Assembly (NCBI GenBank): GCA_002844335.1
Contig: CP019155.1
Location: 434,001-498,000 of the forward strand
DNA: 64,000 nt
Reading direction: 5' to 3'
DNA from: Haloarcula taiwanensis
GTDB lineage: Archaea > Halobacteriota > Halobacteria > Halobacteriales > Haloarculaceae
This document shows positions 1 to 64,000 of this stretch, piece by piece (within the stretch, counting starts at the first letter, position 1; each line of letters opens with the position of its first letter). Below the pieces are notes generated by a model. That model was given only the letters and a program-made list of their open reading frames with translations. It was not told the origin of the DNA and made no database searches. The translations under genes were made by a program, and so were the position numbers.

Positions 1-307
1 CGCGGTTCAGGAGCATCGCAACGCCGAACACGGCCAGAGCGAGTCCGATCACCGGTTCGAGTATCGGGAGTGCGTTCTTTAGTGGCTGCCCGAGAGCGAG
101 GACGAGCAGCGCAACGAGGGTGAGCGCGACAAAGGCTCCGCCAGCAGCGGCAGTTGCGGGTGGCAGCATACCGACATTCCCGTCACTTTCGCGCATGTAA
201 TATCCGACGTACCCCGGGAGAAGCGGGAACGCACACGGGGCGAAGAACGTCCCGACGCCGGCGCTCGCGGCGAACACGAGTGTCCCGAGTACAGCAACGC
301 CAGCCAT
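1..307 (-). CDS. CcdA/DsbD-type membrane thiol-electron carrier (partial)
   Basis: The N-terminal 102 residues are present and the gene continues beyond the left edge. The opening helix carries the family motif FFAPCAFPLLPGYVGYY (Cys-Ala-Phe-Pro), where CcdA proteins have the first redox cysteine, and two further hydrophobic helices follow. CcdA passes electrons from cytoplasmic thioredoxin to extracytoplasmic thiol proteins. The ATG begins one base after the stop of the TlpA-like gene, so it is the third gene of a minus-strand SCO1-TlpA-CcdA operon. The second cysteine of the pair would lie outside the window. Too short here to name the exact subfamily. Confidence 0.82.
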   Translation of the reverse strand, partial: MAGVAVLGTLVFAASAGVGTFFAPCAFPLLPGYVGYYMRESDGNVGMLPPATAAAGGAFVALTLVALLVLALGQPLKNALPILEPVIGLALAVFGVAMLLNR

Positions 308-308
308 C

Positions 309-836
309 TTACACCAGCGCGTCAAGTTCGTCTCGAAGCGTTTTTTCATCGGCAAGCCCGCTGTGACCGAACTGGACGATACCGTTCTCGTCGACAATCG
401 CGATGTACGGAAGTCCGTCCGCCCCGAACGCCGCCAGCAGTTCGCTTCCGGGGTCCAGTCCGACAGTCCAGGCACCGCCGTTGCGATTCCACCATTCGCT
501 GATGTCTGCCCTCGTCAGAGTCTCACTCGGCCGTTCGTTCGTCACTGAGACGAATGACACGTCGGCGTACTCAGGTCGGATCGCGTCGAGAATCTTGAGC
601 TGGTCGTCACAGGGCGCACACCACGTGGCGAACAGGTCGACCACTGTGACGGTTCCCGGCGTCGGCACGCGTGTCTCGCCTGCTGACGAGCCGCGTGCAC
701 CGAGGGTTTCCACACGGACCGGAAGCTGGTCTGTGTCCCGGGACTGGATACCCGACAGGCCATTCTGTGCAACCCAGAGACTCCCGCCAGAGAGGCCGAG
801 CCCGGTTATCGCCGCGACGACCTGCCGACGGTTCAC
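309..836 (-). CDS. TlpA/ResA-like membrane-anchored thioredoxin
   Basis: 175 residues. The N-terminus has RR followed by a hydrophobic stretch (about residues 8-25), suggesting an uncleaved anchor or Tat signal. The thioredoxin domain has the redox pair WCAPC (Cys73, Cys76) and the cis-proline region in GLPYIAIVD. Such proteins reduce disulfides outside the membrane, often for cytochrome c or cytochrome oxidase maturation, and receive electrons from CcdA, encoded next. The start is GTG at 836, overlapping the SCO1 stop by 4 bp (GTGA), which supports translational coupling. Confidence 0.85.
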   Translation of the reverse strand: MNRRQVVAAITGLGLSGGSLWVAQNGLSGIQSRDTDQLPVRVETLGARGSSAGETRVPTPGTVTVVDLFATWCAPCDDQLKILDAIRPEYADVSFVSVTNERPSETLTRADISEWWNRNGGAWTVGLDPGSELLAAFGADGLPYIAIVDENGIVQFGHSGLADEKTLRDELDALV

Positions 837-1510
837 GCGTTTCTCACCGTCTTCAGGTCGGCAATAATACTCTCTACGTCCGGTGACTTCGAGCGATACG
901 CACGCTCGACGAACCCATCAGCGTTGACCAGTAGGGTCAGGGCTGTGTGCGTGAACATGTACATATCCATGTCCTTGGGTGTAGTCCGCTGGAACATGAC
1001 TCCGAACTGGTCCTGTATGATAGCCTTGGCTCGCTGCTTCGACGCTGGTCGAAGGAACTGCCAGTTCTCGCTATCAACGTTGACGTTCATCTTGTCAGCA
1101 TACGCCGCGAGTCGTTTTGCGGTATCACGGACGGGGTCGAATGTCATCGGGAGGAACGTGACCGAATCCGCATAGCCGTTGTTCTGTGCGTGGCTCTGGA
1201 TGTTTCGCTGCGTCGAGATGAGAACTGGACACACAGTCTGGCAGTGGCTGTAAAAAAACGTGAGGAGAGTCGGCGTTTCAATGTCTCGCAACGGGACCTT
1301 GCGTGCCTCGGTCGGTGTGGCGACACGTACGTCCGGGATTTGCTCACCCCAGGCGGGATACGGAACGTCGCTGCTCTCGAACTCCCGGTCGGGCTCTTCG
1401 AGGACGACATCTGGGTTCGAATCGCCGAAGCGACTACCGCCAAGACACCCGGCGACTCCGACAATTGTTCCAACCGCACCCGTCGACTTGAGAACCGTCC
1501 GTCGGCGCAT
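833..1510 (-). CDS. SCO1/SenC copper-chaperone lipoprotein
   Basis: 225 residues. The N-terminus MRRRTVLKST followed by a hydrophobic run and lipobox VAGC (Cys22) indicates a lipoprotein, possibly Tat-exported. The SCO copper site is complete: Cys90 and Cys94 in FFYSHCQTVCP, and His near residue 188 in MFTHT. SCO proteins deliver copper to, or reduce thiols of, the CuA centre of cytochrome oxidase. A TATA-like AAATATTC lies about 25 bases upstream of the ATG at 1510, supporting a leaderless start there and not at the more upstream in-frame ATG at 1612. First gene of the operon with TlpA and CcdA. Confidence 0.88.
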   Translation of the reverse strand: MRRRTVLKSTGAVGTIVGVAGCLGGSRFGDSNPDVVLEEPDREFESSDVPYPAWGEQIPDVRVATPTEARKVPLRDIETPTLLTFFYSHCQTVCPVLISTQRNIQSHAQNNGYADSVTFLPMTFDPVRDTAKRLAAYADKMNVNVDSENWQFLRPASKQRAKAIIQDQFGVMFQRTTPKDMDMYMFTHTALTLLVNADGFVERAYRSKSPDVESIIADLKTVRNA

Positions 1511-1951
1511 ACACGGTGCTTGTGCCCTCGAATATTTGGAGAATCTGGTGTGACTCTCGTAAACAGCCGTTCGCCGGCGTTCGTGTGAACTCTGGCTGTG
1601 AGTGTGTAGCAATGCTACAGAGTTCCCAGTCTGCGGCTGTTTTCAGCTCCGGCTGAGTTCATATAATCCTGCGTGCTTAATAGGTCAGGACACTACCAAT
1701 CTGCTGCGTGATGGGGTGGGTGAGATTATCAACAATCATGGGATATCCACATCTAATATAACCAAAACTAACTGGACGGCTGATTGAATTTTTATTTGTC
1801 CTATGTACACTTATATCACTGTTCTCTACTGATATGTGGTTGTCTATCGGAACTACGTATTTGGATACTGTTGACTCTCGTCTGAAACTGTACGTTCTAA
1901 ATATCAATCGTCCGAACACTTATGTGTAATCTATCCGATACTGTAGCCGTA
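1511..1951. promoter_or_regulatory. Divergent intergenic region, A+T rich
   Basis: No convincing gene. It holds the SCO1 promoter (TATA-like element about 1530-1540, minus strand) and, for formamidase, plus-strand TATA-like elements near 1896-1905 and 1917-1924. The middle part (about 1740-1890) is clearly richer in A+T than the flanking genes. No strong repeat or hairpin was seen. Confidence 0.5.
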
Positions 1952-3226
1952 ATGCCAGAAACGAAGTTCGAGGTAGATGTCGACAGTGCGCCAGATGAAC
2001 AGCCGGGCGCGAATCCGTTCAATCGGTGGCACCCGGATATCCCGGCGGTCGTCGAAGCGGACCCCGGCGAGAGCATGCGACTCGAGGCCCTAGACTGGAC
2101 CGGCGGACAGATAACGGACAATGACGACGCCAACGAGGTCCGTGACGTGGACCTCTCGCAGGTCCACTATCTCGCGGGTCCCGTCCACGTAAACGGTGCC
2201 GAGCCGGGCGACCTGCTGAAAGTCGAGTTCCACGACATGGGGCCGCTCAACGACCGCTCGGAGTTCGGTTTCACTGGGACGTTCTCCCAGCAGAACGGCG
2301 GCGGCTTCCTGACCGACCACTTCCCCAAGGCGGCAAAGTCCATCTGGGACATCGACGGCTACACGGTATCATCGCGCCACATCCCCGATGTCGAATACGA
2401 GGGGAAGATTCATCCCGGCCTCGCAGGCTGTGCACCCAGCGAGGAACTGCTTGAAGCGTGGAACGAACGCGAGCAGGAACTCATCGACAAACACGCCGAG
2501 GACCCCGAGTCGATCCCGAACCATCCGACCGGTGAGGAAGAGCCCGGCGTGGCGAACCCGCCAACGCCCAACGGCGCGCTCATGGGCGAGATGAACCCCG
2601 ATGATGCCGAGGAGGCGGCGGAGGTCGCGGCCCGAACCGTTCCGCCCCGGGAACACGGCGGGAACCACGACATCAAGGACCTCTCCATCGGCTCGACGGT
2701 GTACTTCCCAGTCTACGTCGATGGCGCGAAGTTCGGCATCGGCGACTTCCACGCCTCGCAGGGCGACGGCGAGATATCCTTCTGTGGCGCTATCGAGATG
2801 GCCGCCTACGTCGATCTCGAATTCGACCTCGTGAAAGACGGGATGGAGAAGTTCGGCGTCGACCACCCCATCTTCGAGCCGGGCCATCGCGGACCGAACT
2901 TCGAGGACTACGTCACCTTCTGTGGCTACTCAGTCACGGAGGACGGCGAGCAGAAGTACATCGACTCCCACACCGCCTACCGGCGGGCCTGTCTTCAGGC
3001 CATCGACTACCTCAAGCAGTTCGGCTACACCGGCCAGCAGGCCCTGCACATCCTCGGCACCGTCCCCGTCGAGGGCCGCCAGAGCGGCGTCGTGGACGTG
3101 CCAAACGCCTGCTCGACGCTGGCGCTCCCGACGGGCGCGTTCGAGTTCGACGCGTCCCCAGAGGGTATCGAACACAATAGCGCTGACCGCGGTGACATCT
3201 GTGTCACTGACAACCCACTGCAATGA
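1952..3226 (+). CDS. fmdA: Formamidase/acetamidase family amidohydrolase
   Basis: 424 residues from the ATG at 1952 (MPETKFEVDV...). It matches FmdA/AmdA throughout: FNRWHPDIP near the N-terminus, then LAGPVHVNGAEPGDLL, KIHPGLAGCAPS, DFHASQGDGEISFCGAIE and the C-terminal CSTLALPTGAFEFD. The enzyme hydrolyses formamide or short amides to ammonia and a carboxylate, as a cytoplasmic nitrogen-scavenging step. An in-frame ATG at 1922 would add ten residues unlike the family; a TATA-like CTTATG about 30 bases before 1952 favours the shorter form. The next gene starts 31 bases downstream. Specificity between formamide and acetamide cannot be read from sequence alone. Confidence 0.93.
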   Translation: MPETKFEVDVDSAPDEQPGANPFNRWHPDIPAVVEADPGESMRLEALDWTGGQITDNDDANEVRDVDLSQVHYLAGPVHVNGAEPGDLLKVEFHDMGPLNDRSEFGFTGTFSQQNGGGFLTDHFPKAAKSIWDIDGYTVSSRHIPDVEYEGKIHPGLAGCAPSEELLEAWNEREQELIDKHAEDPESIPNHPTGEEEPGVANPPTPNGALMGEMNPDDAEEAAEVAARTVPPREHGGNHDIKDLSIGSTVYFPVYVDGAKFGIGDFHASQGDGEISFCGAIEMAAYVDLEFDLVKDGMEKFGVDHPIFEPGHRGPNFEDYVTFCGYSVTEDGEQKYIDSHTAYRRACLQAIDYLKQFGYTGQQALHILGTVPVEGRQSGVVDVPNACSTLALPTGAFEFDASPEGIEHNSADRGDICVTDNPLQ

Positions 3227-3257
3227 GGGACCCAGACAGCTCCCGCTGTCGACACTG

Positions 3258-4871
3258 ATGTTGGGAGAGACGACTGACGACGGTACTGACGAGCCAGACC
3301 CCGCACTGACCGCCGCAGGTAAACTCGCTGACACAATCCGAACGACACTCGGGCCCAGCGGGCTGGACAAGATGGTCGTCGGCGAAAACGGGACGGTCAT
3401 CGTCACGAACGACGGGTCGAAAATCATCGAGTGGATAGATATCACGCATCCCGTCGGTCGGCTGGTCGAACAGGCCGCGACTGCACAGGACAGTGCTGTC
3501 GGGGACGGGACGACGACAACAGTTGTGCTGGTCGGCGCACTGCTTGAGGAGGCTGCAGCGCTTCGTTCCGACGGACTTCATCCAACGACAATCATCGACG
3601 GCTACGTCAGGGCTGCCGAGACCGCTCTTGACCATCTTGAGCAATACGAACGTAGCGTGTACAGTCGGCACGATGACCGACTGGCACAGATTGCGAAGAC
3701 CGCCGTCACGGGACGATGGGACGACACTTCGACCGAGCGGTTCGGCGAACTGGCCCTCAGTGCGTTGCAGGCGGTCGAGTTCGACACATCGCGGCTCACG
3801 CTCAAGTCCTACCCCGGCGGCGAACTCCGTGAGTCCGTCTGTCTCGACGGGGTGGTGGTCGACCTAGAGACATCATCGACATCTCTCGAAGCCCTCAGTC
3901 ACCCGAGCATCCAAACGCACGACGAGCCGACTATCGGGATGGTCGACGCCGAAATTGGCATCGAGGAACCGAACCACATGGAGTCAGTGGAGCTGCAAGA
4001 CACGACACAGCGGAGCGCCTTTCAGGCTCACGAACAGGACCGGAGGACAGAACTCATAGCGCAGGTGGTGCAGTCAGGTGCGACCGTCCTGTTCTGTCAG
4101 AAATCCATCGACGAAGCGGTCAGGACCGCGCTCGTCCAGCGAGGCGTGCTCCCCGTCGAGCGAACTCGACGAGACGAGTTTGATGTCATTGCCCGAGCGA
4201 CAGGGAGCACGCCAGTGATGGCCGTCGACGAGCTTACTGCGGACACCACTGGCACTGTTGCGTCGGTCACGGAGCGTACGGTCGGGACCTCCCAGACGCT
4301 CACGCTACAGGGCTGTCCCGAAGAACAACGCGCAACACTACTGCTCCGTGGCGGTACGCCACACGTTGCAGACGAGGTCCGCCGCATCGCGGCAGACTGT
4401 ATCGATGTCACCCGCGTCACACTCGACGATGGCGCGTTCGTGCCCGGTGGAGGTGCAGTGCCGACCGCGCTGGCAATGGACCTCGCCGCTCTGTCCAGTG
4501 GTATACCGGACCGAACACAGCTCGTCTTCGAAGGGTTCGGAACCGCACTGGAAGCCATCCCACGGACGCTGGCCACAAACGCGGGCACGGACCCACTGAA
4601 CACACTGACAGGCATAAAGCAACGACACGACGCCGGCGCAGAGGCGATCGGTGTCGGCTCCGATGGCCATCCCCGAGATATGATTGCAGCAGGTGTTCTG
4701 GAACCATCAACGGTATTCACGAGTGCACTGCAGCGGGCAGTCGCTGTCGTGACACAGATCCTCCGGGTCGACGACATTGTGCGGACTACCGAAGACGGGC
4801 GCAGCACCACTAATGAACACGACCACACCCACGCAGCGAGAGGTGGCTATCCGTGGGCAGTGGGGCACTGA
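3258..4871 (+). CDS. Divergent thermosome (group II chaperonin, TCP-1/Cpn60) subunit
   Basis: 537 residues. Group II chaperonin landmarks are visible but diverged: LGPSGLDKMVV, TNDGSKIIEWIDITHP (usual NDGATIL...), the nucleotide loop AVGDGTTTTVVL, and the C-terminal DDGAFVPGGGAVP. The Asp of the usual HDA catalytic motif seems retained as ADCIDV. It lacks the Gly/Met-rich tail of main thermosome subunits and ends in a His-rich stretch, so it is probably an accessory paralogue that joins or modifies the ring. The start is the ATG at 3258, after the formamidase stop; upstream in-frame codons run inside the formamidase gene. Confidence 0.88.
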   Translation: MLGETTDDGTDEPDPALTAAGKLADTIRTTLGPSGLDKMVVGENGTVIVTNDGSKIIEWIDITHPVGRLVEQAATAQDSAVGDGTTTTVVLVGALLEEAAALRSDGLHPTTIIDGYVRAAETALDHLEQYERSVYSRHDDRLAQIAKTAVTGRWDDTSTERFGELALSALQAVEFDTSRLTLKSYPGGELRESVCLDGVVVDLETSSTSLEALSHPSIQTHDEPTIGMVDAEIGIEEPNHMESVELQDTTQRSAFQAHEQDRRTELIAQVVQSGATVLFCQKSIDEAVRTALVQRGVLPVERTRRDEFDVIARATGSTPVMAVDELTADTTGTVASVTERTVGTSQTLTLQGCPEEQRATLLLRGGTPHVADEVRRIAADCIDVTRVTLDDGAFVPGGGAVPTALAMDLAALSSGIPDRTQLVFEGFGTALEAIPRTLATNAGTDPLNTLTGIKQRHDAGAEAIGVGSDGHPRDMIAAGVLEPSTVFTSALQRAVAVVTQILRVDDIVRTTEDGRSTTNEHDHTHAARGGYPWAVGH

Positions 4872-4932
4872 GAGCATGACAGGAGTACAGGCACACAACT
4901 AGCCAGCCGATTGGAGGCTGAAGCAGGGTAAT

Positions 4933-5667
4933 TTATCCGTCTTTCTCCGCTGAGGCGCGTTCACGCTGGACGATGAGCACCGGCCCGAGAAACCGGTTGG
5001 CGACCTGCTTGGCTGGCATCCCGAACACAAACGTCGTCAGGGATGGGTCGGTTTCCCCCATCACGACCGTGTCAAACGAATTGGCCACGTCTACAATTGC
5101 GTCAAGAGGGTCCCGACCGCGGTCGATTCGCGTCTCGATAGTCGACGGCTCCATCCCGAACTCCACCAGACGGTCCGTGATTCCACCGAGGAGCGTCCGA
5201 ACATCGTCGTCCGTCGTGTCTGCAGCCGCAACGTGATACAACGTCACGTCGGCGTCCATCGCTCCGAACACACTCGCGACGACGCGGGCAAGCCGGTCGA
5301 CCCCCACGGCCCCGCGGACCGGGACCAGCACGTCATTGACTGGTCCCGTGGCGTTCGGAACGAGAACGGCCATGCAGTCGTGCTCGGCAATCATGCGGTC
5401 GATGGTTTTCTGGCCGTCGTGAGTGAACACCAGCCGACGTTCGACGGTGGCCCCGGCGCTCTCGAATATCTCCTCGTATTCATCGAGTCGTTCTGTGGCC
5501 CGGTCTTCGAACTGCAGCCGCGCCTGTCCGGGCGCAGTCTGCTCCGGGATGACGTGATACCCCAACAGGACGACATGCGAATGGGCGAGCAGTTCGGGGA
5601 CGCCCTCCGGGACCGATTCTCCCGCAAGAACGCGAATCGGGACGAGTATCGATTGTCGGTCCGTCAT
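4933..5667 (-). CDS. Two-domain universal stress protein (UspA)
   Basis: 244 residues. The first half (ILVPIRVLAGESVPEGVPELLAHS...) and second half (VNDVLVPVRGAVGVDRLARVV..., ending DTVVMGETDPSLTTFVFG...PVLIVQRE) are each UspA-like. The C-terminal G-x-P-x(9)-PVLIV region resembles the nucleotide-binding loop. It follows the permease stop by 2 bp on the same strand. UspA domains fused or linked to amino-acid transporters are common in haloarchaea and probably regulate the transporter; this is inference. Confidence 0.85.
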   Translation of the reverse strand: MTDRQSILVPIRVLAGESVPEGVPELLAHSHVVLLGYHVIPEQTAPGQARLQFEDRATERLDEYEEIFESAGATVERRLVFTHDGQKTIDRMIAEHDCMAVLVPNATGPVNDVLVPVRGAVGVDRLARVVASVFGAMDADVTLYHVAAADTTDDDVRTLLGGITDRLVEFGMEPSTIETRIDRGRDPLDAIVDVANSFDTVVMGETDPSLTTFVFGMPAKQVANRFLGPVLIVQRERASAEKDG

Positions 5668-5669
5668 AC

Positions 5670-7100
5670 TCAGAGATCTCCCTTTAGCGTCACGTCCCCA
5701 GCGTAATAACGGTACCAGAGGTACGAGGTGAGCATGACCACGATGCCGATGCCGATTGACGCGGGCTGCATAAAGGCGATCAGTCCGAAACTCGCGAGCG
5801 CACCTACGGCCGGAACCACCGGATAGGCCGGCACTCGATAGCTGGGCGAGTACCAATCGGGATTGCGACGGCGCAACACGATCAGCGCAACGCACATCAG
5901 CCCGTACATGATCAAATGGAGGAACGAAGCGACTTCCGCGAGGAGTTCGACCCGGCCAGTCCCGACAAGGACCAGTATCGGTCCGCCAGCAGCGAGCAAC
6001 GCGACGTGTGGTGTGCCGTACCTGAGGTTGACCTTGCTCGCCTTTCTGGGGAGCAATGCATCGCGGCTCAGCGCGTAGACTGCCCGCGAAGCACTGAGAA
6101 TCGACGCGTTCGCGCTGGAAAACGTCGCCAGCAGTCCTGCACCCAGTATCGCGACCGCCCCGGGCAACCCGAGGAAGTCACGGGCGACTTCGACCATCGC
6201 TGTCTCCCCGAACTCCCCCAGACGTTCCGCGCCGAACGAGCTGGTCGCAACGAAAATCGTGACAACGTAAAACACAGTGACGATCAGGACTGAGCCCACC
6301 ATCGCCAGTGGGAGATTCCGACCCGGCTGTTTGATTTCGCCCGCGACAGTGGCGACCTGAGCGAACCCCAGATACGACGTGAACACGAGCGCAGCGGTCG
6401 TCAACACCGGGAAGTACCCTCTGGAGAAGAACTGCTCCGGAACGGTGCCGCCACCGAACACGCCCACGGCGTCAAGGACACCGTAGGAGAGAAACACTGT
6501 AAGCACCGCGAGGAGGACCCCCACTACCATGTTCTGGAGCTTTGCCGTATTTTCCGTGCCACCGATACTCAGTGCCGTCAGTACAGCCCCAAACAGCAGC
6601 CCGATACCGATGACCGGGTCAGCCGGGAGCGCAATATTGAGTTCAGCGAACACGGCGCTCGCGTAGTGACCAAGTCCGACCAGATAGAACGCCGAGGCGA
6701 ACATCAGCCCGAGCCACAGTCCGAGACCCACTATCGCGCCATACGCCGTCCCCATACTCCGTGAGATGAAGTAGTACCCGCCACCGCTCCGTGGCATCGC
6801 GGTGGCGAGTTCGGAGGTCGGAAGCGCCACGAGCAGCGCGATCAGCCCACCGATTGCGAATGAGAGCGTCGCTGCCAGTCCAGCGTTGGCGGCCGCTAGC
6901 CCTGGAAAAACGAAGATACCGGCCCCGATCATCGTCCCGATCCCGATTGCCAGCCCGCCGATAAGCCCGATAGTCCGTTCGAGTTCCACATCGTCGTCGT
7001 GGAGGATTGCGTCGTCGGTGACGGCTTCTGGCTCTGCGGCGGGTGCCTCACCGGCGACGTTCTCGCCCCCTGGGCCGACATCAACAGGCTGTTCAGGCAT
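5670..7100 (-). CDS. APC-superfamily amino-acid permease
   Basis: 476 residues with about 12 membrane helices. The first helix carries [19 protein letters not shown], the APC substrate-binding G-x-G-x-x-GAGIF motif. A hydrophilic N-terminal tail of about 45 residues precedes it. The start is ATG at 7100 (MPEQPVDVG); the upstream in-frame ATG at 7148 would add an unlikely cysteine-rich segment. It is the first gene of an operon with the UspA protein. Substrate (cationic or other amino acid) is not determinable here. Confidence 0.88.
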
Positions 7101-7207
7101 GTGACAGAATATTCCCACCGATCTGATAAAACCGCCGGCAGGATGCATGGCCGACTCGCAGGCGATAGCGTCACGAAAAATCCGTTCCCACAGGACTCCG
7201 TACGCAA

Positions 7208-7304
7208 GGAAGCCTGTAGTAATAATTGAAACGATTTACACACTGATCGCACTGCCATCGTGCGATCAGATGTGTGTTGATTTTCAATGGCTACTATAGC
7301 CATG
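7208..7304. repeat. MITE-like long imperfect palindrome
   Basis: The core is a perfect 9-bp stem (TGATCGCAC at 7244-7252 with its complement at 7260-7268) around a 7-base loop. Outward, the arms keep matching with small gaps: ACACAC with GTGTGT, ATTGAAA (7225-7231) with TTTCAAT, and TAGTA (7217-7221) with TACTA (7292-7296). The whole forms an inverted repeat of about 40-bp arms with no room for a protein. This is typical of a miniature inverted-repeat element or a solo IS end pair, sitting between the permease and SDR promoters. Confidence 0.6.
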
Positions 7305-7359
7305 TGTCCGAGAGCGGCTGCTGGCACAGTGAACTCCATCTTTCCGCGAATTTTCCCCT

Positions 7360-7368
7360 CATACTTTT
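7360..7368 (+). promoter_or_regulatory. TATA box of the SDR gene
   Basis: CATACTTTT lies 26-34 bases before the GTG at 7394. It almost touches the ATG at 7370, which therefore cannot be translated from this promoter. Confidence 0.45.
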
Positions 7369-7393
7369 GATGTTTCCCGCCATACATCGACAG

Positions 7394-8134
7394 GTGGTAG
7401 CAATTCAGCCGGAGCTAGACGGGCGTACTGCTCTCGTGACAGGGTCTGCAAAGCGGGTCGGTCGTGAGATGCTCCTTGAGTTAGCGGCCGCCGGTGCCGA
7501 TGTCGCCGTGCACTACCGGACGAGCGAAGAGGCAGCGGCGGAGACAGCAGCCACCGCACGGAATCACGGCGTCGAGGCAACCACGGTAGAAGGCGACGTA
7601 ACGGAGCCCGACGCCGTTGATTCGCTGTTCTCGGACTGTGAGTCGGAACTAGGTGATGTCGATATCTTGGTCAACGCAGTAGGTCCGCTCCCGCAGGGGC
7701 GGTGGGACGAGCTGTCCCTCGATGAGTGGCGAACCGCCGTTGCGGGGTGTCTATTCTCGACGTATCTGTGTTCGCAGCGAGCGCTCCCATCAATGCGCGC
7801 AGCCGGCTGGGGACGGATTATCAACTTCGGCGTGGCAGATGCCCGTGATGACAGGGCAGTCCCGATGAACTTCCCGTACTTCGCAGCAAAGAAGGCAGTC
7901 CTGCAGTTCACGCGAACAGTGGCATATGATACGCAGGACGACGGGATTACGGTCAACGCCGTGTCGCCATTCGCGGTCGAGAACACTGTCGTGGATGTCT
8001 CGGAGTTCCCGCGTGGGCGGGCGGCCACGTTTGAGGATGTCGCGGCACCGATTCTGTTCTTCTGTAGTGATGCGGCTGCGTACATTTCCGGCCAGAACGT
8101 GGCCGTCGACGGTGGTCGACTACAGGAAGCGTGA
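7394..8134 (+). CDS. Short-chain dehydrogenase, pteridine-reductase-like
   Basis: 246 residues from the GTG at 7394; an ATG at 7370 is the alternative. The cofactor loop is TGSAKRVGREM, the TGxxxRxG form typical of pteridine reductases (NADPH-binding Arg), not the usual TGxxxGIG. The active site is YFAAKKA (Tyr-x3-Lys). The usual catalytic Ser is replaced in IINFGVADAR, where PTR1-type enzymes have an Asp. NAVGP and NAVSPF are standard SDR signatures. Probably a cytosolic NADPH reductase acting on a pterin or a keto substrate. No operon partner; the next gene is on the opposite strand. Confidence 0.82.
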   Translation: MVAIQPELDGRTALVTGSAKRVGREMLLELAAAGADVAVHYRTSEEAAAETAATARNHGVEATTVEGDVTEPDAVDSLFSDCESELGDVDILVNAVGPLPQGRWDELSLDEWRTAVAGCLFSTYLCSQRALPSMRAAGWGRIINFGVADARDDRAVPMNFPYFAAKKAVLQFTRTVAYDTQDDGITVNAVSPFAVENTVVDVSEFPRGRAATFEDVAAPILFFCSDAAAYISGQNVAVDGGRLQEA

Positions 8135-8234
8135 CCGGGTAGACACCAATCGGTGTCCCCTCATAGCATATATTGGTGCGGCGAGAGTCCGGCAATCGCT
8201 ACAGTCCCGACCGGTCGTCGCAGGAGTTCCGAAA

Positions 8235-8408
8235 TCAAGCGCTGTCAGCGGCTTCTGGCTCATCGCTATCTTGCCGGGCGAGCACGATGCCGGCGATGAA
8301 ACACACAGCACCCAGCCCGTACAAGCCATAGCTCAGTGGTGCCGAAACGAGGAACCCGGCGACTATCAGTACTCCGAACGCGGCATGCAGAATCGCAGTC
8401 TGATTCAC
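8235..8408 (-). CDS. Small two-helix membrane protein
   Basis: 57 residues from a GTG start (VNQTAILHAAFGVLIV...), ending QDSDEPEAADSA. Two hydrophobic helices (about residues 4-24 and 27-44) are followed by an acidic tail typical of haloarchaeal proteins. An in-frame stop lies shortly upstream, so the GTG at 8408 is the only reasonable start. It sits convergent to the SDR gene and upstream of nothing on its strand. No family recognised. Support comes from the hydrophobic pattern and amino-acid composition. Confidence 0.55.
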   Translation of the reverse strand: MNQTAILHAAFGVLIVAGFLVSAPLSYGLYGLGAVCFIAGIVLARQDSDEPEAADSA

Positions 8409-8538
8409 AGCCAGTGTAGCGGGTTCAGAAGCAAAAATGGCGCGATCCGGGACTCGCTAACCGGGTGTAATGGATGAGCGTTCGGTTCGGGGTATGAGAC
8501 GGTAACGGGCCATACCAGTTATCACCGACACACCCGAT

Positions 8539-9747
8539 TCAGGCGGGGCGGAGTCGCACGATAGGTGCGTCCGGTGCGTCAATTGCCGCGAGAATGTATC
8601 CGGTATCTGGCTCGACTGCGACATCGCGGATTCGCCACCCTCGGTCGGCAAGGAGCGGCGTCGCTTCCTCGACCGTTCGCCCAGTAACAGTGAACCGGGC
8701 GAGGTACTGCGACGCCAGCCCACTGACGAGCAGGTCGCCGGTCCACTCGGAGAAGGCATCGCCGGTGTAGAAAGTCGTGCCGCTGGGCGGGAACCCACCT
8801 GACCCACACTCCCACGAATACACCGGGGCAATAACATCGTCACGCTCCGCGTGGCTCACGCCGATTGGCTCGCCGCTGCCGTAGGTACAGCCCTCGTCGG
8901 CGACCGGCCAGCCGTAGTTGCCGCCCCGTTCGACGATGTTGATTTCGTCGCCGTCCTGTTCGCCGAACTCGGCCTGCCAGATAGCGCCGGTGTCGGGATG
9001 CACGGTCATTCCCTGTGCGTTGCGGTGGCCGTAGCTGAATATCGAATCGACTGCCTCCGGGTCGGCAGTGAACGGGTTCGCATTGGGAATCCCGCCCGAA
9101 GGCGTCAGGCGAAGCGTCGTCCCGAGTTCGTTCGTCCGGTCCTGTGCGACGTGGTCGGGCCCGAAGTTCTTGAACTGTCTGTCGCCGACAGTCAGGTACA
9201 CCAGTCCGTCAGGGCCGAACACGACGCGGGACCCGAAATGGCCGTCAGAGTCGACAAACGGCTCTGCGACGTGCAGTTGTTCGAATTCCTCGAACTGGCC
9301 AGCAGCAACATTCAGGCGACCACGGCCCAGATGCGTGGCCGACTGACCGCTGTCGTTGGCTTTCGAATATGTCAAATACACCCACGACGGGTTCGGAAAG
9401 TCGGGATGGAGCGCCGTATCCAGCATCCCACCCTGTCCGCGTGCATACACCGACGGTGCGTTATTGACCGGTGTGACTGTACCGTCCGCCGGGTTGACCA
9501 GCACCACGCGACCAACGCGCTCTGTGACCACCAGCCGTGAGCCGTCAGGCAGCGGCGTGACGCTCCATGGCGATTCGAGTCCGTCGGCGACGGTCTCGAC
9601 AGCCACACCAGTCGCCTCCATGTCTCTCTGTCCGGAGTCCGTCGTTGTCGCGCCGTCACCTTGCTGGTCGTTACTGGCGGCACTACAGCCAGTCACTGTT
9701 CCCGCGACCGTAAGCCCGCTCGCAGCAAGGAATGTCCGTCTGTCCAT
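8539..9747 (-). CDS. PQQ-dependent sugar dehydrogenase-like lipoprotein
   Basis: 402 residues. MDRRTFLAASGLTVAGTVTGC is a Tat signal with lipobox VTGC. The mature part is a soluble-glucose-dehydrogenase/YliI beta-propeller: GLESPWSVTPLPDG, ERVGRVVLV, GQGGMLDTALHPDF, FGPDGLVYLTVGD, GHRNAQGMTVHPDTG and EFGEQDGDEINIVERGGNYGWP, which hold the PQQ and calcium ligands in the family. It would oxidise aldose sugars on the outer face of the membrane. A TATA-like TTAACAG lies about 25 bases upstream of the ATG at 9747, favouring it over the GTG at 9756. Single gene. Confidence 0.88.
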   Translation of the reverse strand: MDRRTFLAASGLTVAGTVTGCSAASNDQQGDGATTTDSGQRDMEATGVAVETVADGLESPWSVTPLPDGSRLVVTERVGRVVLVNPADGTVTPVNNAPSVYARGQGGMLDTALHPDFPNPSWVYLTYSKANDSGQSATHLGRGRLNVAAGQFEEFEQLHVAEPFVDSDGHFGSRVVFGPDGLVYLTVGDRQFKNFGPDHVAQDRTNELGTTLRLTPSGGIPNANPFTADPEAVDSIFSYGHRNAQGMTVHPDTGAIWQAEFGEQDGDEINIVERGGNYGWPVADEGCTYGSGEPIGVSHAERDDVIAPVYSWECGSGGFPPSGTTFYTGDAFSEWTGDLLVSGLASQYLARFTVTGRTVEEATPLLADRGWRIRDVAVEPDTGYILAAIDAPDAPIVRLRPA

Positions 9748-9905
9748 CGTGGTCACGACTACGGTCTCAGTACTGTTAACTGCGGTCCTGATTGGCCCAC
9801 GGGGAAAATGACTCGCTCAACAGCCAGTACTCACGGTACGCCTCTGGCTATCCTGGGCCTGTCACGGCGAAGTGTCTTTTACCCGCCCGCGGCTACGTGT
9901 CACCG

Positions 9906-10577
9906 ATGGACCGTCACGATGCGCCGGCGAGAGACAGAGAGCGTCTCCCGGCGGAACCGCTCTCGCCGCTGGCGACGCGGGTCGACAAGCTGCTTGCACT
10001 GTATCGATACGAACTCACCCCCGCTATCGATGCAATCAATGCTGCCGTTGCCGGCTACGGTGGCCTGTTCGACCCGGAAACATCCGCTGCCGAGATACGG
10101 ACTGTAGTCGACGACCTCCTCGAATCCGACCCACCTTCGACACATCGGGAGGCGGCCAGTACCGCCGTGTCACAGGTCGTCCTCTATGTGGACGGCAGCG
10201 CGCACAGTAACGGGCCGGCGGGTGCCGGCGCTGTAATCCAGGCGGACGAGACGCCGATTGCCCGGCTCGGCCGACCGGTCGGTTCCCGGACGAACAACAA
10301 CGTCGCCGAATACGCCGCACTCCACCTCGGACTGCAGGCGCTGGCTACGCGGTGTAACCCCGATTCCGTCGAGATACGCATCGATTCGATGACCGTCATC
10401 AACCATATCTGGGGCAACAGCGAAAGCACAGTGAAAGCGACTCCGTACAGCACCGCAATCACTGACCACCTGTCGGCACTGCCTGCCCACGAGTGGACGC
10501 ATCTGGCTGACAGTGATCCGAATCCGGCTGATGCACAGGCGACAGTCGGGGCCGACATCGCGGCCCTCGGCCCCGGA
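9906..10577 (+). CDS. rnhA: Ribonuclease HI family protein
   Basis: 224 residues. The N-terminal 85 or so residues are a charged extension (LATRVDKLLALYRYEL...), followed by an RNase H domain with the acidic residues Asp96 (LYVDGSAHSN), Glu135 (NNVAEYAAL), Asp160 (RIDSMTVI) and Asp209 (SDPNPADA). It degrades RNA in RNA-DNA hybrids. It lacks the basic protrusion, as in archaeal and Bacillus-type RNase HI. A TTTTAC element about 30 bases upstream of the ATG at 9906 supports leaderless start there. The stop codon follows the last sense codon at 10577. Confidence 0.9.
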
Positions 10578-10667
10578 TGAGAGAGGTGCCAGCGAGCCTG
10601 TCGTTGCGTCACTCAGGGCGTGACTCGACAGCGGTAAATTGCCGCGTCGGTCGCCGCCGTTCTGCTG

Positions 10668-10675
10668 TTTTTATT
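10668..10675 (+). promoter_or_regulatory. TATA box of the flavoprotein gene
   Basis: TTTTTATT is centred 27 bases before the ATG at 10699, the spacing of a leaderless haloarchaeal transcript. It rules out upstream in-frame starts. Confidence 0.55.
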
Positions 10676-10698
10676 GCTTGAGCACGTACGCTGTGGTA

Positions 10699-11766
10699 AT
10701 GTATACTGACGGGCAGTACGATTACGATGTGGCCGTGGTCGGCGGTGGCCCGGCCGGGCTGACGAGCGCGCTATACACCACCCGACTGGGGATGGACACA
10801 ATTGTTATCAACCGCGGTGGGGGCCGCGCTGCAATGATGACCGACACGCACAACGTCATTGGCGTCACCGAGGACGTTTCGGGCAACGAGTTCCTGAAGA
10901 CGGCCCGCGAGCAGGTCCAGGACTATGGCGGCACCTACCAGCGGGGCTTTGTCGAGTCGGTAGGCTCACTCGCCGACGAGGACGGTTTCACCGTGACGAC
11001 GAGCGGCGACGAACTGGTGGTCAAGCGCGTCGTGCTGGCGACCGGGTTCGCCGACGAGCGGCCGGACCCGCCGCTGCCACGGACTGGGAAGGGACTACAC
11101 TGGTGTCTCCACTGTGACGCGTTCATGTTCGTCGGCGAACCGGTGTTCGTCATGGGCACCGGCGAGTCCGCGGCTCACGTCGCGATGATTATGCTGAACT
11201 ACACCGACGACGTGGACATCCTGACTCGTGGCGAGGAACCCGAGTGGAGCGACGAGACGCAGACGATGCTCGACAATCATCCGGTCGAGATCGTCGAGAC
11301 GGAGCTGTCCGGGAAGCAGACCGACGACAACGGCTGGCTATCGGCTTACGAATTCGAAGACGGCAGCGTTCGAGAGTACAAGGGCGGCTTCCCGATGCTG
11401 GGGTCGGACTACCACGCGGAGCTGGCCGATGAGCTGGGGCTTGAGAGAAACGATGACGGGACGGTCGCTGTCGACGACCACGGCGAGACCAGTGTCTCCG
11501 GCGTCTACGCCGTCGGCGACCTGACGCCGGGCCACAACCAGCTCCCGGTCGCAATGGGCGAGGGGGCGGATGCGGGGATCGCTATCCACAAAGACCTCAG
11601 GAAGTACCCGCGTTCAGTCGACGACATCGAGTCAGCGGGCGCAGTCGAAGAGACAGAGGTGCCTGCCGTCTCCGAGGACCTGTTCGCGACGGCGCTGGCC
11701 CACGAGGGCCACGCCGCCGGGCCACGCTCGGAGAAACCGCCGGGGGCCCGCGCTGACGACGACTGA
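10699..11766 (+). CDS. Thioredoxin-reductase-like FAD oxidoreductase
   Basis: 355 residues. FAD Rossmann motif VAVVGGGPAGLTSAL at the N-terminus, ATG near 115, an active-site-like CLHC pair (Cys136, Cys139) in GLHWCLHCDAF, the second nucleotide loop GTGESAAH, and the FAD motif GVYAVGDLTPGHNQ. Overall it is TrxB-like but with a C-terminal acidic tail of about 60 residues. The second dinucleotide loop lacks a clear NADPH basic cluster, so donor preference is uncertain. Several such paralogues exist in haloarchaea, so it need not be the main thioredoxin reductase. Confidence 0.82.
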   Translation: MYTDGQYDYDVAVVGGGPAGLTSALYTTRLGMDTIVINRGGGRAAMMTDTHNVIGVTEDVSGNEFLKTAREQVQDYGGTYQRGFVESVGSLADEDGFTVTTSGDELVVKRVVLATGFADERPDPPLPRTGKGLHWCLHCDAFMFVGEPVFVMGTGESAAHVAMIMLNYTDDVDILTRGEEPEWSDETQTMLDNHPVEIVETELSGKQTDDNGWLSAYEFEDGSVREYKGGFPMLGSDYHAELADELGLERNDDGTVAVDDHGETSVSGVYAVGDLTPGHNQLPVAMGEGADAGIAIHKDLRKYPRSVDDIESAGAVEETEVPAVSEDLFATALAHEGHAAGPRSEKPPGARADDD

Positions 11767-11824
11767 CGCTCCGGAGAACACCGCAATCAAATACGGCGAG
11801 GCAACGGAGTAGCAGGTCCGGACC

Positions 11825-12223
11825 CTATTCGTCGTCGGTTTCGTGCTGTCGATAGGATTCAAGCAAGTCGTCGAGGAGCAAGCAGCGAGGGTCAGTAACG
11901 GGGTAGGCAGTGTCGATGTACTCCTCTGCCGTCTCGATGTCGCCGCGAATCGCGAACTGGCGGACGCGCGCTGCGTTCTCGTAGAAGTTCTCGTTGATCT
12001 CCGGCGACATCTCGGCCCGACTGGAAACCGGCTGGTGCTGGAAGACCTCTTTCTGGAGTTCGTCGAAATCAACCATCTCGGGTTCGTAGTCCTCGATCTC
12101 CGAAAGGACGTACTCGACGGCGAAGCGCTGAAACTCGGACTTGTTCGAGAAGACACCCTCTTCGACCATCTCCTCGACGCAGTCCATCACCGCTTCGGGG
12201 AACCGGACCGTTGACTTGACCAC
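11825..12223 (-). CDS. Ribbon-helix-helix transcriptional regulator
   Basis: 132 residues. The N-terminal 50 residues form a CopG/NikR-type ribbon-helix-helix: strand MVKSTVRFPEAVMDCVEEM, then FSNKSEFQRFAVEYVL. The acidic C-terminal part (residues 55-132) has no metal-ligand pattern that I recognise. A TATA box and a perfect 14-bp palindrome sit directly upstream, suggesting self-regulation. Convergent with the flavoprotein gene; no operon partner. Target genes unknown. Confidence 0.82.
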   Translation of the reverse strand: MVKSTVRFPEAVMDCVEEMVEEGVFSNKSEFQRFAVEYVLSEIEDYEPEMVDFDELQKEVFQHQPVSSRAEMSPEINENFYENAARVRQFAIRGDIETAEEYIDTAYPVTDPRCLLLDDLLESYRQHETDDE

Positions 12224-12248
12224 GTATTACTCATCAGACTGTCGACCC

Positions 12249-12273
12249 ATATAAAATATACCCCCGCGGGGGT
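12249..12273 (-). promoter_or_regulatory. Promoter and palindromic operator of the RHH regulator
   Basis: On the minus strand a TATA box (TATATTTTATATGG, 12247-12260) lies about 30 bases from the ATG at 12223. It abuts a perfect palindrome ACCCCCGCGGGGGT (12260-12273) exactly where the BRE would be. RHH dimers bind palindromes, so this is a likely autoregulatory site. Confidence 0.55.
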
Positions 12274-12509
12274 CTGGGACACTGTCTGTTGATTATTTAT
12301 TCGTCGCCTATTTGACGATAAAACCCCGTCGAACAGTATGAGTAGCGGTGACGGTTGCTGACGCGGGAAGAACTGAACCACGTGCTCACTGGTACGCAAC
12401 CAGTCCCGCCGGGTGGCGTGGACGCACCCGGTTCTGGACGGCGGGCCGATGCCACGGACGCGTCGATACGGCTCACCAGTACGACAGTAAGAATCCCGAT
12501 TACAGAACA

Positions 12510-12518
12510 TACTTTTGC
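12510..12518 (+). promoter_or_regulatory. TATA box of the sulfatase-fold gene
   Basis: CATACTTTT lies about 30 bases before the ATG at 12544. The rest of the 320-base spacer 12224-12543 contains no gene that I can support. Confidence 0.45.
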
Positions 12519-12543
12519 CGTGGCTACCTTCTAAAGCCTGACA

Positions 12544-13899
12544 ATGGGTCGGCCAAACGTGTTACTCGTCGTTCTCGACTGCGTACGCGCGGCGAACACC
12601 TCGCTGTTGGGTCATCGACGCAGGACCACACCCTTTCTCGAAGAGTTCGCTCGTGAGGCGACGGTGTACACCCAAGCACGGACGACCGCGAGCTGGTCGC
12701 TGCCGGCCCATACGAGCCTGTTCACCGGTGTTCCGTCCGAGGGCCACAAACTCCGGATAACCGAACGGCTGGAACCCGGCCAGACCATCTTCGATTTCCT
12801 CCACGACGAAGGCTACGAGACCGGTGTCTTCACCGAGAACCCGTATCTCACGGTTCATCCGTCCGGACTCAGCGACAGTTTCGAGACCGTCGTTACAGAG
12901 CGCCCTGATTCGACAGACGTTGACGACCCGTCCGAAACCCGCAACGGTGTCGACGGGTTCTGGTACGCTGACAGGCTGACGGAGTGGACTGAGGAACAAC
13001 CGGAGCCCTGGGCTGCGTGTCTGAATCTGATGGATGCGCACATGCCGTACGCGACGCGCGACGGCTACGACGAGTGGGGCACGGAGTTTTACTGGGCAGT
13101 GCACGACGAACTCCCCATCAAGTGGGAGTGGAGCGTCTACGGGGAGCAACTCCCGGCGGGGGTCGGACAGCTGCTTGAACCGCTGTACGACGGAGCGATT
13201 CGACAGACCGACGCCATTCTGGAGCAGGTCGTCGGTGATCTAGAGGCGCGTGGCGTTCTGGACGATACGCTCGTCGTCATCACGTCGGACCACGGCGATG
13301 GGTTCGGAGAACCGCCACAGGCAGCAACTGAGCCACCGGCCGTTATGCACGGCATGGGCACACAGGAGGAACTGTTTCACGTCCCACTGGTCGTCAGCGG
13401 ACCGGGGCAGACAGAGGGGCGTCGAATCGAGTCTCTGGCGACGCTGGCGCGGTTTCCCGACGCCGTGCTGGCTGCCTTCGACGGCGAAGCGGACGACTCC
13501 GGCTTGTTCGTCGCACCCAACGGGCAGACGACTGCATATCAGGCACCACCGACCGGGCAGACAGCGGAGTACGCAGAACAGTACACTGACGAACCGGACC
13601 GCTTCCGACAGTCTGCGTCGCTCGTGTATCAAGACGGCCCCGGCGACACCGTCTACAAGCGCGCAGCGTGGGGGGATGACGAGTACGAAGCAGTCGTGCG
13701 TGGTCGGCGGTCCGAGCCCAGCGACGGGACCCCTATCGACAGCCCGCCGGCCGACGTTGTCGCTGACTCCGCAGACCACAGTGAGACACTCGACATCACC
13801 GAACTCGCTGCCGGGGAAGACGAAATGGCCGAATACGACGTCGATGGCTTTGACGACATAGACGTCAAGTCACGGTTGGAGCGACTCGGCTATCTGTGA
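12544..13899 (+). CDS. Sulfatase-family (alkaline phosphatase superfamily) hydrolase
   Basis: 451 residues. N-terminal metal site VLLVVLDCVRA, nucleophile region TTASWSLPAHTSLFTG, and the second metal site VVITSDHGDGFGEP. At the position where sulfatases have Cys (CxPSR, converted to formylglycine) this protein has Ser in SLPAH, so it may be a phosphohydrolase or phosphotransferase and not a true sulfatase. No signal peptide is seen, so it is probably cytosolic. It ends SRLERLGYL; a shorter relative at 26698 ends similarly with LKSLGYL, pointing to a shared haloarchaeal family. Confidence 0.82.
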   Translation: MGRPNVLLVVLDCVRAANTSLLGHRRRTTPFLEEFAREATVYTQARTTASWSLPAHTSLFTGVPSEGHKLRITERLEPGQTIFDFLHDEGYETGVFTENPYLTVHPSGLSDSFETVVTERPDSTDVDDPSETRNGVDGFWYADRLTEWTEEQPEPWAACLNLMDAHMPYATRDGYDEWGTEFYWAVHDELPIKWEWSVYGEQLPAGVGQLLEPLYDGAIRQTDAILEQVVGDLEARGVLDDTLVVITSDHGDGFGEPPQAATEPPAVMHGMGTQEELFHVPLVVSGPGQTEGRRIESLATLARFPDAVLAAFDGEADDSGLFVAPNGQTTAYQAPPTGQTAEYAEQYTDEPDRFRQSASLVYQDGPGDTVYKRAAWGDDEYEAVVRGRRSEPSDGTPIDSPPADVVADSADHSETLDITELAAGEDEMAEYDVDGFDDIDVKSRLERLGYL

Positions 13900-14018
13900 C
13901 TGGGTGCAAACGGGACCGGGCCGAACAACAGCACCAGCGCTCGCGATACTGCGACTGTAGTTCGGACGTCTGGATAGAATCGAAAGGGATGTTTGTGACA
14001 ACTTGATTTGTACGAACG

Positions 14019-14453
14019 ATGTATAGCGATATTCTCGTTCCAACGGATGGAAGTGCGTCAATGAAACAGGTACTGGAACACACAGTAGATATTGCCGACG
14101 GACGGGATGTTACCGTCCACGCGCTGTATGTCATCGACGACCGGGCGTTCCTGTCGATGGCCGACGAGATGCAGGACGAAGTGCTGGAGAACATGCGAGC
14201 GGAGGGCGAGGCGGCCACATCGGCCGTCCGAGAGACGCTGGAACAGGACGGAATCGAAGTCTCGACAGCGATTCAGCGAGGCAAACCAGCGGACCGCATT
14301 GTGTCGTATGTTGCGGACGCCGACATTGACCTGATCACGATGGGAACGCAGGCAGACGAATACGAAAAGAATATGCTCGGGAGCACAGCACAGAAGGTCG
14401 TCACAAAGTCGTCCGTGCCAGTCCTGACCGTTGACGTCTCCGAGTCAGAGTAA
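14019..14453 (+). CDS. Universal stress protein (UspA family)
   Basis: 144 residues, the normal single-domain length. It opens MYSDILVPTDGSASM, and ends with the ATP-type loop TMGTQADEYEKNMLGSTAQKVVTKSSVPVLTV, containing the G-x2-G-x9-G(S/T)-like pattern in slightly altered form. Cytosolic dimer with a stress or signalling role. It stands alone, convergent with the transducer gene. Confidence 0.9.
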   Translation: MYSDILVPTDGSASMKQVLEHTVDIADGRDVTVHALYVIDDRAFLSMADEMQDEVLENMRAEGEAATSAVRETLEQDGIEVSTAIQRGKPADRIVSYVADADIDLITMGTQADEYEKNMLGSTAQKVVTKSSVPVLTVDVSESE

Positions 14454-14527
14454 GCGCACGTTTCGTCGGTGACCACAGACGGTGGTAGTTGGTGCAGACG
14501 GAAACTGGAAAGTTGGGTCAACTCTGG

Positions 14528-16441
14528 TTACTGTGCCTGAGCAGCGTCAGTTCTGACGCTGAACGACCCGACCAGCGTTTCGAGCTGTTGGGCCTGCTCA
14601 GACAGCGACTCCATCCGGTCGCTCACTTCGGTGATAGCGGCAGTTTGTTCTTCGACCGTCGCGGACACGGATTCCGTTTCATCCGCAGACTCGACACTGA
14701 TCTCCGCCACCTCATCAATCATCGACACAACACCCTCACTGGTCGCCGCCTGGCTATCAGTCGTGTCACTGATTTCTTGGACACCGGTATCAGTTTCCGC
14801 CGCGTTCTCAGCAACCCGCTCGAACGCGGTAACGGACCGCTCGACGGCTTCGATCTCTTTTTCGACCAGCTCACTCGCCCGTTCGACCTGACCGACAACA
14901 GTGCCGGTCTGGTCCTGGATGTTTTCGATTCGGGTTCGAATATCGCCTGCAGATTCCTGTGTCTCGTCGGCCAGTGTCTTGACCTCATCAGCCACAACAG
15001 CGAAGCCGTCGCCTGCATCTCCCGTGCCGGAGTTCCCCGCGCGGGCCGCTTCGATGTTCGCGTTCAGCGCCAACATGTTCGTCTGTTCCGCAATGTCGGA
15101 GATGAAGTCCACTATCGTCGCAATCTCCGTCATCTGGTCGTCGAGTTCGGTCACTGTTTTCACCGTTTCATCGATCGAGGCCTTGACGTCTTGGGCATCA
15201 GTTAACGTGTCTTCGGCGAGCGACTGCCCATCAGTCGCGATTGTTGCGGTCTCGGTAGAGGTCTGTGCGACTTCATCAGCCGATGCGGCAATCTCTTCGA
15301 CCGCCGCTGAAAAGTTCGAGACCTCGGCGCTCGCCTCTTCGACCATTCCCCGCTGTTCATCAGCGCCGGCAGCTATCTGTTGGATAGAACCGCTTACACC
15401 ATCGCTCGCCGTTGCGACCTCCTGCAGTGCTGAATCAGACTCCGTGACCTGCCTATCGACGGCAGCTGCGAACGACTGAATCTCGCCGAGCGTCGCTTCG
15501 AGTTCGTCCGCCATGCCGTTGAACGCGATGCCGATTTCAGCCATCGACTCGTTCATACTGTCTGCATCGACGCGCGTTGTGAAGTCGCCGTCTGCTACTT
15601 CTTCCATCGCATCCTTGTACGTCTGGGCCTTCAGTTCGAGATGGCTGTTGAGCGCAGCGACCTCTTCACGCTCCTGTTCAGCTTCGTCTCTGAGGCGTTG
15701 CGCTTCCTCGCGCTGCTGTTCGATTTCGGCCCGCTCTTCTTCGAGGTTATCGATCTTGTTGGCCCGTTTGCGGGCGCGCTCAATCTCCGTCTGTGCCTTC
15801 TGTCGAGACTTCTCGATGGAACTCAGATGAATCGTCAGCGCGAGAGCCAGCATTGCGGCGAACCCACCGTGGACAGCGCCCCAGGCGATGGGGTTCAGTT
15901 GCGCTGCCGTGTGGTTGTAGACCGACGTAGGGTCGATGATGCCGAAGATGATGTGACTCGCGACGACGTACGCGATGCCAATGCCGAACGGAATCCAGTC
16001 TTCATAGACCGCGGCGATCCCGATTGCGATGAAGAAGTGGAAGTGCGCCTCAATGTACCCGCCGCTGAAGTGCACGAGCGTACCGGTACAGAACGCGAGG
16101 GCTGTGACCGCGAGCACGGTTCGCACTCGGCGGCTGAGTTGTGGAAGAGCGGCAGCGAAAGCAAATCCAGCGATAATTCCGATCTGAAGCAACACCCGTC
16201 CGGTCGGCACAGCGGGGATGGTTGCGCCGATGATCGGACTCTGCGTCGTCTCGACAAGTCCCAGCGCCAGCAGGAACGGAATGTGCGCAAGAACTGTGAG
16301 AACGAAATACTTGTGGCGGCGCTGCCACGTCTCGTCGGGAATTGAACTCCCATCCGGGATGGTCGAGAGAAAACCACCATCGCCGCCGGCGGTGCCCTGC
16401 TCCCCGATGTTCCCAATGCTTGTCAAGTTACCATTAGCCAT
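14528..16441 (-). CDS. Multi-membrane methyl-accepting transducer (Htr8-like)
   Basis: 637 residues. After a 45-residue cytosolic tail come about six membrane helices (residues 45-215) with the motif GGYIEAHFHFFIAIG, a His-rich helix that also occurs in membrane sensor domains of bacterial kinases. A long coiled coil (about 220-290) and a HAMP-like segment lead to the signalling domain with the hairpin tip DIAEQTNMLALNANIEAARAG. It resembles HtrVIII of Halobacterium, an aerotaxis transducer; oxygen or redox sensing is therefore plausible but inferred. TATA-like ACTATAATTT about 25 bases upstream supports the ATG at 16441. Confidence 0.88.
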   Translation of the reverse strand: MANGNLTSIGNIGEQGTAGGDGGFLSTIPDGSSIPDETWQRRHKYFVLTVLAHIPFLLALGLVETTQSPIIGATIPAVPTGRVLLQIGIIAGFAFAAALPQLSRRVRTVLAVTALAFCTGTLVHFSGGYIEAHFHFFIAIGIAAVYEDWIPFGIGIAYVVASHIIFGIIDPTSVYNHTAAQLNPIAWGAVHGGFAAMLALALTIHLSSIEKSRQKAQTEIERARKRANKIDNLEEERAEIEQQREEAQRLRDEAEQEREEVAALNSHLELKAQTYKDAMEEVADGDFTTRVDADSMNESMAEIGIAFNGMADELEATLGEIQSFAAAVDRQVTESDSALQEVATASDGVSGSIQQIAAGADEQRGMVEEASAEVSNFSAAVEEIAASADEVAQTSTETATIATDGQSLAEDTLTDAQDVKASIDETVKTVTELDDQMTEIATIVDFISDIAEQTNMLALNANIEAARAGNSGTGDAGDGFAVVADEVKTLADETQESAGDIRTRIENIQDQTGTVVGQVERASELVEKEIEAVERSVTAFERVAENAAETDTGVQEISDTTDSQAATSEGVVSMIDEVAEISVESADETESVSATVEEQTAAITEVSDRMESLSEQAQQLETLVGSFSVRTDAAQAQ

Positions 16442-16630
16442 GCCCTCAGAAAACGCTCAGAAATTATAGTACTATGTATGAGATTATCAAATTTGATGGT
16501 CTCACCCCGGATAGCGTACAGACACTCACTATTGTTGGTTAGTATATGTAGATCATGAGAGACTACTTGCTGATCATTTGCTAACCAATCCGTAACCGAA
16601 AAGTTCCGTGCATTCGTCGTTGTAATCGTT

Positions 16631-16828
16631 ATGTCCACGACGTTGGCCGTTGAAGGAATGAGTTGCGGTCACTGTGAGCAGGCCGTCGAAGAGGCTATCG
16701 AAGCGCTCGCTGGAGTGGAAGGCGCTGACGCCGACAGCGACGCCGAACAGGTGTCTGTCGACGGCGATATCAGCACAGAGCAACTCATCGCCGCTGTGGA
16801 GGACGCGGGGTACGACGCAAAGGTCTGA
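16631..16828 (+). CDS. Heavy-metal-associated (HMA/CopZ-like) metallochaperone
   Basis: 65 residues, a complete single HMA domain. The copper site is GMSCGHC (Cys12, Cys15), followed by the typical helix AVEEAIEALAGVEG and the final AGYDAKV. It would bind Cu(I) and hand it to a P-type ATPase or regulator; neither is nearby. Strongly acidic, as expected for a halophile. Confidence 0.92.
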   Translation: MSTTLAVEGMSCGHCEQAVEEAIEALAGVEGADADSDAEQVSVDGDISTEQLIAAVEDAGYDAKV

Positions 16829-16936
16829 GGCAGTGCCGTCGCAAACGCTCTGACAACTGTTACCAATACAGCTTGGTTGCTACTGCTGCGTCGCAAATCC
16901 CCATCACGCAGTCAGGCGGTGTGAAAAACGGCCGGC

Positions 16937-17200
16937 TCAGTCGAACAGTCCTTCTTCCCGAAACCCGGTCATCAGGTCATCGATGAGAGCCTCCGCCGTC
17001 TCGTAGGGATACTCTTGATACTCGGCGTACTCTGCGCCGAAGTCCATCACCCCGACGCGTACGTCACCGGCCTCGAATGTCGTGCTTGGGCCGTCCGGCA
17101 GGGCCGGCACCAGTTCCATCGGTTCTTCGACGGGATAGTCTGCGTTCGTGAAGACCGCCTCTAATTCAGCTCTGAGTTGCTCGGCAGTATCTGCTGTCAT
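16937..17200 (-). CDS. MTH865-like family protein
   Basis: 87 residues. The sequence TNADYPVEEPMELVPALPDGPSTTFEAGDV matches the MTH865 family pattern (a D-x-P-I-x-S-P-x-E-L-x-x-A-L-P-x-G-P core then SGDV). The function of this family is unknown; the solved archaeal member is an EF-hand-like helical fold. Start is ATG at 17200. It lies 61 bases after the next small protein on the same strand and may be cotranscribed with it. Confidence 0.8.
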   Translation of the reverse strand: MTADTAEQLRAELEAVFTNADYPVEEPMELVPALPDGPSTTFEAGDVRVGVMDFGAEYAEYQEYPYETAEALIDDLMTGFREEGLFD

Positions 17201-17261
17201 GCCAGAGACTTGGATGAGAGAGACAAAAGACTTGTTCTGTGCCAACAGGTGTGCAGTGTCG

Positions 17262-17474
17262 TTACTCAGTATAACCGAGATCGCGGAGGTTTTGCAGGAC
17301 TTCTTCATCTTCAACCGCAGTCTCGATAGCTTCATCCATGATATCCTGCCGCTGTTGAACGACTTGCAGAAGTTGTCGCGCACTTCTGAGTTTGTATCGG
17401 ATGTCGGGGTCGTCCACGTCATCCAGCGTGCCCTCCAGTAGTTCGTCTATCGTAGCGAGTGTCGTTTCCGCCAT
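17262..17474 (-). CDS. Conserved small helical protein
   Basis: 70 residues (MAETTLATIDELLEGTLDDV..., ending LQNLRDLGYTE). Entirely helical in pattern, acidic, with no membrane segment or motif. It reads like a conserved haloarchaeal small protein. Upstream of the MTH865-like gene on the same strand. No function known. Confidence 0.7.
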   Translation of the reverse strand: MAETTLATIDELLEGTLDDVDDPDIRYKLRSARQLLQVVQQRQDIMDEAIETAVEDEEVLQNLRDLGYTE

Positions 17475-17617
17475 GGAAGCGCTATTGGGAACGATTTACT
17501 AAGCTTTGCTGGATTTCCCACCGCATAAGCTGTCGAATACATAGAAAATCGCTTTCGCTCAGACCACTGGCCTGAGGACGGGTGAACCGTTATAGTTATT
17601 CAGATCGAAATTACCAG

Positions 17618-17640
17618 TCTATAAAAATATCATATTAACA
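17618..17640 (+). promoter_or_regulatory. A+T-rich promoter of the beta-propeller lipoprotein
   Basis: TCTATAAAAATATCATATTAAC gives two overlapping TATA-like elements 32-54 bases before the ATG at 17672; the second fits a short or absent leader. Confidence 0.5.
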
Positions 17641-17671
17641 TTTTTCATGCAGCTACCGGAACGAGCAGTTG

Positions 17672-18895
17672 ATGCCCTCCACATCGCGGCGGACATTTCT
17701 CCGAGTGGTCGCCACCGGAACGGTCGCCGGCGTCGCTGGCTGTTCGTCGACGTGCCCCGACGACGGCGTGCCAGAGCCATCGCATACCGTGGAACCGGGT
17801 ATCGACAACCCCGGCTTCGAGACGCTGCCCGACGGGTCGTGGCCCTTACCGCGGTTCGATGCAGCAAACACGGGCTATGCACCAGTCCAGCTTGAAACAA
17901 CGACACCGGCAGTAAGATGGCACGCAAATGTTTCTGCAGCCACTACTGGCGGTGACGACACGAGTGCAAGCGCGGTCGTCGTCGCCGACGGAACTGTCGT
18001 GCTGGCGACTTCGACCGACATCGTCGCGCTGTCGCTCCGTGACGGATCGGAACAGTGGCGGCGTGCGCTCACACCGGCGACAGTTCCGTCAGCGGTCGAC
18101 TTTGGAGACGGCGCAGCGCCGCCAGTGATTGCCAACGGCCGTGTCTTTCTTGCGACGGCGGACGGTGTCACGGCGCTCGACGTTTCGGACGGCGCTGTTG
18201 TGTGGCGAAACACTGACACAGCGGGGGCAGGCGTTCCGACAGTGACTGATGATGGACTGTTCGTTCCCACGACTGCTGGGGTGGCGAGATTTGCTATCGA
18301 CGACGGGCACCGGCAGTGGACGGCAAACGTCGATGGAACGAGGCTGGCCGTGGCCGACGGCACCGTCGTTACCGCCGGTGAGCAGATAGTGGCGGTAGAC
18401 GCAGCAACCGGTGCGGTCCAGTGGCGACACGAAGATCGACCTGCTGGATATCCTGTTGTGTCCGATGGGACGGTCTATGTGAGCGATACGTACGGTGACC
18501 TGCTCGGCCGTTCGCTCACGGATGGAACAGAGCAGTGGCGGCTCGACGACAGGCGGTCACTTGAGTTCCCGGTCGTGACGCCAGAGAGCGTGTATGCAAT
18601 TGAGCGTCCCGGTGAGTCCTCCAGTGCGACGTTCGCCTTCGACCGCGTCGATGACGGCGCACCGACGCCCCGGTGGTGCTCGGAAATCAACCTTGGTGGC
18701 GCAGTGACTGCCGCGGCTGCTGATGCTGTGTTTACGTTCCAGCGCGAGAATGGTCTCACCGCGTTCACCACGCGCTTTGGTGAGGCAGTGTGGCAGTATC
18801 CTGTCGAGTACCGGGCTGTCTCACTGGCAGTACTCGACGGCGGAGTCGTGGGCGTCTCTCCGGATGGAACTGTCGTGGCTCTTGGGGGTGAGTGA
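17672..18895 (+). CDS. PQQ-like beta-propeller lipoprotein
   Basis: 407 residues. MPSTSRRTFLRVVATGTVAGVAGC is a Tat signal with lipobox VAGC. The mature protein has repeated blades of the form VVADGTVVLATSTDIVALSLRDG followed by EQWR/VVWR/QWTAN/VQWRH, the PQQ_2 or pyrrolo-quinoline-quinone-like repeat seen in BamB and alcohol dehydrogenases. Catalytic residues of real quinoprotein dehydrogenases are not evident. Probably a surface scaffold. A TTG three bases upstream could also start. Adjacent membrane protein starts 6 bases after the stop, so the two may be an operon. Confidence 0.85.
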   Translation: MPSTSRRTFLRVVATGTVAGVAGCSSTCPDDGVPEPSHTVEPGIDNPGFETLPDGSWPLPRFDAANTGYAPVQLETTTPAVRWHANVSAATTGGDDTSASAVVVADGTVVLATSTDIVALSLRDGSEQWRRALTPATVPSAVDFGDGAAPPVIANGRVFLATADGVTALDVSDGAVVWRNTDTAGAGVPTVTDDGLFVPTTAGVARFAIDDGHRQWTANVDGTRLAVADGTVVTAGEQIVAVDAATGAVQWRHEDRPAGYPVVSDGTVYVSDTYGDLLGRSLTDGTEQWRLDDRRSLEFPVVTPESVYAIERPGESSSATFAFDRVDDGAPTPRWCSEINLGGAVTAAAADAVFTFQRENGLTAFTTRFGEAVWQYPVEYRAVSLAVLDGGVVGVSPDGTVVALGGE

Positions 18896-18901
18896 CCTGC
18901 T

Positions 18902-19528
18902 ATGTCGCGTCGCGTACATCGAATCGCTGGTTCGCTCCTCGGTCTGAGTGCAGTCTGTCTGCTCATCACCGCAGTCCCGCTTGAACTCTGGCCGACTCCG
19001 CGGCCGGGAGACTCGTATGTGTTCAATCCACCGACGTTCAGCGCAATCTGGGTGCAGCGAACGCTCAGACCCGGACTCATCATAAGCGCGAACGCGCTGG
19101 TGTTCGTCGGTCTGGGCGCATTGTTCAGGCGTGACAGGAGCTCAATGTCACGCCTGCAAGGCGCGTTCGCACTCGCGGCGCTCTTCGGGACCGGGGCCTG
19201 TTTGCTCGGGACGCTGTTGTCCACCACAGCCGGCACAAACGACATCGGGAGTGAACTCACCGCCTTCCTCATTTGGGCGCTTGCGATCCCGCTCATAATC
19301 ATAGGCCTCGGCGGCTGGGGCGCTGGCTACCTCCGGTCCGAAAGCGCTCAACTCGGTGCTGCACTCACTGGCCCACCAGTACTCGCCGCCGCGGCCCTCG
19401 GTCTATCGGTGGCAGGCGTTGGCTTCTCACCCGCTAGCAGACTGCTGTTGATCGTACTGACGAGTGCTATGGCGCTTGTCGTCGGCCATGACCTGTGGAC
19501 CGACAACAGCGCTTCAGCGGATAGCTGA
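18902..19528 (+). CDS. Membrane protein of unknown function
   Basis: 208 residues with about five hydrophobic helices (near 8-28, 55-75, 88-108, 120-142, 152-200). No family recognised. It starts 6 bases after the stop of the beta-propeller lipoprotein, so cotranscription is likely and a joint role at the membrane is possible. Confidence 0.7.
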   Translation: MSRRVHRIAGSLLGLSAVCLLITAVPLELWPTPRPGDSYVFNPPTFSAIWVQRTLRPGLIISANALVFVGLGALFRRDRSSMSRLQGAFALAALFGTGACLLGTLLSTTAGTNDIGSELTAFLIWALAIPLIIIGLGGWGAGYLRSESAQLGAALTGPPVLAAAALGLSVAGVGFSPASRLLLIVLTSAMALVVGHDLWTDNSASADS

Positions 19529-19556
19529 CGACCTCTTCACAGGCCACTCGGACGAC

Positions 19557-20855
19557 TTATCCGAATAGGCTGGCCCGGCCGGGGAGTATCTGCTCTGAAC
19601 GCTCGGGTTGTCGGTCAAACACCGCTACAACTGGGGCGGCATCAGAGAGATGTGGCAGTATGTATTCGCCCTCAGCGTGTTCGATAGTAACCGTCTCTGT
19701 GCCGAACAGCGAATCGAGAGGCGTCTTCTCGACGCGGAGGCGCTGTTCCTCCCACGATTCGATGCGCCAGAGTGCCGTGCCAAACAGATGGTCGTATGCC
19801 ATGAGCGTACCGTTGTCAGCGTCGATTCGGTATTCGATGGCCCCGTATCGCAATAGCTGATCGAGACATAACAGGAGAACCGGGATGCTAACGCTTGTGA
19901 CAACAATCACGGCAACGATGTCCCACGCACCCCCAATTGCAAACAGGACCGCAACGAGGAGTCCTATGGCGCAGAGAAACACGCTTCCCGGGTGATGTGG
20001 GAACCGGAGGGGGCCGCCGATGACCCGTCCCCAGCGAACCGGGCGAAGGCGTTCAGATGCCTCAGCGAGCGTCTCGTCGATAGATCGTGCTTTCGATGGG
20101 GCCGTTTGCCAGCCGTAGTCCTGATCGTACGACTTGAAATAGACGGCGAGACGGTCGCTGTAGACACCCAAGAGGTCAGATGTGAATTTGAAACAGACGA
20201 CCATGAGTACCATCGGCAGTCCGACGACAGTCGGGTCAAGACTGCCGAGTTCTGCTTCAGGCCCCTCTGTGGCCGCTGTTATGAGCGTCAGAGTGAGTAT
20301 GCCCCCGAAAAAGACAGTTACCATTCGCGGTAACAGGCCACGAAAGGCCGTCGTCGAGTTGTGTTTCCGGTACGCGCCGTTGTAGAAGTAGTTCCGTACC
20401 GTTGTCACACCCGTCAGAACGAAAATACCGACCGTTGCCAGCAGCACACCAGAGACCGTCTCTGTGCTGGGCTCCGGCAGTGGACCGATTAGCAGGGCCC
20501 CAGTAAATACCCAGACTCCTGCCAGGACGAGAACGGTCACTGGAAGCGCGAGTACCGTCGTGAGATAGACCCGTAGATCGGTTCGCGGGATAGAGAGGGC
20601 GAACTGTCGTTCCGCCAGTGGCCCGATAAGTAGGGTGCCAGTCTCGATAGTCGGCGGGCGGCCAGCGAACACTGCCCGAACGAGTGCCCAGACCGAGTCG
20701 ACGCCAAGCTCAAACCAGTACAGAAACAGCAGTGCAGCTGCACTCCAGTCAAGGAACGCAACACCAACAATCGGGAGCGAATTCGAGGCGATGGTGCCGA
20801 GTAGCTCTGTCCGACGGCTATCCTCTGTCCGGAGAACCCGTCTGGTGGAGGGCAT
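19557..20855 (-). CDS. DUF6498-like multi-membrane protein
   Basis: 432 residues. N-terminal half with about eight helices including SNSLPIVGVAFLDWSAAALLFLYWFELGVDS and TVRNYFYNGAYRK; the C-terminal third has a PH-like segment YGAIEYRIDADNGTLMAYDHLFGTALWRIESW. This fits the haloarchaeal DUF6498 membrane family. A second, diverged copy lies at 39913-41301, sharing the N-terminal ANCIPLVGV/SNSLPIVGV pattern and the later YGTIEY/YGAIEY ... AYDRL/AYDHL segment. Function unknown. Confidence 0.75.
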   Translation of the reverse strand: MPSTRRVLRTEDSRRTELLGTIASNSLPIVGVAFLDWSAAALLFLYWFELGVDSVWALVRAVFAGRPPTIETGTLLIGPLAERQFALSIPRTDLRVYLTTVLALPVTVLVLAGVWVFTGALLIGPLPEPSTETVSGVLLATVGIFVLTGVTTVRNYFYNGAYRKHNSTTAFRGLLPRMVTVFFGGILTLTLITAATEGPEAELGSLDPTVVGLPMVLMVVCFKFTSDLLGVYSDRLAVYFKSYDQDYGWQTAPSKARSIDETLAEASERLRPVRWGRVIGGPLRFPHHPGSVFLCAIGLLVAVLFAIGGAWDIVAVIVVTSVSIPVLLLCLDQLLRYGAIEYRIDADNGTLMAYDHLFGTALWRIESWEEQRLRVEKTPLDSLFGTETVTIEHAEGEYILPHLSDAAPVVAVFDRQPERSEQILPGRASLFG

Positions 20856-21064
20856 TATGCCGTGCTGATAGCTACTGACGTTTGAACGAACTGATTACAC
20901 AGCCACCCTCGCCAGCAACGATCGGGAGTCAGTGCACGACATCAACTTATGTCGGGGCAGGTCTTGGCACCAACGGCTGACACGTCGCTGTCCGAACTGA
21001 CCGCTGACACTACGTACCCCCTCCCAATCCAACGATATATGGGGCAAGGACCCCTAGAATAGAC

Positions 21065-21496
21065 ATGGCCCGTTTTAGCTCTGTACTCATCTACGACGGC
21101 GAGTGTCCGTACTGTTCGGTGGCCGCGAAAGCCCTCGAACAGGTCGACGATATCGGCGCGATCTCGTGGTACGACGAGTCAGCCCAGTCGTTTCTGACGG
21201 CCCAGTTTGACGAGCCGCCGTTTGCGATGGTACTGGTCGACCGGCCGACCAGACGGGTGTACGCGGGGCGGGCAGCCGCCGAAGAGCTCGCCGGTCGCGC
21301 CGGACTTCCCGATCTCGTCGGCTCGCTCGTCAGAGAGAACTATGAGAGAATCGCGCACGTCGTTGGGCTGGCGAGTGGGCGTGGGAGAGAACCGGATGAT
21401 GTCCACGAGCGGTACCGGCTGACAGACGGTGCCAGGGACTGGTTCGACACACTTGCGGAAGACGCCGTTGACCGGGACATCCGCGCCGACGCGTGA
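21065..21496 (+). CDS. Thiol-disulfide oxidoreductase DCC family protein (DUF393)
   Basis: 143 residues. The signature YDGECPYC near the N-terminus is the DCC-type CxxC redox motif, followed by a thioredoxin-like pattern including FAMVLVDRPTRRVYAGRAAAEEL. Substrate unknown. It stands alone between two divergent regions. Confidence 0.86.
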   Translation: MARFSSVLIYDGECPYCSVAAKALEQVDDIGAISWYDESAQSFLTAQFDEPPFAMVLVDRPTRRVYAGRAAAEELAGRAGLPDLVGSLVRENYERIAHVVGLASGRGREPDDVHERYRLTDGARDWFDTLAEDAVDRDIRADA

Positions 21497-21531
21497 GATA
21501 GTCGCGACCAGACACCAGGGGCTACTGTGTC

Positions 21532-21765
21532 TTACTCACGTGGCGTTCTCGCAGCGGTCGTAAGCCGCCAGCGGCGAACTCCCCTGTGTGTGTTGAACCC
21601 CACCAGGCCTTTCAGAGCCAGTTGCTGGAGGTGTGTCGTGACGTACGGTTTCGGGGCCGAAAGGCGGGCAGAGATGTGTGCTGTCGGGACCGCAGTCGCG
21701 TCACAGTCTTTGAGGACCGCCAGAACGTCATCGTTTGTCAGTGGGTCAATGGCCATGTCACCCAT
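21532..21765 (-). CDS. Winged-helix DNA-binding protein
   Basis: 77 residues. LTNDDVLAVLKDCDATAVPTAHISARLSAP followed by YVTTHLQQLALKGLVGFNTHRGVRRWRLT is a one-domain winged helix with a basic wing. Small stand-alone proteins of this kind are common haloarchaeal regulators. Convergent with the DCC-family gene. Target unknown. Confidence 0.75.
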   Translation of the reverse strand: MGDMAIDPLTNDDVLAVLKDCDATAVPTAHISARLSAPKPYVTTHLQQLALKGLVGFNTHRGVRRWRLTTAARTPRE

Positions 21766-21948
21766 TCGGACTGCCGGGTAACAAACTCTCGCAATCGGGT
21801 AGCAGATGGCAGCGGTCGGTGTTGGTTGTTATTTGTTATGCTGGTGGTCCGTGCTCCTGATTGCCCCGTGTTCGGCACTCAAAACCCAATTCCGAGTTCC
21901 TGAGAATCTTCTCCAGCATTAATTCAGCCTCAATAACACATTCTGGCC

Positions 21949-22401
21949 ATGGCGTCAGAGTTCCAACCCCTACTGGGCGGAGAGGTGAAAGATTCGGTCA
22001 TCGATGAGGTGCTAGCCGAGAGCGGAGTTGGTGTGCTGTCGATGGCTGCCGAGGGAGTGCCATACGGCGTACCGCTATCCTTCGGGTACGACGGTGAGGA
22101 CACCCTTTACTTCGTGTTTCTGGGCGCAACCACCGAACTCCGAAAAGAGACGTATGCGGAGCAGACTGATGTGGCGAGCTTTACCACCTTCGACATCGGT
22201 CCAGCCGGTGCATGGCGGAGTGTAATCGTCGCTGGACCGCTCAACCGCATCGAAATCGACGAGTGGGACACCGCACGTGAGTCACTCGCTGCTAACGCGT
22301 ATCAGTCAAATCTGCTCTCAGAGTACGAACTGCAGGAAAATCCCAATGTGTGGGCATTAGAAATCCGAGAACGGTCAGGCCGCGCTGTCGGACAGCAGTG
22401 A
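21949..22401 (+). CDS. Pyridoxamine 5'-phosphate oxidase-like flavin protein
   Basis: 150 residues of the split-barrel PNPOx-like family: GVGVLSMAAEGVPYGVPLSFGYDGEDTLYFVFLG, then VIVAGPLNRIE. Binds FMN or a related cofactor; haloarchaea have many paralogues, sometimes F420-linked or haem-related. A single gene with A+T-rich upstream DNA. Confidence 0.84.
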   Translation: MASEFQPLLGGEVKDSVIDEVLAESGVGVLSMAAEGVPYGVPLSFGYDGEDTLYFVFLGATTELRKETYAEQTDVASFTTFDIGPAGAWRSVIVAGPLNRIEIDEWDTARESLAANAYQSNLLSEYELQENPNVWALEIRERSGRAVGQQ

Positions 22402-22553
22402 CTGGGTCTCACTCGGCCCTGTATTGACTGGACAGGCAAGAGATAGCGTGGAAATGGAAAAGTTGTACGTATACAAATACGCAGATATGTGCCATAGTCG
22501 GTAAATTATATCGCCAGCTCTATAGGTACTAGAGTGTCTATGTCGTTTTTACC

Positions 22554-22570
22554 CCAAATATTAAAATAAT
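22554..22570 (+). promoter_or_regulatory. TATA box of the small zinc-finger gene
   Basis: CCAAATATTAAAATAAT is centred about 28 bases before the ATG at 22591, supporting a leaderless start there and not at the in-frame ATG at 22573. Confidence 0.5.
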
Positions 22571-22590
22571 CGATGGCAATACGTCATGAC

Positions 22591-22731
22591 ATGAAGAAGC
22601 GATTGCGGAAAGCACTGAACACGCTCTCAGTCCCACGGGAGAACCCGAGCGCGGGCTTCGATGCGTGTACAGAGTGTGGTCGGTCCTCGCTACCCGGCGC
22701 AAGCCGCTGTACGGACTGCGTAGAAAGCTAA
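22591..22731 (+). CDS. Small zinc-finger protein (two CxxC pairs)
   Basis: 46 residues: a basic start MKKRLRKALNTLS, then CTECG and CTDC, 16 residues apart, ending VES. Four cysteines as two CxxC pairs are the layout of haloarchaeal zinc-finger micro-proteins (many with CPxCG). A TATA box fits the ATG at 22591; an in-frame ATG at 22573 would add MAIRHD. It probably binds one zinc; partner unknown. Other members of this class affect motility or biofilm, which does not prove a role here. Confidence 0.65.
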   Translation: MKKRLRKALNTLSVPRENPSAGFDACTECGRSSLPGASRCTDCVES

Positions 22732-22880
22732 GACGCGACGGGGTGCCGCCGACCGGGACCCGCCCAGTTGAATTGGTGTGTCATCGTGTACTGATTCAGT
22801 CGGACTGTGTCGATAGTCACCATAGAGCAGCGTTTCAGGGGCTGGGCCACCGTATTATAGTCGCCACAGCTCTGAAAGGT

Positions 22881-23360
22881 TCAATCGAGCCGATTTTGGG
22901 AGCCAGCACGGCCCTCTCTTATCGCGTGTCTGGCGAGCAGGCCAGCGGTTGTGAACCAGAGCGCGACTTCGAGGAAAAATGATGGACTCCAGAGGTAGTA
23001 CACGAAGAACGACCCCGGTGGGAGCGCCAGTGGGTCCGTGGGAGTGACACCAGGCCAAAACAGAAAGACCGCATCGCCGGGGCGGCCGTTGAGAACGACG
23101 TGGACAGTATCGAGGAGGAGATGTAGCGCCCAGCCAACTGCCGCCGACAGTCCGGTCCGGCCTGAGAAAGCCAGCGGGAGCGCCACGACCACGAGCAGTA
23201 CAGAGTGGCCGATAGAGTGATACAGCGGCGTGACACCGACCGATGCTAGCGGCTTGTCTACCACGTCCGGAAGTGCGGTCCCGACCACAAGCCACAGCGG
23301 CGACAACCGCGACAGCCGTCCCAGAAGCGCGGCCGCGAGCAGGTGTGTCGGGAAGAGCAT
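22881..23360 (-). CDS. YdjM/DUF457-type membrane metal-hydrolase-like protein
   Basis: 159 residues. MLFPTHLLAAALLGRL, the pair VVGTALPDVVDK, YHSIGHS and HLLLDTVHVV are the His/Asp-rich positions of the LexA-binding, inner-membrane-associated putative hydrolases. About four helices. Start is the ATG at 23360. Sits 25 bases after the CDP-alcohol phosphotransferase gene on the same strand, so probably in its operon. Confidence 0.75.
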   Translation of the reverse strand: MLFPTHLLAAALLGRLSRLSPLWLVVGTALPDVVDKPLASVGVTPLYHSIGHSVLLVVVALPLAFSGRTGLSAAVGWALHLLLDTVHVVLNGRPGDAVFLFWPGVTPTDPLALPPGSFFVYYLWSPSFFLEVALWFTTAGLLARHAIREGRAGSQNRLD

Positions 23361-23385
23361 ACGAAGAGGTAGGGACAGAGACGTA

Positions 23386-24159
23386 TCAACGCTGCCGGTC
23401 GAACCACTCACGGGGAAGTCGACCGCTAGCGACGAGGAAGTCACGGAGGAACACCATCAGCGACGGTGCAATGACGACCGGTGTGAGCCTGAAGACCAGT
23501 CCCGTCGGCGCAGTAGGGACGAGCGAGGCGGTAATAAACACCATTTGGACGCCGGCGAGATACTTCCCGAGATCGCTGTCAGGCCGCTCAAAGACGGGTC
23601 GGTTGCGGTATCGCCGCCAGCGAATCCCGCCGACGTAGACGTAGCGAGCAGCCGACAGTGAGAGATACAGAGCGGGGAGCTGACCCCAGAGAACTGCGAC
23701 AAGCGGTGCAACCACGAACCCGAACGTGTCGAAGGCCATGTCTAACCGCGTGCCCAGCTGGGTCTGTTCGCCGACGGTTCGGGCGACGGTGCCATCGAGC
23801 CTATCGAGCACAACCCCAGCGCCGTAGCAGACCGCCGGGACCCAGACGAGTTCGGTCGTCATCGGCACCACGAGAAAGCCAGCGACGACAGCATAAAGCC
23901 CACCGCGAAGTAGCGTTACCGTGTTTGCAATCCCAAAGGTGTAGCGCCAGGGGTTACCGGTAGCCGGCGTGACACTGACCGTTCGGCCGACGTACCAGAG
24001 CTGTCCGGCCCAGCAACAGCCTGCGACGACCGCCGGGTGGAACAGCCAGTGGGTCATCGCGTCTGCGGGGAACAGCACGCCGACAATCCCGGCGATAACG
24101 AACCCGCCGATCACCGAAAGTTCGACAGGGATTGCGCCGTCACCGTGTTGCTCGGCCAT
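23386..24159 (-). CDS. CDP-alcohol phosphatidyltransferase family enzyme
   Basis: 257 residues, about seven helices. The full family motif is present: Asp122-Gly123-x2-Ala126-Arg127-x8-Gly136-x3-Asp140-x3-Asp144 within LDGTVARTVG...RLDMAFD. These enzymes transfer a phospho-alcohol group from CDP-alcohol to an acceptor alcohol. An extra N-terminal pair of helices (residues 14-55) precedes the usual domain. It lies next to a pterin/sugar-type gene cluster, so the acceptor may not be an ordinary core lipid; that is inference. Confidence 0.86.
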   Translation of the reverse strand: MAEQHGDGAIPVELSVIGGFVIAGIVGVLFPADAMTHWLFHPAVVAGCCWAGQLWYVGRTVSVTPATGNPWRYTFGIANTVTLLRGGLYAVVAGFLVVPMTTELVWVPAVCYGAGVVLDRLDGTVARTVGEQTQLGTRLDMAFDTFGFVVAPLVAVLWGQLPALYLSLSAARYVYVGGIRWRRYRNRPVFERPDSDLGKYLAGVQMVFITASLVPTAPTGLVFRLTPVVIAPSLMVFLRDFLVASGRLPREWFDRQR

Positions 24160-24204
24160 CGAAACCTCCCCGGTACCGTCTGTCTGCCGTCACAGTAGCA
24201 CAGC

Positions 24205-24588
24205 TCATCGCAACAGCGCAACGAGGACTGCCAGCAGGACAAGCTGTGCGACCTTGTCGACCGCACCCAGTGTCCCGACATCAGCCGGGAATGATTTCGG
24301 TCCGGCGGCGAAATTGACGTAGTACCACAGCAGGATCTGGACGGCCGTGAACGGGACACCGGCGGCGTAGACGAGGCGACGGCGAATCCCCAGGCCGACC
24401 AGCGCGACACCACCCAGAAACCCAAGCCCCGCGAGGATGAAACTGATACCCAGAGCGGAGGGGGCCAGCCTGATACCGAGCAGGAGGTGTACCGCCGCCG
24501 AGACCAGTGCCGCCACGATACCGAGCCAGTGTCGGCTGTCCAGCGAAGCTACGTCGAGTGAACGTCCCTGTGTTTCCGTCGCGGTCAT
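24205..24588 (-). CDS. Four-helix membrane protein
   Basis: 127 residues with four hydrophobic helices (near 20-40, 45-66, 70-92, 105-126), as in small haloarchaeal DUF proteins. Start is ATG at 24588 (MTATETQGRS). Upstream of the CDP-alcohol phosphotransferase by 45 bases and downstream of the reductase fusion by 49 bases, all on the minus strand. Function unknown. Confidence 0.65.
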   Translation of the reverse strand: MTATETQGRSLDVASLDSRHWLGIVAALVSAAVHLLLGIRLAPSALGISFILAGLGFLGGVALVGLGIRRRLVYAAGVPFTAVQILLWYYVNFAAGPKSFPADVGTLGAVDKVAQLVLLAVLVALLR

Positions 24589-24637
24589 GTTTTGGATTCG
24601 GGTTTCAGTCACATAATCATACTGCCAATTGCACCGC

Positions 24638-26608
24638 TCACCGCTCGAAATCCGGTTGCTGAAGTGCCTCGATGCGGGCAGACGTCTCTGTGTCGAGTCG
24701 CTGCCCAGCTGCGACGAGGTTTTCGACGATATGAGACGGTGTCGTACTGGACGGAATCGGAATGACCCCCTGTGTGACGTTCCACGCCAGCACCACACCG
24801 GCCGAGGAAAGGCCGTACTCCTCTGCGATATCCGTCAGGACAGGCTCGTCGAGCAATCCGGGAGCCGACAGCGGCGAGTGGGCCACGACTCTGATGCCGC
24901 GCTCGTGGCAGTACTCGACGATGTCTGTCCGTGGCTGGTACGGATGGCGTTCGATTTGGACGAGTGCCGGCCTGATAGTCCCAGTTTCGATAACGGTCTC
25001 CAGTTGCGTCTGTGAGACGTTACAGAGGCCGAGCGTGCGCGCCCAGCCCCGTTCGTGGAGTGCCTCCAGATTCTCCCAGGCGCGCTGGAGCGGAATCGAG
25101 TCCGTCTCGATGTCGCCCCCATCATCCTCGGGGAAGGTCAACGCTTCCTGACGCGCGACCGGTTTCTCGGCCAGGCGTTCCAGTGGTCCGCGGTGCGCCC
25201 ACGCCTCGGGCCAGTGGAGCGCGTAGCAGTCGAAGGCGTCGACACCGAGCTCGTCGAGACTGCCCCGACAGGCCGTCACCATGTGCTCCCGGCGGTGGTT
25301 CGTGCGCCAGACTTTCCCGAGCAGGAACACCCGACGCCGGTCGGGTGCGCCCGGGGCGGCGAGAATGCGGCCGATACGGTGTTCATTGCCGTATAGTTCG
25401 GCGCTGTCGAGCAGTCGATAGCCAGCGTCGAGGGCCGTCGCGATGGAGTCCGCGCGCTCGACGTACGTTCCGTCACGGTAGCGGGAACAGCCAAAGCCGA
25501 CGGGGGGTAGCCGAATCGCCCCCGCCCGTCCACTGCTTCGGGCGCTGTCTGGAGTGACGGTCGGCGCTGGCGGCGGGGCGGCCGACACCCCATGTCCGGA
25601 CACGACTTCCGGCTCACCCGTCTCCGCAGCCGTTTCAATCGCATTACAGACCGCGACGATGTGGGCACCACGGCGACCAGTCTTCCGGGACGGAGACCCA
25701 CGGTTGACACTGGCCGCAAGCGACTCCACAGGGTCGAGATAGCGGTACGGTTGCGTAGGGTGCTGGGCGGGAGCGTCGATGTATTCGCGACCAGATCGGC
25801 CGTAGCGAACGGCTTCGGGGCTGTCGGCCATTGCGCCGGTCCCACGGAGGTATACTGACCCGTCGTCGCCGTGAAGTTCGAGTCCGTAGAACTCCCGGCT
25901 CCGGTGTGGCGCGTAGAAGCTCGCGGTCAGCCGGACTGTCAATCCGCCGGCAAAGGAAAGCATCGCCTCGACATGGCTCGGGACCGATGGCCGCTTTGGC
26001 TCCCGGTCAGGCCAGCTATCGAGTGCAGTCGCGGACTGAACAGATTTGACGGGGCCGAACCACGAGACCAGCAGCGCGAGCGGGTAGACGCCGCCGTCGT
26101 ACAGCGGCCCGATAGAGAGAAACGAATCGGGGCGGTCGTGCCATTCGGTCACGCGGCCGACGTGGGCGTGGGCATACCCCAGCTGAACGGGCCCCATGCG
26201 ACCGTCGGCGAGCAATCGTCCAGCACGACGCTGCGACGGCGCGTCGGGCGTCCCCGGGGCACAGCCCAGTGCCAAGTCCTTATCACCGGCTAGCGACAGT
26301 AGCTCCGCGGCCACCGTCTCTTCCAGCGCCAGCGGCTTCTGCGAGTAAACGTGTCGCCCTGCTTCCAGCGCCGTTCGGGTCACCGGTGCGTGGGCGGCGT
26401 GGTTCGTCAGGTTCACCACCAGCGGCGCGTCAACGCCGCTGAGCGCGGTATCGAGGTCGGTAAACGCTGGACAGCCGTGCGCGCCGGCGAGTGACGCAGC
26501 CCGGTCTCCGTCGAGGTCGCAGACTCCCGCCAGCGAGAGTGGGCTATCTGCCAGCTCGGCCGCGTACTCCGCCGCGATACTGCCCGCACCGACGAACAGA
26601 CACTGCAC
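24638..26608 (-). CDS. Gfo/Idh/MocA oxidoreductase fused to aldo/keto reductase
   Basis: 656 residues. Residues 1-345 are Gfo/Idh/MocA-like: VGAGSIAAEYAAEL (Rossmann loop), VVNLTNHAAHAPVT and YSQKPLAL (the usual EKP reads QKP, lysine kept). After a Pro/Ala linker (about 350-370), residues 370-656 are an aldo/keto reductase with all four catalytic residues: Asp and Tyr in LLDSAELYGNE, Lys in LLGKVW, His in YALHWPEAW. Two NAD(P)H redox sites in one chain suggest oxidation and reduction of one sugar-like intermediate. The GTG at 26608 is about 28 bases from a TATATATA box; upstream ATGs lie in that box. Confidence 0.82.
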   Translation of the reverse strand: MQCLFVGAGSIAAEYAAELADSPLSLAGVCDLDGDRAASLAGAHGCPAFTDLDTALSGVDAPLVVNLTNHAAHAPVTRTALEAGRHVYSQKPLALEETVAAELLSLAGDKDLALGCAPGTPDAPSQRRAGRLLADGRMGPVQLGYAHAHVGRVTEWHDRPDSFLSIGPLYDGGVYPLALLVSWFGPVKSVQSATALDSWPDREPKRPSVPSHVEAMLSFAGGLTVRLTASFYAPHRSREFYGLELHGDDGSVYLRGTGAMADSPEAVRYGRSGREYIDAPAQHPTQPYRYLDPVESLAASVNRGSPSRKTGRRGAHIVAVCNAIETAAETGEPEVVSGHGVSAAPPPAPTVTPDSARSSGRAGAIRLPPVGFGCSRYRDGTYVERADSIATALDAGYRLLDSAELYGNEHRIGRILAAPGAPDRRRVFLLGKVWRTNHRREHMVTACRGSLDELGVDAFDCYALHWPEAWAHRGPLERLAEKPVARQEALTFPEDDGGDIETDSIPLQRAWENLEALHERGWARTLGLCNVSQTQLETVIETGTIRPALVQIERHPYQPRTDIVEYCHERGIRVVAHSPLSAPGLLDEPVLTDIAEEYGLSSAGVVLAWNVTQGVIPIPSSTTPSHIVENLVAAGQRLDTETSARIEALQQPDFER

Positions 26609-26629
26609 ACTCCAATGGAGGCGTCCTCG

Positions 26630-26637
26630 CATATATA
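26630..26637. promoter_or_regulatory. Shared divergent TATA region
   Basis: CATATATATCATA lies about 28 bases from the GTG of the reductase fusion (minus) and 46-60 bases before the start of the plus-strand AP-fold gene, so it may serve both. Confidence 0.5.
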
Positions 26638-26697
26638 TCATACCGCCGGTGGGACTTTAGTCGCCGCCACCGAATAGCGGACGTGACAGAACCGGGG

Positions 26698-27567
26698 ATG
26701 AGCCGGCTAGGCACGGCGTACTTGCGAACGTTGCAGGCGCTGGGCCAGTGGATTCCGTACGGAACGACCATCTATGAACGCAACTGGGACGTGCTCATCG
26801 TCCTCGACGCCTGTCGCGCGGACCTGTTGCAGACGGTTGCCTCCGATACCGAGTTGTTCAACGCTGTTTCGACGGTCCGCTCTGTCGGGAGTTCGTCCTC
26901 GGAGTGGCTCGAAAACACGTTCCCCGGGCATCCAGAGACATCTCACACCGTCATGGTCACCGGCAATACGTGGACCGACAGGTACCTCGATGCCGACGCC
27001 TTCGCCGTACTGGACGAGGTCTGGAAGTACGCGTGGGACGAGGATCTGAACACCGTCCCGGCTGAAGCCGTAACCGACCGGGCAATCGCACTGGCCCGGC
27101 GGCTGAACCCCGAGCGGCTGGTCGTCCACTACATGCAACCACACCACCCGTTTGTCCCCGACCCGCTTGACAGCGACGGCGGTCTGGCCCGCACTGGCCA
27201 CCACAGCAACACGGCAAATCCGTGGGTTGCGCTCCGCCGTGGCGATATTTCGCCGGGCCGCGTCTGGGACGCATACGAGGCGAACCTCCGATACGTCCTC
27301 CGCGAAGTAGAAGCACTGGCCGAAAACGTCGACGGTCACCTCGCCGTCACCGCCGATCACGGTAATCTCTTCGGGGAGTGGGGGCTGTACGGCCATCCGA
27401 TGTACACGCCGGTCCCTGCCTTACTGGCGGTGCCGTGGGCCGAGACCGACGGCGTCGACGGCGGGGGGCGCGAGCCCGACCTGCGTCCACCCGAACCGCT
27501 TCCAGTGTCGCGCGTCTATGGTTCCGAGAGCGACAGCTGCCGGCTGAAGTCACTGGGGTATTTGTAG
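26698..27567 (+). CDS. Alkaline-phosphatase-superfamily (sulfatase-like) protein
   Basis: 289 residues. The metal-site motif is VLIVLDACRADLL and the second site VTADHGNLFGEWGLYGHP; PHHPFVPD also matches sulfatase relatives. The N-terminus up to residue 25 is short, so it is a compact member. An in-frame GTG at 26683 would add VTEPG. Divergent from the Gfo-AKR fusion and 131 bases before the MDR gene. It ends KSLGYL like the protein at 12544. Substrate unknown; phosphoester or sulfoester hydrolysis is the family chemistry. Confidence 0.76.
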   Translation: MSRLGTAYLRTLQALGQWIPYGTTIYERNWDVLIVLDACRADLLQTVASDTELFNAVSTVRSVGSSSSEWLENTFPGHPETSHTVMVTGNTWTDRYLDADAFAVLDEVWKYAWDEDLNTVPAEAVTDRAIALARRLNPERLVVHYMQPHHPFVPDPLDSDGGLARTGHHSNTANPWVALRRGDISPGRVWDAYEANLRYVLREVEALAENVDGHLAVTADHGNLFGEWGLYGHPMYTPVPALLAVPWAETDGVDGGGREPDLRPPEPLPVSRVYGSESDSCRLKSLGYL

Positions 27568-27698
27568 TCAATCGGAGATACTTTTTAGTCAGAGAAGGCC
27601 TGGATAGGAGACGTGTCTTCCCGGAGCCGTCGCCACGTCCAGAAGAGTTGGCATCGAAACATCGGCACCGGCCATCCACGTTTCCAAGAGACAGTGTA

Positions 27699-28679
27699 AT
27701 GTCTGCCAGAACGCTGTACTTTACCGGCGCGGAATCAGTCAGGGTCGACGAGGAGGCAGTGCCTGACCCCGGACCATCACAGGTCCGCGTCCGAACAGAA
27801 CTCTCAGGAATCAGTCCCGGAACGGAGCTGTTAGTGTACCGCGGTGAGGTCGATTCGGAACTTGCGACCGACGAGACAATCGACGCCTTAGATGGGACGT
27901 TTTCGTATCCACTGCAGTACGGCTACGCCGCAGTCGGCCGTGTCACCGCCATCGGTGCTGAAGTCGACGACAACTGGCTCGACCGTCGTGTGTTTGCGTT
28001 TAATCCACACGAGAGCCACTTTCTCGCAGAACCGTCGTCGCTCATTCCCACGACGTTACCCCCGGAACAGGCGGTGTTCATGCCGAACGTCGAGGCGGCC
28101 GTTAACTTCGTGATGGACGCTCGACCGCGCATCGGTGCTCGGGTGGTCGTCTTCGGCCAGGGGCCGGTCGGACTGTTGACCACTGGACTTCTGGCTGATT
28201 TTCCGTTGGCGTCACTTGTGACAGTCGACCCCTGTGCAAGCCGTCGTCGGCTCTCAGAAGCACTCGGGGCAGACCGTTCGGTCACCCCCGGAAATCTCGG
28301 TGATGTTGACGCCGACATCACGTTCGAACTCTCGGGAAACCCACCCGCCCTCGACAGGGCTATCGACGCCACTGGCTACGCGGGTCAGGTCATCGTCGGG
28401 TCGTGGTACGGCTCGAAGGGTGTGTCACTGGACCTCGGACACCACTTCCATCGGAGCCACATCCGCGTACGCAGCAGTCAGGTGAGCCGAATCGATCCGG
28501 ACCACGCTGACCGCTGGGACAAGGACCGCCGACTGGACGTTGTCCGGTCGTGGCTGAGCGACACTGACCTCTCGGCGCTGTTGACACACGAAATCGACAT
28601 CGAGCGTGCAGGCGAGGCATATCAACTGCTGGCGAACCGGCCAGACGACGCCGTGCAGGTGGTGTTGACGTACAACTGA
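27699..28679 (+). CDS. MDR dehydrogenase without catalytic zinc ligand
   Basis: 326 residues, medium-chain dehydrogenase fold. At the position of the catalytic zinc Cys it reads SGISPGTELLVYRG, so Cys is absent, and no structural-zinc four-Cys lobe is present. The NAD(P) loop is VVVFGQGPVGLLTTGLL with Asp in VTVDPCASRR. This resembles the BchC-like/threonine-dehydrogenase-like group. A NAD(P)-dependent alcohol-ketone step on a sugar or polyol is likely. First gene of a plus-strand set with PTPS-fold, GT4 and methyltransferase genes (39-base gap, then 4-bp overlaps). Confidence 0.8.
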   Translation: MSARTLYFTGAESVRVDEEAVPDPGPSQVRVRTELSGISPGTELLVYRGEVDSELATDETIDALDGTFSYPLQYGYAAVGRVTAIGAEVDDNWLDRRVFAFNPHESHFLAEPSSLIPTTLPPEQAVFMPNVEAAVNFVMDARPRIGARVVVFGQGPVGLLTTGLLADFPLASLVTVDPCASRRRLSEALGADRSVTPGNLGDVDADITFELSGNPPALDRAIDATGYAGQVIVGSWYGSKGVSLDLGHHFHRSHIRVRSSQVSRIDPDHADRWDKDRRLDVVRSWLSDTDLSALLTHEIDIERAGEAYQLLANRPDDAVQVVLTYN

Positions 28680-28718
28680 CACCCGTGATTTAGGTGTGTC
28701 CCGGCCGTCTGTTCGGGC

Positions 28719-29096
28719 ATGTACGCGACGACGGTCCGGACCGAGTTCGTGGCACAGCACTACCTCACTGTCCCGGACCCGGGCCCAGAGGGAGACCCGC
28801 ATTCACATCACTACCGGGTGGAACTGTGTTTCCGCGGCCCCGAGCTCAACGAGTTCGACTACATCGTCGACATCGACAATGCCGAGACAGCCTTGTCGTC
28901 ACTCGCTGACCGGTATCAGGACACACTGCTCAACGACCTCCCAGAGTTCGAGGAGTATAATCCCAGCGTGGAACGGTTTGCCCGTGTCATCTTCGAACGC
29001 GTCATTGCGCGTGTCACCGACGAGACGGTCACTGAACTATCGGTCACCGTCTGGGAGGACGAAGACGCCGCTGCGAGTTACGACGCCGCCGTATGA
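28719..29096 (+). CDS. 6-pyruvoyl-tetrahydropterin synthase-fold protein, catalytically altered
   Basis: 125 residues of PTPS/QueD fold. The three zinc histidines are kept (His14 in FVAQHYL, His28/His30 in HSHHYRV) as is the pterin-anchoring Glu113 (TVWEDED). The catalytic Cys upstream of the HxH is missing (PDPGPEGDPHSH), and the usual LDHxxLN dyad reads YQDTLLND, so His is lost. It therefore probably binds a pterin-like ligand or does other chemistry. It overlaps the GT4 gene by 4 bp. A TATA-like GATTTAGG at -30 may give its own transcript. Confidence 0.8.
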   Translation: MYATTVRTEFVAQHYLTVPDPGPEGDPHSHHYRVELCFRGPELNEFDYIVDIDNAETALSSLADRYQDTLLNDLPEFEEYNPSVERFARVIFERVIARVTDETVTELSVTVWEDEDAAASYDAAV

Positions 29097-30160
29097 GAGT
29101 CGGCCTGACCCTGTACGGGAGCCTCGACGAGCAGTCGGGCGGGTTTCGATACGATAGAAAACTCGTCAAGGGACTTCGAGCGGCCGGCGACACTGTCGAA
29201 TGTATCCAGCTTCCCTGGCGGAACTACCACCGTGGGTTGCTCGACAACGGGTCGCGCAAGCTCCGACGACAACTGGACGTAGATGTCGACATTATGTTAC
29301 AGGACGAACTCGCTCATCCATCGCTTGTTCACACGAACCGCACCCTCCCATATCCGGTTGTCAGCATCGTCCACCACCTGCGGGCAAGCGAGCCGAGCCG
29401 ACTCGCCCCGCTGTATCGCGCGGTAGAGCGTCGCTACCTCGGGACGGTCCACGGTGTCGTCTGTAACAGCGCCACGACCCGACGTGTCGTTTCGGACCTC
29501 GGCGTCAACCCCGCCGACACCGTCGTCGCACCGCCGGCCGGCGACCGCTTCGCCCCGGACATCGACCGGGCCACGGTTGCGGAGCGGGCCACTACTGAGC
29601 CGCTGCGAGTGGTTTTCGTCGGAAACATCACGCCTCGAAAGGGGTTGGATACGCTCGTCGAGGGTGTGGCGGACGCTGCCGCCGACATCGACATCACGGT
29701 GGTCGGTCGGGCCGTCGACGACGGGCACGTCGATGCAGTCCGAGACCGCATCCGGGAACACGGTCTGGATGACCGTGTAGCGTTCACGGGCCGACTGGCG
29801 GACGACGAGCTAAAGCACACGCTCCGGTCGAGCCACGTCTTGGCAGTGCCATCCCGGTACGAGGGGTTCGGCATCGTCTATCTGGAGGGAATGAGCTTTG
29901 GCCTCCCGGCGCTGGCCACCCGGGCTGGCGGGGCGACCGACATCGTAACCGACGGCGAAACGGGGGCACTCGTCGACCCGGACGACTCTGCAGCCGTCGC
30001 TCGTGAGCTGGAGCGGTTCGCCACCGACCGCGACCGCCTGGCCGAGATGGGGTGGGCCGCGAGACAGAGCTACGAGGCACACCCGGACTGGGAAGAGACG
30101 GTCGGACGGGTACGCGGCCTGCTGTCTGCTATCGTTCAGCCTGCGGAGGGACCAGCATGA
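29093..30160 (+). CDS. GT4-family glycosyltransferase
   Basis: 355 residues, GT-B fold. The C-terminal domain begins VFVGNITPRKGLDTLVEGV, and the donor-site pattern E-x7-E is in the stretch EGFGIVYLEGMSFGLPAL, followed by ATRAGGATDIVTDGETGALV. It lacks a signal peptide and acts in the cytosol on a nucleotide sugar. Acceptor unknown; the coupled PTPS-fold gene upstream and methyltransferase downstream suggest a small molecule. 4-bp overlaps on both sides. Confidence 0.88.
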   Translation: MRVGLTLYGSLDEQSGGFRYDRKLVKGLRAAGDTVECIQLPWRNYHRGLLDNGSRKLRRQLDVDVDIMLQDELAHPSLVHTNRTLPYPVVSIVHHLRASEPSRLAPLYRAVERRYLGTVHGVVCNSATTRRVVSDLGVNPADTVVAPPAGDRFAPDIDRATVAERATTEPLRVVFVGNITPRKGLDTLVEGVADAAADIDITVVGRAVDDGHVDAVRDRIREHGLDDRVAFTGRLADDELKHTLRSSHVLAVPSRYEGFGIVYLEGMSFGLPALATRAGGATDIVTDGETGALVDPDDSAAVARELERFATDRDRLAEMGWAARQSYEAHPDWEETVGRVRGLLSAIVQPAEGPA

Positions 30161-31095
30161 CGAAATCGTTCCAGCGATATCTCCGGGCAAAACGGACAGT
30201 CGACGACCGCGCGCTGGACCGCCGGCTGGTCAAGCTGCTCCGCGAGCAGTTGGCTGACCGGGCGACCGACAGCGACGGGCCGCTACGCATCCTCGAAATC
30301 GGGGCTGGTATCGGCACGATGCTCGCCCGCTTCCTCGACTGGGACGTGCTTCCTGCCGGCGAAGTCCACTACACCGCAGTCGATCTCCAGTCGGAGAACG
30401 TGGCTCGCTTGCCAGACCACATCCGGAACTGGGCCGCTGACCGGCAGATGTCTGTGAGAGACGGGCCGCTCGTCTTGGACAGCGAAAACCGGCGAGTCGA
30501 GATTGAGGCGGTGCAAGCCGATGCTGTGGCGCACGCGACGGGTACTGACGGCGAATACGACCTCCTCGTTGGGGCAGCCCTGCTCGATATTCTCGACCGG
30601 CGGGAGCTGCCGACATTGCTCGATCCGCTCGCACCGGGTGGCCTGTATTACTTCCCGCTCACATTCGACGGGGCAACCCGCTTCCAGCCGAGCCATCCGG
30701 CCGACCGGACGGTCGAACGACTCTATCACGAGCACATGGACGGGAAGCAGGGCGGTGACAGCCGCGCCGGCAGCGACGTGCTCGGTCGCCTCCAGCGCCT
30801 CGACGGCACAACGCTTTCAGCTGTTGCCGGGTCGGACTGGGTTGTCCGACCTATCGACGGGAGTTATCCGGCCGACGAAGCCTACTTCCTCCGATACATT
30901 CTCGACACTATCGAGGATGCAGTCGGCGAGGTGGCCGGTCGCGACTTCGAGGGACTCGCCGACTGGCTGGCCGGCCGGCGTGAGCAGGTCGCTGCTGCTG
31001 AGTTGCTGTATCACACACACCAATTGGACTTCCTGGGCCGTGCCGTCACCCGTCGGTCTTCCGGCGAATCGTGGCCGTCGCCTCGTATGAAATAA
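30157..31095 (+). CDS. Class I SAM-dependent methyltransferase
   Basis: 312 residues. The SAM motif LRILEIGAGIGTML (about 44-57) and a motif-II-like YTAVDLQSENV are clear; LAPGGLYYFPLTFDGATRF is the later strand. The family is close to SAM enzymes found beside GT4 and PTPS-fold genes. Starts at ATG 30157 overlapping the GT4 stop by 4 bp, and its 3' end overlaps the convergent MaoC gene by 50 bp. Methyl acceptor unknown. Confidence 0.8.
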   Translation: MTKSFQRYLRAKRTVDDRALDRRLVKLLREQLADRATDSDGPLRILEIGAGIGTMLARFLDWDVLPAGEVHYTAVDLQSENVARLPDHIRNWAADRQMSVRDGPLVLDSENRRVEIEAVQADAVAHATGTDGEYDLLVGAALLDILDRRELPTLLDPLAPGGLYYFPLTFDGATRFQPSHPADRTVERLYHEHMDGKQGGDSRAGSDVLGRLQRLDGTTLSAVAGSDWVVRPIDGSYPADEAYFLRYILDTIEDAVGEVAGRDFEGLADWLAGRREQVAAAELLYHTHQLDFLGRAVTRRSSGESWPSPRMK

Positions 31096-31489
31096 CCAGT
31101 TCGTCGTCCTGATTGCGCCCTTCGTGGCGAGTGGTGAGGTATCCTCGACTCGGATCACTGTCGGAGGGTCGCTTGTCGATGATTTCGGTTCGTAATCGGA
31201 GCGTATCACCGGGTTGGAGCGGTAGATGCCAGCGGAGATTGTCGACGCCGACGCCAGCCTGTGTTGCGATGTCCTCGCTGGTCTCAACGTTAAGACGCAT
31301 ACAGATTGCGGCAGTCTGCCACCCAGACGCGACTAGCCCACCGAATACTGAGTCCTTCGCTGCCTCCTCGTCAGTGTGGAACGGCTGTGGATCGTACTTC
31401 TCGCCGAAGTCCACAATCTCAGATTTCGACACTGTGTATCCGTCCGATTCTCGCACGTCACCGACCGAAATATCCTCGTAAAACTGCAT
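31046..31489 (-). CDS. MaoC-family hot-dog dehydratase
   Basis: 147 residues. Hydratase-2 motif YDPQPFHTDEEAAKDSVFGGLVASGWQT carries the catalytic Asp and His. Typical for (R)-enoyl-CoA hydratase-like proteins, in a short stand-alone form. The TTTTTATTTG element about 25 bases before the ATG at 31489 supports leaderless transcription from there. The last 50 bases overlap the methyltransferase 3' end tail to tail. Confidence 0.87.
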   Translation of the reverse strand: MQFYEDISVGDVRESDGYTVSKSEIVDFGEKYDPQPFHTDEEAAKDSVFGGLVASGWQTAAICMRLNVETSEDIATQAGVGVDNLRWHLPLQPGDTLRLRTEIIDKRPSDSDPSRGYLTTRHEGRNQDDELVISYEATATIRRKTDG

Positions 31490-31629
31490 ATGACTATGGA
31501 GATGATGCACAAATAAAAATCCGACGTGGACGGCACTAGCAAAGTCCGAGTTTGTGCGTGTGAACAGATGGCGCGAGGTACATGTAGATAAGATATATAT
31601 TGTAGTTGTAACATAGATACAATGTCGAC

Positions 31630-31980
31630 ATGCCCTCCAGCAGTCGTACACTCCTCTCGGCGACCAGTGAAGAGTGGCGCTTAGCACACGAAGACCTCCA
31701 CATCAGAAATGCCTCTGACACCAAGCGTGATGTCCACATAGAGATATACGATGACGGAGAATGTTGTCATACAGCACACTATCAGCTTCTGTCGGGCCAG
31801 TCGGGTTGTTCGGTCAACTTACTACGGAATGGCTGCTACAAAGTGAAGGCTGTTCTCGACAGACAGCAGGAGTCCACCGCTGCTGTCACAGTCTCTGATG
31901 AGCCTGAACAAACCATCTTCATCCAGGTTCAAAACGACAGGATAACGATTGACGAGGGAGTAACTCCATCGCGTCCCTGA
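31630..31980 (+). CDS. Conserved hypothetical beta-rich protein
   Basis: 116 residues with no signal or membrane segment. The pattern HIRNASDTKRDVHIEIYDDGECCHTAHYQLLSGQSGCSVNLL suggests a beta-sandwich. A TATA-like AAGATATATATTG (31588-31600) about 30 bases upstream fits the ATG at 31630. No function recognised. It abuts degraded insertion-sequence DNA. Confidence 0.6.
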   Translation: MPSSSRTLLSATSEEWRLAHEDLHIRNASDTKRDVHIEIYDDGECCHTAHYQLLSGQSGCSVNLLRNGCYKVKAVLDRQQESTAAVTVSDEPEQTIFIQVQNDRITIDEGVTPSRP

Positions 31981-32000
31981 ACGAACGTGCCGTCTCGTCC

Positions 32001-32045
32001 TGCTTGAGAGCCTCCCGCGCTGAAGCGGGGATTCCCACGCTGGGA
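32001..32045 (-). mobile_element. IS200/IS605-family right-end remnant
   Basis: On the minus strand the sequence reads AGCGTGGGAATCCCCGC then TTCAGCGCGGGAGG. This hairpin (CCCGC 32014-32018 with GCGGG 32025-32029) is the conserved right end found after haloarchaeal TnpB genes, overlapping the guide-RNA region. No intact TnpB frame is next to it, so it is a solo end. Confidence 0.55.
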
Positions 32046-32254
32046 CAGTAGCGTTCAAACACGACCTGTTACTGCGGGCATTCTCTGCCCGTGGATCTGC
32101 CGAACAGGCGGAGAGAGGGTTTGCTGGGCAGTGAGCTACTCTACTTCGGTGCGGTATTCGGAGTTCCCGTCTGTCGCAAATTCTCAGTTGCGTCCGGTCG
32201 CTGTCAGCGACGATTGTCACTGCTAGAACTTTTTGCTCAATGTCGTGAGTGACA

Positions 32255-32400
32255 GTGCATCATCTCGACGAGATCTCCGTTGAGGAACTGCAAGCCACTC
32301 TCATGTGGACGGAAGAAGCCAACACAACGGCTCTTAGCAGTCCTCCAACGGTGTAGCGCAAACCGAACTAGTCGAGTGGTGTCGTCAGCGACAGACAAAC
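32255..32400 (+). pseudogene. IS630-family transposase fragment, frameshifted
   Basis: The opening reads VHHLDEISVEELQATL, which matches the start of haloarchaeal IS630-type transposases (HLDEISVEELQ). The continuation TQRLLAVL and then VAQTELVEWC (the usual G-VTQTELAEW helix-turn-helix region) each occur in a different frame, showing at least two frameshifts. No recognisable catalytic domain follows. It lies within a 580-base gene-free stretch beside the IS200/IS605 remnant. Confidence 0.62.
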
Positions 32401-32564
32401 TACATTAGATCGCATCGTTCTGCGCACTACTCATCGCTGGTCCGGGCAGACACATCGTCCCAGCGGGGAGAGGCGCCGAGATATGATACAGCGATACTGA
32501 GACGGTCAGTCAGCAGGGAGTTTACCAACCCCACCGTGACATCTGCAGAAGGCACAGTCAGTAA

Positions 32565-33329
32565 CTACGTCTGCGATTCAATTCGCTCGAACAGTGTTTC
32601 CACGAGGTCAACGAACCACTGCGCACTGCGGTTACGGGGCCGAGATTCCGCCACTGAAACCGTTGCTCGAACGCGCCCCGGCGTGCCGGACATGATGACA
32701 ATCCTGTCCGAGAGCGCAACGGCCTCCTCGATGTCATGGGTTACGAACAACACGGTTTTATCGGTGCCACGCCAGATGTCGAGCAGTTCGCGTTGGAGTT
32801 GTCGGCGTGTCTGCATATCCACGCTGCCAAAGGGCTCGTCCAACAAGAGGATAGCTGGGTCCACAGCGAGTGCGCGCGCAAGACCGACGCGCTGTTTCAT
32901 ACCACCTGAGAGTTCCTTCGGGTATGCATCAGCAAAGTCAGACAATCCAATAATAGCTAGCATTTCTCGGACTCGCTCCTGCCGCTCAGCAGCCGGCACT
33001 CCCCGCTCCACTAATCCGAAGGCGACGTTTTCTCGGACTGTCAGCCACGGAAACAGGTGGTACTCCTGAAACACCGTTCCCCGATTCGGGTCAGGGCCTT
33101 GAACCGGCTTCCCCGAAACTGTGATATCACCGTCTGTTGGTGGCTCCAGTCCACTTACAAGCCTGAGAAGTGTGGTCTTCCCGCAGCCTGACGGGCCAAC
33201 CACGGTGACGAACTCGCCAGATGAGACACGCAGCGACACGTCACGGAGGGCTGTCGTAACTCTGCCTTCCCTTTCGTATTGCTTGGAGACCCCGCGGATG
33301 GCGATTTCGGTATCCGTGCTGTCTCTCAT
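32565..33329 (-). CDS. ABC importer ATPase, nitrate/sulfonate/taurine type
   Basis: 254 residues. Walker A GPSGCGKTT, Q-loop VFQEYHLFPWL, signature LSGGMKQRVGLARAL, Walker B ILLLDEPFG, and His in THDIEEAV. The SsuB/TauB/NrtD subgroup fits the GxVFQE and FPWLTV motifs. It energises uptake through the permease encoded upstream (4-bp overlap). Confidence 0.92.
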   Translation of the reverse strand: MRDSTDTEIAIRGVSKQYEREGRVTTALRDVSLRVSSGEFVTVVGPSGCGKTTLLRLVSGLEPPTDGDITVSGKPVQGPDPNRGTVFQEYHLFPWLTVRENVAFGLVERGVPAAERQERVREMLAIIGLSDFADAYPKELSGGMKQRVGLARALAVDPAILLLDEPFGSVDMQTRRQLQRELLDIWRGTDKTVLFVTHDIEEAVALSDRIVIMSGTPGRVRATVSVAESRPRNRSAQWFVDLVETLFERIESQT

Positions 33330-34150
33330 TGTTGCCAGTCGAGGAGGTGGGCACGAACTCGCCGGACGGCCCAGTCGCTGAGCAGGAACACCACACTAAT
33401 CACCAGCATATACGCGATGCTACGCGCCATCGCGAGGTTGTTCGCGCTCGTAATAATTTCGTATCCGACACCGGGCGCACCGAACAATTCGGCTGCGATC
33501 ACCATCATCCAGCACTGGCCAACGCTCGTACGGACTCCGGTCAGAATCCCCGGTAATGCATCCGGGATGACGACCCGCCACAGCAGCCGACGATTGCTAT
33601 CGACACCCAGTGTCGTAGCGACCTCGACTAGCTCGTTCGAGGCGTTCTCGACCCCCTCGTACGCATTATAGAACGTAATCCAAAATGCACCGATGAACAC
33701 AATAAAGGCCGCACCGGTGTGACCGAGTCCAAGCCAGATGATGGCGAACACGATCCACGCCAATGGTGGAATCGGCCGGAGCACCCGCACGATGGGTGTG
33801 AGGACGGCGTCAATGACCAGACTCCAGCCCATGCCGATGCCGAGTAAACCGCCAGCCACAACGCCACCGGCGACACCGGGAACGTAGTGGAGGAGACTCT
33901 CTCCGAGATGAACAAGTAATTCGCCGCTAACCAGCTCGGTCCACAGCGCGCCCGCCACCTCGCTGGGTGTCGGCAACAGGTACGACGGAACTTCACGACC
34001 CCCTGCCCACCAGACTGCCAGAAATCCAGCCGCTCCCACGAATCCATACCACAGACGTGTCAGATTCCATTCTCGGCCGAACGCAATCGTGGTTGTCGGC
34101 TGGGAGCGGATGCCGGATGAGTCCGCTACTGGGTCAAATTCTGTGGCCAT
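33326..34150 (-). CDS. ABC importer permease, nitrate/sulfonate/taurine type
   Basis: 274 residues with about six helices. The EAA loop ATTLGVDSNRRLLWRVVIPDALPGILTGVR is the ATPase contact of SsuC/TauC-type permeases. ATG at 34150 lies 2 bases... directly after the substrate-binding gene stop; upstream in-frame codons belong to that gene. Overlaps the ATPase start by 4 bp. Confidence 0.92.
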   Translation of the reverse strand: MATEFDPVADSSGIRSQPTTTIAFGREWNLTRLWYGFVGAAGFLAVWWAGGREVPSYLLPTPSEVAGALWTELVSGELLVHLGESLLHYVPGVAGGVVAGGLLGIGMGWSLVIDAVLTPIVRVLRPIPPLAWIVFAIIWLGLGHTGAAFIVFIGAFWITFYNAYEGVENASNELVEVATTLGVDSNRRLLWRVVIPDALPGILTGVRTSVGQCWMMVIAAELFGAPGVGYEIITSANNLAMARSIAYMLVISVVFLLSDWAVRRVRAHLLDWQQ

Positions 34151-34151
34151 C

Positions 34152-35240
34152 CTATTCGGCGATGTCGTCGTAGAGTGACTGCTCGAAGATCTCGTCGGTA
34201 GACACTCCGCTATTGATCTGGCCGAGGTCCTCCATCTGCGCAGCGAAAAGCTGCGTACTCTCTGTAATCTGTGCCGGGTCGCTGATGTAGTTCGAGGCCT
34301 TCGACGTGAGGGCTTTCCGGGCAATCTTCGTCGGGAGTTTGTCGCCTTTGGCCTTACTCACAGCCTTCGCAGCGACGGCCGGCTGTTCCTGGATGGTTTC
34401 AGTAGCACGCGAATGTTGGGTAATAACAGACTTCGCGATGTCCGGGTGATCGTTCCAGAGGCGGTCGTGCATGAACATGATGCCGCCAGGCTGGCCGGAC
34501 ATGAATGAGCCAGCCCACGTAATGCGCTCGAAGGGTGCGCCTCTCTGTTCAAGCGCAGTCGGGATGGGCTCCATAATGACAGTGCCATCGACGTTCCCAG
34601 AGAGCAGCGAGCGTTTGACGGGGCTACCACCTGCCATCGGTTCAATGTCAACAAGGTCCGGGGAGAGTCCAAGTTCCTCGCGGAGCCAATAGTGGAGAAG
34701 GATAAACGCGACACTGCCCCTGGGGAAGGTGCTGAACTTGAATTTCCGCCCGTTTTCCTCACGGAAGACCCGGAAAGCGTCGGCACCGTGTTCATCCCAG
34801 AGAGCAGCAAAGTCCTCGTGAGCGAATACGACAAACCCGTTCTTGTGATTGGCCGCTGTGACTTTCCCCGGGACATCCTTACTCTTCATCTTGATCGCAG
34901 GGGTGATGCCCATGAAGGCGAGGTCAATGTCCCCGTCAGAGTACGCTGAAACGATGGTGAGACCCTCATTAGCGAAGTTCGTCGCCTCGATATCGGGAGC
35001 TAGCGCTTCAAAGTACCCCTGATGCTTCATTACGTGGTACTGGAGGAACGGGAACGGTGGCTTGAATGCCACGCTGAGGGTGTCCATGGAGTTGCCACTG
35101 AGCAGAGACGTACACCCAGAGAGGGCGGTAAGTGTACTTGCGCCGACTGCTGCACCGGTTTCCGTGAGGAAACGTCGTCTACTCTGGATACGTGTCCCGT
35201 CGGACCGATTCGAGTTATTAGGGCAGCCTAAATTAGGCAT
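34152..35240 (-). CDS. ABC importer substrate-binding lipoprotein, SsuA/NMT1-like
   Basis: 362 residues. SRRRFLTETGAAVGASTLTALSGC is a Tat signal with lipobox LSGC. Mature part matches NMT1/SsuA: LSVAFKPPFPFLQYHVMKHQGYFE, AYSDGDIDLAFMGITPAIKM, GSPVKRSLLSGNVDG. Ligand likely a sulfonate, nitrate or similar small anion, or a pyrimidine precursor; not resolvable. First gene of the operon. Its ATG lies inside a palindrome (see regulatory entry), so expression is probably repressed by a DNA-binding protein. Confidence 0.88.
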   Translation of the reverse strand: MPNLGCPNNSNRSDGTRIQSRRRFLTETGAAVGASTLTALSGCTSLLSGNSMDTLSVAFKPPFPFLQYHVMKHQGYFEALAPDIEATNFANEGLTIVSAYSDGDIDLAFMGITPAIKMKSKDVPGKVTAANHKNGFVVFAHEDFAALWDEHGADAFRVFREENGRKFKFSTFPRGSVAFILLHYWLREELGLSPDLVDIEPMAGGSPVKRSLLSGNVDGTVIMEPIPTALEQRGAPFERITWAGSFMSGQPGGIMFMHDRLWNDHPDIAKSVITQHSRATETIQEQPAVAAKAVSKAKGDKLPTKIARKALTSKASNYISDPAQITESTQLFAAQMEDLGQINSGVSTDEIFEQSLYDDIAE

Positions 35241-35246
35241 GCCTAA
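35226..35246. promoter_or_regulatory. DtxR-like double palindrome over the ABC operon start
   Basis: TTAGGCATGCCTAA (35233-35246) is a perfect 14-bp palindrome containing the ATG of the substrate-binding gene, and GCCTAAATTAGGC (35226-35238) forms a second palindrome overlapping it. The half-site TTAGGC resembles DtxR/IdeR/MntR-family boxes. The TATA box at about 35262-35272 places the transcription start in or beside it. Confidence 0.6.
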
Positions 35247-35579
35247 AATGAATGGACAGTAGTTAATATAATCTTTCCTTCCAACCGAGAATAACAGACA
35301 ACCACACCAAGTGTAGACGTATTTCTGTGAGTGTGCAGCGGTGATACCCCTCTAGATACACCCAGAACCCTATGGCACGGCTGAGTGCAAATCAGCCACC
35401 AGCGATGGCGATATACTCGCGTATTCGCGGGACCCTCCACTAACGGGCTCCGTCGCAGGACCACAGTCCAGTTGCCGAAGTACGCTGCAGAAAGACGCGG
35501 TCGATCGGCTGCCCACCGATCTTAACAGGTCCGTGGCGAAATCTTCGACCGGCCGGTGGACAGAGTGTCTCCGCTTCTC
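35247..35579. other. Intergenic region without recognised gene
   Basis: Carries the ABC operon promoter at its left edge. Both strands were read; frames are short and not protein-like. A minus-strand stretch near 35470-35530 has fairly G+C-rich codon-like text, but no family was recognised. Confidence 0.4.
35262..35272 (-). promoter_or_regulatory. TATA box of the ABC importer operon
   Basis: ATTATATTAAC on the minus strand is about 25-30 bases upstream of the ATG at 35240, giving an almost leaderless transcript whose start lies in the palindrome. Confidence 0.5.
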
Positions 35580-35807
35580 TTACTCCTCTGGCCGCCCGAT
35601 AGCATTCTGAGCCTCACTGCTGCTGAGTTGCCACACGAGAATCCCGAGTGAGACGAACGCAACAGCAGCCGTAGCGATGTACCCGGCAGTGCTGATAGTA
35701 AACAGCCGCTCTGGAAAGAGCGCAAGCACAATGAGCAGGCCCATGGTCGAAAGACTAGTCAGCGAGGGAACGATCATGAGCCAAAATTGTCGCGCGACAC
35801 TACCCAT
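35580..35807 (-). CDS. Small two-helix membrane protein
   Basis: 75 residues from ATG 35807 (MGSVARQFWLMIVPSL...). Two helices (about 7-28 and 38-60) and an acidic end SSSEAQNAIGRPEE. A TATA-like GATAAGATAC about 30 bases upstream fits this ATG and argues against the in-frame ATG at 35861. No family recognised. Confidence 0.6.
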   Translation of the reverse strand: MGSVARQFWLMIVPSLTSLSTMGLLIVLALFPERLFTISTAGYIATAAVAFVSLGILVWQLSSSEAQNAIGRPEE

Positions 35808-36108
35808 GCGACGCTCTTCGATTCCAAGTAGTATGTATCTTATCAGCCAGAAACGCGCCACCGGCTATACTGTTTGAACGCCGTGCACCAGCTCAACCCA
35901 CAGTGCGGAACAACTGTTGGCCTCAAAGCTACGGGCTTTTCACGCGAGTTATGGAAAGCTGTTACTGCTGTTACCGACGATTCTCTGACCTCGCGTTCAG
36001 CGGTATCTCGTTCAGCTACACCTGTGCCCCGTCCTATACAAGCGGCTGGCTGTGGATTGTGAATAGAATAGAAGCCCGACAGAGCACCATGGCTGATGGT
36101 ATTGGCTG

Positions 36109-37338
36109 TCATGTAGTCCTCGCAACTGAGCGTGCAACACGGAGTAACGTGCTGTCGTCGGCCGTGTCGGCAGGGAACCTGCTCACATAATAGGTGGTGC
36201 GATTCACCGACCAACTAATCCGGACCGTTCTGTTTGTCTGCGTTTGCCTTGCTTCGTACTCACCCACTTGCACGGGCGTCCCTGTAGTCGTGTTCCGTGT
36301 CCCGTTGAGAATTCCAATCCTGTAGTGTGTGTCAGTGCTCGTAGACTCATATCTGAGCATCGCTACCTCTGGATCAGTTGAGCGGTGCGACGCGACGTCT
36401 AACTCGAATTCTGCCGGCATGTTCGGGTTCGGCACTGGAAGTGACGCAGCGTCGGCCAGCGCCGCTCGTGACTCGTACGTATTGAACTGGACCTGTTGTG
36501 CATCATCCGGAACCTCTTGCGGGTCGAGCTGGAACGTTCCAGGCTCGAACGTCGGATTGAACGTTACATTCCGATACGTGACTAGGTATTCGTAGTCATC
36601 ACCGTTGGCAACGAACGACGTCTGGCGCTTGATCGGAAACAGGAACTCAGTATCTAGCCACAGCGTCTGTGACCGTAACGACATATCTTCATTGGCCGGC
36701 GCGATCTCTAACCGATAGGTTTCTCGCCCAGCAATCGTTTCTGTGCCATTATATACGACCGTCACGTTCCCGCCACGATACGCAGCTGAACTGTTTTCTC
36801 CAGACTCGTCTTCGCGTGGCACTACTGGCAGGGGTGAAATGCCCGGGGTCGACGTCGGCTGCGAGACAGGGCGGTTACTTTTGGCCGCAGCGAGAAGCTC
36901 TGGATACGTCGTCTCTGTAGCGCTATCAGTGGTCTGGAACGACATTCGGTGGAGCTCATTCGACTCCGGGTCATAGGACACAAGCCTTGACCTGTTTGCA
37001 ATAATAAATCCGCCTTCACCAACCCGGGGTGGTCTTGTTTCCTCCGTTTTAGTAACCGATATCACCCGCTCAAAATACGCAAATGAGCGAACTCGTTCTC
37101 GCTTTTGCGTGACGATTGTTGTTGTTTTGTCGTTCCGGGTTCGGACTGTCGTTACCGTTGCGTTGACGGTATCAAGCGACGCGTAGCGCTCTGTTGCCTC
37201 AGCTTCTGATGGTAGCTCCGCACTCCCACTGGATGAACTCCCGATTGCACTACAGCCGCTCGCTGTGACTAGTATCACCACAACAACTACACGCACAACC
37301 TCTCGCAAACTGAATAGCTTTCTCGTAAGCCGATACAT
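36109..37338 (-). CDS. LolA-like secreted lipoprotein
   Basis: 409 residues. Hydrophobic N-terminus VVRVVVVVILVTASGC with lipobox ASGC. The mature part has two LolA/RseB-like beta domains: NATVTTVRTRNDKTTTIVTQKRERVRSFAYFER and YRLEIAPANEDMSLRSQTLWLDTEFLFPIKRQTSF, with NPTFEPGTFQLDPQEVPDDA between, the typical outer-membrane-lipoprotein-carrier-like outline seen in haloarchaeal secreted proteins. TATTTTATATTC about 25-30 bases upstream fits the ATG at 37338. Role unknown. Confidence 0.75.
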   Translation of the reverse strand: MYRLTRKLFSLREVVRVVVVVILVTASGCSAIGSSSSGSAELPSEAEATERYASLDTVNATVTTVRTRNDKTTTIVTQKRERVRSFAYFERVISVTKTEETRPPRVGEGGFIIANRSRLVSYDPESNELHRMSFQTTDSATETTYPELLAAAKSNRPVSQPTSTPGISPLPVVPREDESGENSSAAYRGGNVTVVYNGTETIAGRETYRLEIAPANEDMSLRSQTLWLDTEFLFPIKRQTSFVANGDDYEYLVTYRNVTFNPTFEPGTFQLDPQEVPDDAQQVQFNTYESRAALADAASLPVPNPNMPAEFELDVASHRSTDPEVAMLRYESTSTDTHYRIGILNGTRNTTTGTPVQVGEYEARQTQTNRTVRISWSVNRTTYYVSRFPADTADDSTLLRVARSVARTT

Positions 37339-37602
37339 CTGTTAGGATATGATACTGCTTGGATGAATATAAAATACGGTTTCACGGCCTGATTGTGTTC
37401 TTGTTTCGAATAATACGCTCGCCGGGAAGACAGTTACATCACTCGCAAGTGTTTCGAACAGTGGCGGCGAAATACAACCTTGTCGGCGTCTCAATCGGCC
37501 CAAAGGACAGGCCCGTCACACTCATAGCTGACCCAGTAGTAGGCTGCGAAAAGCAGCCCATCTTGGAGGCGTAGTTCAGGCGAGTCGGTCAGTACAGCAG
37601 AC

Positions 37603-37941
37603 TCAGGCCCCGTCCATGTCGCCAATAGCCCCAGCCATCCCAAGAAGCAGTAATCCGTACCCGGCGAGGCCGGCGGGGATTGATGCCTAGAGAAGCAAAT
37701 ACCCAGTAAATGCTCCAATGCCGCCGATAATACCCTCGCGTTTCCTCGCCGACCGATTCGACTGCCCACGAGAAAGAGAGAGCCACTGCTGTTTATGTGC
37801 CAAAATCAGTGATGTTACCACACCGTACAGTGGGAGAAGCGAAAGCATGACCAGGTGGTCCGATGCGGCGAACGCTACTGCAAAAACGGTGATTAGCAGT
37901 CCAACGCCTGCTGAAATGGCGTATCGGAGGGCGGTGCGCAT
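37603..37941 (-). pseudogene. Small membrane protein gene interrupted by in-frame TAG
   Basis: An 84-residue frame (MRTALRYAISAGVGLL..., ending FTGYLLL) stops at TAG (37687-37689). In the same frame after the TAG the reading continues as ASIPAGLAGYGLLLLGMAGAIG and ends GDMDGA at a TGA (37603-37605). The continuation is a clean membrane helix, so a four-helix protein of about 112 residues seems to have been cut by a nonsense change, or it is a shorter three-helix product. Pyrrolysine readthrough is not expected in haloarchaea. Confidence 0.6.
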
Positions 37942-38448
37942 ACATCAAGTTACAGCTACCGGACCAAGTACGGTACGAAATCTGTATACAACAGCCACAG
38001 ACGGGCTGACCAGTTCTTGCTAAGCGTTCATAGTGAGACAGTCACACTGAGAATCAAATCCGCCGCACCATCGCCATGGCTCTCAGCCCGGTGGCCCGCC
38101 ACTGACAACTATTCCAGAAGGCTTCGTTGCGCTCGCAGCCAGATGACTGCGCAGGCCGCTCTATTAGCCGATTCGTGCTACACACACGCTCGTCGACGGC
38201 CCTTGTCGCTGAGAAGACTTATTCGCAGGGATCATCTCGTTCAATTCGGATCCCTATTGTTGGTTTCATAACAGTTACAGATAACGCCACCACCGACCGC
38301 CGTGTGACCGTACCGATAACATCGTGACGACAACTGACGCGTAGCTATTCCACTACCCACCGCTACAGCGCAGCTTCCGAACTGTCACCGCTTGACCTGA
38401 CCAAATATACTCGGCGACAGACAGCATACGTTAGCAGTACGGTGTTCC
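37942..38448. other. Intergenic region without recognised gene
   Basis: About 500 bases read on both strands. No frame with protein-like composition, no clear palindrome. Codon use does not resemble the neighbours; it looks like decayed DNA. Confidence 0.4.
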
Positions 38449-38620
38449 CTATTCCGCGGCGCCTGCGCTCAACGAGATTTTGGCTTCCAGACTGTCGAGC
38501 GTACGACTAACAGTTGCTTTCGAGAGTTCTGTCCGCTTGACGACCTCGCTCTGTGGCAAGACACCGTCAGGGCCGAGTACCGCCCAATGCCACACCAGTC
38601 CGAAAGCCTTCGTCGGATCG
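38449..38620 (-). pseudogene. Winged-helix regulator fragment
   Basis: The minus-strand frame reads DPTKAFGLVWHWAVLGPDGV, then LPQSEVVKRTELSKATVSRTLDSLEAK, a typical MarR/IclR-like helix-turn-helix, and then ends abruptly ISLSAGAAE before TAG. A TGA sits just before the fragment in the same frame, and the expected wing after SLEAK is missing. It is therefore a remnant of a longer, probably membrane-linked haloarchaeal regulator and not an intact gene. A GTG at 38595 could still start a 48-residue product. Confidence 0.55.
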
Positions 38621-38792
38621 TCTCAAGAAGAAGCATACCCGTCGGGAATGGTGAACAGAGTGTCCTAACGGAACCATAGTACGCCGAACGAGTCACCCTG
38701 GATTATCCGAAACAGGTGGCCTCTCACCACTGAGGGAAAGCCCCGTCCGCCTGTATGAAAAAATCAACATAGCTACGACCGAACTAACACCT

Positions 38793-39830
38793 ATGTCCTC
38801 GTGTACCCGCCGCACCCTCCTCGCAGCTGCTGGAGCTGGACTGGGAGTCTCCCTCGCTGGTTGTGGATCTCTTGTGAACAATTCACCGGCAGCAGAGGCT
38901 CCGCCCGCTAGAGAGCTTGATAGATATCGCGTTTTTGTCGCTAAAGAAGTCGACTTCCCGGGCCCTAGGCCGGTTTCATCTGTCACGGATGGAGCCAGTG
39001 CTGACGTGAGTGTGTACCCATCCGGGGACGACCAAGTCCAGCGAGTCCGCGACTGTCTCACTGACGGCCGCCCTGCTGTCGTGGCAGGCGCGGACGCGCA
39101 GTGGACCGTTATGCAGGCGTGCGCCGACAGTGAGCGTCGGTACGGCTTCACTCAGAACGGGTGGGGGCCAACGGACCGGATCGCCGCTGCTGTCCCGAAA
39201 CAGGGCCGACTGGACACACACAAATTCGTCGGTGCAGAGCTACCGCGGGACCTTCCGTGGGCTGTCAGTGAAGTGCTCGAACCATCGTTGCCGGAGTGTC
39301 CCGCGCCATTGGAGTTGGAGGGTCCTGACGGTGCCACGACCATCGGCCGGTCACGAATTCGCGGAGTGAACGATGTCGGCGGCTTTGATCGCTGGGATAC
39401 CCTTCGGATGGCTGCTAATGTTGACCCAGCGGTAGTCTCTGTCGATATGCAGGCCACAGTGTACGGCGGGTCCACCCAGAGCGATACCAGCTCGTACAAA
39501 CCAGACCGGATCCGTTTCGTTTCGGATTTCCCGGGGAAGATAACCGGAATGAGTCCCCAAGACGCTGGGTTAGATAGTCTCACTGTTGAGGCCACCAGTA
39601 ATACCGGTCCCGAGACGACTCTCACACAGTATACGTTCACACCACGAGGGAAAAGATACCAGGGAGCTTTTGCAGCCTGTGCGCGGACGCAGTTCCGGAC
39701 GCGGAAGACTGAACCACCGATATCGTATGACTCTAACGGGCGATTTCGATGGCGGGATCCACAACTGCTTGACGACGATACATGGGTACATCATACGCCC
39801 GGACAAGCTGTCTGGTACCCGAACCGCTGA
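38793..39830 (+). CDS. Tat lipoprotein of unknown function
   Basis: 345 residues. MSSCTRRTLLAAAGAGLGVSLAGC has a Tat-like RR and lipobox LAGC. The mature part has no recognised family; features include DGRPAVVAGADAQWTVMQACADSERRYGFTQNGWGP and a Cys-poor beta-rich C-terminus with YTFTPRGKRYQGAFAACAR. It precedes the convergent DUF6498-like gene. Confidence 0.68.
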   Translation: MSSCTRRTLLAAAGAGLGVSLAGCGSLVNNSPAAEAPPARELDRYRVFVAKEVDFPGPRPVSSVTDGASADVSVYPSGDDQVQRVRDCLTDGRPAVVAGADAQWTVMQACADSERRYGFTQNGWGPTDRIAAAVPKQGRLDTHKFVGAELPRDLPWAVSEVLEPSLPECPAPLELEGPDGATTIGRSRIRGVNDVGGFDRWDTLRMAANVDPAVVSVDMQATVYGGSTQSDTSSYKPDRIRFVSDFPGKITGMSPQDAGLDSLTVEATSNTGPETTLTQYTFTPRGKRYQGAFAACARTQFRTRKTEPPISYDSNGRFRWRDPQLLDDDTWVHHTPGQAVWYPNR

Positions 39831-39912
39831 CTCCGACCGAATTCGCTTCGACGACTCCACGTCAATGTAGCCATGAAAAGCGGTCGATCAATGGCTCGCC
39901 GAAGGCGCTCAC

Positions 39913-41301
39913 TCAGATCCGAGACAGCGCGACGTACAACAAGATACCAGCGTGAATCACGGCGAACGGTCCGATAACAACCAGTGAAGCGTAGGCTGTT
40001 CCCGAGTCGATTCCGGGGGCGAGGAACAGCCCGGCTGGTACTGCGAGAAAAAAGAGCAACAGGCCGCCGGCAGCTGCGATGATCGTTGGATCCCGCTCTG
40101 GCCGTTCCGTTTGGTGTACTGGAAGCTGTAGCGTGTTGATTGCTTCGTCGAGATCAGACAGCGGGCCGAACTGCACGCTACCTCCGTCGACCGAATCAAC
40201 GCCAGTGATTCGTAACCGGCCCGTGTCACGAAGCCGGTCGACGATAGCGTTAATAACGGAAAAGTCGGTTCCCGGACCGACCGTGGCAATCCACTGCGGT
40301 GACTCCAACAGTCGGTCGTAAGCGACCAGAAACTCGCCCCGGCGTTGGTACTCGATCGTTCCGTAGCGGAGGTAGAAACTCAGCATACGAGCACCGATAA
40401 TACAGAGAAGTACGACCGAGAGCAGCCCGATCCAGACCGGGTGACCGATCTGTAGCGCGACGACAAGCGCCGCGACAGTGAGAAGTGTGAACCGCGAGAC
40501 TAGTGCGAACCCGACGGCGCTGAGACTTCCCAGTATAACGGACTTCTTGTCGACGACAACACTGGCTTCGACCGGCTCTTCAGGCATCTTTGGCTCCGGT
40601 GGCGGTTCGCTTCTGGGCAAGTCATCTGAAAGGTCTATATTCACATCGAGAAGCGACCCTCCGAAATGCTCCACGTAGAACCGGTAGACCGAACTGAGTG
40701 TTTTTCCGATGACAAGTCCCGTTAGCAGCGTTATACGACCGGCACGGGACCCACCCAGCGTGAGAAGCCCGACAAAGAGCAGTACCAAGGTCAACTGTGC
40801 CGGTGTCCGGATCAGTTCCTGCGCAGACACGTCGCGATACTCACCGGTGCCGATGTACTCAACCACGAACTCCTCGATCTGTGAGAACAGCAACGCCGCG
40901 ATGCTCACAGCGAGGCCCACTGAGACCTGAATCGCCGGCCCGAGCGTCATGAGGTAGACAAGGCTGATCGGCCCGATGAATCCGAACCAGACCCCCAACA
41001 CCGTGAGCGCGAAAGGAATGTTCCGTGGATAAATCGGTGGCAAATTCGAATAGAGCTGAAAACTACCGCGTTTCTCCCGGAGTTCATGTAACGGCTCGTG
41101 CTGTCCGGGACGTCCCGGAGATCCCTGCTCAGCGAACAGGGCCTTCGTCGCTGCGATGAGGACTGAAAAGGCGGCCTCAGCTGTGTAGACAACGAGTAAT
41201 AGCCAGAGGTCCCAGCCCCAGGCAGTGACTCCGACCAGCGGAATACAGTTCGCAGCGATTACACCCAGACCGCGGACGAAAGTCGGGAACCGCTGGGTCA
41301 T
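39913..41301 (-). CDS. DUF6498-like multi-membrane protein
   Basis: 462 residues with about nine helices (AANCIPLVGVTAWGWDLWLLLVVYTAEAAFS..., NIPFALTVLGVWFGFIGPISLVYLM, etc.) and a C-terminal PH-like part YGTIEYQRRGEFLVAYDRLLESPQWI. It is a diverged relative of the protein at 19557-20855. ATG 41301 (MTQRFPTF) preferred; an ATG 12 bases upstream adds MLPI. Function unknown. Confidence 0.72.
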   Translation of the reverse strand: MTQRFPTFVRGLGVIAANCIPLVGVTAWGWDLWLLLVVYTAEAAFSVLIAATKALFAEQGSPGRPGQHEPLHELREKRGSFQLYSNLPPIYPRNIPFALTVLGVWFGFIGPISLVYLMTLGPAIQVSVGLAVSIAALLFSQIEEFVVEYIGTGEYRDVSAQELIRTPAQLTLVLLFVGLLTLGGSRAGRITLLTGLVIGKTLSSVYRFYVEHFGGSLLDVNIDLSDDLPRSEPPPEPKMPEEPVEASVVVDKKSVILGSLSAVGFALVSRFTLLTVAALVVALQIGHPVWIGLLSVVLLCIIGARMLSFYLRYGTIEYQRRGEFLVAYDRLLESPQWIATVGPGTDFSVINAIVDRLRDTGRLRITGVDSVDGGSVQFGPLSDLDEAINTLQLPVHQTERPERDPTIIAAAGGLLLFFLAVPAGLFLAPGIDSGTAYASLVVIGPFAVIHAGILLYVALSRI

Positions 41302-41711
41302 GATTGGTAGCACTCAAGTCGTTACACCTGAACAACAAACATACTTCGAATTCGATAGCACGGCTGAACTGCACCTGTATGACCGTTGCCAGTACAGTAC
41401 AGAGAGGCCGTCAAGAACAGAAGGTATCGCCAGAAACCACAACCCTCCCGTCACAGGATTTCAGGCCGATGTGGCCCTGCGGTTTCCACACGCATACCCT
41501 CCAGGCGTTTCCTGCTGGGTTTCAGCATCGGCGTGGCTATGGCGACTTTTCAGAATTGCACACCTGAATCGCTGACTGCTTTTCGTAAGCTGCGGGCCGT
41601 GTAGCCCCACTTTATACGCGGGTGCGCCTCTTATGCTGTTCGGCTCGGGGCAGTTGCTGGGTCTGATACTCTAGGTAAGACATTTTTAGAATGCGATCAA
41701 ACATTAACCAG
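41302..41711. other. Intergenic region without recognised gene
   Basis: About 410 bases, no protein-like frame. The right edge has ACATTTTTAG (41677-41686), the TATA box for the small membrane protein starting at 41712. Confidence 0.4.
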
Positions 41712-41906
41712 ATGTCAGAACCGCCCTCCAGTCGTTCAACGAGCTTTGTCAGTACAGAGACCAAGATCACAGCTGTCTTTATCATACTCGCTCTCGTGTC
41801 GGTATTCGGTAGCATAACTGTTACCGACAATCAATGGATTCACTTCGCTGTGCTACTCGGCGTTGGCGTTATCATACCGACACTCATCAACGAGTGGCGT
41901 AACTGA
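41712..41906 (+). CDS. Small two-helix membrane protein
   Basis: 64 residues from ATG 41712 (MSEPPSSRSTSFV...). Helices at about 20-38 and 44-60 (AVFIILALVSVFG and FAVLLGVGVIIPTL), ending INEWRN. The TATA-like ACATTTTTAG about 28 bases upstream fits this start; an in-frame ATG at 41691 would overlap that promoter spacing. Function unknown. Confidence 0.62.
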   Translation: MSEPPSSRSTSFVSTETKITAVFIILALVSVFGSITVTDNQWIHFAVLLGVGVIIPTLINEWRN

Positions 41907-42136
41907 TTGGGCCACACACGCGGCACGCACTATGCCAGTGCGGTCAGATTTCCCGGGGGCAACTTCACGAATACCACAGCGAGGTCCCTCGCTGCTGACC
42001 CGCTCAGCGAGATCACGTCGCTCGGTGCGACCGGGTACCTGAAATCACTGGCCGCGACTCTCCCGCTACCTCTTATCCATGCCGCCGCTCGTGCCCCGCA
42101 CACTGGCCACGCATCGTCGCACCGTCGATCCGCTAT

Positions 42137-43153
42137 TCAGTCGAGACACTCGCATTCACGAGCAGTTTGCTGGATAGCGATGCCAGCGACGTTGGCACCG
42201 TACTCAGCAGTCCGCTGAATACTGTCGAGTAAGAGACCCACGACGTAGGCCTCGCCGGGGGTATCGTGCCCGTAGAGGTCTCGATCCAGCGCCTGGAGAT
42301 TGTCGCTCAAATCGTTGCGCTTGGAGAGGGCAGCGTGTGCGGCCTCGATGCCGCCGTCGGCGAGGATCACGTCGGCGGCGTCGTCGACGACCTGTCGGGA
42401 AGTCGCCGAGAGCGACTCAATGCGATCCGCGAACGTCGCTGGCACCACTGCGTCGGGGTCGAGAGCAAAGCGCGCTATCTTCTCGGCATGGTCTGCACAT
42501 CGCTCGAACTGCCGGCTAGCATAGTAATACTCGAATAGCTCGTCACGACCGTATGAGAGCTTCTCTACCTCTTGGAGGTTTGTCAGCGCGCGACGGAAGT
42601 GTCTGGTCACCATCGCGAACAGCTTGTCGGCCTCGCTATCGCGGTTGATGACCTGCCGAGCAAGTGCTTCGTCGCCGTTTAGCACGGCCTGAACGGCATC
42701 ACGGTGCATTCCCAGCATGACAAGCCGCAACCGGAGCGCAGACTTACGCACATCGACGTTGTTGGCGTCAATGAGGTTGGTCAGGCGGATTCGCGTCTCA
42801 CCGGCCTCCAACAGTTCGAATCCTGAGAGCTTCGAGACAGTGTCCTCAACCAACTTCCGGCGCTCCGCGGAGTGGCCTGTTCTATCTAGCAGCGTCACTG
42901 TATCGAAACCGACGGCGTGCAGGGCGTGTATTTGCTGACGGATAGCGTTGTCTGAGTCGGTCGCCACATCGACTGTCGTCGTCCGGGCCTCCATCGTGCG
43001 ATCCGTTGTCGCCTCAATCAGTAGCGATCCGTCGTCGTTGGGATGCAGTGAGAGCACGGATCCAGCGTCGATTCCGTGTTCCTGCGCCCACGATTTCGGC
43101 AGAGAGACAGTAAATGTCGTTCCCCCCGAGAGTTGCACCTTCCGTGTCTCCAT
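42137..43153 (-). CDS. phoU: PhoU-family regulator with N-terminal AbrB domain
   Basis: 338 residues. METRKVQLSGGTTFTVSLPKSWAQEHGIDAGSVLSLHP is an AbrB/SpoVT swapped-hairpin DNA-binding domain. The rest has PhoU helices (RKSALRLRLVMLGMHRDAVQAVL and RQFERCADHAEKIARFAL with the E/D-rich metal-binding pattern). This architecture regulates phosphate transport in haloarchaea. It is divergent from a second PhoU-type gene and lies beside the phosphonate locus, so it may control phosphorus scavenging. Strong TATA region 43175-43195. Confidence 0.88.
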   Translation of the reverse strand: METRKVQLSGGTTFTVSLPKSWAQEHGIDAGSVLSLHPNDDGSLLIEATTDRTMEARTTTVDVATDSDNAIRQQIHALHAVGFDTVTLLDRTGHSAERRKLVEDTVSKLSGFELLEAGETRIRLTNLIDANNVDVRKSALRLRLVMLGMHRDAVQAVLNGDEALARQVINRDSEADKLFAMVTRHFRRALTNLQEVEKLSYGRDELFEYYYASRQFERCADHAEKIARFALDPDAVVPATFADRIESLSATSRQVVDDAADVILADGGIEAAHAALSKRNDLSDNLQALDRDLYGHDTPGEAYVVGLLLDSIQRTAEYGANVAGIAIQQTARECECLD

Positions 43154-43169
43154 ACACTACCCGCTGATA

Positions 43170-43300
43170 ACAGAATAGATATTATATTTTATATGAGGGG
43201 TCTATCCTGGTAGGAAGTGGTATATATCTGTACAGGCCGCCAGAGCGGAAGGGAAAAACAGAGTACGTCACGGCAGCTAACAACGCTATATAGCCGTCCG
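43170..43300. promoter_or_regulatory. Divergent promoters of the two PhoU-type genes
   Basis: Minus strand: ATATAAAATATAATATC (about 43175-43192), 25 bases from the ATG at 43153. Plus strand: CGCTATATAGCCG (43285-43297), itself a palindrome CGCTATATAGCG-like, upstream of the ATG at 43348. Confidence 0.5.
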
Positions 43301-43347
43301 GACAGTCTGTGGAACAGGGCTAATACTGCAAGTAGAGAGAAGCAGCT

Positions 43348-44256
43348 ATGTCCCATCGAACGTGGCACCACCCGCTGGCGAGGGATCAACAGGGTCGCGA
43401 TGCAACACGTGCACAGGTTGTCGAGGCGATTGACCGAACCGCTCCGAAGACGAAAGAAAAGCTGGCACGCACAGTCGGTATTTCTGAACAGTACCTCTCG
43501 GAATTGCTTCAGGAACTCAAGGCCGAAAACGTCGTTCGAAAGGGCTACATTGTCGACGATGAGGCACTCTACCGTGGTGCACCGAACATCTCGAAGCTAT
43601 ACGGTGGATCAGCCGAAGAGACCGAAACAGATGCCGATGTATCTGATGACCGAGGTGCAGCGCTCCTCAAACTGCTCGCACGATTAGAGTCGGTGACCAC
43701 CCGCCAGTACGAAGCGGCTCGTGCAGCCTTCGAAGGTGACCCTGTTGATCGCTCGGCGAAGAAACTTGAATCGTTGACCAATGAGCGCTACTCCGCAGTG
43801 CTGTCGGAATTGAAGTCCTACACGCTGACGACTGATTGGCCCGGTAACCGCGTCGCTGCCGACCTTTCGACGATTGCGACCAATCTCGAAATCGTCGGCG
43901 ACCGGGCCTGCTTCATTGCCGACGTGGTCGCTCGTGAGGAGACCGACGCGACTGGGATGGTGAACGAACGGATGACGGATATTTTTGCATCCGGGGAGCA
44001 GATCAACGACTACTTTTCGAGAATTCTATTCGACTGTGAACTCGAAGTACTCGACAGACTCCGAGAGGAGGAGGTCACTGTCCACCGGGATCTGGATGAG
44101 TTATTCGAACTGGTGACAGCGTACGACCCCGATATGTACGGGTATCTCGTCACCATTACGCGTGCACTTGAACGGGCTATCTACTACTGGGTCGACGCCG
44201 CTGAGCTGGCCGTTCAGTTGCATTCTGGCGTCCAGCCGGACCACGTCGAGATCTGA
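43348..44256 (+). CDS. PhoU-domain regulator with winged-helix N-terminus
   Basis: 302 residues. The first 90 residues contain QVVEAIDRTAPKTKEKLARTVGISEQYLSELLQELKAENVVRKGY, a winged helix. The C-terminal 200 residues are PhoU-like helices (STIATNLEIVGDRACFIADVV; RALERAIYYWVDAAELAVQL). Haloarchaeal proteins of this form are transcription regulators for phosphorus metabolism. Divergent from the AbrB-PhoU gene and convergent with the phn transporter operon, so a role in controlling it is plausible. Confidence 0.84.
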   Translation: MSHRTWHHPLARDQQGRDATRAQVVEAIDRTAPKTKEKLARTVGISEQYLSELLQELKAENVVRKGYIVDDEALYRGAPNISKLYGGSAEETETDADVSDDRGAALLKLLARLESVTTRQYEAARAAFEGDPVDRSAKKLESLTNERYSAVLSELKSYTLTTDWPGNRVAADLSTIATNLEIVGDRACFIADVVAREETDATGMVNERMTDIFASGEQINDYFSRILFDCELEVLDRLREEEVTVHRDLDELFELVTAYDPDMYGYLVTITRALERAIYYWVDAAELAVQLHSGVQPDHVEI

Positions 44257-44296
44257 ACCGACAAAAACAGCGCGAGTACAGACGGGTCCAGACTGC

Positions 44297-44962
44297 TCAA
44301 TCCAGCGTCGCGGGGTCGGCTGTCTCGGGCGCGTGCCGGTCGAGAAAGGTCTCTAAATCGCGGAAGTCGTCGAGTCGTTCGCGGAGCGTCTCGTGGTCCC
44401 AGTCCCACCATTCAGTCGCTGCGATGCGAGCCGCGATGTCCTCTGGGAAACGCCGCCGAATCGGCTCGGCGGGGACGCCCGCAACGATGGAGTACGGCGC
44501 CACGTCGTCGGCAACGACGGCACCCGCGCCCACGACGGCCCCATCACCGATAGAGACACCGGGGAGGACGATGGCACCGTGGCCAATCCACACGTCGTGA
44601 CCGACTTCGACTGGCTGGTCGGCCCGCCATTCGAATATCGACTCGTCGTCTTTTCCGAGGTCGTACATCGCCGCGCGATAGGTGAAGTGATGTGCCGTCG
44701 GGCGGTCGATGGGGTGGTTGGTCGGCCCGAGTCTGGCCGCGGCGGCGACGTTGCCGAACTTCCCAATGGTCGTGAAATCCAGCTGTACGTCCTCCATGAG
44801 ATAGGTGTAGTCGCCGATAGCAGACTCGTTGAGTCGAGACCGTTGCCGAACCTCGGTCCACGCCCCGAGTTCGCTCTCAGTGATCGAGACGGGGTCGTGC
44901 AGCGTCGGGTCGGGACCGAGCGACCGGGTCCGGTCCGCCCCGTAGTCCTCGACGTACGTCAC
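44297..44962 (-). CDS. Phosphonate-locus hexapeptide-repeat transferase
   Basis: 221 residues of left-handed beta-helix type. LGPTNHPIDRPTAHHFTYR is typical of the phn-associated acetyltransferase-like family; hexad repeats run VEVGHDVWIGHGAIVLPGVSIGDGAVVGAGAVV and end IVAGVPAEPIRRRFPEDIAARI. The family occurs with C-P lyase genes; acetylation or other acyl transfer to aminophosphonates is suspected but not proven. Last gene of phnD-phnC-phnE operon (4-bp overlap with phnE). Confidence 0.85.
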   Translation of the reverse strand: MTYVEDYGADRTRSLGPDPTLHDPVSITESELGAWTEVRQRSRLNESAIGDYTYLMEDVQLDFTTIGKFGNVAAAARLGPTNHPIDRPTAHHFTYRAAMYDLGKDDESIFEWRADQPVEVGHDVWIGHGAIVLPGVSIGDGAVVGAGAVVADDVAPYSIVAGVPAEPIRRRFPEDIAARIAATEWWDWDHETLRERLDDFRDLETFLDRHAPETADPATLD

Positions 44963-45981
44963 TGGCGACGCCCCATCGTCGAGGCCAGTATCTTCTTCGG
45001 CGCGTTTACGAAGGCGTCGAGGACGCCGGTCTGTTCGGTGTCGTCGTCCTCTCGCAGGTACGACCGGACACGCTGACTGATTAGTTCAACAGATCCGGCT
45101 AACAGGAAGATCAGAATGATACAGGCCATCATATTGGTGTAGTGGAACGTCTGTCGCTGGATGTACAGTTCCAGACCCAGGCCGCCGCCGCCGATGATAC
45201 CGAGGCCGATAGCGGCCCGCACGTTGTGTTCCAGATCGAAGGCGATCCAGGCGATAAACTGCCGGAACACCTGACTGAGCATCCCGAAAGAGACGACCTG
45301 CGAGCGGTTCGCGCCCGTCGAGCGGATCCCCTCGATGGGTCCGTCCTCTATCTCTTCGAGCTCATCGGTGAACAACCGGCCGAGGTATCCCGTTGTGTCG
45401 ACCATTATCGCCAGAGCTGCGGTGAACGGTGTGACCCCGGCCAGCGGGATGAGTATCAGGAACCAGACAAGTCCGGGGATAGCTCGAATGAGGCTCATCG
45501 TCCCGCGGAAGACGAAATTGAACGGGTAGGGGACAACCCGCTCGCTTGCCATCACGCCGAAAAAGAGCGCGCCGGGCAGTCCGAGTACCGACCCAGCGAA
45601 TGCGACAGCTAACGTGACGAACATAGCGCCCCAGACGATCTGTCCGTTCTCGACGGTGAGAATAAGATTCTCCGCCATCATGAACGCCCAGTACTCACCG
45701 AGATCAACGAACGGAACGCCGAAGTACGTCGTCGGTGGGAAGTACCCCAGTAGTGCCTCGTAGAACTGGTCGAGTTGCTCGACCAGCATCAGCAGTTCGA
45801 ACTCGATTACGCGGAGACTGAAATAAAATATCAAACCGGTGCCAACGAGGCCTAAAAGCGTCCAGAGCCGCCGTTTCGTCTTACGGCGCTTCATCTCCTG
45901 AAGTTTCTGTTCCGCGGCGGTGTCGCCCACGTCGTCGAACCCGAAGTATGTCGCGACGCGGTTGCCGTCGGCCGAACTCAC
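44959..45981 (-). CDS. phnE: Phosphonate ABC importer permease
   Basis: 340 residues with about six helices. A charged N-terminal part (about 40 residues) precedes LWTLLGLVGTGLIFYFSLRV. The EAA loop GIRSTGANRSQVVSFGMLSQVFRQFIAWIAFDLEHNVRAAIGLG is the PhnE ATPase contact. It is longer than bacterial PhnE because of the extended N-terminus. 4-bp overlaps with phnC and with the transferase. Confidence 0.92.
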   Translation of the reverse strand: MSSADGNRVATYFGFDDVGDTAAEQKLQEMKRRKTKRRLWTLLGLVGTGLIFYFSLRVIEFELLMLVEQLDQFYEALLGYFPPTTYFGVPFVDLGEYWAFMMAENLILTVENGQIVWGAMFVTLAVAFAGSVLGLPGALFFGVMASERVVPYPFNFVFRGTMSLIRAIPGLVWFLILIPLAGVTPFTAALAIMVDTTGYLGRLFTDELEEIEDGPIEGIRSTGANRSQVVSFGMLSQVFRQFIAWIAFDLEHNVRAAIGLGIIGGGGLGLELYIQRQTFHYTNMMACIILIFLLAGSVELISQRVRSYLREDDDTEQTGVLDAFVNAPKKILASTMGRRQ

Positions 45982-46781
45982 GCTTCGACCCTCCGCTCGT
46001 GGTCCTCGTCTCCGGGGAGACCGGCAGCGCCGTCGGCGAGGTCGTCCTGGTCTGCTAGGCCGACCGTCTCGACGCTGCCGTACAGGTCGTCAATCAAATC
46101 GGGCGTCAGGCCCTCCCGACCCACGTCGAACAGTTTTTGACCGTCTTTCAAGCCGATGAATCGGTCGCCGAAGTGTGCGGCGATGTTAACCTGATGGAGG
46201 CTTACGAGCGCCGTCACATTATGCTCCATCGCGGCCTTCCGGAGGTAGCCCATCACTGTTTCGGCGCTGGCGGGGTCGAGGCTTGCGACCGGTTCGTCCG
46301 CGAGCAGGAGACGGGGGTCCTGGACCAGCGCGCGGGCGATGCCGACGCGCTGTTGCTGCCCGCCCGACATCTGAGTGACGCGCTGGTGGCTCTCGTCGAG
46401 CAGGCCGACTGTTTCCAGAGCCTCCAACGCCCGGACCTTGTCCTCGCGGGCCTGCCACTGAAGCAGGCTCTTGACCATCGAAACGCGGTCCAGAGACCCA
46501 GTGAGAGCGTTCAGGTACGCCGAGACGCCTTCCACAAGGTTGTGTTGCTGGAAGATCATCCCAACGTCTGTCCGCGACCCGCCAATCTCCTCGTCATCGA
46601 GATAGATACCGCCCTCAGTAGGCTCGGTCAGACCGTTGGCACAGCGCAACAGCGTCGACTTTCCCGCCCCAGACTCTCCGAGCAAGACCGCGAACTCGTC
46701 TTCAATCTCGAACGATACTGATTCGAGGGCTGTCACGTCACCGTACTCCTTTGTCAGGTTTTCTACCTTAAGCGTACTCAT
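45978..46781 (-). CDS. phnC: Phosphonate ABC importer ATPase
   Basis: 267 residues. Walker A LLGESGAGKSTLLR, Q-loop MIFQQHNLVEGVSAYLNALTG (the PhnC QxNLV pattern), signature MSGGQQQRVGIARAL, Walker B LLADEPVASLDP and HQVNIA. The C-terminal tail of about 35 residues is acidic and unique. Drives phosphonate uptake with PhnD and PhnE. Confidence 0.93.
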   Translation of the reverse strand: MSTLKVENLTKEYGDVTALESVSFEIEDEFAVLLGESGAGKSTLLRCANGLTEPTEGGIYLDDEEIGGSRTDVGMIFQQHNLVEGVSAYLNALTGSLDRVSMVKSLLQWQAREDKVRALEALETVGLLDESHQRVTQMSGGQQQRVGIARALVQDPRLLLADEPVASLDPASAETVMGYLRKAAMEHNVTALVSLHQVNIAAHFGDRFIGLKDGQKLFDVGREGLTPDLIDDLYGSVETVGLADQDDLADGAAGLPGDEDHERRVEA

Positions 46782-46804
46782 GATAAAAATAGTACCCTAA
46801 GCGC

Positions 46805-47842
46805 TTAGGCCGCGGGGTCAATGCCGACTGCGTTCATCCGTTTGATCACCGGTTGATATGTCTCCATTGAGGTGTCTCTAAGTGTCGTGAACGGCAGTTC
46901 CTCCTCGTTGTAGTCGTCCGGGTAGTACTGCTGGATAGTTTCCTTATCAGAATTGACCAGTGCGTCGCCGATCGCCGATTTCTTCTCGGAGTCCCAGCTC
47001 TTGCGGGCGTACATCGGCTGTTTCGGGATGGGGAAGGACCACCAGATCGGCTTGAATGCCGGCGTTTCAGTCCCGAGCGTGTCGAGGAAGGAACTCTTGT
47101 CCAGCACGCGGTCGGGGAAGTCTGACTTGTACTTCTCGGGGATGTGCGGGATGCCGTTCCCACCCCAGGTGGTCGCGCCGTCAGCCTCGCCGTTCCCGAG
47201 TTTCTGCAGAGCGATGTCGTGGTCGGTCCAGCTCCCTTCGAAGTCTTCCGGCGGCCCCTTGGGTGCCTCACCGATGTCGAGGCCAGCCTCCTGAAGCGTG
47301 TAGAGCGCGAAAATGGAGCCGCTGGTCGAGAGGCGGTCGGCGAAAGCCCACGTCTTGCCCTCCACGTCTGTCCGCTCTGAAATCTCCGAGTCCGGTTTGA
47401 CTAGCATTACCGAGAAGTAGAACGCCGACCCGCCCGTGACGGTCGTTCCGTAGACGTCCATCAGGTCGGGGTTGGAGATGAGTGTCACGTCGTCCATCCC
47501 GATCTCGGCCTGCTCACTCTCCAGCGCCGGTCGGATAGCGGAGTAATCTTGTGGGACCTTCATTTCCACGTTGACGCCGTCAACCTCGCCGTTGATGAGG
47601 TTCTGGACCGGCTTGTAGCGCCGACGGGCGTCGGCCGGCGTCCCCGGCGTCAGCAGCATCGTGACGCTCTCTGCGCCGCCACCACTCCCACCGCCCATCA
47701 CGGAGCTGCACCCGGCGAGACCAAATGTCGCAGCGGCGGCCGCACCACCGGCGAGGAATCGACGGCGGTTGACCGCACCAGACTGTGTCCCGTTCGTTGT
47801 GTCCGATACCCCGAACCCGTATTCAGTCGCGTCGTCTGACAT
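46805..47842 (-). CDS. phnD: Phosphonate-binding lipoprotein
   Basis: 345 residues. VNRRRFLAGGAAAAATFGLAGC is a Tat signal with lipobox LAGC. Mature features match PhnD: TPADARRRYKPVQNLINGEVDGVNVEMKVPQDYSAIRPALESEQAEIG and SFPIPKQPMYARKSW. ATG at 47842 preferred; a further ATG lies at 47845. It is first in the phnD-phnC-phnE-transferase operon and divergent from phnG. Confidence 0.9.
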   Translation of the reverse strand: MSDDATEYGFGVSDTTNGTQSGAVNRRRFLAGGAAAAATFGLAGCSSVMGGGSGGGAESVTMLLTPGTPADARRRYKPVQNLINGEVDGVNVEMKVPQDYSAIRPALESEQAEIGMDDVTLISNPDLMDVYGTTVTGGSAFYFSVMLVKPDSEISERTDVEGKTWAFADRLSTSGSIFALYTLQEAGLDIGEAPKGPPEDFEGSWTDHDIALQKLGNGEADGATTWGGNGIPHIPEKYKSDFPDRVLDKSSFLDTLGTETPAFKPIWWSFPIPKQPMYARKSWDSEKKSAIGDALVNSDKETIQQYYPDDYNEEELPFTTLRDTSMETYQPVIKRMNAVGIDPAA

Positions 47843-48067
47843 CATCTGTGGGCTGGTAAAGGGGTCGAATAACAGTTGGCTGCGTAGAGTCCAGAGCGTC
47901 CACCTGTCTGAGGGCGGCTGGTGACTATCTCCACAACGTGGCTAGCAAGTACATACCCGTATAGACGCACAGAGACAGGAGGGGGAGCGAACCCCAGCAG
48001 CTGGTCGGGCATAGAGAGTACCGAGTGAAGCCTTATGCGGTAGTTGCAGTCCTGATAGAGTGAGTGC

Positions 48068-48511
48068 ATGGTTGACCCATATGATCGGTCGGACCGGTTC
48101 GAGCTGATCGCCGCCTGCGAGGGCGGGACGCTCGCCCGGTTCGCCAACGATGTCCTCGCGGACGACCCGCCGCTGTCCGTCCGTCAGGAGCCACGGCCGC
48201 AGTTGGTGATGCAACAGGTACGCGAACCGGTCGAGCGACGGCCGTTCAATCTCGGGGAGGTCCTTGTGACGCCCGCCGAGGTCGAACTCGACGGCGCTCG
48301 CGGATTCGCAATGCTCCCCGGCAAGCGCGAGCGCGCCGCGCTTTCTGGGGCTATCGTCGACGCCGCCGTCGCCGGCGACCACGAGGCGACGCCGGACATC
48401 GTCGCGGCGCTCGAAGCGGTCGCCGACAGCGAGCGCGACCAGCGCCGGCGGGCGTGGGCCGAGAGCAAGCATACGGCCGTCGACTTCCAGACGATGGAGG
48501 GCGAGGAATGA
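48068..48511 (+). CDS. phnG: C-P lyase complex subunit PhnG
   Basis: 147 residues. RSDRFELIAACEGGTLARFANDVL at the start, then RQEPRPQLVMQQVREPVERRPFNLGEVLVTPAEVELDGARGFAMLPGKRERAALSGAIVDAAV, which matches PhnG closely. PhnG joins PhnH, PhnI and PhnJ in the core complex that couples ATP and phosphonate to 5-triphosphoribosyl phosphonate. It starts the C-P lyase operon and overlaps phnH by 4 bp. Strong G+C bias. Confidence 0.93.
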   Translation: MVDPYDRSDRFELIAACEGGTLARFANDVLADDPPLSVRQEPRPQLVMQQVREPVERRPFNLGEVLVTPAEVELDGARGFAMLPGKRERAALSGAIVDAAVAGDHEATPDIVAALEAVADSERDQRRRAWAESKHTAVDFQTMEGEE

Positions 48512-49056
48512 GGGCGCTCGGTCTCGACCCAGTCCACGACACGCGCGACGCGTTCGACGGTCTGCTCGAAGCGATGAGTCGGCCGGGAACGGTCCAGTCC
48601 GTCCCGTCGCCGGCAGACCAGGCCGTCGTCTCGACGCTGGTCGACCACGAAGTGACGCTCTCGACGACCGACGAGACGCTCCGCGACGCGCTCTCGGACC
48701 AGGGGCGTCTCGACGCCGCGCCGCCCGAGGCGGCCGACATCGTCCACCTCACCGGCGACCGAGACGTCGACGTACGCGAGTGCGAACGCGGGACGCTCGT
48801 CGAACCCAGCGACGGCGCGACGGTCGTCTACCGCGTGGCGTCGCTCGCCGCTGGGGCCGCCGGGGCCGGGACGACCGTTCGGATTACCGGGCCGGGCGTC
48901 GACGGGGAGACGACGCTGTCGGTGTCGCTGCCCGCCGCAGATCTGGCCGCGCTCACCGACGCCCAGTCGAGCTATCCCCGGGGCGTCGACGCGGTGTTCG
49001 CGGCCGACGACAGCCTCGCGGCCCTCCCCCGGTCGCTCACCGCGGAGGTGGTCTGA
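48508..49056 (+). CDS. phnH: C-P lyase complex subunit PhnH
   Basis: 182 residues: MRALGLDPVHDTRDAFDGLLEAMSRPGTVQ (PhnH start), ALVDHEVTL-like TLVDHEVTLST, and LTGPGVDG-like RITGPGVDGE, then SYPRGVDAVFAADDSLAALPRS. Needed for nucleotide-phosphonate coupling. ATG at 48508 overlaps phnG stop by 4 bp; phnI follows immediately without a gap. Confidence 0.93.
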   Translation: MRALGLDPVHDTRDAFDGLLEAMSRPGTVQSVPSPADQAVVSTLVDHEVTLSTTDETLRDALSDQGRLDAAPPEAADIVHLTGDRDVDVRECERGTLVEPSDGATVVYRVASLAAGAAGAGTTVRITGPGVDGETTLSVSLPAADLAALTDAQSSYPRGVDAVFAADDSLAALPRSLTAEVV

Positions 49057-50184
49057 ATGGGATACGTCGCCGTCACCGCCGGCGAGGAACTCATCGAGCG
49101 CGCGGCCGACTTATTCGAGAGTCAGCGGATCGGTGACTCCGAGGACGTCGATGTCGACCAGATTCGCGACCAGTTCGGTCGCCTCACCGCCCAGGCGATG
49201 GGCGAGGGCGGACTGTACGCCCCACGACTGGCTGCGCTGGCGGTCAAGCAGGCCCAGGGGGACGCCGTCGAGGCCGCCTTCCTCCTGCGGGCCTACCGTT
49301 CGACGCTGGAGCGCTTCGACGAGAGTGTCACAGTCGAGCCAAGCGAGATGATCGCCTCGCGGCGCGTCTCCCCGGCGTTCAAAGATGTCCCTGGCGGCCA
49401 GATTCTCGGCGCGACCAAGGACTACACCCAGCGCCTGCTGGACTTCGACCTCGTCGACGGCGACCCGACGGACCCGACCGAGGACTGGGACGTCGAGGAC
49501 GCAGGCGAACCCGAGCGGCTCACGAACGTCACAGAACTGCTCCGCGAGGAGGGCCTGCTCCACGAACCGACCGCCCCGGACGTTGAGGAGCCAAACGACA
49601 CCACGCGGGAGTCGGTGACGCATCCGCCCGAGCGCGACGAGGTGTTACAGGAACTCGCCCGGGGCGAGACCGGCGCTGTGACGGCGCTCGGCTACTCCGC
49701 GCTCCGGGGGTACGGCCAGGTCCACCCGACATTGGCGGAGGTCCGCGTCGGCGACCTGCCGGTCCGCATCGAACACCCCTACACCGGCGACGACGTGACC
49801 GTCGCGCACACGCGTGTCACCGAGTCAGAGGCCGTCGTGCCTGTCTACGAGAAGCGCGAGGACCCCCAGTTCGCCTTCGGCTACGGCCTGACGTTCGGTC
49901 GCAACGAACGCAAGGCCATCGGGATGACGATCCTCGACGCCTCGATACAGCTCGACGGCGAGGCCGAACCGGCCGAGGACGCCGAGTTCGTCCTCGACAC
50001 GGTCGACGGGATGGACGCCTTCGGCTTCATCGAGCACCTCAAACTGCCCCACTACGTCACCTTCCAGTCGATTCTGGACCGCATCCGCGCGATCCGGGAG
50101 CGCCAGGGGCTTCGTGAGGACGGACGCGTCGACGACGAACAGCCAGCCGAACCGGCAGTCGCGGGAGCGAGTGACGATGACTGA
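49057..50184 (+). CDS. phnI: C-P lyase complex subunit PhnI
   Basis: 375 residues. MGYVAVTAGEELIERAADLFE, RLTAQAMGEGGLYAPRLAALAVKQAQGD, AFLLRAYRSTLERF, GGQILGATKDYTQRLLDFDLVDG, YGLTFGRNERKAISMTILDA-like text (GLTFGRNERKAIGMTILDASIQ), LPHYVTFQSILDRIRAI. PhnI is the nucleosidase-like subunit forming the N-glycosidic/ribose-phosphonate product. Adjacent to phnH, overlaps phnJ by 8 bp. Confidence 0.94.
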   Translation: MGYVAVTAGEELIERAADLFESQRIGDSEDVDVDQIRDQFGRLTAQAMGEGGLYAPRLAALAVKQAQGDAVEAAFLLRAYRSTLERFDESVTVEPSEMIASRRVSPAFKDVPGGQILGATKDYTQRLLDFDLVDGDPTDPTEDWDVEDAGEPERLTNVTELLREEGLLHEPTAPDVEEPNDTTRESVTHPPERDEVLQELARGETGAVTALGYSALRGYGQVHPTLAEVRVGDLPVRIEHPYTGDDVTVAHTRVTESEAVVPVYEKREDPQFAFGYGLTFGRNERKAIGMTILDASIQLDGEAEPAEDAEFVLDTVDGMDAFGFIEHLKLPHYVTFQSILDRIRAIRERQGLREDGRVDDEQPAEPAVAGASDDD

Positions 50185-51280
50185 GGACACCACCACTAAC
50201 GACGTCTCGCCCGACGGGGGGACACCCGTCGCGACCGACTCCGTCGACGCCGCGCTGGATTCGCTCGACGGCGACGGCCTCGCGGGGTACAACTACGCGT
50301 ATCTCGACGAACACACCAAGCGCGAGGTCCGGCGGTCGATGCTGAAGGCCGTCGCCATCCCCGGCCACCAGGTGCCCTACGCCTCACGGCCGATGCCGCT
50401 GGCCCGCGGGTGGGGGACCGGCGGGATACAGGCGTCGCTGTCGCTGCTCGGCCCCGACGACACGTTCAAAGTGATCGACCAGGGCGCAGACGAGAGCGTC
50501 AACGCGGCCAACATCCGCCGGCTAGCGGAGAACACGGCAGAAGTGGAGACGACGACGGACACCACCGCCGCCGACCTGATACAGAGCCGCCACCGCATCC
50601 CGGAGGAGGTGCTGACCGACGACCAGCGCCTCGTGTTGCAGGTGCCGGTCACCGACGCCCTCCGGAAGGTCGACCCCTCCGACGCCGCGAACCGACGCCG
50701 ACATGCCCACCGGAACTACGGGAAGATGTGGGTCCACCTCTACGAGAATGTCGTCGAGTACGGCGAGATCCAGATCGCGTCGCGGTACCCGACGATGGTC
50801 GCCGGGCGCTACCTGATGGACCCTTCACCCATCCCTCGCTGGGACGTGCCGAAACTCGACGATGCCGACCACCTCACCGTGCTGGCCGCCGGCCGAGAGG
50901 CACGCATCTACGCCGTCCCGCCCCACACAGAGGTCGAACCGCTGGCCTTCGAGGACCGCGAGTTCACGGTCGAGCGGTTCCCGGACGAGGCCTGTCACGC
51001 CTGCGGATCGACCGACACCTACCTCGTCGAAGTCTCGGAGGCCGCCGCGGACGCGGACGGAGGCTTCGAGACGCGCTACGCCTGCAATGACGCGAGCTTC
51101 TGTGAGAAGCGCCGCGAGAATCCCGACCTGTCGAAGGCCCACCACCTCGACCGCGAGAGCGTCGACTGGGGGCCGGGAACGAGTGAGACGGCCACAGCAG
51201 ACGACGGGGCGGCCCGTGCGGCCACGGACGACGACGCTGTCACAGGCGACGAGGCGGTCCGTGGAGGTGACGGGCAGTGA
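50177..51280 (+). CDS. phnJ: C-P lyase catalytic subunit PhnJ (radical SAM)
   Basis: 367 residues. GYNYAYLDEHTKREVRRSMLKAVAIPGHQVPYASRPMPLARGWGTGGIQ and FKVIDQGADESVNAANIRR are PhnJ signatures. The iron-sulfur/radical ligands are present in order: Cys-x2-Cys (CHAC, about 272/275) and Cys-x5-Cys (CNDASFC, about 302/308). It cleaves the C-P bond to give 5-phosphoribosyl 1,2-cyclic phosphate and an alkane. A 60-residue N-terminal and a 50-residue acidic C-terminal extension are haloarchaeal. Overlaps phnK by 4 bp. Confidence 0.95.
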   Translation: MTEDTTTNDVSPDGGTPVATDSVDAALDSLDGDGLAGYNYAYLDEHTKREVRRSMLKAVAIPGHQVPYASRPMPLARGWGTGGIQASLSLLGPDDTFKVIDQGADESVNAANIRRLAENTAEVETTTDTTAADLIQSRHRIPEEVLTDDQRLVLQVPVTDALRKVDPSDAANRRRHAHRNYGKMWVHLYENVVEYGEIQIASRYPTMVAGRYLMDPSPIPRWDVPKLDDADHLTVLAAGREARIYAVPPHTEVEPLAFEDREFTVERFPDEACHACGSTDTYLVEVSEAAADADGGFETRYACNDASFCEKRRENPDLSKAHHLDRESVDWGPGTSETATADDGAARAATDDDAVTGDEAVRGGDGQ

Positions 51281-52107
51281 CGCTGCTCGACGCCGAGGGC
51301 CTGGAGACGGTGTACGGGCCCAGATGTCCACAGTGCGTCGAGTCGACGGGCGACCGCGCCGGGACGAACCAGTGTCCCCACTGCGGGAGCGTCGTGGCCT
51401 GCGCCGAGGCCGACCTCGACGTCGAGGCCGGCGAGGTGCTCGGCATCGTCGGCGAGTCCGGCAGCGGCAAGTCCAGCCTCGCTGAACTGGTCGCACTGGA
51501 GCGCGATTCGGACGCGAAAACCGCCGGAGAAGTGCGCTACGCCGGCCATGACGGCAACCTGCTCGACGTCGACTACGAGACGCGTCACGACCTCCGGACC
51601 GGCGACATCGCCCTGGTCCACCAGCACATCCGCGACGGACTGAACCTCTCGTTCACTGGCGGCGGCAACGTCGCCGAGAAACTGCTCTCGGCGGGCGAGC
51701 GGTCCTACGAGGACGTCCGCGAGCGCGTCCGGGACCTGTTTGAGGCGACCGAGATTCCCGTCACCCGGATGGACGACCCCACCAGCACCTACTCCGGCGG
51801 GATGCAGCGCCGGGTCCAGATAGCCCGTGCGCTGGCGACGGACCCCGACCTGGTCGTGCTGGACGAACCGACCACAGGGCTGGACGTGAGCGTCCAGGCC
51901 CGCGTCCTCGACATGTTCCGGCGCGTCCAGCGCGAGGAGGGCGTCGCGGCCATCGTCGTCTCGCACGACCTGAGCGTCGTCCGCCTGCTGGCCGACCGGA
52001 CGCTGGTGATGCGCCACGGGCGCGTCGTCGAGTCCGGCCTCACGGACCGCGTGATGGAAGACCCGCACCACGAGTACACCCAGACCCTCATCAACTCAGT
52101 CATATGA
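51277..52107 (+). CDS. phnK: C-P lyase ATPase subunit PhnK with zinc-ribbon insert
   Basis: 276 residues. An ABC ATPase fold with Walker A GIVGESGSGKSSL, signature YSGGMQRRVQIARAL, Walker B VVLDEPTTGLD and His SHDLSVV. Uniquely a zinc-ribbon-like insert sits between strand 1 and Walker A: CPQC (about residues 17/20) and CPHC (about 33/36) then VACAEADLDV. PhnK binds the PhnGHIJ core. The insert may add an interface. GTG start at 51277 overlapping phnJ by 4 bp; overlaps phnL by 4 bp. Confidence 0.92.
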   Translation: MTLLDAEGLETVYGPRCPQCVESTGDRAGTNQCPHCGSVVACAEADLDVEAGEVLGIVGESGSGKSSLAELVALERDSDAKTAGEVRYAGHDGNLLDVDYETRHDLRTGDIALVHQHIRDGLNLSFTGGGNVAEKLLSAGERSYEDVRERVRDLFEATEIPVTRMDDPTSTYSGGMQRRVQIARALATDPDLVVLDEPTTGLDVSVQARVLDMFRRVQREEGVAAIVVSHDLSVVRLLADRTLVMRHGRVVESGLTDRVMEDPHHEYTQTLINSVI

Positions 52108-52841
52108 CAGTCCTGTCCGTCGACGGTCTCTCGAAGACCTTCGACATGCACGTGCTCGGCGACACGCAGGTCGTCGGCCTCGACGGCGTATCGTTCGACG
52201 TGCGCGAGGGCGAGTTCCTCGCTATCGTCGGAGAGTCCGGCAGCGGCAAGTCCTCGCTGCTGAAGTGCCTCTATCGCACCTACGAGCCCAGTTCGGGCGC
52301 CGTCGTCTACCACGGCCCCGACGGCGACGTGGACCTCGCGTCCTGTCCCGACCGGACGGTCATCGACCTCCGGGGCGACGCCATCGGCTACACTTCCCAG
52401 TTCCTCGACGAGATACCGCGCGTCCCCGCAGTCGACGTGGTCGCGCGGCCGCTCGTCGAGCAGGGGACCGACCGCGAGGACGCCCGGGACACCGCCCGCG
52501 ACCTCCTGTCCGCGCTGTCAGTGCCGGAGGAACTCTGGCAGGCGTACCCGGCGACGTTCTCCGGCGGGGAGCGCCAGCGCGTCAACCTCGCGCAGGCACT
52601 CGCGCCGGAACCGGACCTGCTCCTGCTCGACGAACCGACGAGCGCCCTCGACCCCGAGACGCGCCGGGCCGCCATCGACCTGCTCTCGACGTCGCTGGAC
52701 GCGGGGACCACAGTGGTCGGCGTCTTCCACGACACCGACGTCGTGGAGGCCGTCGCCGACCGGGTGGTCGTGCTGGACGACGGCCGCCTCCGTCGGGTCG
52801 TCCCCATCGACGCCTTCGACGGAGAGGTGGTGGTCGGATGA
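52104..52841 (+). CDS. phnL: C-P lyase ATPase subunit PhnL
   Basis: 245 residues. MTVLSVDGLSKTFDMHVLGDTQVVGLDGVSFDVREGEF, Walker A GESGSGKSSLLKCLYRTYEPSSG, GYTSQFLDEIPRVPAVDVVARPLVEQG, signature FSGGERQRVNLAQAL, Walker B LLLDEPTSALD, and His/FHDTDVV. Complete for PhnL, with the PhnL-specific SQFL pattern. 4-bp overlaps on both sides. Confidence 0.94.
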   Translation: MTVLSVDGLSKTFDMHVLGDTQVVGLDGVSFDVREGEFLAIVGESGSGKSSLLKCLYRTYEPSSGAVVYHGPDGDVDLASCPDRTVIDLRGDAIGYTSQFLDEIPRVPAVDVVARPLVEQGTDREDARDTARDLLSALSVPEELWQAYPATFSGGERQRVNLAQALAPEPDLLLLDEPTSALDPETRRAAIDLLSTSLDAGTTVVGVFHDTDVVEAVADRVVVLDDGRLRRVVPIDAFDGEVVVG

Positions 52842-54010
52842 GTTCGACCGCTCAGACCGCCGCAGAGAGCGTCGCCATCGTCGGCGGCCGGGTCGTCACG
52901 CCCGACGCGGTCGTCGAGGGCGGCGTCCGCGTCGAGGGGGACCGAATCGTGAGCGTGGGTGCTGTCGACGCCGACGCCGACACCGTCGTGGACGCCAACG
53001 GCCGCCTGATCCTGCCCGGCCTCGTCGACCTGCACGGCGACGATATCGAGACGCACCTCCACCCGCGGTCGGGTGCGCGCATGCCCCCGTCGATGGCGCT
53101 CGCGTCCGCGGACCGTGCGAACCTCGCGGCCGGCATCACGACGAAGTTCCACGCCATCTCCTTCGAGGACGACGCGGACGAGGACCGCTCGCCGGAACTC
53201 GCGGCGACGCTGACCGACGCCATCGCCGCCGCCGACGACCTGCTCGCGGACCACCGCCTGCACGCCCGGTGTGAGGTGACCCAGCGCCGGTGCGTCGACG
53301 CGGTGCTGGACGTCGTCGAGAACGGCGACGCCGACCTCGTCTCGGTGATGAGCCACGTCCCCGGCAAGGGCCAGTTCCGCGACGTCGAGGCGTTCAAGCG
53401 GTACTACGAGAACGCCGACGACCGCACGGTCGAGGAGGCCGAGGAGATGATCGCCGAGCGAACCGACATCTCGATGGCGACGCTCCGCGAGCGTGTGGAC
53501 CGGGTCGTCGCGGCCGCCCACGACGCCGGCGCGGTGACGGCCTCCCACGACGACGAGGACCCCGCCGAGGTCGACCGACTGAGCGAGGCCGGCGTGGACA
53601 TCACGGAGTACCCCATCACGCTGGAGACGGCCGAACGGGCCACCGACATCGGGATGACGACAGCGATGGGCGCGCCGAACCTCGTCCGTGGGGAGAGCCA
53701 GTGGGGCAACCTCTCGACAGCCGACGCCATCAGGGCTGGCGTGGTCGACGCGCTGGTCGCGGACTACCACCCCCCGTCGCTGCTCGCCGGCGCGTTCGTC
53801 GACACCGGCGAACCGCTCCCGGCGCGGGTCAGGCGGGTCAGCGCCGCCCCCGCCGACGCGGTCGGTCTCACCGACCGCGGCCGGATAGCGGACGGGGCGC
53901 GCGCCGACCTGCTGGTCGTCGACCGCGACCCGACGCCCACTGTGACGCGCGCACTCGTCGCCGGCCAGCCAGTGTACTGCGCGGACCCGGCGGCGGGAGG
54001 GACGCGATGA
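52838..54010 (+). CDS. phnM: Triphosphoribosyl phosphonate diphosphatase PhnM
   Basis: 390 residues, amidohydrolase fold. LILPGLVDLHGDDIETHLHPRSGARMPPSMALASADRANLAAGITTKFHAISFEDD, SVMSHVPGKGQFRD, TASHDDEDPAEV, MTTAMGAPNLVRGESQWGNLS and DALVADYHPPSLL carry the metal-binding His and Asp residues. It removes pyrophosphate from the triphosphoribosyl phosphonate. Overlaps phnL by 4 bp and the TIM-barrel gene by 4 bp. Confidence 0.94.
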   Translation: MSSTAQTAAESVAIVGGRVVTPDAVVEGGVRVEGDRIVSVGAVDADADTVVDANGRLILPGLVDLHGDDIETHLHPRSGARMPPSMALASADRANLAAGITTKFHAISFEDDADEDRSPELAATLTDAIAAADDLLADHRLHARCEVTQRRCVDAVLDVVENGDADLVSVMSHVPGKGQFRDVEAFKRYYENADDRTVEEAEEMIAERTDISMATLRERVDRVVAAAHDAGAVTASHDDEDPAEVDRLSEAGVDITEYPITLETAERATDIGMTTAMGAPNLVRGESQWGNLSTADAIRAGVVDALVADYHPPSLLAGAFVDTGEPLPARVRRVSAAPADAVGLTDRGRIADGARADLLVVDRDPTPTVTRALVAGQPVYCADPAAGGTR

Positions 54011-54813
54011 CCGCCCGCGTCGGCGCGGCGATGGATATCCGCTACGGGACGACCGTCGAGGCGTTCGTGCGATACGTCACCGACCTTGGTCTCGACCACG
54101 TAGAGTTCAAGCGCGAGTACCTCGCGGGCCACCCCGACACGCCGGGGCCGCGAGCGGTCCGAGAACTGTGCGAGCGCTACGACGTCAGCGTCACGTACCA
54201 CGCGCCGTTCCGGGACTGGAACACCGGGAGCTACGACGAGGTGGTCCGGCAGGACTCCGTCGAGCGAGTCAAGCGGACGCTCGACGACGCCGCCGACGCC
54301 GGGGCCGAGGCCGTCGTCGTCCACGGCGGGTCGGTCCCGGAGCGCTACCCCGAGTGGGTCCACGAACAGGCCTGGGAGAGCGCGAAGCGGTCGCTCGCGG
54401 AGTGCGCCGAGTACGCCCAGCTGGTCGGCGTCCCGCTCTGTCTGGAGAACCAGCCCTTCGACGAGACGACGCGGCGCTACACCACCACGCCAGACGACCT
54501 CGCGGCACTGCTCGAATCCGTCGACGTGATTCCGGAGTACCTCGGCGTCACGCTCGACGTCGGCCACGCGAAGGTGACCGGCGAGGACTGGCGCGACTTC
54601 GTCGACCGCTTCGGCGACCGAATCCGCGTCTGTCACCTCCACGACAATGACGGGACCGCCGACCAGCACGACCCGCTGTCTGCGCCCGAACCGTTGATCG
54701 ACGCCATCCCGGCGGACTGCTTCGTCTTCGAGATGAAGTCCGTCGCCGACGTGGCCGCCTGCACCGACGGCGACGCCCCGCTTCCGGAGACGGGGGTGCC
54801 GGGCGATGACTGA
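54007..54813 (+). CDS. Xylose-isomerase-like TIM barrel in the phn operon
   Basis: 268 residues of AP-endonuclease 2/sugar isomerase family. Metal-site motifs: VTYHAPFRDW, AVVVHGGS, GVPLCLENQPFDETTRRY (Glu), GVTLDVGHAKVTGEDW (Asp, His) and RVCHLHDNDGT (His, Asp). It overlaps phnM by 4 bp and the HAD gene by 8 bp, so it belongs to the C-P lyase operon. PhnP is absent from the locus; hydrolysis or isomerisation of the ribosyl cyclic phosphate product is a plausible but unproven role. Confidence 0.85.
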   Translation: MTARVGAAMDIRYGTTVEAFVRYVTDLGLDHVEFKREYLAGHPDTPGPRAVRELCERYDVSVTYHAPFRDWNTGSYDEVVRQDSVERVKRTLDDAADAGAEAVVVHGGSVPERYPEWVHEQAWESAKRSLAECAEYAQLVGVPLCLENQPFDETTRRYTTTPDDLAALLESVDVIPEYLGVTLDVGHAKVTGEDWRDFVDRFGDRIRVCHLHDNDGTADQHDPLSAPEPLIDAIPADCFVFEMKSVADVAACTDGDAPLPETGVPGDD

Positions 54814-55462
54814 GTACGACGCCGTCGTCTTCGACAACGACGGCGTGATCGTCGAACCCAGCGACCAGAGCGTTCTCGTCGACGCCGTCGTGGACGCCTT
54901 CGCGGCCTTCGACGTGCCGGTCGACGCGTCGACGGTCCGACAGTCCGTCGCCGAGGACGCGGTCCCGCGGGACCTGATCGCCGACCACGGCCTCGACGCC
55001 GAGGCGTTCTGGCACCAGCGCGAACTGACCGCGAGCCTCGCCCAGCAGGCCCACACCCGCGCGGGCGGCAAGCCCGTCTACGACGACGTGCGCGCGCTCG
55101 ACGCGCTCGACGTGCCGCTGGGACTGGTCAGCAACAACCAGCACGCGACCGTCGAATTTCTGCTCGCTCACCACGACATCGACCGCTTCGACACCGCTTA
55201 CGGCCGCCAGCCGACCCTCGCGGGCGCGGCCCGGCGCAAACCGGACCCGGCGTACATCGAGCAGGCGCTTTCTGACCTGGACGCGAGCGAGGCGCTGTAC
55301 GTCGGGGACTCCGAGAAGGACGTTGTCGCGGCTCACCGCGCCGGCATCGACTCGGTCTTCCTCCGACGTGACCACGTCTCGGACGTGTCCCTCGACGTTG
55401 AACCGACCGCCGAGGTGGCGGATCTCCGGGCGCTGGTCGAGAGGCTGCCCGAACTGCACTGA
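54806..55462 (+). CDS. HAD-superfamily phosphatase of the phn operon
   Basis: 218 residues. Motif I is FDNDGVIVEPS (DxD with nucleophile Asp in DNDG), SNNQHATVEF (motif II), KPDPAYIEQAL (motif III Lys) and YVGDSEKDVVAAHRAG (motif IV). A phosphoglycolate-phosphatase-like cap occurs after motif I. It overlaps the TIM-barrel gene by 8 bp and ends the operon. With PhnN missing, a role in dephosphorylating a ribose intermediate is inference. Confidence 0.86.
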   Translation: MTEYDAVVFDNDGVIVEPSDQSVLVDAVVDAFAAFDVPVDASTVRQSVAEDAVPRDLIADHGLDAEAFWHQRELTASLAQQAHTRAGGKPVYDDVRALDALDVPLGLVSNNQHATVEFLLAHHDIDRFDTAYGRQPTLAGAARRKPDPAYIEQALSDLDASEALYVGDSEKDVVAAHRAGIDSVFLRRDHVSDVSLDVEPTAEVADLRALVERLPELH

Positions 55463-55523
55463 CCCCACCGGCGGCGCGCTCGCCGGTCCGAGATTCGGCG
55501 GCGTCCGGACAGTACGGACGGGA

Positions 55524-55531
55524 CATTTATT
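55524..55531 (+). promoter_or_regulatory. TATA box of the small lipoprotein
   Basis: CATTTATT lies 24-31 bases before the ATG at 55555, consistent with leaderless transcription. Confidence 0.5.
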
Positions 55532-55554
55532 CTGGAGGTGTCCGGGGTCATAGC

Positions 55555-55950
55555 ATGCACCGACGTGCCGTCCTCGGATCGCTGGCCGCCGGGGTGGGGA
55601 CACTGTTTGCCGGCTGTACTGGGTCGAGCGTCAACGGAACCGTGAGCACAAACGAGACGCCGCTCGTCCTCTCACACGACTACGCAGTTCAGGCGACGTA
55701 CTCTGGCACTCAAATCGCCGTCGAGGTGACGGCCGAAAACGACGGCGACGAATCTATCACAACCGACCCGCCAGTCCCACGGATCGTCTGTACGTTTCGC
55801 TCCGATACCGGCGAGCAGGTATATCAAGCTGGACGCACGCTAGTGGACGCCGTTGGCGTCGGTGAGTCGACCACACTTGAGTTCGCACTTGGCGTCGATG
55901 TCGACGCCGTGGCACGCTACGAGCTCCGGTGCAAGTGGGTCGAGGAGTAG
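55555..55950 (+). CDS. Small Tat lipoprotein
   Basis: 131 residues. MHRRAVLGSLAAGVGTLFAGC has RR and lipobox FAGC. The mature part is a single beta-sandwich-like domain (VEVTAENDGDESITTDPPVPRIVCTF, then VGVGESTTLEFALGVDVDAV) with two further cysteines. It resembles haloarchaeal FxLYD/immunoglobulin-like surface proteins; function unknown. Own promoter, not part of the phn operon. Confidence 0.72.
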   Translation: MHRRAVLGSLAAGVGTLFAGCTGSSVNGTVSTNETPLVLSHDYAVQATYSGTQIAVEVTAENDGDESITTDPPVPRIVCTFRSDTGEQVYQAGRTLVDAVGVGESTTLEFALGVDVDAVARYELRCKWVEE

Positions 55951-56091
55951 CGATCACCCGTCTTGATTGGCTGTCTCTCAGTGCAGAGCGGAAATTCGAA
56001 GCTGCGGCTTCCAGCTCATGCTTGACTCAGGCCCGCTGGTCGGCATTCTACACCGACCACTACTAGTGGGAGAGGAACCAAAGACGACGGG

Positions 56092-56469
56092 ATGGAACCG
56101 GCTGACTTTCTGGAAGACGCCACGGTCACTGTTGCTGACGATGTGTACGCCGTCTGCCGGACGGCCCACCCAGACCCGGACGCGTTCGTGACGGTGCAGG
56201 ACGAGACAGAGACCACCGTCGTCGTCGACCAGACCAGCCCAACCGTGGACGAGGCCGCTGACGTGGAACGTGGCTGGAAGCGACTGACCTTCGATGTTGA
56301 ACTCCCGTTCGAACTGGTCGGGTTCCTCGCAGTTGTCGCGTCGGCCCTGGCCGACGCCGACGTCTCTGTGTTCGTCGTCTCGGCGTATTCGACGGACCAC
56401 GTGCTCGTCAAACAGTCGGACCTCGAGACGGCGCTTCAGACGCTTGACGACCTCGGGTGTGCGGTTTGA
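56092..56469 (+). CDS. ACT-domain-like protein
   Basis: 125 residues. The C-terminal half LTFDVELPFELVGFLAVVASALADADVSVFVVSAYSTDHVLVKQSDLETALQTL has the ACT fold pattern (strand, helix, two strands, helix) with the VFVVSAYSTDHVLV core typical of ACT_7-type regulators; the first half is a related beta-rich part. Probably an amino-acid-sensing protein. Stands alone. Confidence 0.82.
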   Translation: MEPADFLEDATVTVADDVYAVCRTAHPDPDAFVTVQDETETTVVVDQTSPTVDEAADVERGWKRLTFDVELPFELVGFLAVVASALADADVSVFVVSAYSTDHVLVKQSDLETALQTLDDLGCAV

Positions 56470-56826
56470 GGCGAGTGCCGCTGAGGTCAAGCCGCGCGCT
56501 ACGTATGCCAGCCGGGCTATGATACGTAAACGGAAAAACAGAAGCGATGAGTACTGAACACGCTTGCACCAACGTGTATTCGCTGACTGACGCTGACACG
56601 TGGCTGCACCAGTTCCGTGTGAACCGCCTCGGGTAGCCCCGAGGCACTCGGCCTGCTCACCTGTAGAGACGTTTGCAAGACGCTGCGATCCCATTTTACC
56701 GGCATTCCAACGGAACAACAGTACGACACAACCAGGGACTGGACCCTGCCCGATCGTTTGGAGGGAAATGGTGGGCCACAATGGGCAATTTGTGACCCAC
56801 CGTACTGCTATGTCAGAGGCACGGCT

Positions 56827-56896
56827 GGGTTCCGGACCCGAGAAACCCTACCAGACGACCAGCAATCAGGGGTGGTTGAAGCGGGGACCAGAACCC
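56827..56896 (+). repeat. 70-base hairpin repeat, copy A
   Basis: Begins GGGTTCCGGACCC (56827-56839) and ends GGGGACCAGAACCC (56883-56896). The two ends are nearly complementary, giving a long stem around a loop of about 43 bases. Copy B is at 57395-57463 with the same ends, different centre. Confidence 0.6.
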
Positions 56897-57394
56897 ACTC
56901 GGATGTAATAATCGCCTAGTAAATAGACATTGTTGAGACATGTCATCGAATGGCATAAGATAAGCCCTCTCGGAAACCGGCCATCCTGCCACAGTCTCTA
57001 GCGGTGTCCACAGTTCTACGTCGCACAACTTCGGTCCCGCTATGTGCATCAACGGAGCAGTCAGTTGCTGAGAGTGGGAGAGTCGGGACACATCGAACTA
57101 GCGGATACCGCGGCGTCGACGACAGAGTTGAGCCCTGACACAGTCGATAGAATAGACGAATCAATGGGGCACAGAATCCACGCAGGTCTGAGGTGAATGC
57201 GGAGAAGCGTGCGCTATATCCTTCATGCCTGCCGAGTTCTGGACCGCAGCCAGACTGCTTACTGATACATTCAGGTAGAGACTGGCACGCCTGCACAACC
57301 ACCACCGATCAGGCAACAACAGAGTGGGGGGTAGGTGTGCAGCCATGGGGCAGCAGCGTGCAACACACCATTGGAAGTCGTCATCCACGACAAC

Positions 57395-57463
57395 GGGTTC
57401 TGGACCCGGGTCAGTTGCTGAATTGGGGCGATCCAGAGGGAAGTGGAGCGGGGACCAGAACCC
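57395..57463 (+). repeat. 70-base hairpin repeat, copy B
   Basis: Begins GGGTTCTGGACCC (57395-57407) and ends GGGGACCAGAACCC (57450-57463). The stem GGGTTCTGG with CCAGAACCC is perfect over 9 bp. Followed by A+T-rich DNA (57470-57500), like copy A. Confidence 0.6.
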
Positions 57464-57629
57464 AACCGATTATTATATGATTAGTATTAAAATACTTGTG
57501 CCTTAGACTGACTGTCTTTTTTTCATACAGCTGCTGGGGACTCACCGTCCAACTATCATGACAGCGGATAACTGCGCGTCTACCGCCGAAATTGTCGTCA
57601 TGACGATCGCCGTCAACGAGGCACTGTTA

Positions 57630-58155
57630 CGCTGAAAATTCAATTCTACAGACGTTCGCACCTGACCACATCGAGGTCCACAGCCTTGCCGAGGAAATGG
57701 TCACTCTCGGGCCAATGAAACCCGGGGCTGGTGGCGGCTTCGAGTACAAATCAAAGACGGACCAGTCAACGGAGCAGTATCAACATGTATTCCGGCGGTT
57801 TGACGACCTCATCGAGACGAAACCAGGTGAAGTGGTCTTCGTCGATTCTCTCACCGACTTCGTTCCGGTGATATGGAAGTTCTTCGAACCAGGCGATCTG
57901 TACTTTAGTGCGCAGACGATCTGTTATATTGTAGCTGAGTCAAACAGTATACTCATCGCTGCTGGAGATGCTGACTTCATCAGTGCACAGCGGCAGGGGC
58001 TGCTTGAACGGTCTTTCGAAGCTGTGCTCGACTTCGGATGGTTTGGCGAGGGACTCCGACAACGGCGTACGCTTACCGTCTCAAATTTCGACCTCGTGAT
58101 CGACCGGGATCGGTTTGTCATTTCTGAGATAGAGACGATTCCCCCGGGACGATAA
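57630..58155 (+). pseudogene. RecA/KaiC-fold protein, N-terminally truncated
   Basis: The frame reads ...AENSILQTFAPDHIEVHSLAEEM, then FVDSLTDFVPVIWKF (Walker B-like VVFVDS), QRRTLTVSNFDLVIDRDRFVISEIE. A Walker A is missing; upstream the reading frame runs back to a TGA near 57590, and upstream frames do not supply an ATP-binding loop. The ATG at 57697 could still give 152 residues. Relatives are haloarchaeal RecA-superfamily (KaiC/HTR-like) proteins. Probably a degraded gene. Confidence 0.55.
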
Positions 58156-58277
58156 TTGAGACCTCGTGGCTCCGTGCCTCGTCCCAGCGGGTCTATTGTA
58201 TCAGTTACCGTTCCTGAGTCAAGTAGGGGTGGCTGGGGTGGCCGCGACCGTCTTGCTGTCGTCTGCGAGGCCTGCTC

Positions 58278-58709
58278 TCACCGCGGCTGAAAGACGTGAA
58301 CCGGCCAGTCGGTTTCGTAGTCGAGCGCCACCTCCCGCTCTGTAGCCGTCGGCTCGCGCACCGTGAGTTCGACTGGGTCACCGATGGAGACATCGGCGTA
58401 ATCGGCGGCGACGCGTCCGAGGAGGCGGCCACCGGCCGCGAGTTCTACGACGGCGACCGTGTATGGCGCGTCTTCCGCGAACGCCGGCGGTGGCGTGTGA
58501 ACTGCCGTGTACGAGAAGATCTGTCCCTCACGGGGCTGTGGCTCGACGTCGACGGCGCGGCTACCGCAGGCGTAGCAAGCCGGCCGCGGCGGCAACAGGA
58601 CCTGTCCACAGTCCGCACAGACCCCGCCCAGTAACTCGCCGTCCGCAAGGGCGTCGAAGAACCCCGGCAGTGTCTGGGGGTCGGTCGCATCGAGGTCGCT
58701 GTCAGTCAT
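58278..58709 (-). CDS. DUF35/OB-fold zinc-ribbon protein
   Basis: 143 residues. Zinc ribbon C-x2-C...C-x2-C (CADCGQ and CYACG) then an OB fold beginning IFSYTAVHTPPPAF. Such proteins bind acyl-CoA and bridge thiolase to HMG-CoA synthase or ketoacyl enzymes in archaea. 4-bp overlap with the thiolase stop; thiolase first, DUF35 second in the operon. Confidence 0.9.
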   Translation of the reverse strand: MTDSDLDATDPQTLPGFFDALADGELLGGVCADCGQVLLPPRPACYACGSRAVDVEPQPREGQIFSYTAVHTPPPAFAEDAPYTVAVVELAAGGRLLGRVAADYADVSIGDPVELTVREPTATEREVALDYETDWPVHVFQPR

Positions 58710-59875
58710 GGTGCCTCCGCCGTCGTGAGCACGTGGCCGACGGTGACAGCGTCAGCGACACCACCTTCGTTGAGCAACAGGGCCGTCTCGGCCCCCTCGA
58801 CTGCTCGGTCATCTGCGGCTCCGGTGAGCTGCTCGTAGGCTTCGAGCGCCTGCAGGAGTCCGGTCGCGCCGATGGGGTGGCCGCGAGCCTTCAGCCCACC
58901 GCTCGGACTCAACTGCACGTCTGTCCAGCCGTCAGCCCGCTCCGCGGGCGGCAGGTAGCTCTGATAGCCCGTGCCTGTAGGCGCGAAGCCGGCAGCTTCC
59001 GCGAGGAGCGCCTCACAGACTGTGAACGCGTCGTGAACCTCCGCGATGTCGACAGCCGTGGCGTCGATGCCCGCCTCTTCGTACGCCGTCTCGGCAGCAA
59101 TGCGAGCGCCAGCGATATCGGTCATGTTCCGCTCAGCGACCGCGATGTTGTTCGCAGCGGCCCCGCTGCCCGCGACGCGCACCTGCGGCCGGTCAAGGTC
59201 TGCCGCTAGTTCAGCGGTCGTCACGAGGACAGCGGCGGCACCGTCGCCGACTGGCGCGCAGTCGTAGAGTTTCAGCGGCGGGGCAACTGGGTCCGATTCC
59301 AGCACAGTCGCCACGTCGATTTCCTTCGGGAACTGCGCCCGAGGGTTGCGAGCAGCGTTGGCGTGATTCTTCACCGCGATCTCGGCAAGGTCCCGCTCCG
59401 TGGCGTCGGTCTCGTGGAGGTAGCGCTGGCCGAGCAGTGCGTACTGGCTGGGTGCGGTGATGCCGGAGCGCTGCTCGATGGCGCGGTCGAATGCCGCCGA
59501 CAGCGCGTCCGTCGCGCCGCTGGTGCCCGCAGACGTCATCTTCTCGACACCGCAGGCGAGCACGGCCTCATGCTCACCGTTGCGGACATCCTTGACTGCG
59601 TGGCGCAGCGCGAGCGCGCCCGCGGCGGCACACCCTTCGACCCGTTCAGCGGGGACATACCGAAGGCCGGCCCACTCCGCCAGCAACGTCCCGTACATGA
59701 TCTGGTGTTCGTAGCTCTCCGACTGATTACCGACGTACACCGCCTCAACGATGTCGGCAGGGTCGGGCAGTTCGTCGAACGCCTCCGCGAGAGCGACCGA
59801 GAACAGGTCGCGGCCTGGGAGGTCCGTGCGGCCGAGCGGTGAGGCACCGACCGATGCAATGACTGGCTGTGGCAT
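58706..59875 (-). CDS. Thiolase-family acetyl-CoA acyltransferase
   Basis: 389 residues from ATG 59875. Thiolase motifs: VEGCAAAGALALRHAV (nucleophile Cys in EGCAAAG), DIAEVHDAFTVCEALL and GGLKARGHPIGATGLLQ (GHPxGATG). The N-terminal part resembles SCP-x/archaeal acetyl-CoA C-acetyltransferase. Forms acetoacetyl-CoA with DUF35. An ATG at 59887 is the alternative; a TTAACTAAG element about 25 bases upstream supports 59875. Confidence 0.88.
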   Translation of the reverse strand: MPQPVIASVGASPLGRTDLPGRDLFSVALAEAFDELPDPADIVEAVYVGNQSESYEHQIMYGTLLAEWAGLRYVPAERVEGCAAAGALALRHAVKDVRNGEHEAVLACGVEKMTSAGTSGATDALSAAFDRAIEQRSGITAPSQYALLGQRYLHETDATERDLAEIAVKNHANAARNPRAQFPKEIDVATVLESDPVAPPLKLYDCAPVGDGAAAVLVTTAELAADLDRPQVRVAGSGAAANNIAVAERNMTDIAGARIAAETAYEEAGIDATAVDIAEVHDAFTVCEALLAEAAGFAPTGTGYQSYLPPAERADGWTDVQLSPSGGLKARGHPIGATGLLQALEAYEQLTGAADDRAVEGAETALLLNEGGVADAVTVGHVLTTAEAP

Positions 59876-59924
59876 CCGTGCCTCCATATATCGAGGTTCT
59901 TAGTTAACAGTTCACATTTTCACG

Positions 59925-60191
59925 GTGCCTGAACTGTTTTCCTGTCGGACGGCACAACCGTTTTTAACGACTGGGAGAGAGGAGGATATAGAGACGATAG
60001 AGGCGGAGTTTCTCGGCGTGCAGGTGACACTCGCCGGACTGTTTCTGGTCATTCTCTTTGAGGGAGTCTTTCCGTATCCGACTGTCGGACTGCTGTTCGG
60101 TGCTCTGGGAACGACTGTTTTCCTGATGCGCTGCTTTCAGGTCCGTGGCCCTGACAGCTACGTCCCCGTACTGAGTAATCAAGCACGCTGA
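59925..60191 (+). CDS. Possible small two-helix membrane protein
   Basis: 88 residues from a GTG start (VPELFSCRTAQP...). Two helices: VTLAGLFLVILFEGVFPYPTVGL and LLFGALGTTVFLMRCFQV; short basic tail. The first 30 residues are less convincing and a TATA-like TTTTTAACG (59959-59967) would give a transcript starting inside them, so the start may be further downstream. No family. Confidence 0.45.
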   Translation: MPELFSCRTAQPFLTTGREEDIETIEAEFLGVQVTLAGLFLVILFEGVFPYPTVGLLFGALGTTVFLMRCFQVRGPDSYVPVLSNQAR

Positions 60192-60504
60192 AAGTGAGCG
60201 GAGGCTGCCGCATAGTTACAGTTATATGCCATTTCGGCATGTGCCGCACTACAACGGACGGTCGGACCGGTACGCAATTATTCACGCCCCCTCCCGGACC
60301 CCTCCAGTTCCACGAGTTTGGGTCCGTCCCAGCGAACTCCGTCGTCCTGTTCGTCGCTGTCGGACTATTGCGGGTCGGTCAGTTCCGACTGAGCTACAGA
60401 CACACCTCCTATGAGGGGTAAAATGACTCGCAACTCCGAACCCGTATATATCGATATTACTAATCAATAGCTATATATAGATTGTGTAGGTAATAGGCCA
60501 CGGA
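60192..60504. other. Intergenic region without recognised gene
   Basis: About 310 bases; A+T-rich at the right end (ATATATAGAT, about 60470-60481), a TATA box for the GDPD gene. Confidence 0.4.
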
Positions 60505-61449
60505 ATGGTTCGAATACCAGACATATGCCGTCGAACCGTGCTGAAGAGTGCGTCTGCTGCCGCTCTGGGGTCCATCGTGGGCACTGCTGCTGGCAGAGAA
60601 AACGATCACGACAGCACCGAGCCGCCTATCGCTTCCACACCGATCCTTGCTGCACACCGTGGCTACCGCGGCCTGTATCCGCAAAACACCATTGCTGCTG
60701 TCCAACAGGCGGCGTACGGTGGTCGTGGCGGTCCGGGGTACAACACTGACATGATGGAGTGTGACCTCGTACCTGCAGGCGGGAAACCCTGGAAGGGCGA
60801 GGACTTCGAAATCGTCGTATTCCATGATGATAAGCTGGACGACCTGACAGACGAATCCGGGTACGTCTGGGAGACAGATGTACAGACCGTTCTGGACGCC
60901 GAAATCCGTGACAGCGGAGAGACGATCCCACGACTAGACGAGTTCGTCGAAGCCACTCCGGACAGCATCCCACTCAACATTGAGTGGAAAGCCGCTGGAG
61001 TTTCTCCCGACGATGACGCGTCAGAATCGGCCGTTGAGACCTGGGACCCGTTTACGGAGCAGGCGCTTGACGTCCTCTCCACTCACGAGAACGACTTTAT
61101 CGTTCAGTCGTTCCAGAGGGCTGCACTGGAGTCCGTCAGAAAGTCGAATCCCAATATTCCGATCGCGTACTTGCTCTGGGACTCCATCGAGGAGGGACTG
61201 TCTGTCGTCCGTGATCTGGACGCGGAGTACATCCAGCCCCCGTACAATATGATTATGAACACGCCCTTCTTCAACGAAGATTATTACCTCGAAGACCCGG
61301 GTTTCGCCGAGATCGATCTGGTCGAGACTGCCCACAAGGAGGGGCGGAAGGTGATCCCATACACCATAACGACCTGGCATCAGGCGGAGAAACTGGTCGA
61401 GGCCGGTGTCGACGGAATCATCGCTGACTACCCCGGTGTACTCGATTGA
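60505..61449 (+). CDS. Tat-exported glycerophosphodiester phosphodiesterase
   Basis: 314 residues. Signal MVRIPDICRRTVLKSASAAALGSIVGTAAGR has a Tat RR. GDPD motifs: AAHRGYRGLYPQNT (HR), MECDLVPAG (Glu/Asp), FEIVVFHDDKLDDL (His), PLNIEWKAA, FIVQSFQRAALESVR, VIPYTITTWHQAEKLVEAGVDGIIADYP. Hydrolyses glycerophosphodiesters outside the cell, supplying phosphate and glycerol. Single gene. Longer loops than UgpQ, so substrate may differ. Confidence 0.88.
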   Translation: MVRIPDICRRTVLKSASAAALGSIVGTAAGRENDHDSTEPPIASTPILAAHRGYRGLYPQNTIAAVQQAAYGGRGGPGYNTDMMECDLVPAGGKPWKGEDFEIVVFHDDKLDDLTDESGYVWETDVQTVLDAEIRDSGETIPRLDEFVEATPDSIPLNIEWKAAGVSPDDDASESAVETWDPFTEQALDVLSTHENDFIVQSFQRAALESVRKSNPNIPIAYLLWDSIEEGLSVVRDLDAEYIQPPYNMIMNTPFFNEDYYLEDPGFAEIDLVETAHKEGRKVIPYTITTWHQAEKLVEAGVDGIIADYPGVLD

Positions 61450-61501
61450 TATCTGAGGCATAGACGCAGTGGGAACAGCTAACCGCTCCTTGGTCCCTGC
61501 C

Positions 61502-62293
61502 CTATCCCTCGTCCGCTACAATCGCTGCCAGCTCTGAAAGGTCGGTCACGACGTGGTCGGCACGCACCTCACTCTCCGCCAAGTCCGCGGTACTGGTGAC
61601 GCCAGTGAGTGGCAGTACCGTCTCCATTCCAGCCTGATTTCCCATCCTGATGTCTGTCTCGAGCCGGTCACCGATCATGAGGCAACGGTCGGGCTCTCCG
61701 CCGACCCGCTCCAGCGCCATCTGCAGGATGACGTTGGACGGTTTTCCAATCAACTGGTCCAACTCCTGCCCAGTCACTCCCTCTATCGCTCCGATCATCC
61801 CTGCAGCATCGGGAATCTCACCGTCATCTACAGGACACGTTCGATCCGGATTGGTCGCAACGAAGAGCGCGTCGTTCTCAGTGAGTGCGATTAGCGCATC
61901 CTGTAGCGTCTGGTAATCGAACCCGAAATCAAGTGATGCGATGACTGTGCCTGCTCGCTCTGGGTCAGTCGTCGTCTTCAATCCAGCGGCGCGCAACTCC
62001 GCGACCAGGGCGTCCTCGCCGATAACGTAAATCTCACGCTCCGGATACTGCGCGGATAGATAGTCCGCTGCTGCCGTGGCGGACGTGATTATGTCATCAC
62101 TGCTGCACTCAATGCCCAGCGCGTTCAGCTTCTCACAGTATGTCTCTCGGCGGTCAATCGGTTTGTTCGTAACGAACAGGGTCGAAAGCCCCGCCTGACG
62201 CACTGCTTGGACCCCTTCGGCAGCGTTTTCAACTAATGACTCCCCTCGATACACCGTTCCGTCGAGATCGATAATAGCACTGGTGTACGTCAT
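61502..62293 (-). CDS. HAD-IIA phosphatase (NagD-like)
   Basis: 263 residues. DLDGTVYRGE (motif I), TNKPIDRRETYCEKL (motif II), GKPSNVILQMAL (motif III) and MIGDRLETDIRMGNQAGM (motif IV) with the C2a cap. Acts on a phosphate ester such as p-nitrophenyl phosphate, glycerol phosphate or nucleotide. The ATG at 62293 follows immediately after the stop of the 41-residue gene, so it is cotranscribed with that and the MgtC-like gene. Confidence 0.9.
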   Translation of the reverse strand: MTYTSAIIDLDGTVYRGESLVENAAEGVQAVRQAGLSTLFVTNKPIDRRETYCEKLNALGIECSSDDIITSATAAADYLSAQYPEREIYVIGEDALVAELRAAGLKTTTDPERAGTVIASLDFGFDYQTLQDALIALTENDALFVATNPDRTCPVDDGEIPDAAGMIGAIEGVTGQELDQLIGKPSNVILQMALERVGGEPDRCLMIGDRLETDIRMGNQAGMETVLPLTGVTSTADLAESEVRADHVVTDLSELAAIVADEG

Positions 62294-62419
62294 CTAGAGA
62301 TTCCCCGTTTCGAACAGTGACGCTTCGGCAGACGCCGCTGCCGACGTATTCACAGGCGCTTCCTTTGCCGCAGGGACCCCGGCGGCCCTCGTACCATCCG
62401 GATAGCTCTGGCGGTTCAT
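62294..62419 (-). CDS. 41-residue protein between MgtC-like and HAD genes
   Basis: MNRQSYPDGTRAAGVPAAKEAP then VNTSAAASAEASLFETGNL. Its ATG overlaps the MgtC-like stop (ATGA, 4 bp) and its TAG is directly followed by the HAD ATG. This exact tiling of both borders strongly suggests a real translated gene. Ala/Ser/Glu-rich, probably disordered; function unknown. Confidence 0.55.
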   Translation of the reverse strand: MNRQSYPDGTRAAGVPAAKEAPVNTSAAASAEASLFETGNL

Positions 62420-63717
62420 ATCACTTGGAGGCTAATAACCACACCACCGATTCCGATCAGCGACAGGTAGAGCGACTTTCGCACTACCGGCGCTAACAGT
62501 GAGCGGTTGATACTCGTTGCAAACCCGATTTTCACGAGGATACTGGAGAGGGTTCCGGCCAGTACGCCCTGTGCCGCTACCGCCGGCGATATCTGGCCAG
62601 TCGATGTCAGCGTCACTGCAGTCGTTGTCGTCGTGCCGCTCGAGACGATGCCGCTGAGGAAGCTCGTAATCAGGAAGCCAGCTGTTCCGAAGATACGCTG
62701 TGCGCCAGCGGTGAGAATCAAGACAGCAAGGAAGAGCACCCCGAATTTCAGCGCGTTCGCGCTACTAAACGGGGAGTCGAAATCCAGTTCCAGATCGCCC
62801 TCCCAGTTGCTATCGTAATATGCGAGTCCAACGCCACTGATGGCGATCAGGCCGAGGGGGAGTCCAACGCTGACAGCCGACTCGGGGACGAACGCAACGA
62901 TGATCGCTAAATTCCGAACCGCCATCGCCGCATCAGCTATCAGTATCGTTCCCACTGCAAGCTCTGTGATTCCCACGTTGTTCTTTGCACGGCCCGCGAT
63001 TTCACCGATCACGGCGGTGGAGTTCACCAACCCACCGAAGAAACCAGTGACAGCGATCCCCTTGCTGCCGTATCGTTGCATCACGATATAGTTGACAAAC
63101 CCGATCCCACTGACTGCGATTACGAGCATCCAGACCAGTTTCGGATCAATCGCATCCCACGGCCCGTACGTTCCACCGGGCAGGAGCGGATATACGACAA
63201 ATGAGATGATCGCAAACTCACCGGCGCTGCGTACTTCCTCTCGGGATAACTGGTTGGCAAACTCGTGTAGCTCCCTGCGAAGGACTAGCAGGAACGACGA
63301 CGTTATCCCAATGATGACGCCGATCAGGACGTGATTAGCACCAACCAAAATCCCGACCGCGTACGCGACGAGGAGCGAGGTCGACGTTGTCAGGGACAGG
63401 CCAGAGTCTAGCTCACCATCGTCGCCAGTCCACTGTGCGACTATCCCCCGGACTCCAAGCAACCCTCCCTGTACGAGAACAAGCGCTCCGCCAGAAGCAA
63501 GTAGGATTGTCTCGTTGAGCGACATTGCGGCAGCCCCCACCAGGCTCGTCAGGGTAAACGTGCGGATTCCTGCGGATTTGTTGGCCCACTCTCGTTCGAG
63601 CCCGAGCAGCATTCCCAGCGCACCTGCGATAAAAAGGTGGAGTATCTCAGGATCGACAGTTATCCCCTCTATACCTCCGAAAACAGCCGTATTCGCGATT
63701 GCACTCATTACAGTCAT
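62416..63717 (-). CDS. MgtC/DUF4010 multi-membrane protein
   Basis: 433 residues, about 12 helices. First part is MgtC-like: LHLFIAGALGMLLGLEREW and GIRTFTLTSLVGAA; the second is DUF4010-like (GAGLV-type GVRGIVAQ, EFAIISFVVYPLLP, FFGGLVNSTAVIGEIA, SGIVSSGTTTTTAVTL). Function unclear, linked to magnesium or general stress. TATATAAAA at 63746-63752 is 25-30 bases upstream of ATG 63717; the TTG at 63729 is an alternative. Followed by the 41-residue protein and HAD-IIA genes. Confidence 0.85.
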   Translation of the reverse strand: MTVMSAIANTAVFGGIEGITVDPEILHLFIAGALGMLLGLEREWANKSAGIRTFTLTSLVGAAAMSLNETILLASGGALVLVQGGLLGVRGIVAQWTGDDGELDSGLSLTTSTSLLVAYAVGILVGANHVLIGVIIGITSSFLLVLRRELHEFANQLSREEVRSAGEFAIISFVVYPLLPGGTYGPWDAIDPKLVWMLVIAVSGIGFVNYIVMQRYGSKGIAVTGFFGGLVNSTAVIGEIAGRAKNNVGITELAVGTILIADAAMAVRNLAIIVAFVPESAVSVGLPLGLIAISGVGLAYYDSNWEGDLELDFDSPFSSANALKFGVLFLAVLILTAGAQRIFGTAGFLITSFLSGIVSSGTTTTTAVTLTSTGQISPAVAAQGVLAGTLSSILVKIGFATSINRSLLAPVVRKSLYLSLIGIGGVVISLQVI

Positions 63718-64000
63718 CTTAACTTTCAAGCGGTGGTTCCGTCATTTTTATATAGTCTATATACTACTATATTCTATATGGAGACAAATATACTGATGGG
63801 TAATAGGTGTTGGCCTTGAGTCTGGCCTGAATATCGATATAGTCTCTGTGGAGACCGAAAGCGTCTCTCAATTAGCGGTTAGTACCTAATATCTGTCATA
63901 CATTGTGTTTTGATATTGATTTTTCATACTACGTCATGTATGGCTGAAACTCGTTTTGAAGGCTATATCGTTTTGTCAGATTTAAACATAAATACTTTTT
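63718..64000. promoter_or_regulatory. A+T-rich right-edge region with promoter
   Basis: Contains the MgtC-like promoter (TTTTATATA, 63746-63754). Beyond 63770 the DNA is A+T-rich; an ATG at 63940 opens a frame that runs to the edge (about 20 codons) but cannot be judged. Confidence 0.4.

Follow-up and report, generated by a model that had tools for sequence, protein, structure and literature searches.

A gene unit shared by haloarchaea and bacteria that very probably makes a methylated, sugar-bearing, pterin-like molecule from GTP

Introduction

The locus described here raises the question of what a PTPS-fold protein, a glycosyltransferase and a methyltransferase encoded in overlapping frames make together. 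It is carried by a 525-kb, plasmid-like replicon of Haloarcula and lies within the 64,000-nucleotide stretch of DNA that was analysed (the window). A sequence-only reading had proposed that these genes and their neighbours form one pathway, which builds a modified pterin- or sugar-containing small molecule or a phospholipid-linked glycoconjugate. Literature searches on the gene combination returned no matches, and no assigned product for the pathway was found. Based on the analysis below, the gene set very probably converts GTP into a pterin-like molecule that is methylated, bears a sugar and may be anchored in the membrane. This molecule is likely to be a new pterin-type cofactor or lipid.

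Gene content of the window

All the genes named by the sequence-only reading are present where it placed them. The locus comprises:

22881..23444, (-), membrane protein without a Pfam match, YdjM-like by reading only; accessory, in 19/40 loci; adjoins the CDP-alcohol gene
23386..24159, (-), membrane CDP-alcohol phosphotransferase (Pfam, complete active-site motif); accessory
24205..24588, (-), DUF7475 small membrane protein (PF24287, 3.7e-10); in 32/40 loci
24638..26641, (-), Gfo/Idh/MocA oxidoreductase-aldo-keto reductase fusion (Gfo/AKR; Pfam); accessory
26698..27567, (+), alkaline-phosphatase/sulfatase-superfamily protein (AP; Sulfatase 7e-4, weak); accessory, in 20/40 loci
27696/27699-28679, (+), zinc-less medium-chain dehydrogenase (MDR), BchC/polyol-DH-like, with cofactor motif GQGPVG; core
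28719..29096, (+), PTPS-fold protein, COG0720, SCO6650-like (Pfam PTPS PF01242, 1e-26); core
29093..30160, (+), GT4 glycosyltransferase (Pfam GT4, 8e-35)
30157..31095, (+), class-I SAM-dependent methyltransferase (MT) outside assigned families (Methyltransf_25 4e-4, weak); core

The MDR gene ends 39 bp upstream of the PTPS gene. The 4-bp overlaps described between PTPS and GT4 and between GT4 and MT are both real, and each junction reads ATGA. Pfam backs the calls of the flanking Gfo/AKR fusion and CDP-alcohol phosphotransferase, whereas the AP-fold call has weak Pfam support. The phosphotransferase carries the full DxxDGxxAR(x8)GxxxDxxxD motif. The description of the MDR as zinc-less agrees with its sequence, which has SPGTELLVYRG and GYAAVG where the zinc-ligand motifs CGxxxH and GHE are expected. 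The AlphaFold2 model of MT has a clear class-I SAM methyltransferase fold, and many small-molecule methyltransferases score equally as its fold neighbours, so they do not single out a substrate. Similarly, the best structure matches of GT4 (Tll1590, MshA-type, PimB-type and BH4 glucosyltransferase) score at similar levels and give no pointer to its acceptor.

Conservation among haloarchaea

Co-occurrence was counted over 145 haloarchaeal genomes, 65 with and 80 without the PTPS gene, and neighbourhoods over 40 loci. MDR is present in 64/65 PTPS-positive and 0/80 PTPS-negative genomes (p=6e-41), MT in 63 and 2 of these genomes (p=5e-36), CDP-alcohol phosphotransferase in 60 and 3 (p=8e-31), and Gfo/AKR in 37/65 and 1/80 (p=1e-15). 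MDR adjoins PTPS in 38/40 loci, as does MT, and the clustering of both with PTPS is far beyond chance. The window-type GT4 is found in 28/40 loci and an alternative GT4-type gene in 12. AP (20/40 loci) and Gfo/AKR (37/65 genomes) are less closely tied to the unit. The Gfo/AKR, AP and membrane genes have a patchy distribution and frequently run in the opposite direction. The phosphotransferase gene is on the same strand and in the same run as the core in loci L141, L216 and L220.

A PTPS fold without the PTPS catalytic triad

The PTPS protein belongs to the COG0720/T-fold family, since it has the Pfam PTPS domain, the T-fold, the zinc histidines and the C-terminal glutamate. In the alignment, the zinc ligands H14, H28 and H30 and the glutamate E113 are retained. 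The catalytic triad is lost, with Cys replaced by Glu24, Asp by Arg or Gln67, and His by Asp68. Instead of the CxxxHGH motif of QueD and PTPS-I, which includes the catalytic Cys, the window protein has EGDPHSH, and Glu24, at the position of QueD Cys27, is invariant across the family alignment. The catalytic Asp-His motif of QueD (LDHxxLN) reads YQDTLLN, and the Asp68 that replaces His is likewise invariant. The ExxHGH motif that defines PTPS-III (PMC5041015) is not matched by the ExxxHSH of the window protein. The predicted model (pLDDT 94.9) is closest to the solved structure of the uncharacterised SCO6650 from Streptomyces coelicolor (PDB 3d7j; TM 0.90, Z 18.3, 1.6 A over 125 residues). Haloarchaeal members keep HSH, whereas bacterial members have HGA and thus lack the third zinc histidine, while their conserved glutamate is E120. 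Metal-dependent ring closure therefore cannot be universal in the family. A scan with PTPS found no relatives in viral contigs.

The public annotation of the protein is 6-carboxytetrahydropterin synthase. It is nevertheless extremely unlikely that the protein is a standard QueD or folate-type PTPS-III with incidental neighbours, given the ExxxHSH motif, the replacement of the catalytic His by Asp, the co-occurrence of PTPS with MDR and MT, and a separate PTPS-family gene in the same genome (C1:2531938), which is likely to be QueD. The QueD/folate role was rejected on the motifs and this separate gene. The distribution also argues against a role in archaeosine synthesis.

Cyclohydrolase, reductase and formamidase partners

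ArfA (GTP cyclohydrolase III) is encoded beside PTPS in 22/40 haloarchaeal loci; the Haloferax PTPS beside arfA is presumably HVO_1282. Two to four ArfA matches were found in 23/65 PTPS-positive and 4/80 PTPS-negative genomes (p=2.5e-6), and the ArfA tree requires several separate recruitments. ArfA occurs in 136/145 haloarchaeal genomes; nearly all complete genomes have it, and about half of them lack the cluster. The window resembles a SCO6650-type cluster in having a homologous PTPS with neighbouring MDR, GT4 and MT, in the order MDR-PTPS-GT4-MT, but has no adjacent GTP cyclohydrolase or reductase. The window cluster contains neither ArfA nor a creatininase-family gene, although both are partners in relatives, and the single ArfA of the genome is located elsewhere (C1:807604). 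The haloarchaeal loci yielded no RibD_C homologue, which indicates that the reductase is either shared with riboflavin synthesis or dispensable.

In bacteria, the unit is found again in Salinibacter, purple sulfur bacteria, rhizobia, Methylosinus and Streptomyces, and both the PTPS and MT families are homologous between archaea and bacteria (hhalign 1.5e-20 and 6e-31, respectively). In the bacterial loci, GTP cyclohydrolase II (GCHII) and/or a deaminase-less RibD_C reductase join the unit; all eight of the stand-alone RibD_C proteins tested from bacteria lack a deaminase domain. The loci of Ca. Thiodictyon, Rhizobium, Peteryoungia, Palleronia, Methylosinus, Microbacterium and Streptomyces have MDR-PTPS-(GT4)-MT with RibD_C, ribA and/or CDP-alcohol phosphotransferase. 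A GCHII-RibD_C fusion lies immediately 5' of MDR in Salinibacter, where the locus also holds a Gfo/AKR fusion and a separate complete RibD is present. The cluster GCHII of Salinibacter may also feed riboflavin synthesis, because the RibBA of this genome has lost the GCHII zinc cysteines. Rhodobacteraceae SC52 (L229) has MDR-PTPS-MT-RibD without GT4 or CDP-alcohol phosphotransferase, and no GT4 was found in locus L152. Glycosylation and lipid attachment are therefore not universal. Several bacterial copies contain a cytochrome b561 gene.

Streptomyces copies add a creatininase-family gene. The S. fungicidicus cluster combines MDR, GT4, MT, CDP-alcohol phosphotransferase, creatininase and a Met-type GCHII with a PTPS 92% identical to SCO6650. 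At the position of E. coli Tyr105, the two Streptomyces GCHII proteins with a creatininase gene as neighbour carry Met, whereas the six cluster GCHII proteins without this neighbour carry Tyr. The Met is the switch expected of a formyl-retaining cyclohydrolase. A creatininase-family protein, BrbF of Sinorhizobium, is a proven AFRPP formamidase; it acts on the same intermediate, but in housekeeping riboflavin synthesis, and has not been reported to be tied to PTPS or MDR (PMC9478397).

Neither GTP cyclohydrolase I nor MptA was noticed among the recurrent neighbour families, which also include no deaminase, RibB, RibH, RibE or Cof genes. The cyclohydrolase and RibD_C partners point to a riboflavin-type ribosyl- or ribityl-diaminopyrimidine precursor, which is not demonstrably the dihydroneopterin of GTP cyclohydrolase I. 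The sequence-only reading could not reveal this point of entry.

Proposed pathway

GTP is very probably the starting compound, from which the pathway runs through a riboflavin-type diaminopyrimidine without losing the 2-amino group and then branches off at MDR and PTPS. We put at about one in two the probability that the genes form a branch of their own, which leaves the riboflavin pathway at an early stage and ends in a modified dihydropterin. The branch is based on the conservation and co-occurrence of the genes, the exchange of cyclohydrolases, the lack of a deaminase beside the reductase and the loss of the PTPS triad; all chemistry from the MDR step onward, and the product, are what we infer.

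ArfA in haloarchaea or GCHII in bacteria would open GTP to a formylamino- or diamino-ribosylaminopyrimidinone 5'-phosphate, and the creatininase-family formamidase would strip formate from the formyl form. The deaminase-less RibD_C/ArfC-type reductase would then produce 2,5-diamino-6-ribitylamino-pyrimidinone phosphate; since no deaminase accompanies the reductase, the 2-amino-4-oxo edge would be retained. As the window cluster lacks ArfA and creatininase, these steps would have to be provided there by the housekeeping arfA and the other riboflavin genes. The zinc-less, NAD(P)-dependent MDR may oxidise a ribityl hydroxyl, most plausibly at C2', which is only the most economical choice. This would yield the very 1-deoxy-ribulosyl intermediate that GTP cyclohydrolase I obtains by Amadori rearrangement. 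PTPS, holding the 2-amino-pyrimidinone edge by its conserved Glu, would close the ring to a dihydropterin, whose core MT would methylate and GT4 glycosylate. In most lineages, the CDP-alcohol phosphotransferase may add an archaetidyl or phosphatidyl lipid phosphate. How the MDR, PTPS, MT and GT4 steps follow one another is guesswork.

In its boldest form, which we regard as improbable, the proposal amounts to a second, GTP-cyclohydrolase-I-independent pterin route in archaea and bacteria. GTP would be opened riboflavin-style, C1' reduced, C2' re-oxidised by MDR, and the ring closed by a repurposed PTPS, giving a methylated, glycosylated, phospholipid-anchored pterin that might serve as a membrane redox carrier, a role suggested by the cytochrome b561 gene of several bacterial copies.

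Alternative explanations

The same diaminopyrimidine entry could instead lead to a methylated and glycosylated non-pterin product, such as an open-chain nucleoside analogue or a toxoflavin-like deaza- or triazine-type ring. Toxoflavin, too, is fed by GCHII, RibD homologues and a methyltransferase, and with the PTPS triad and the bacterial zinc ligand lost, known pterin chemistry is not required. This outcome is unlikely enough to rank below the dihydropterin branch, because the conserved pterin-anchoring Glu and the closest match, to QueD-type T-folds, fit a pterin-like ligand, and the loci showed no further enzymes that could build a ring. We are equally doubtful that two modules merely travel together, a pteridine or pyrimidine one (ArfA/GCHII, RibD_C, MDR, PTPS, MT) and an independent glycolipid one (GT4, CDP-alcohol phosphotransferase, Gfo/AKR, AP, membrane proteins), so that the small molecule is neither glycosylated nor lipid-linked. 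The Rhodobacteraceae locus and the patchiness of the outlying genes fit such a division. However, GT4 lies between PTPS and MT in overlapping frames in the window, Peteryoungia and Rhizobium, and CDP-alcohol phosphotransferase co-occurs with PTPS and shares a same-strand run in Natronorubrum and Thiodictyon.

It is very unlikely that the cluster assists in making F420 or riboflavin itself. Such a role would account for the ArfA linkage, the cluster GCHII of Salinibacter is perhaps the only functional one of that genome, and the COG0720 subfamily PTPS-IV was stated, as an unpublished result, to act in F420 synthesis (PMC5041015). However, CofH was present in 54/54 haloarchaea tested, whether or not they carry the cluster, and Salinibacter had weak similarity only; the F420 role was rejected on this phyletic mismatch. 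A second ArfA, GT4 and MT would lack an evident role in either synthesis, and a housekeeping riboflavin role was rejected because PTPS occurs in only 65/145 genomes, fewer than ArfA, and because of the extra ArfA copies.

The one-pathway idea would have failed had the genes not been conserved together; it survives, because their joint conservation extends across orders and domains. What this supports is a conserved unit, whereas the pterin product, its glycosylation and its lipid attachment belong to our interpretation.

Relation to known systems

We know of no published pathway or product for SCO6650 and the GTP cyclohydrolase SCO6655 of the same species. Haloarchaea use ArfA in place of GCHII; SCO6655 makes the formylamino pyrimidine owing to Met120, and archaeal ArfA yields this product as well. 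The early archaeal riboflavin/F420 pathway (ArfA, ArfB, ArfC) shares the GTP-opening family, and its deformylation and reduction are mirrored in the bacterial loci, but the loci described here are patchy and many of their genomes have a dedicated extra ArfA. The T-fold, zinc histidines and pterin-anchoring Glu are common to PTPS, QueD and PTPS-III, whereas their Cys-Asp-His is replaced by Glu-Arg/Gln-Asp here. Pterin glycosides include the cyanobacterial BH4 glucoside and the archaeal solfapterin and halopterins, the latter from haloarchaea. Their systems combine a PTPS with a GT4-type glycosyltransferase, as here, and the window GT4 resembles BH4 glucosyltransferase at the general GT4 level only. 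Those systems differ in beginning with GTP cyclohydrolase I or MptA-type enzymes, and no sepiapterin reductase was seen in the loci described here.

An apparently unassigned biosynthetic pathway thus spans haloarchaea to Streptomyces, and non-homologous equivalents stand in for one another at its first step. It links the orphan observations of SCO6650, the formyl-retaining SCO6655, the extra haloarchaeal ArfA and the stand-alone RibD_C, and it corrects the automatic name given to these PTPS genes.

Conservation and composition of the gene cluster

The gene set probably encodes a variant form of GTP-derived pteridine or flavin biosynthesis. We put the probability that it represents a dedicated branch from GTP via a riboflavin-type pyrimidine near 0.8. 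All genes named in the sequence-only reading were found in the window, and its interpretation of them as one pathway is partly supported, with a different starting point for the pathway. The literature searched assigns no product to the gene set; the search was incomplete, and an earlier published assignment is conceivable. Four genes of the cluster form a tight run:

27696/27699–28679, + strand, zinc-less medium-chain dehydrogenase (MDR)
28719–29096, + strand, PTPS-fold protein
29093–30160, + strand, GT4 glycosyltransferase
30157–31095, + strand, class-I SAM methyltransferase (MT)

The MDR gene ends 39 bp upstream of the PTPS gene, and the PTPS/GT4 and GT4/MT junctions overlap as described previously, both reading ATGA. 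The usual zinc-ligand motifs are missing from the MDR sequence, consistent with the predicted zinc-less enzyme. The cluster is located on a 525-kb replicon (C2) of the haloarchaeal genome; in relatives, the locus is found on megaplasmids such as Har. marismortui pNG700. The window PTPS shares 98% identity with its Haloarcula vallismortis counterpart, which places the genome in the genus Haloarcula. An ABC importer (ATPase, permease, and substrate-binding protein; 32565–35240), of nitrate/sulfonate type by reading, lies to the right of the cluster; in L033, the closest relative, it adjoins the cluster as well. The region is flanked by two multi-pass membrane proteins that look alike and may be paralogues (19557–20855 and 39913–41313).

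PTPS homologues are present in 65 of 145 related genomes, and the genes surrounding them were counted across 40 loci, each spanning about 20 kb.

Genes near PTPS homologues in 40 haloarchaeal loci
MDR: 38
MT: 38
CDP-alcohol phosphotransferase (CDP-OH): 34
DUF7475 small membrane protein: 32
Gfo/Idh/MocA–aldo-keto reductase fusion (Gfo/AKR): 29
Window-type GT4: 28
Alkaline-phosphatase/sulfatase-superfamily protein: 20

The 12 loci missing the window-type GT4 contain a second kind of GT4-type gene. A named scan added 80 loci, partly from the same species; 67 of them exceed 15 kb, and of these 62 contain MDR and 59 contain MT. The cluster genes are gained and lost jointly across genomes. Genomes with and without PTPS contain MDR in 64/65 and 0/80 cases (Fisher p 6e-41), MT in 63/65 and 2/80 (5e-36), CDP-OH in 60/65 and 3/80 (8e-31), and Gfo/AKR in 37/65 and 1/80 (1e-15), p-values that ignore shared ancestry. 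Within Haloarcula, the set is confined to 14 of 32 genomes, and PTPS and MDR still coincide exactly. One genome that otherwise lacks the set (G023; L208:7856–8098) retains an MT remnant of 81 residues with 63% identity, which suggests recent loss. Two sequence records of pNG700 (L219:8001–8374 and NZ_CP039137) show a frameshift that splits the PTPS gene, with intact neighbouring genes and no annotated CDS at this position.

Bacterial copies of the cluster

The order MDR-PTPS-GT4-MT occurs on plasmids of Ca. Thiodictyon, Rhizobium, Peteryoungia, Neorhizobium, Methylosinus, Microbacterium, and Streptomyces, mostly near ribA, a RibD_C reductase-domain protein and/or CDP-OH. Palleronia and Rhodobacteraceae SC52 have MDR-PTPS-MT-RibD. 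The RibD_C proteins of bacterial clusters lack the deaminase domain. For MT and PTPS, the archaeal and bacterial families are homologous over their whole lengths (hhalign E 6e-31 for MT and 1.5e-20 for PTPS). The cluster PTPS of S. fungicidicus is 92% identical to SCO6650 of Streptomyces coelicolor. A few Streptomyces plasmids contain PTPS without the rest of the cluster; two such orphan SCO6650-type genes, without MDR or MT (L228:9001–9426, L230:9001–9399), lie near cupin and MBL-fold genes. A cytochrome b561-type gene is located inside some bacterial copies (L216:10528–11082, L225:11058–11582, L227:11026–11565).

Probable enzymes of pathway entry

GTP cyclohydrolase III (ArfA) is present in nearly every genome and neighbours PTPS in 22 of the 40 haloarchaeal loci. 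At least two ArfA matches were found in 23/65 genomes with PTPS and 4/80 without (p 2.5e-6); in G015 and G021 the number reaches four ArfA-type matches per genome, which the cluster does not fully account for. Cluster copies occupy several places in the ArfA tree, where well-supported branches force at least three changes, and therefore ArfA was recruited more than once, losses allowed for. Neither ArfA nor a creatininase-family gene adjoins the window cluster, although close relatives have them at the locus (both in L035 and L036, creatininase-family also in L047/pNG700). The sole ArfA of the window genome is at C1:807604, away from the cluster, and the early steps must therefore be common to riboflavin synthesis.

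In Salinibacter, the gene preceding MDR encodes GTP cyclohydrolase II (GCHII) fused to a RibD_C reductase, and these genomes have a separate complete RibD including the deaminase. Since Salinibacter RibBA (L157:844–2091) has lost the zinc cysteines of GCHII (HSQNVLGDALAARRESYSEQL), the cluster GCHII may also serve riboflavin there and may be the only active one. In a small but coherent sample, the GCHII residue corresponding to E. coli Tyr105 is Met in both Streptomyces clusters containing a creatininase-family gene and Tyr in all six cluster cyclohydrolases without one. Spoonamore and colleagues reportedly found that it is precisely this Met that causes SCO6655 to release formylamino pyrimidine, which is also the ArfA product. 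The creatininase-family protein BrbF is a demonstrated formamidase for formylamino pyrimidine (PMC9478397).

PTPS-fold protein and proposed pathway

Both a profile search and the AlphaFold2 model of the PTPS (pLDDT 94.9) put it nearest to SCO6650 (3d7j), with QueD behind. Glu24, Arg/Gln67, and Asp68 align with Cys27, Asp70, and His71 of QueD. The zinc histidines 14, 28, and 30 and Glu113 are invariant in the family alignment; in a wider set, residue 28 is Asn in one haloarchaeal member (L060). The Glu is retained in bacterial relatives, where HGA replaces the haloarchaeal HSH. The window PTPS lacks both the QueD motif and the PTPS-III motif given in PMC5041015. The same review mentions an unpublished F420 role of the PTPS-IV subfamily. 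CofH is present in every haloarchaeon tested, with or without the cluster, whereas Salinibacter shows weak similarity only; a general F420 role is therefore unlikely.

In the proposed shared core of the GTP-derived branch, GTP is converted to a diaminopyrimidine and, after reduction, processed by MDR, PTPS, and MT. Since the reductase comes without a deaminase, retention of the 2-amino group is expected, and the PTPS-type Glu would recognise this group. In our preferred but tentative proposal for the chemistry, which we consider less probable than its alternatives combined, the ribityl chain would be reduced at C1′ and then oxidised at C2′, reaching the same intermediate as the rearrangement catalysed by GTP cyclohydrolase I; closure of the ring would then yield a dihydropterin. 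Glycosylation is likely where GT4 is present, given its position between PTPS and MT. Attachment to a lipid by CDP-OH is plausible, since this gene occurs in both archaeal and bacterial copies.
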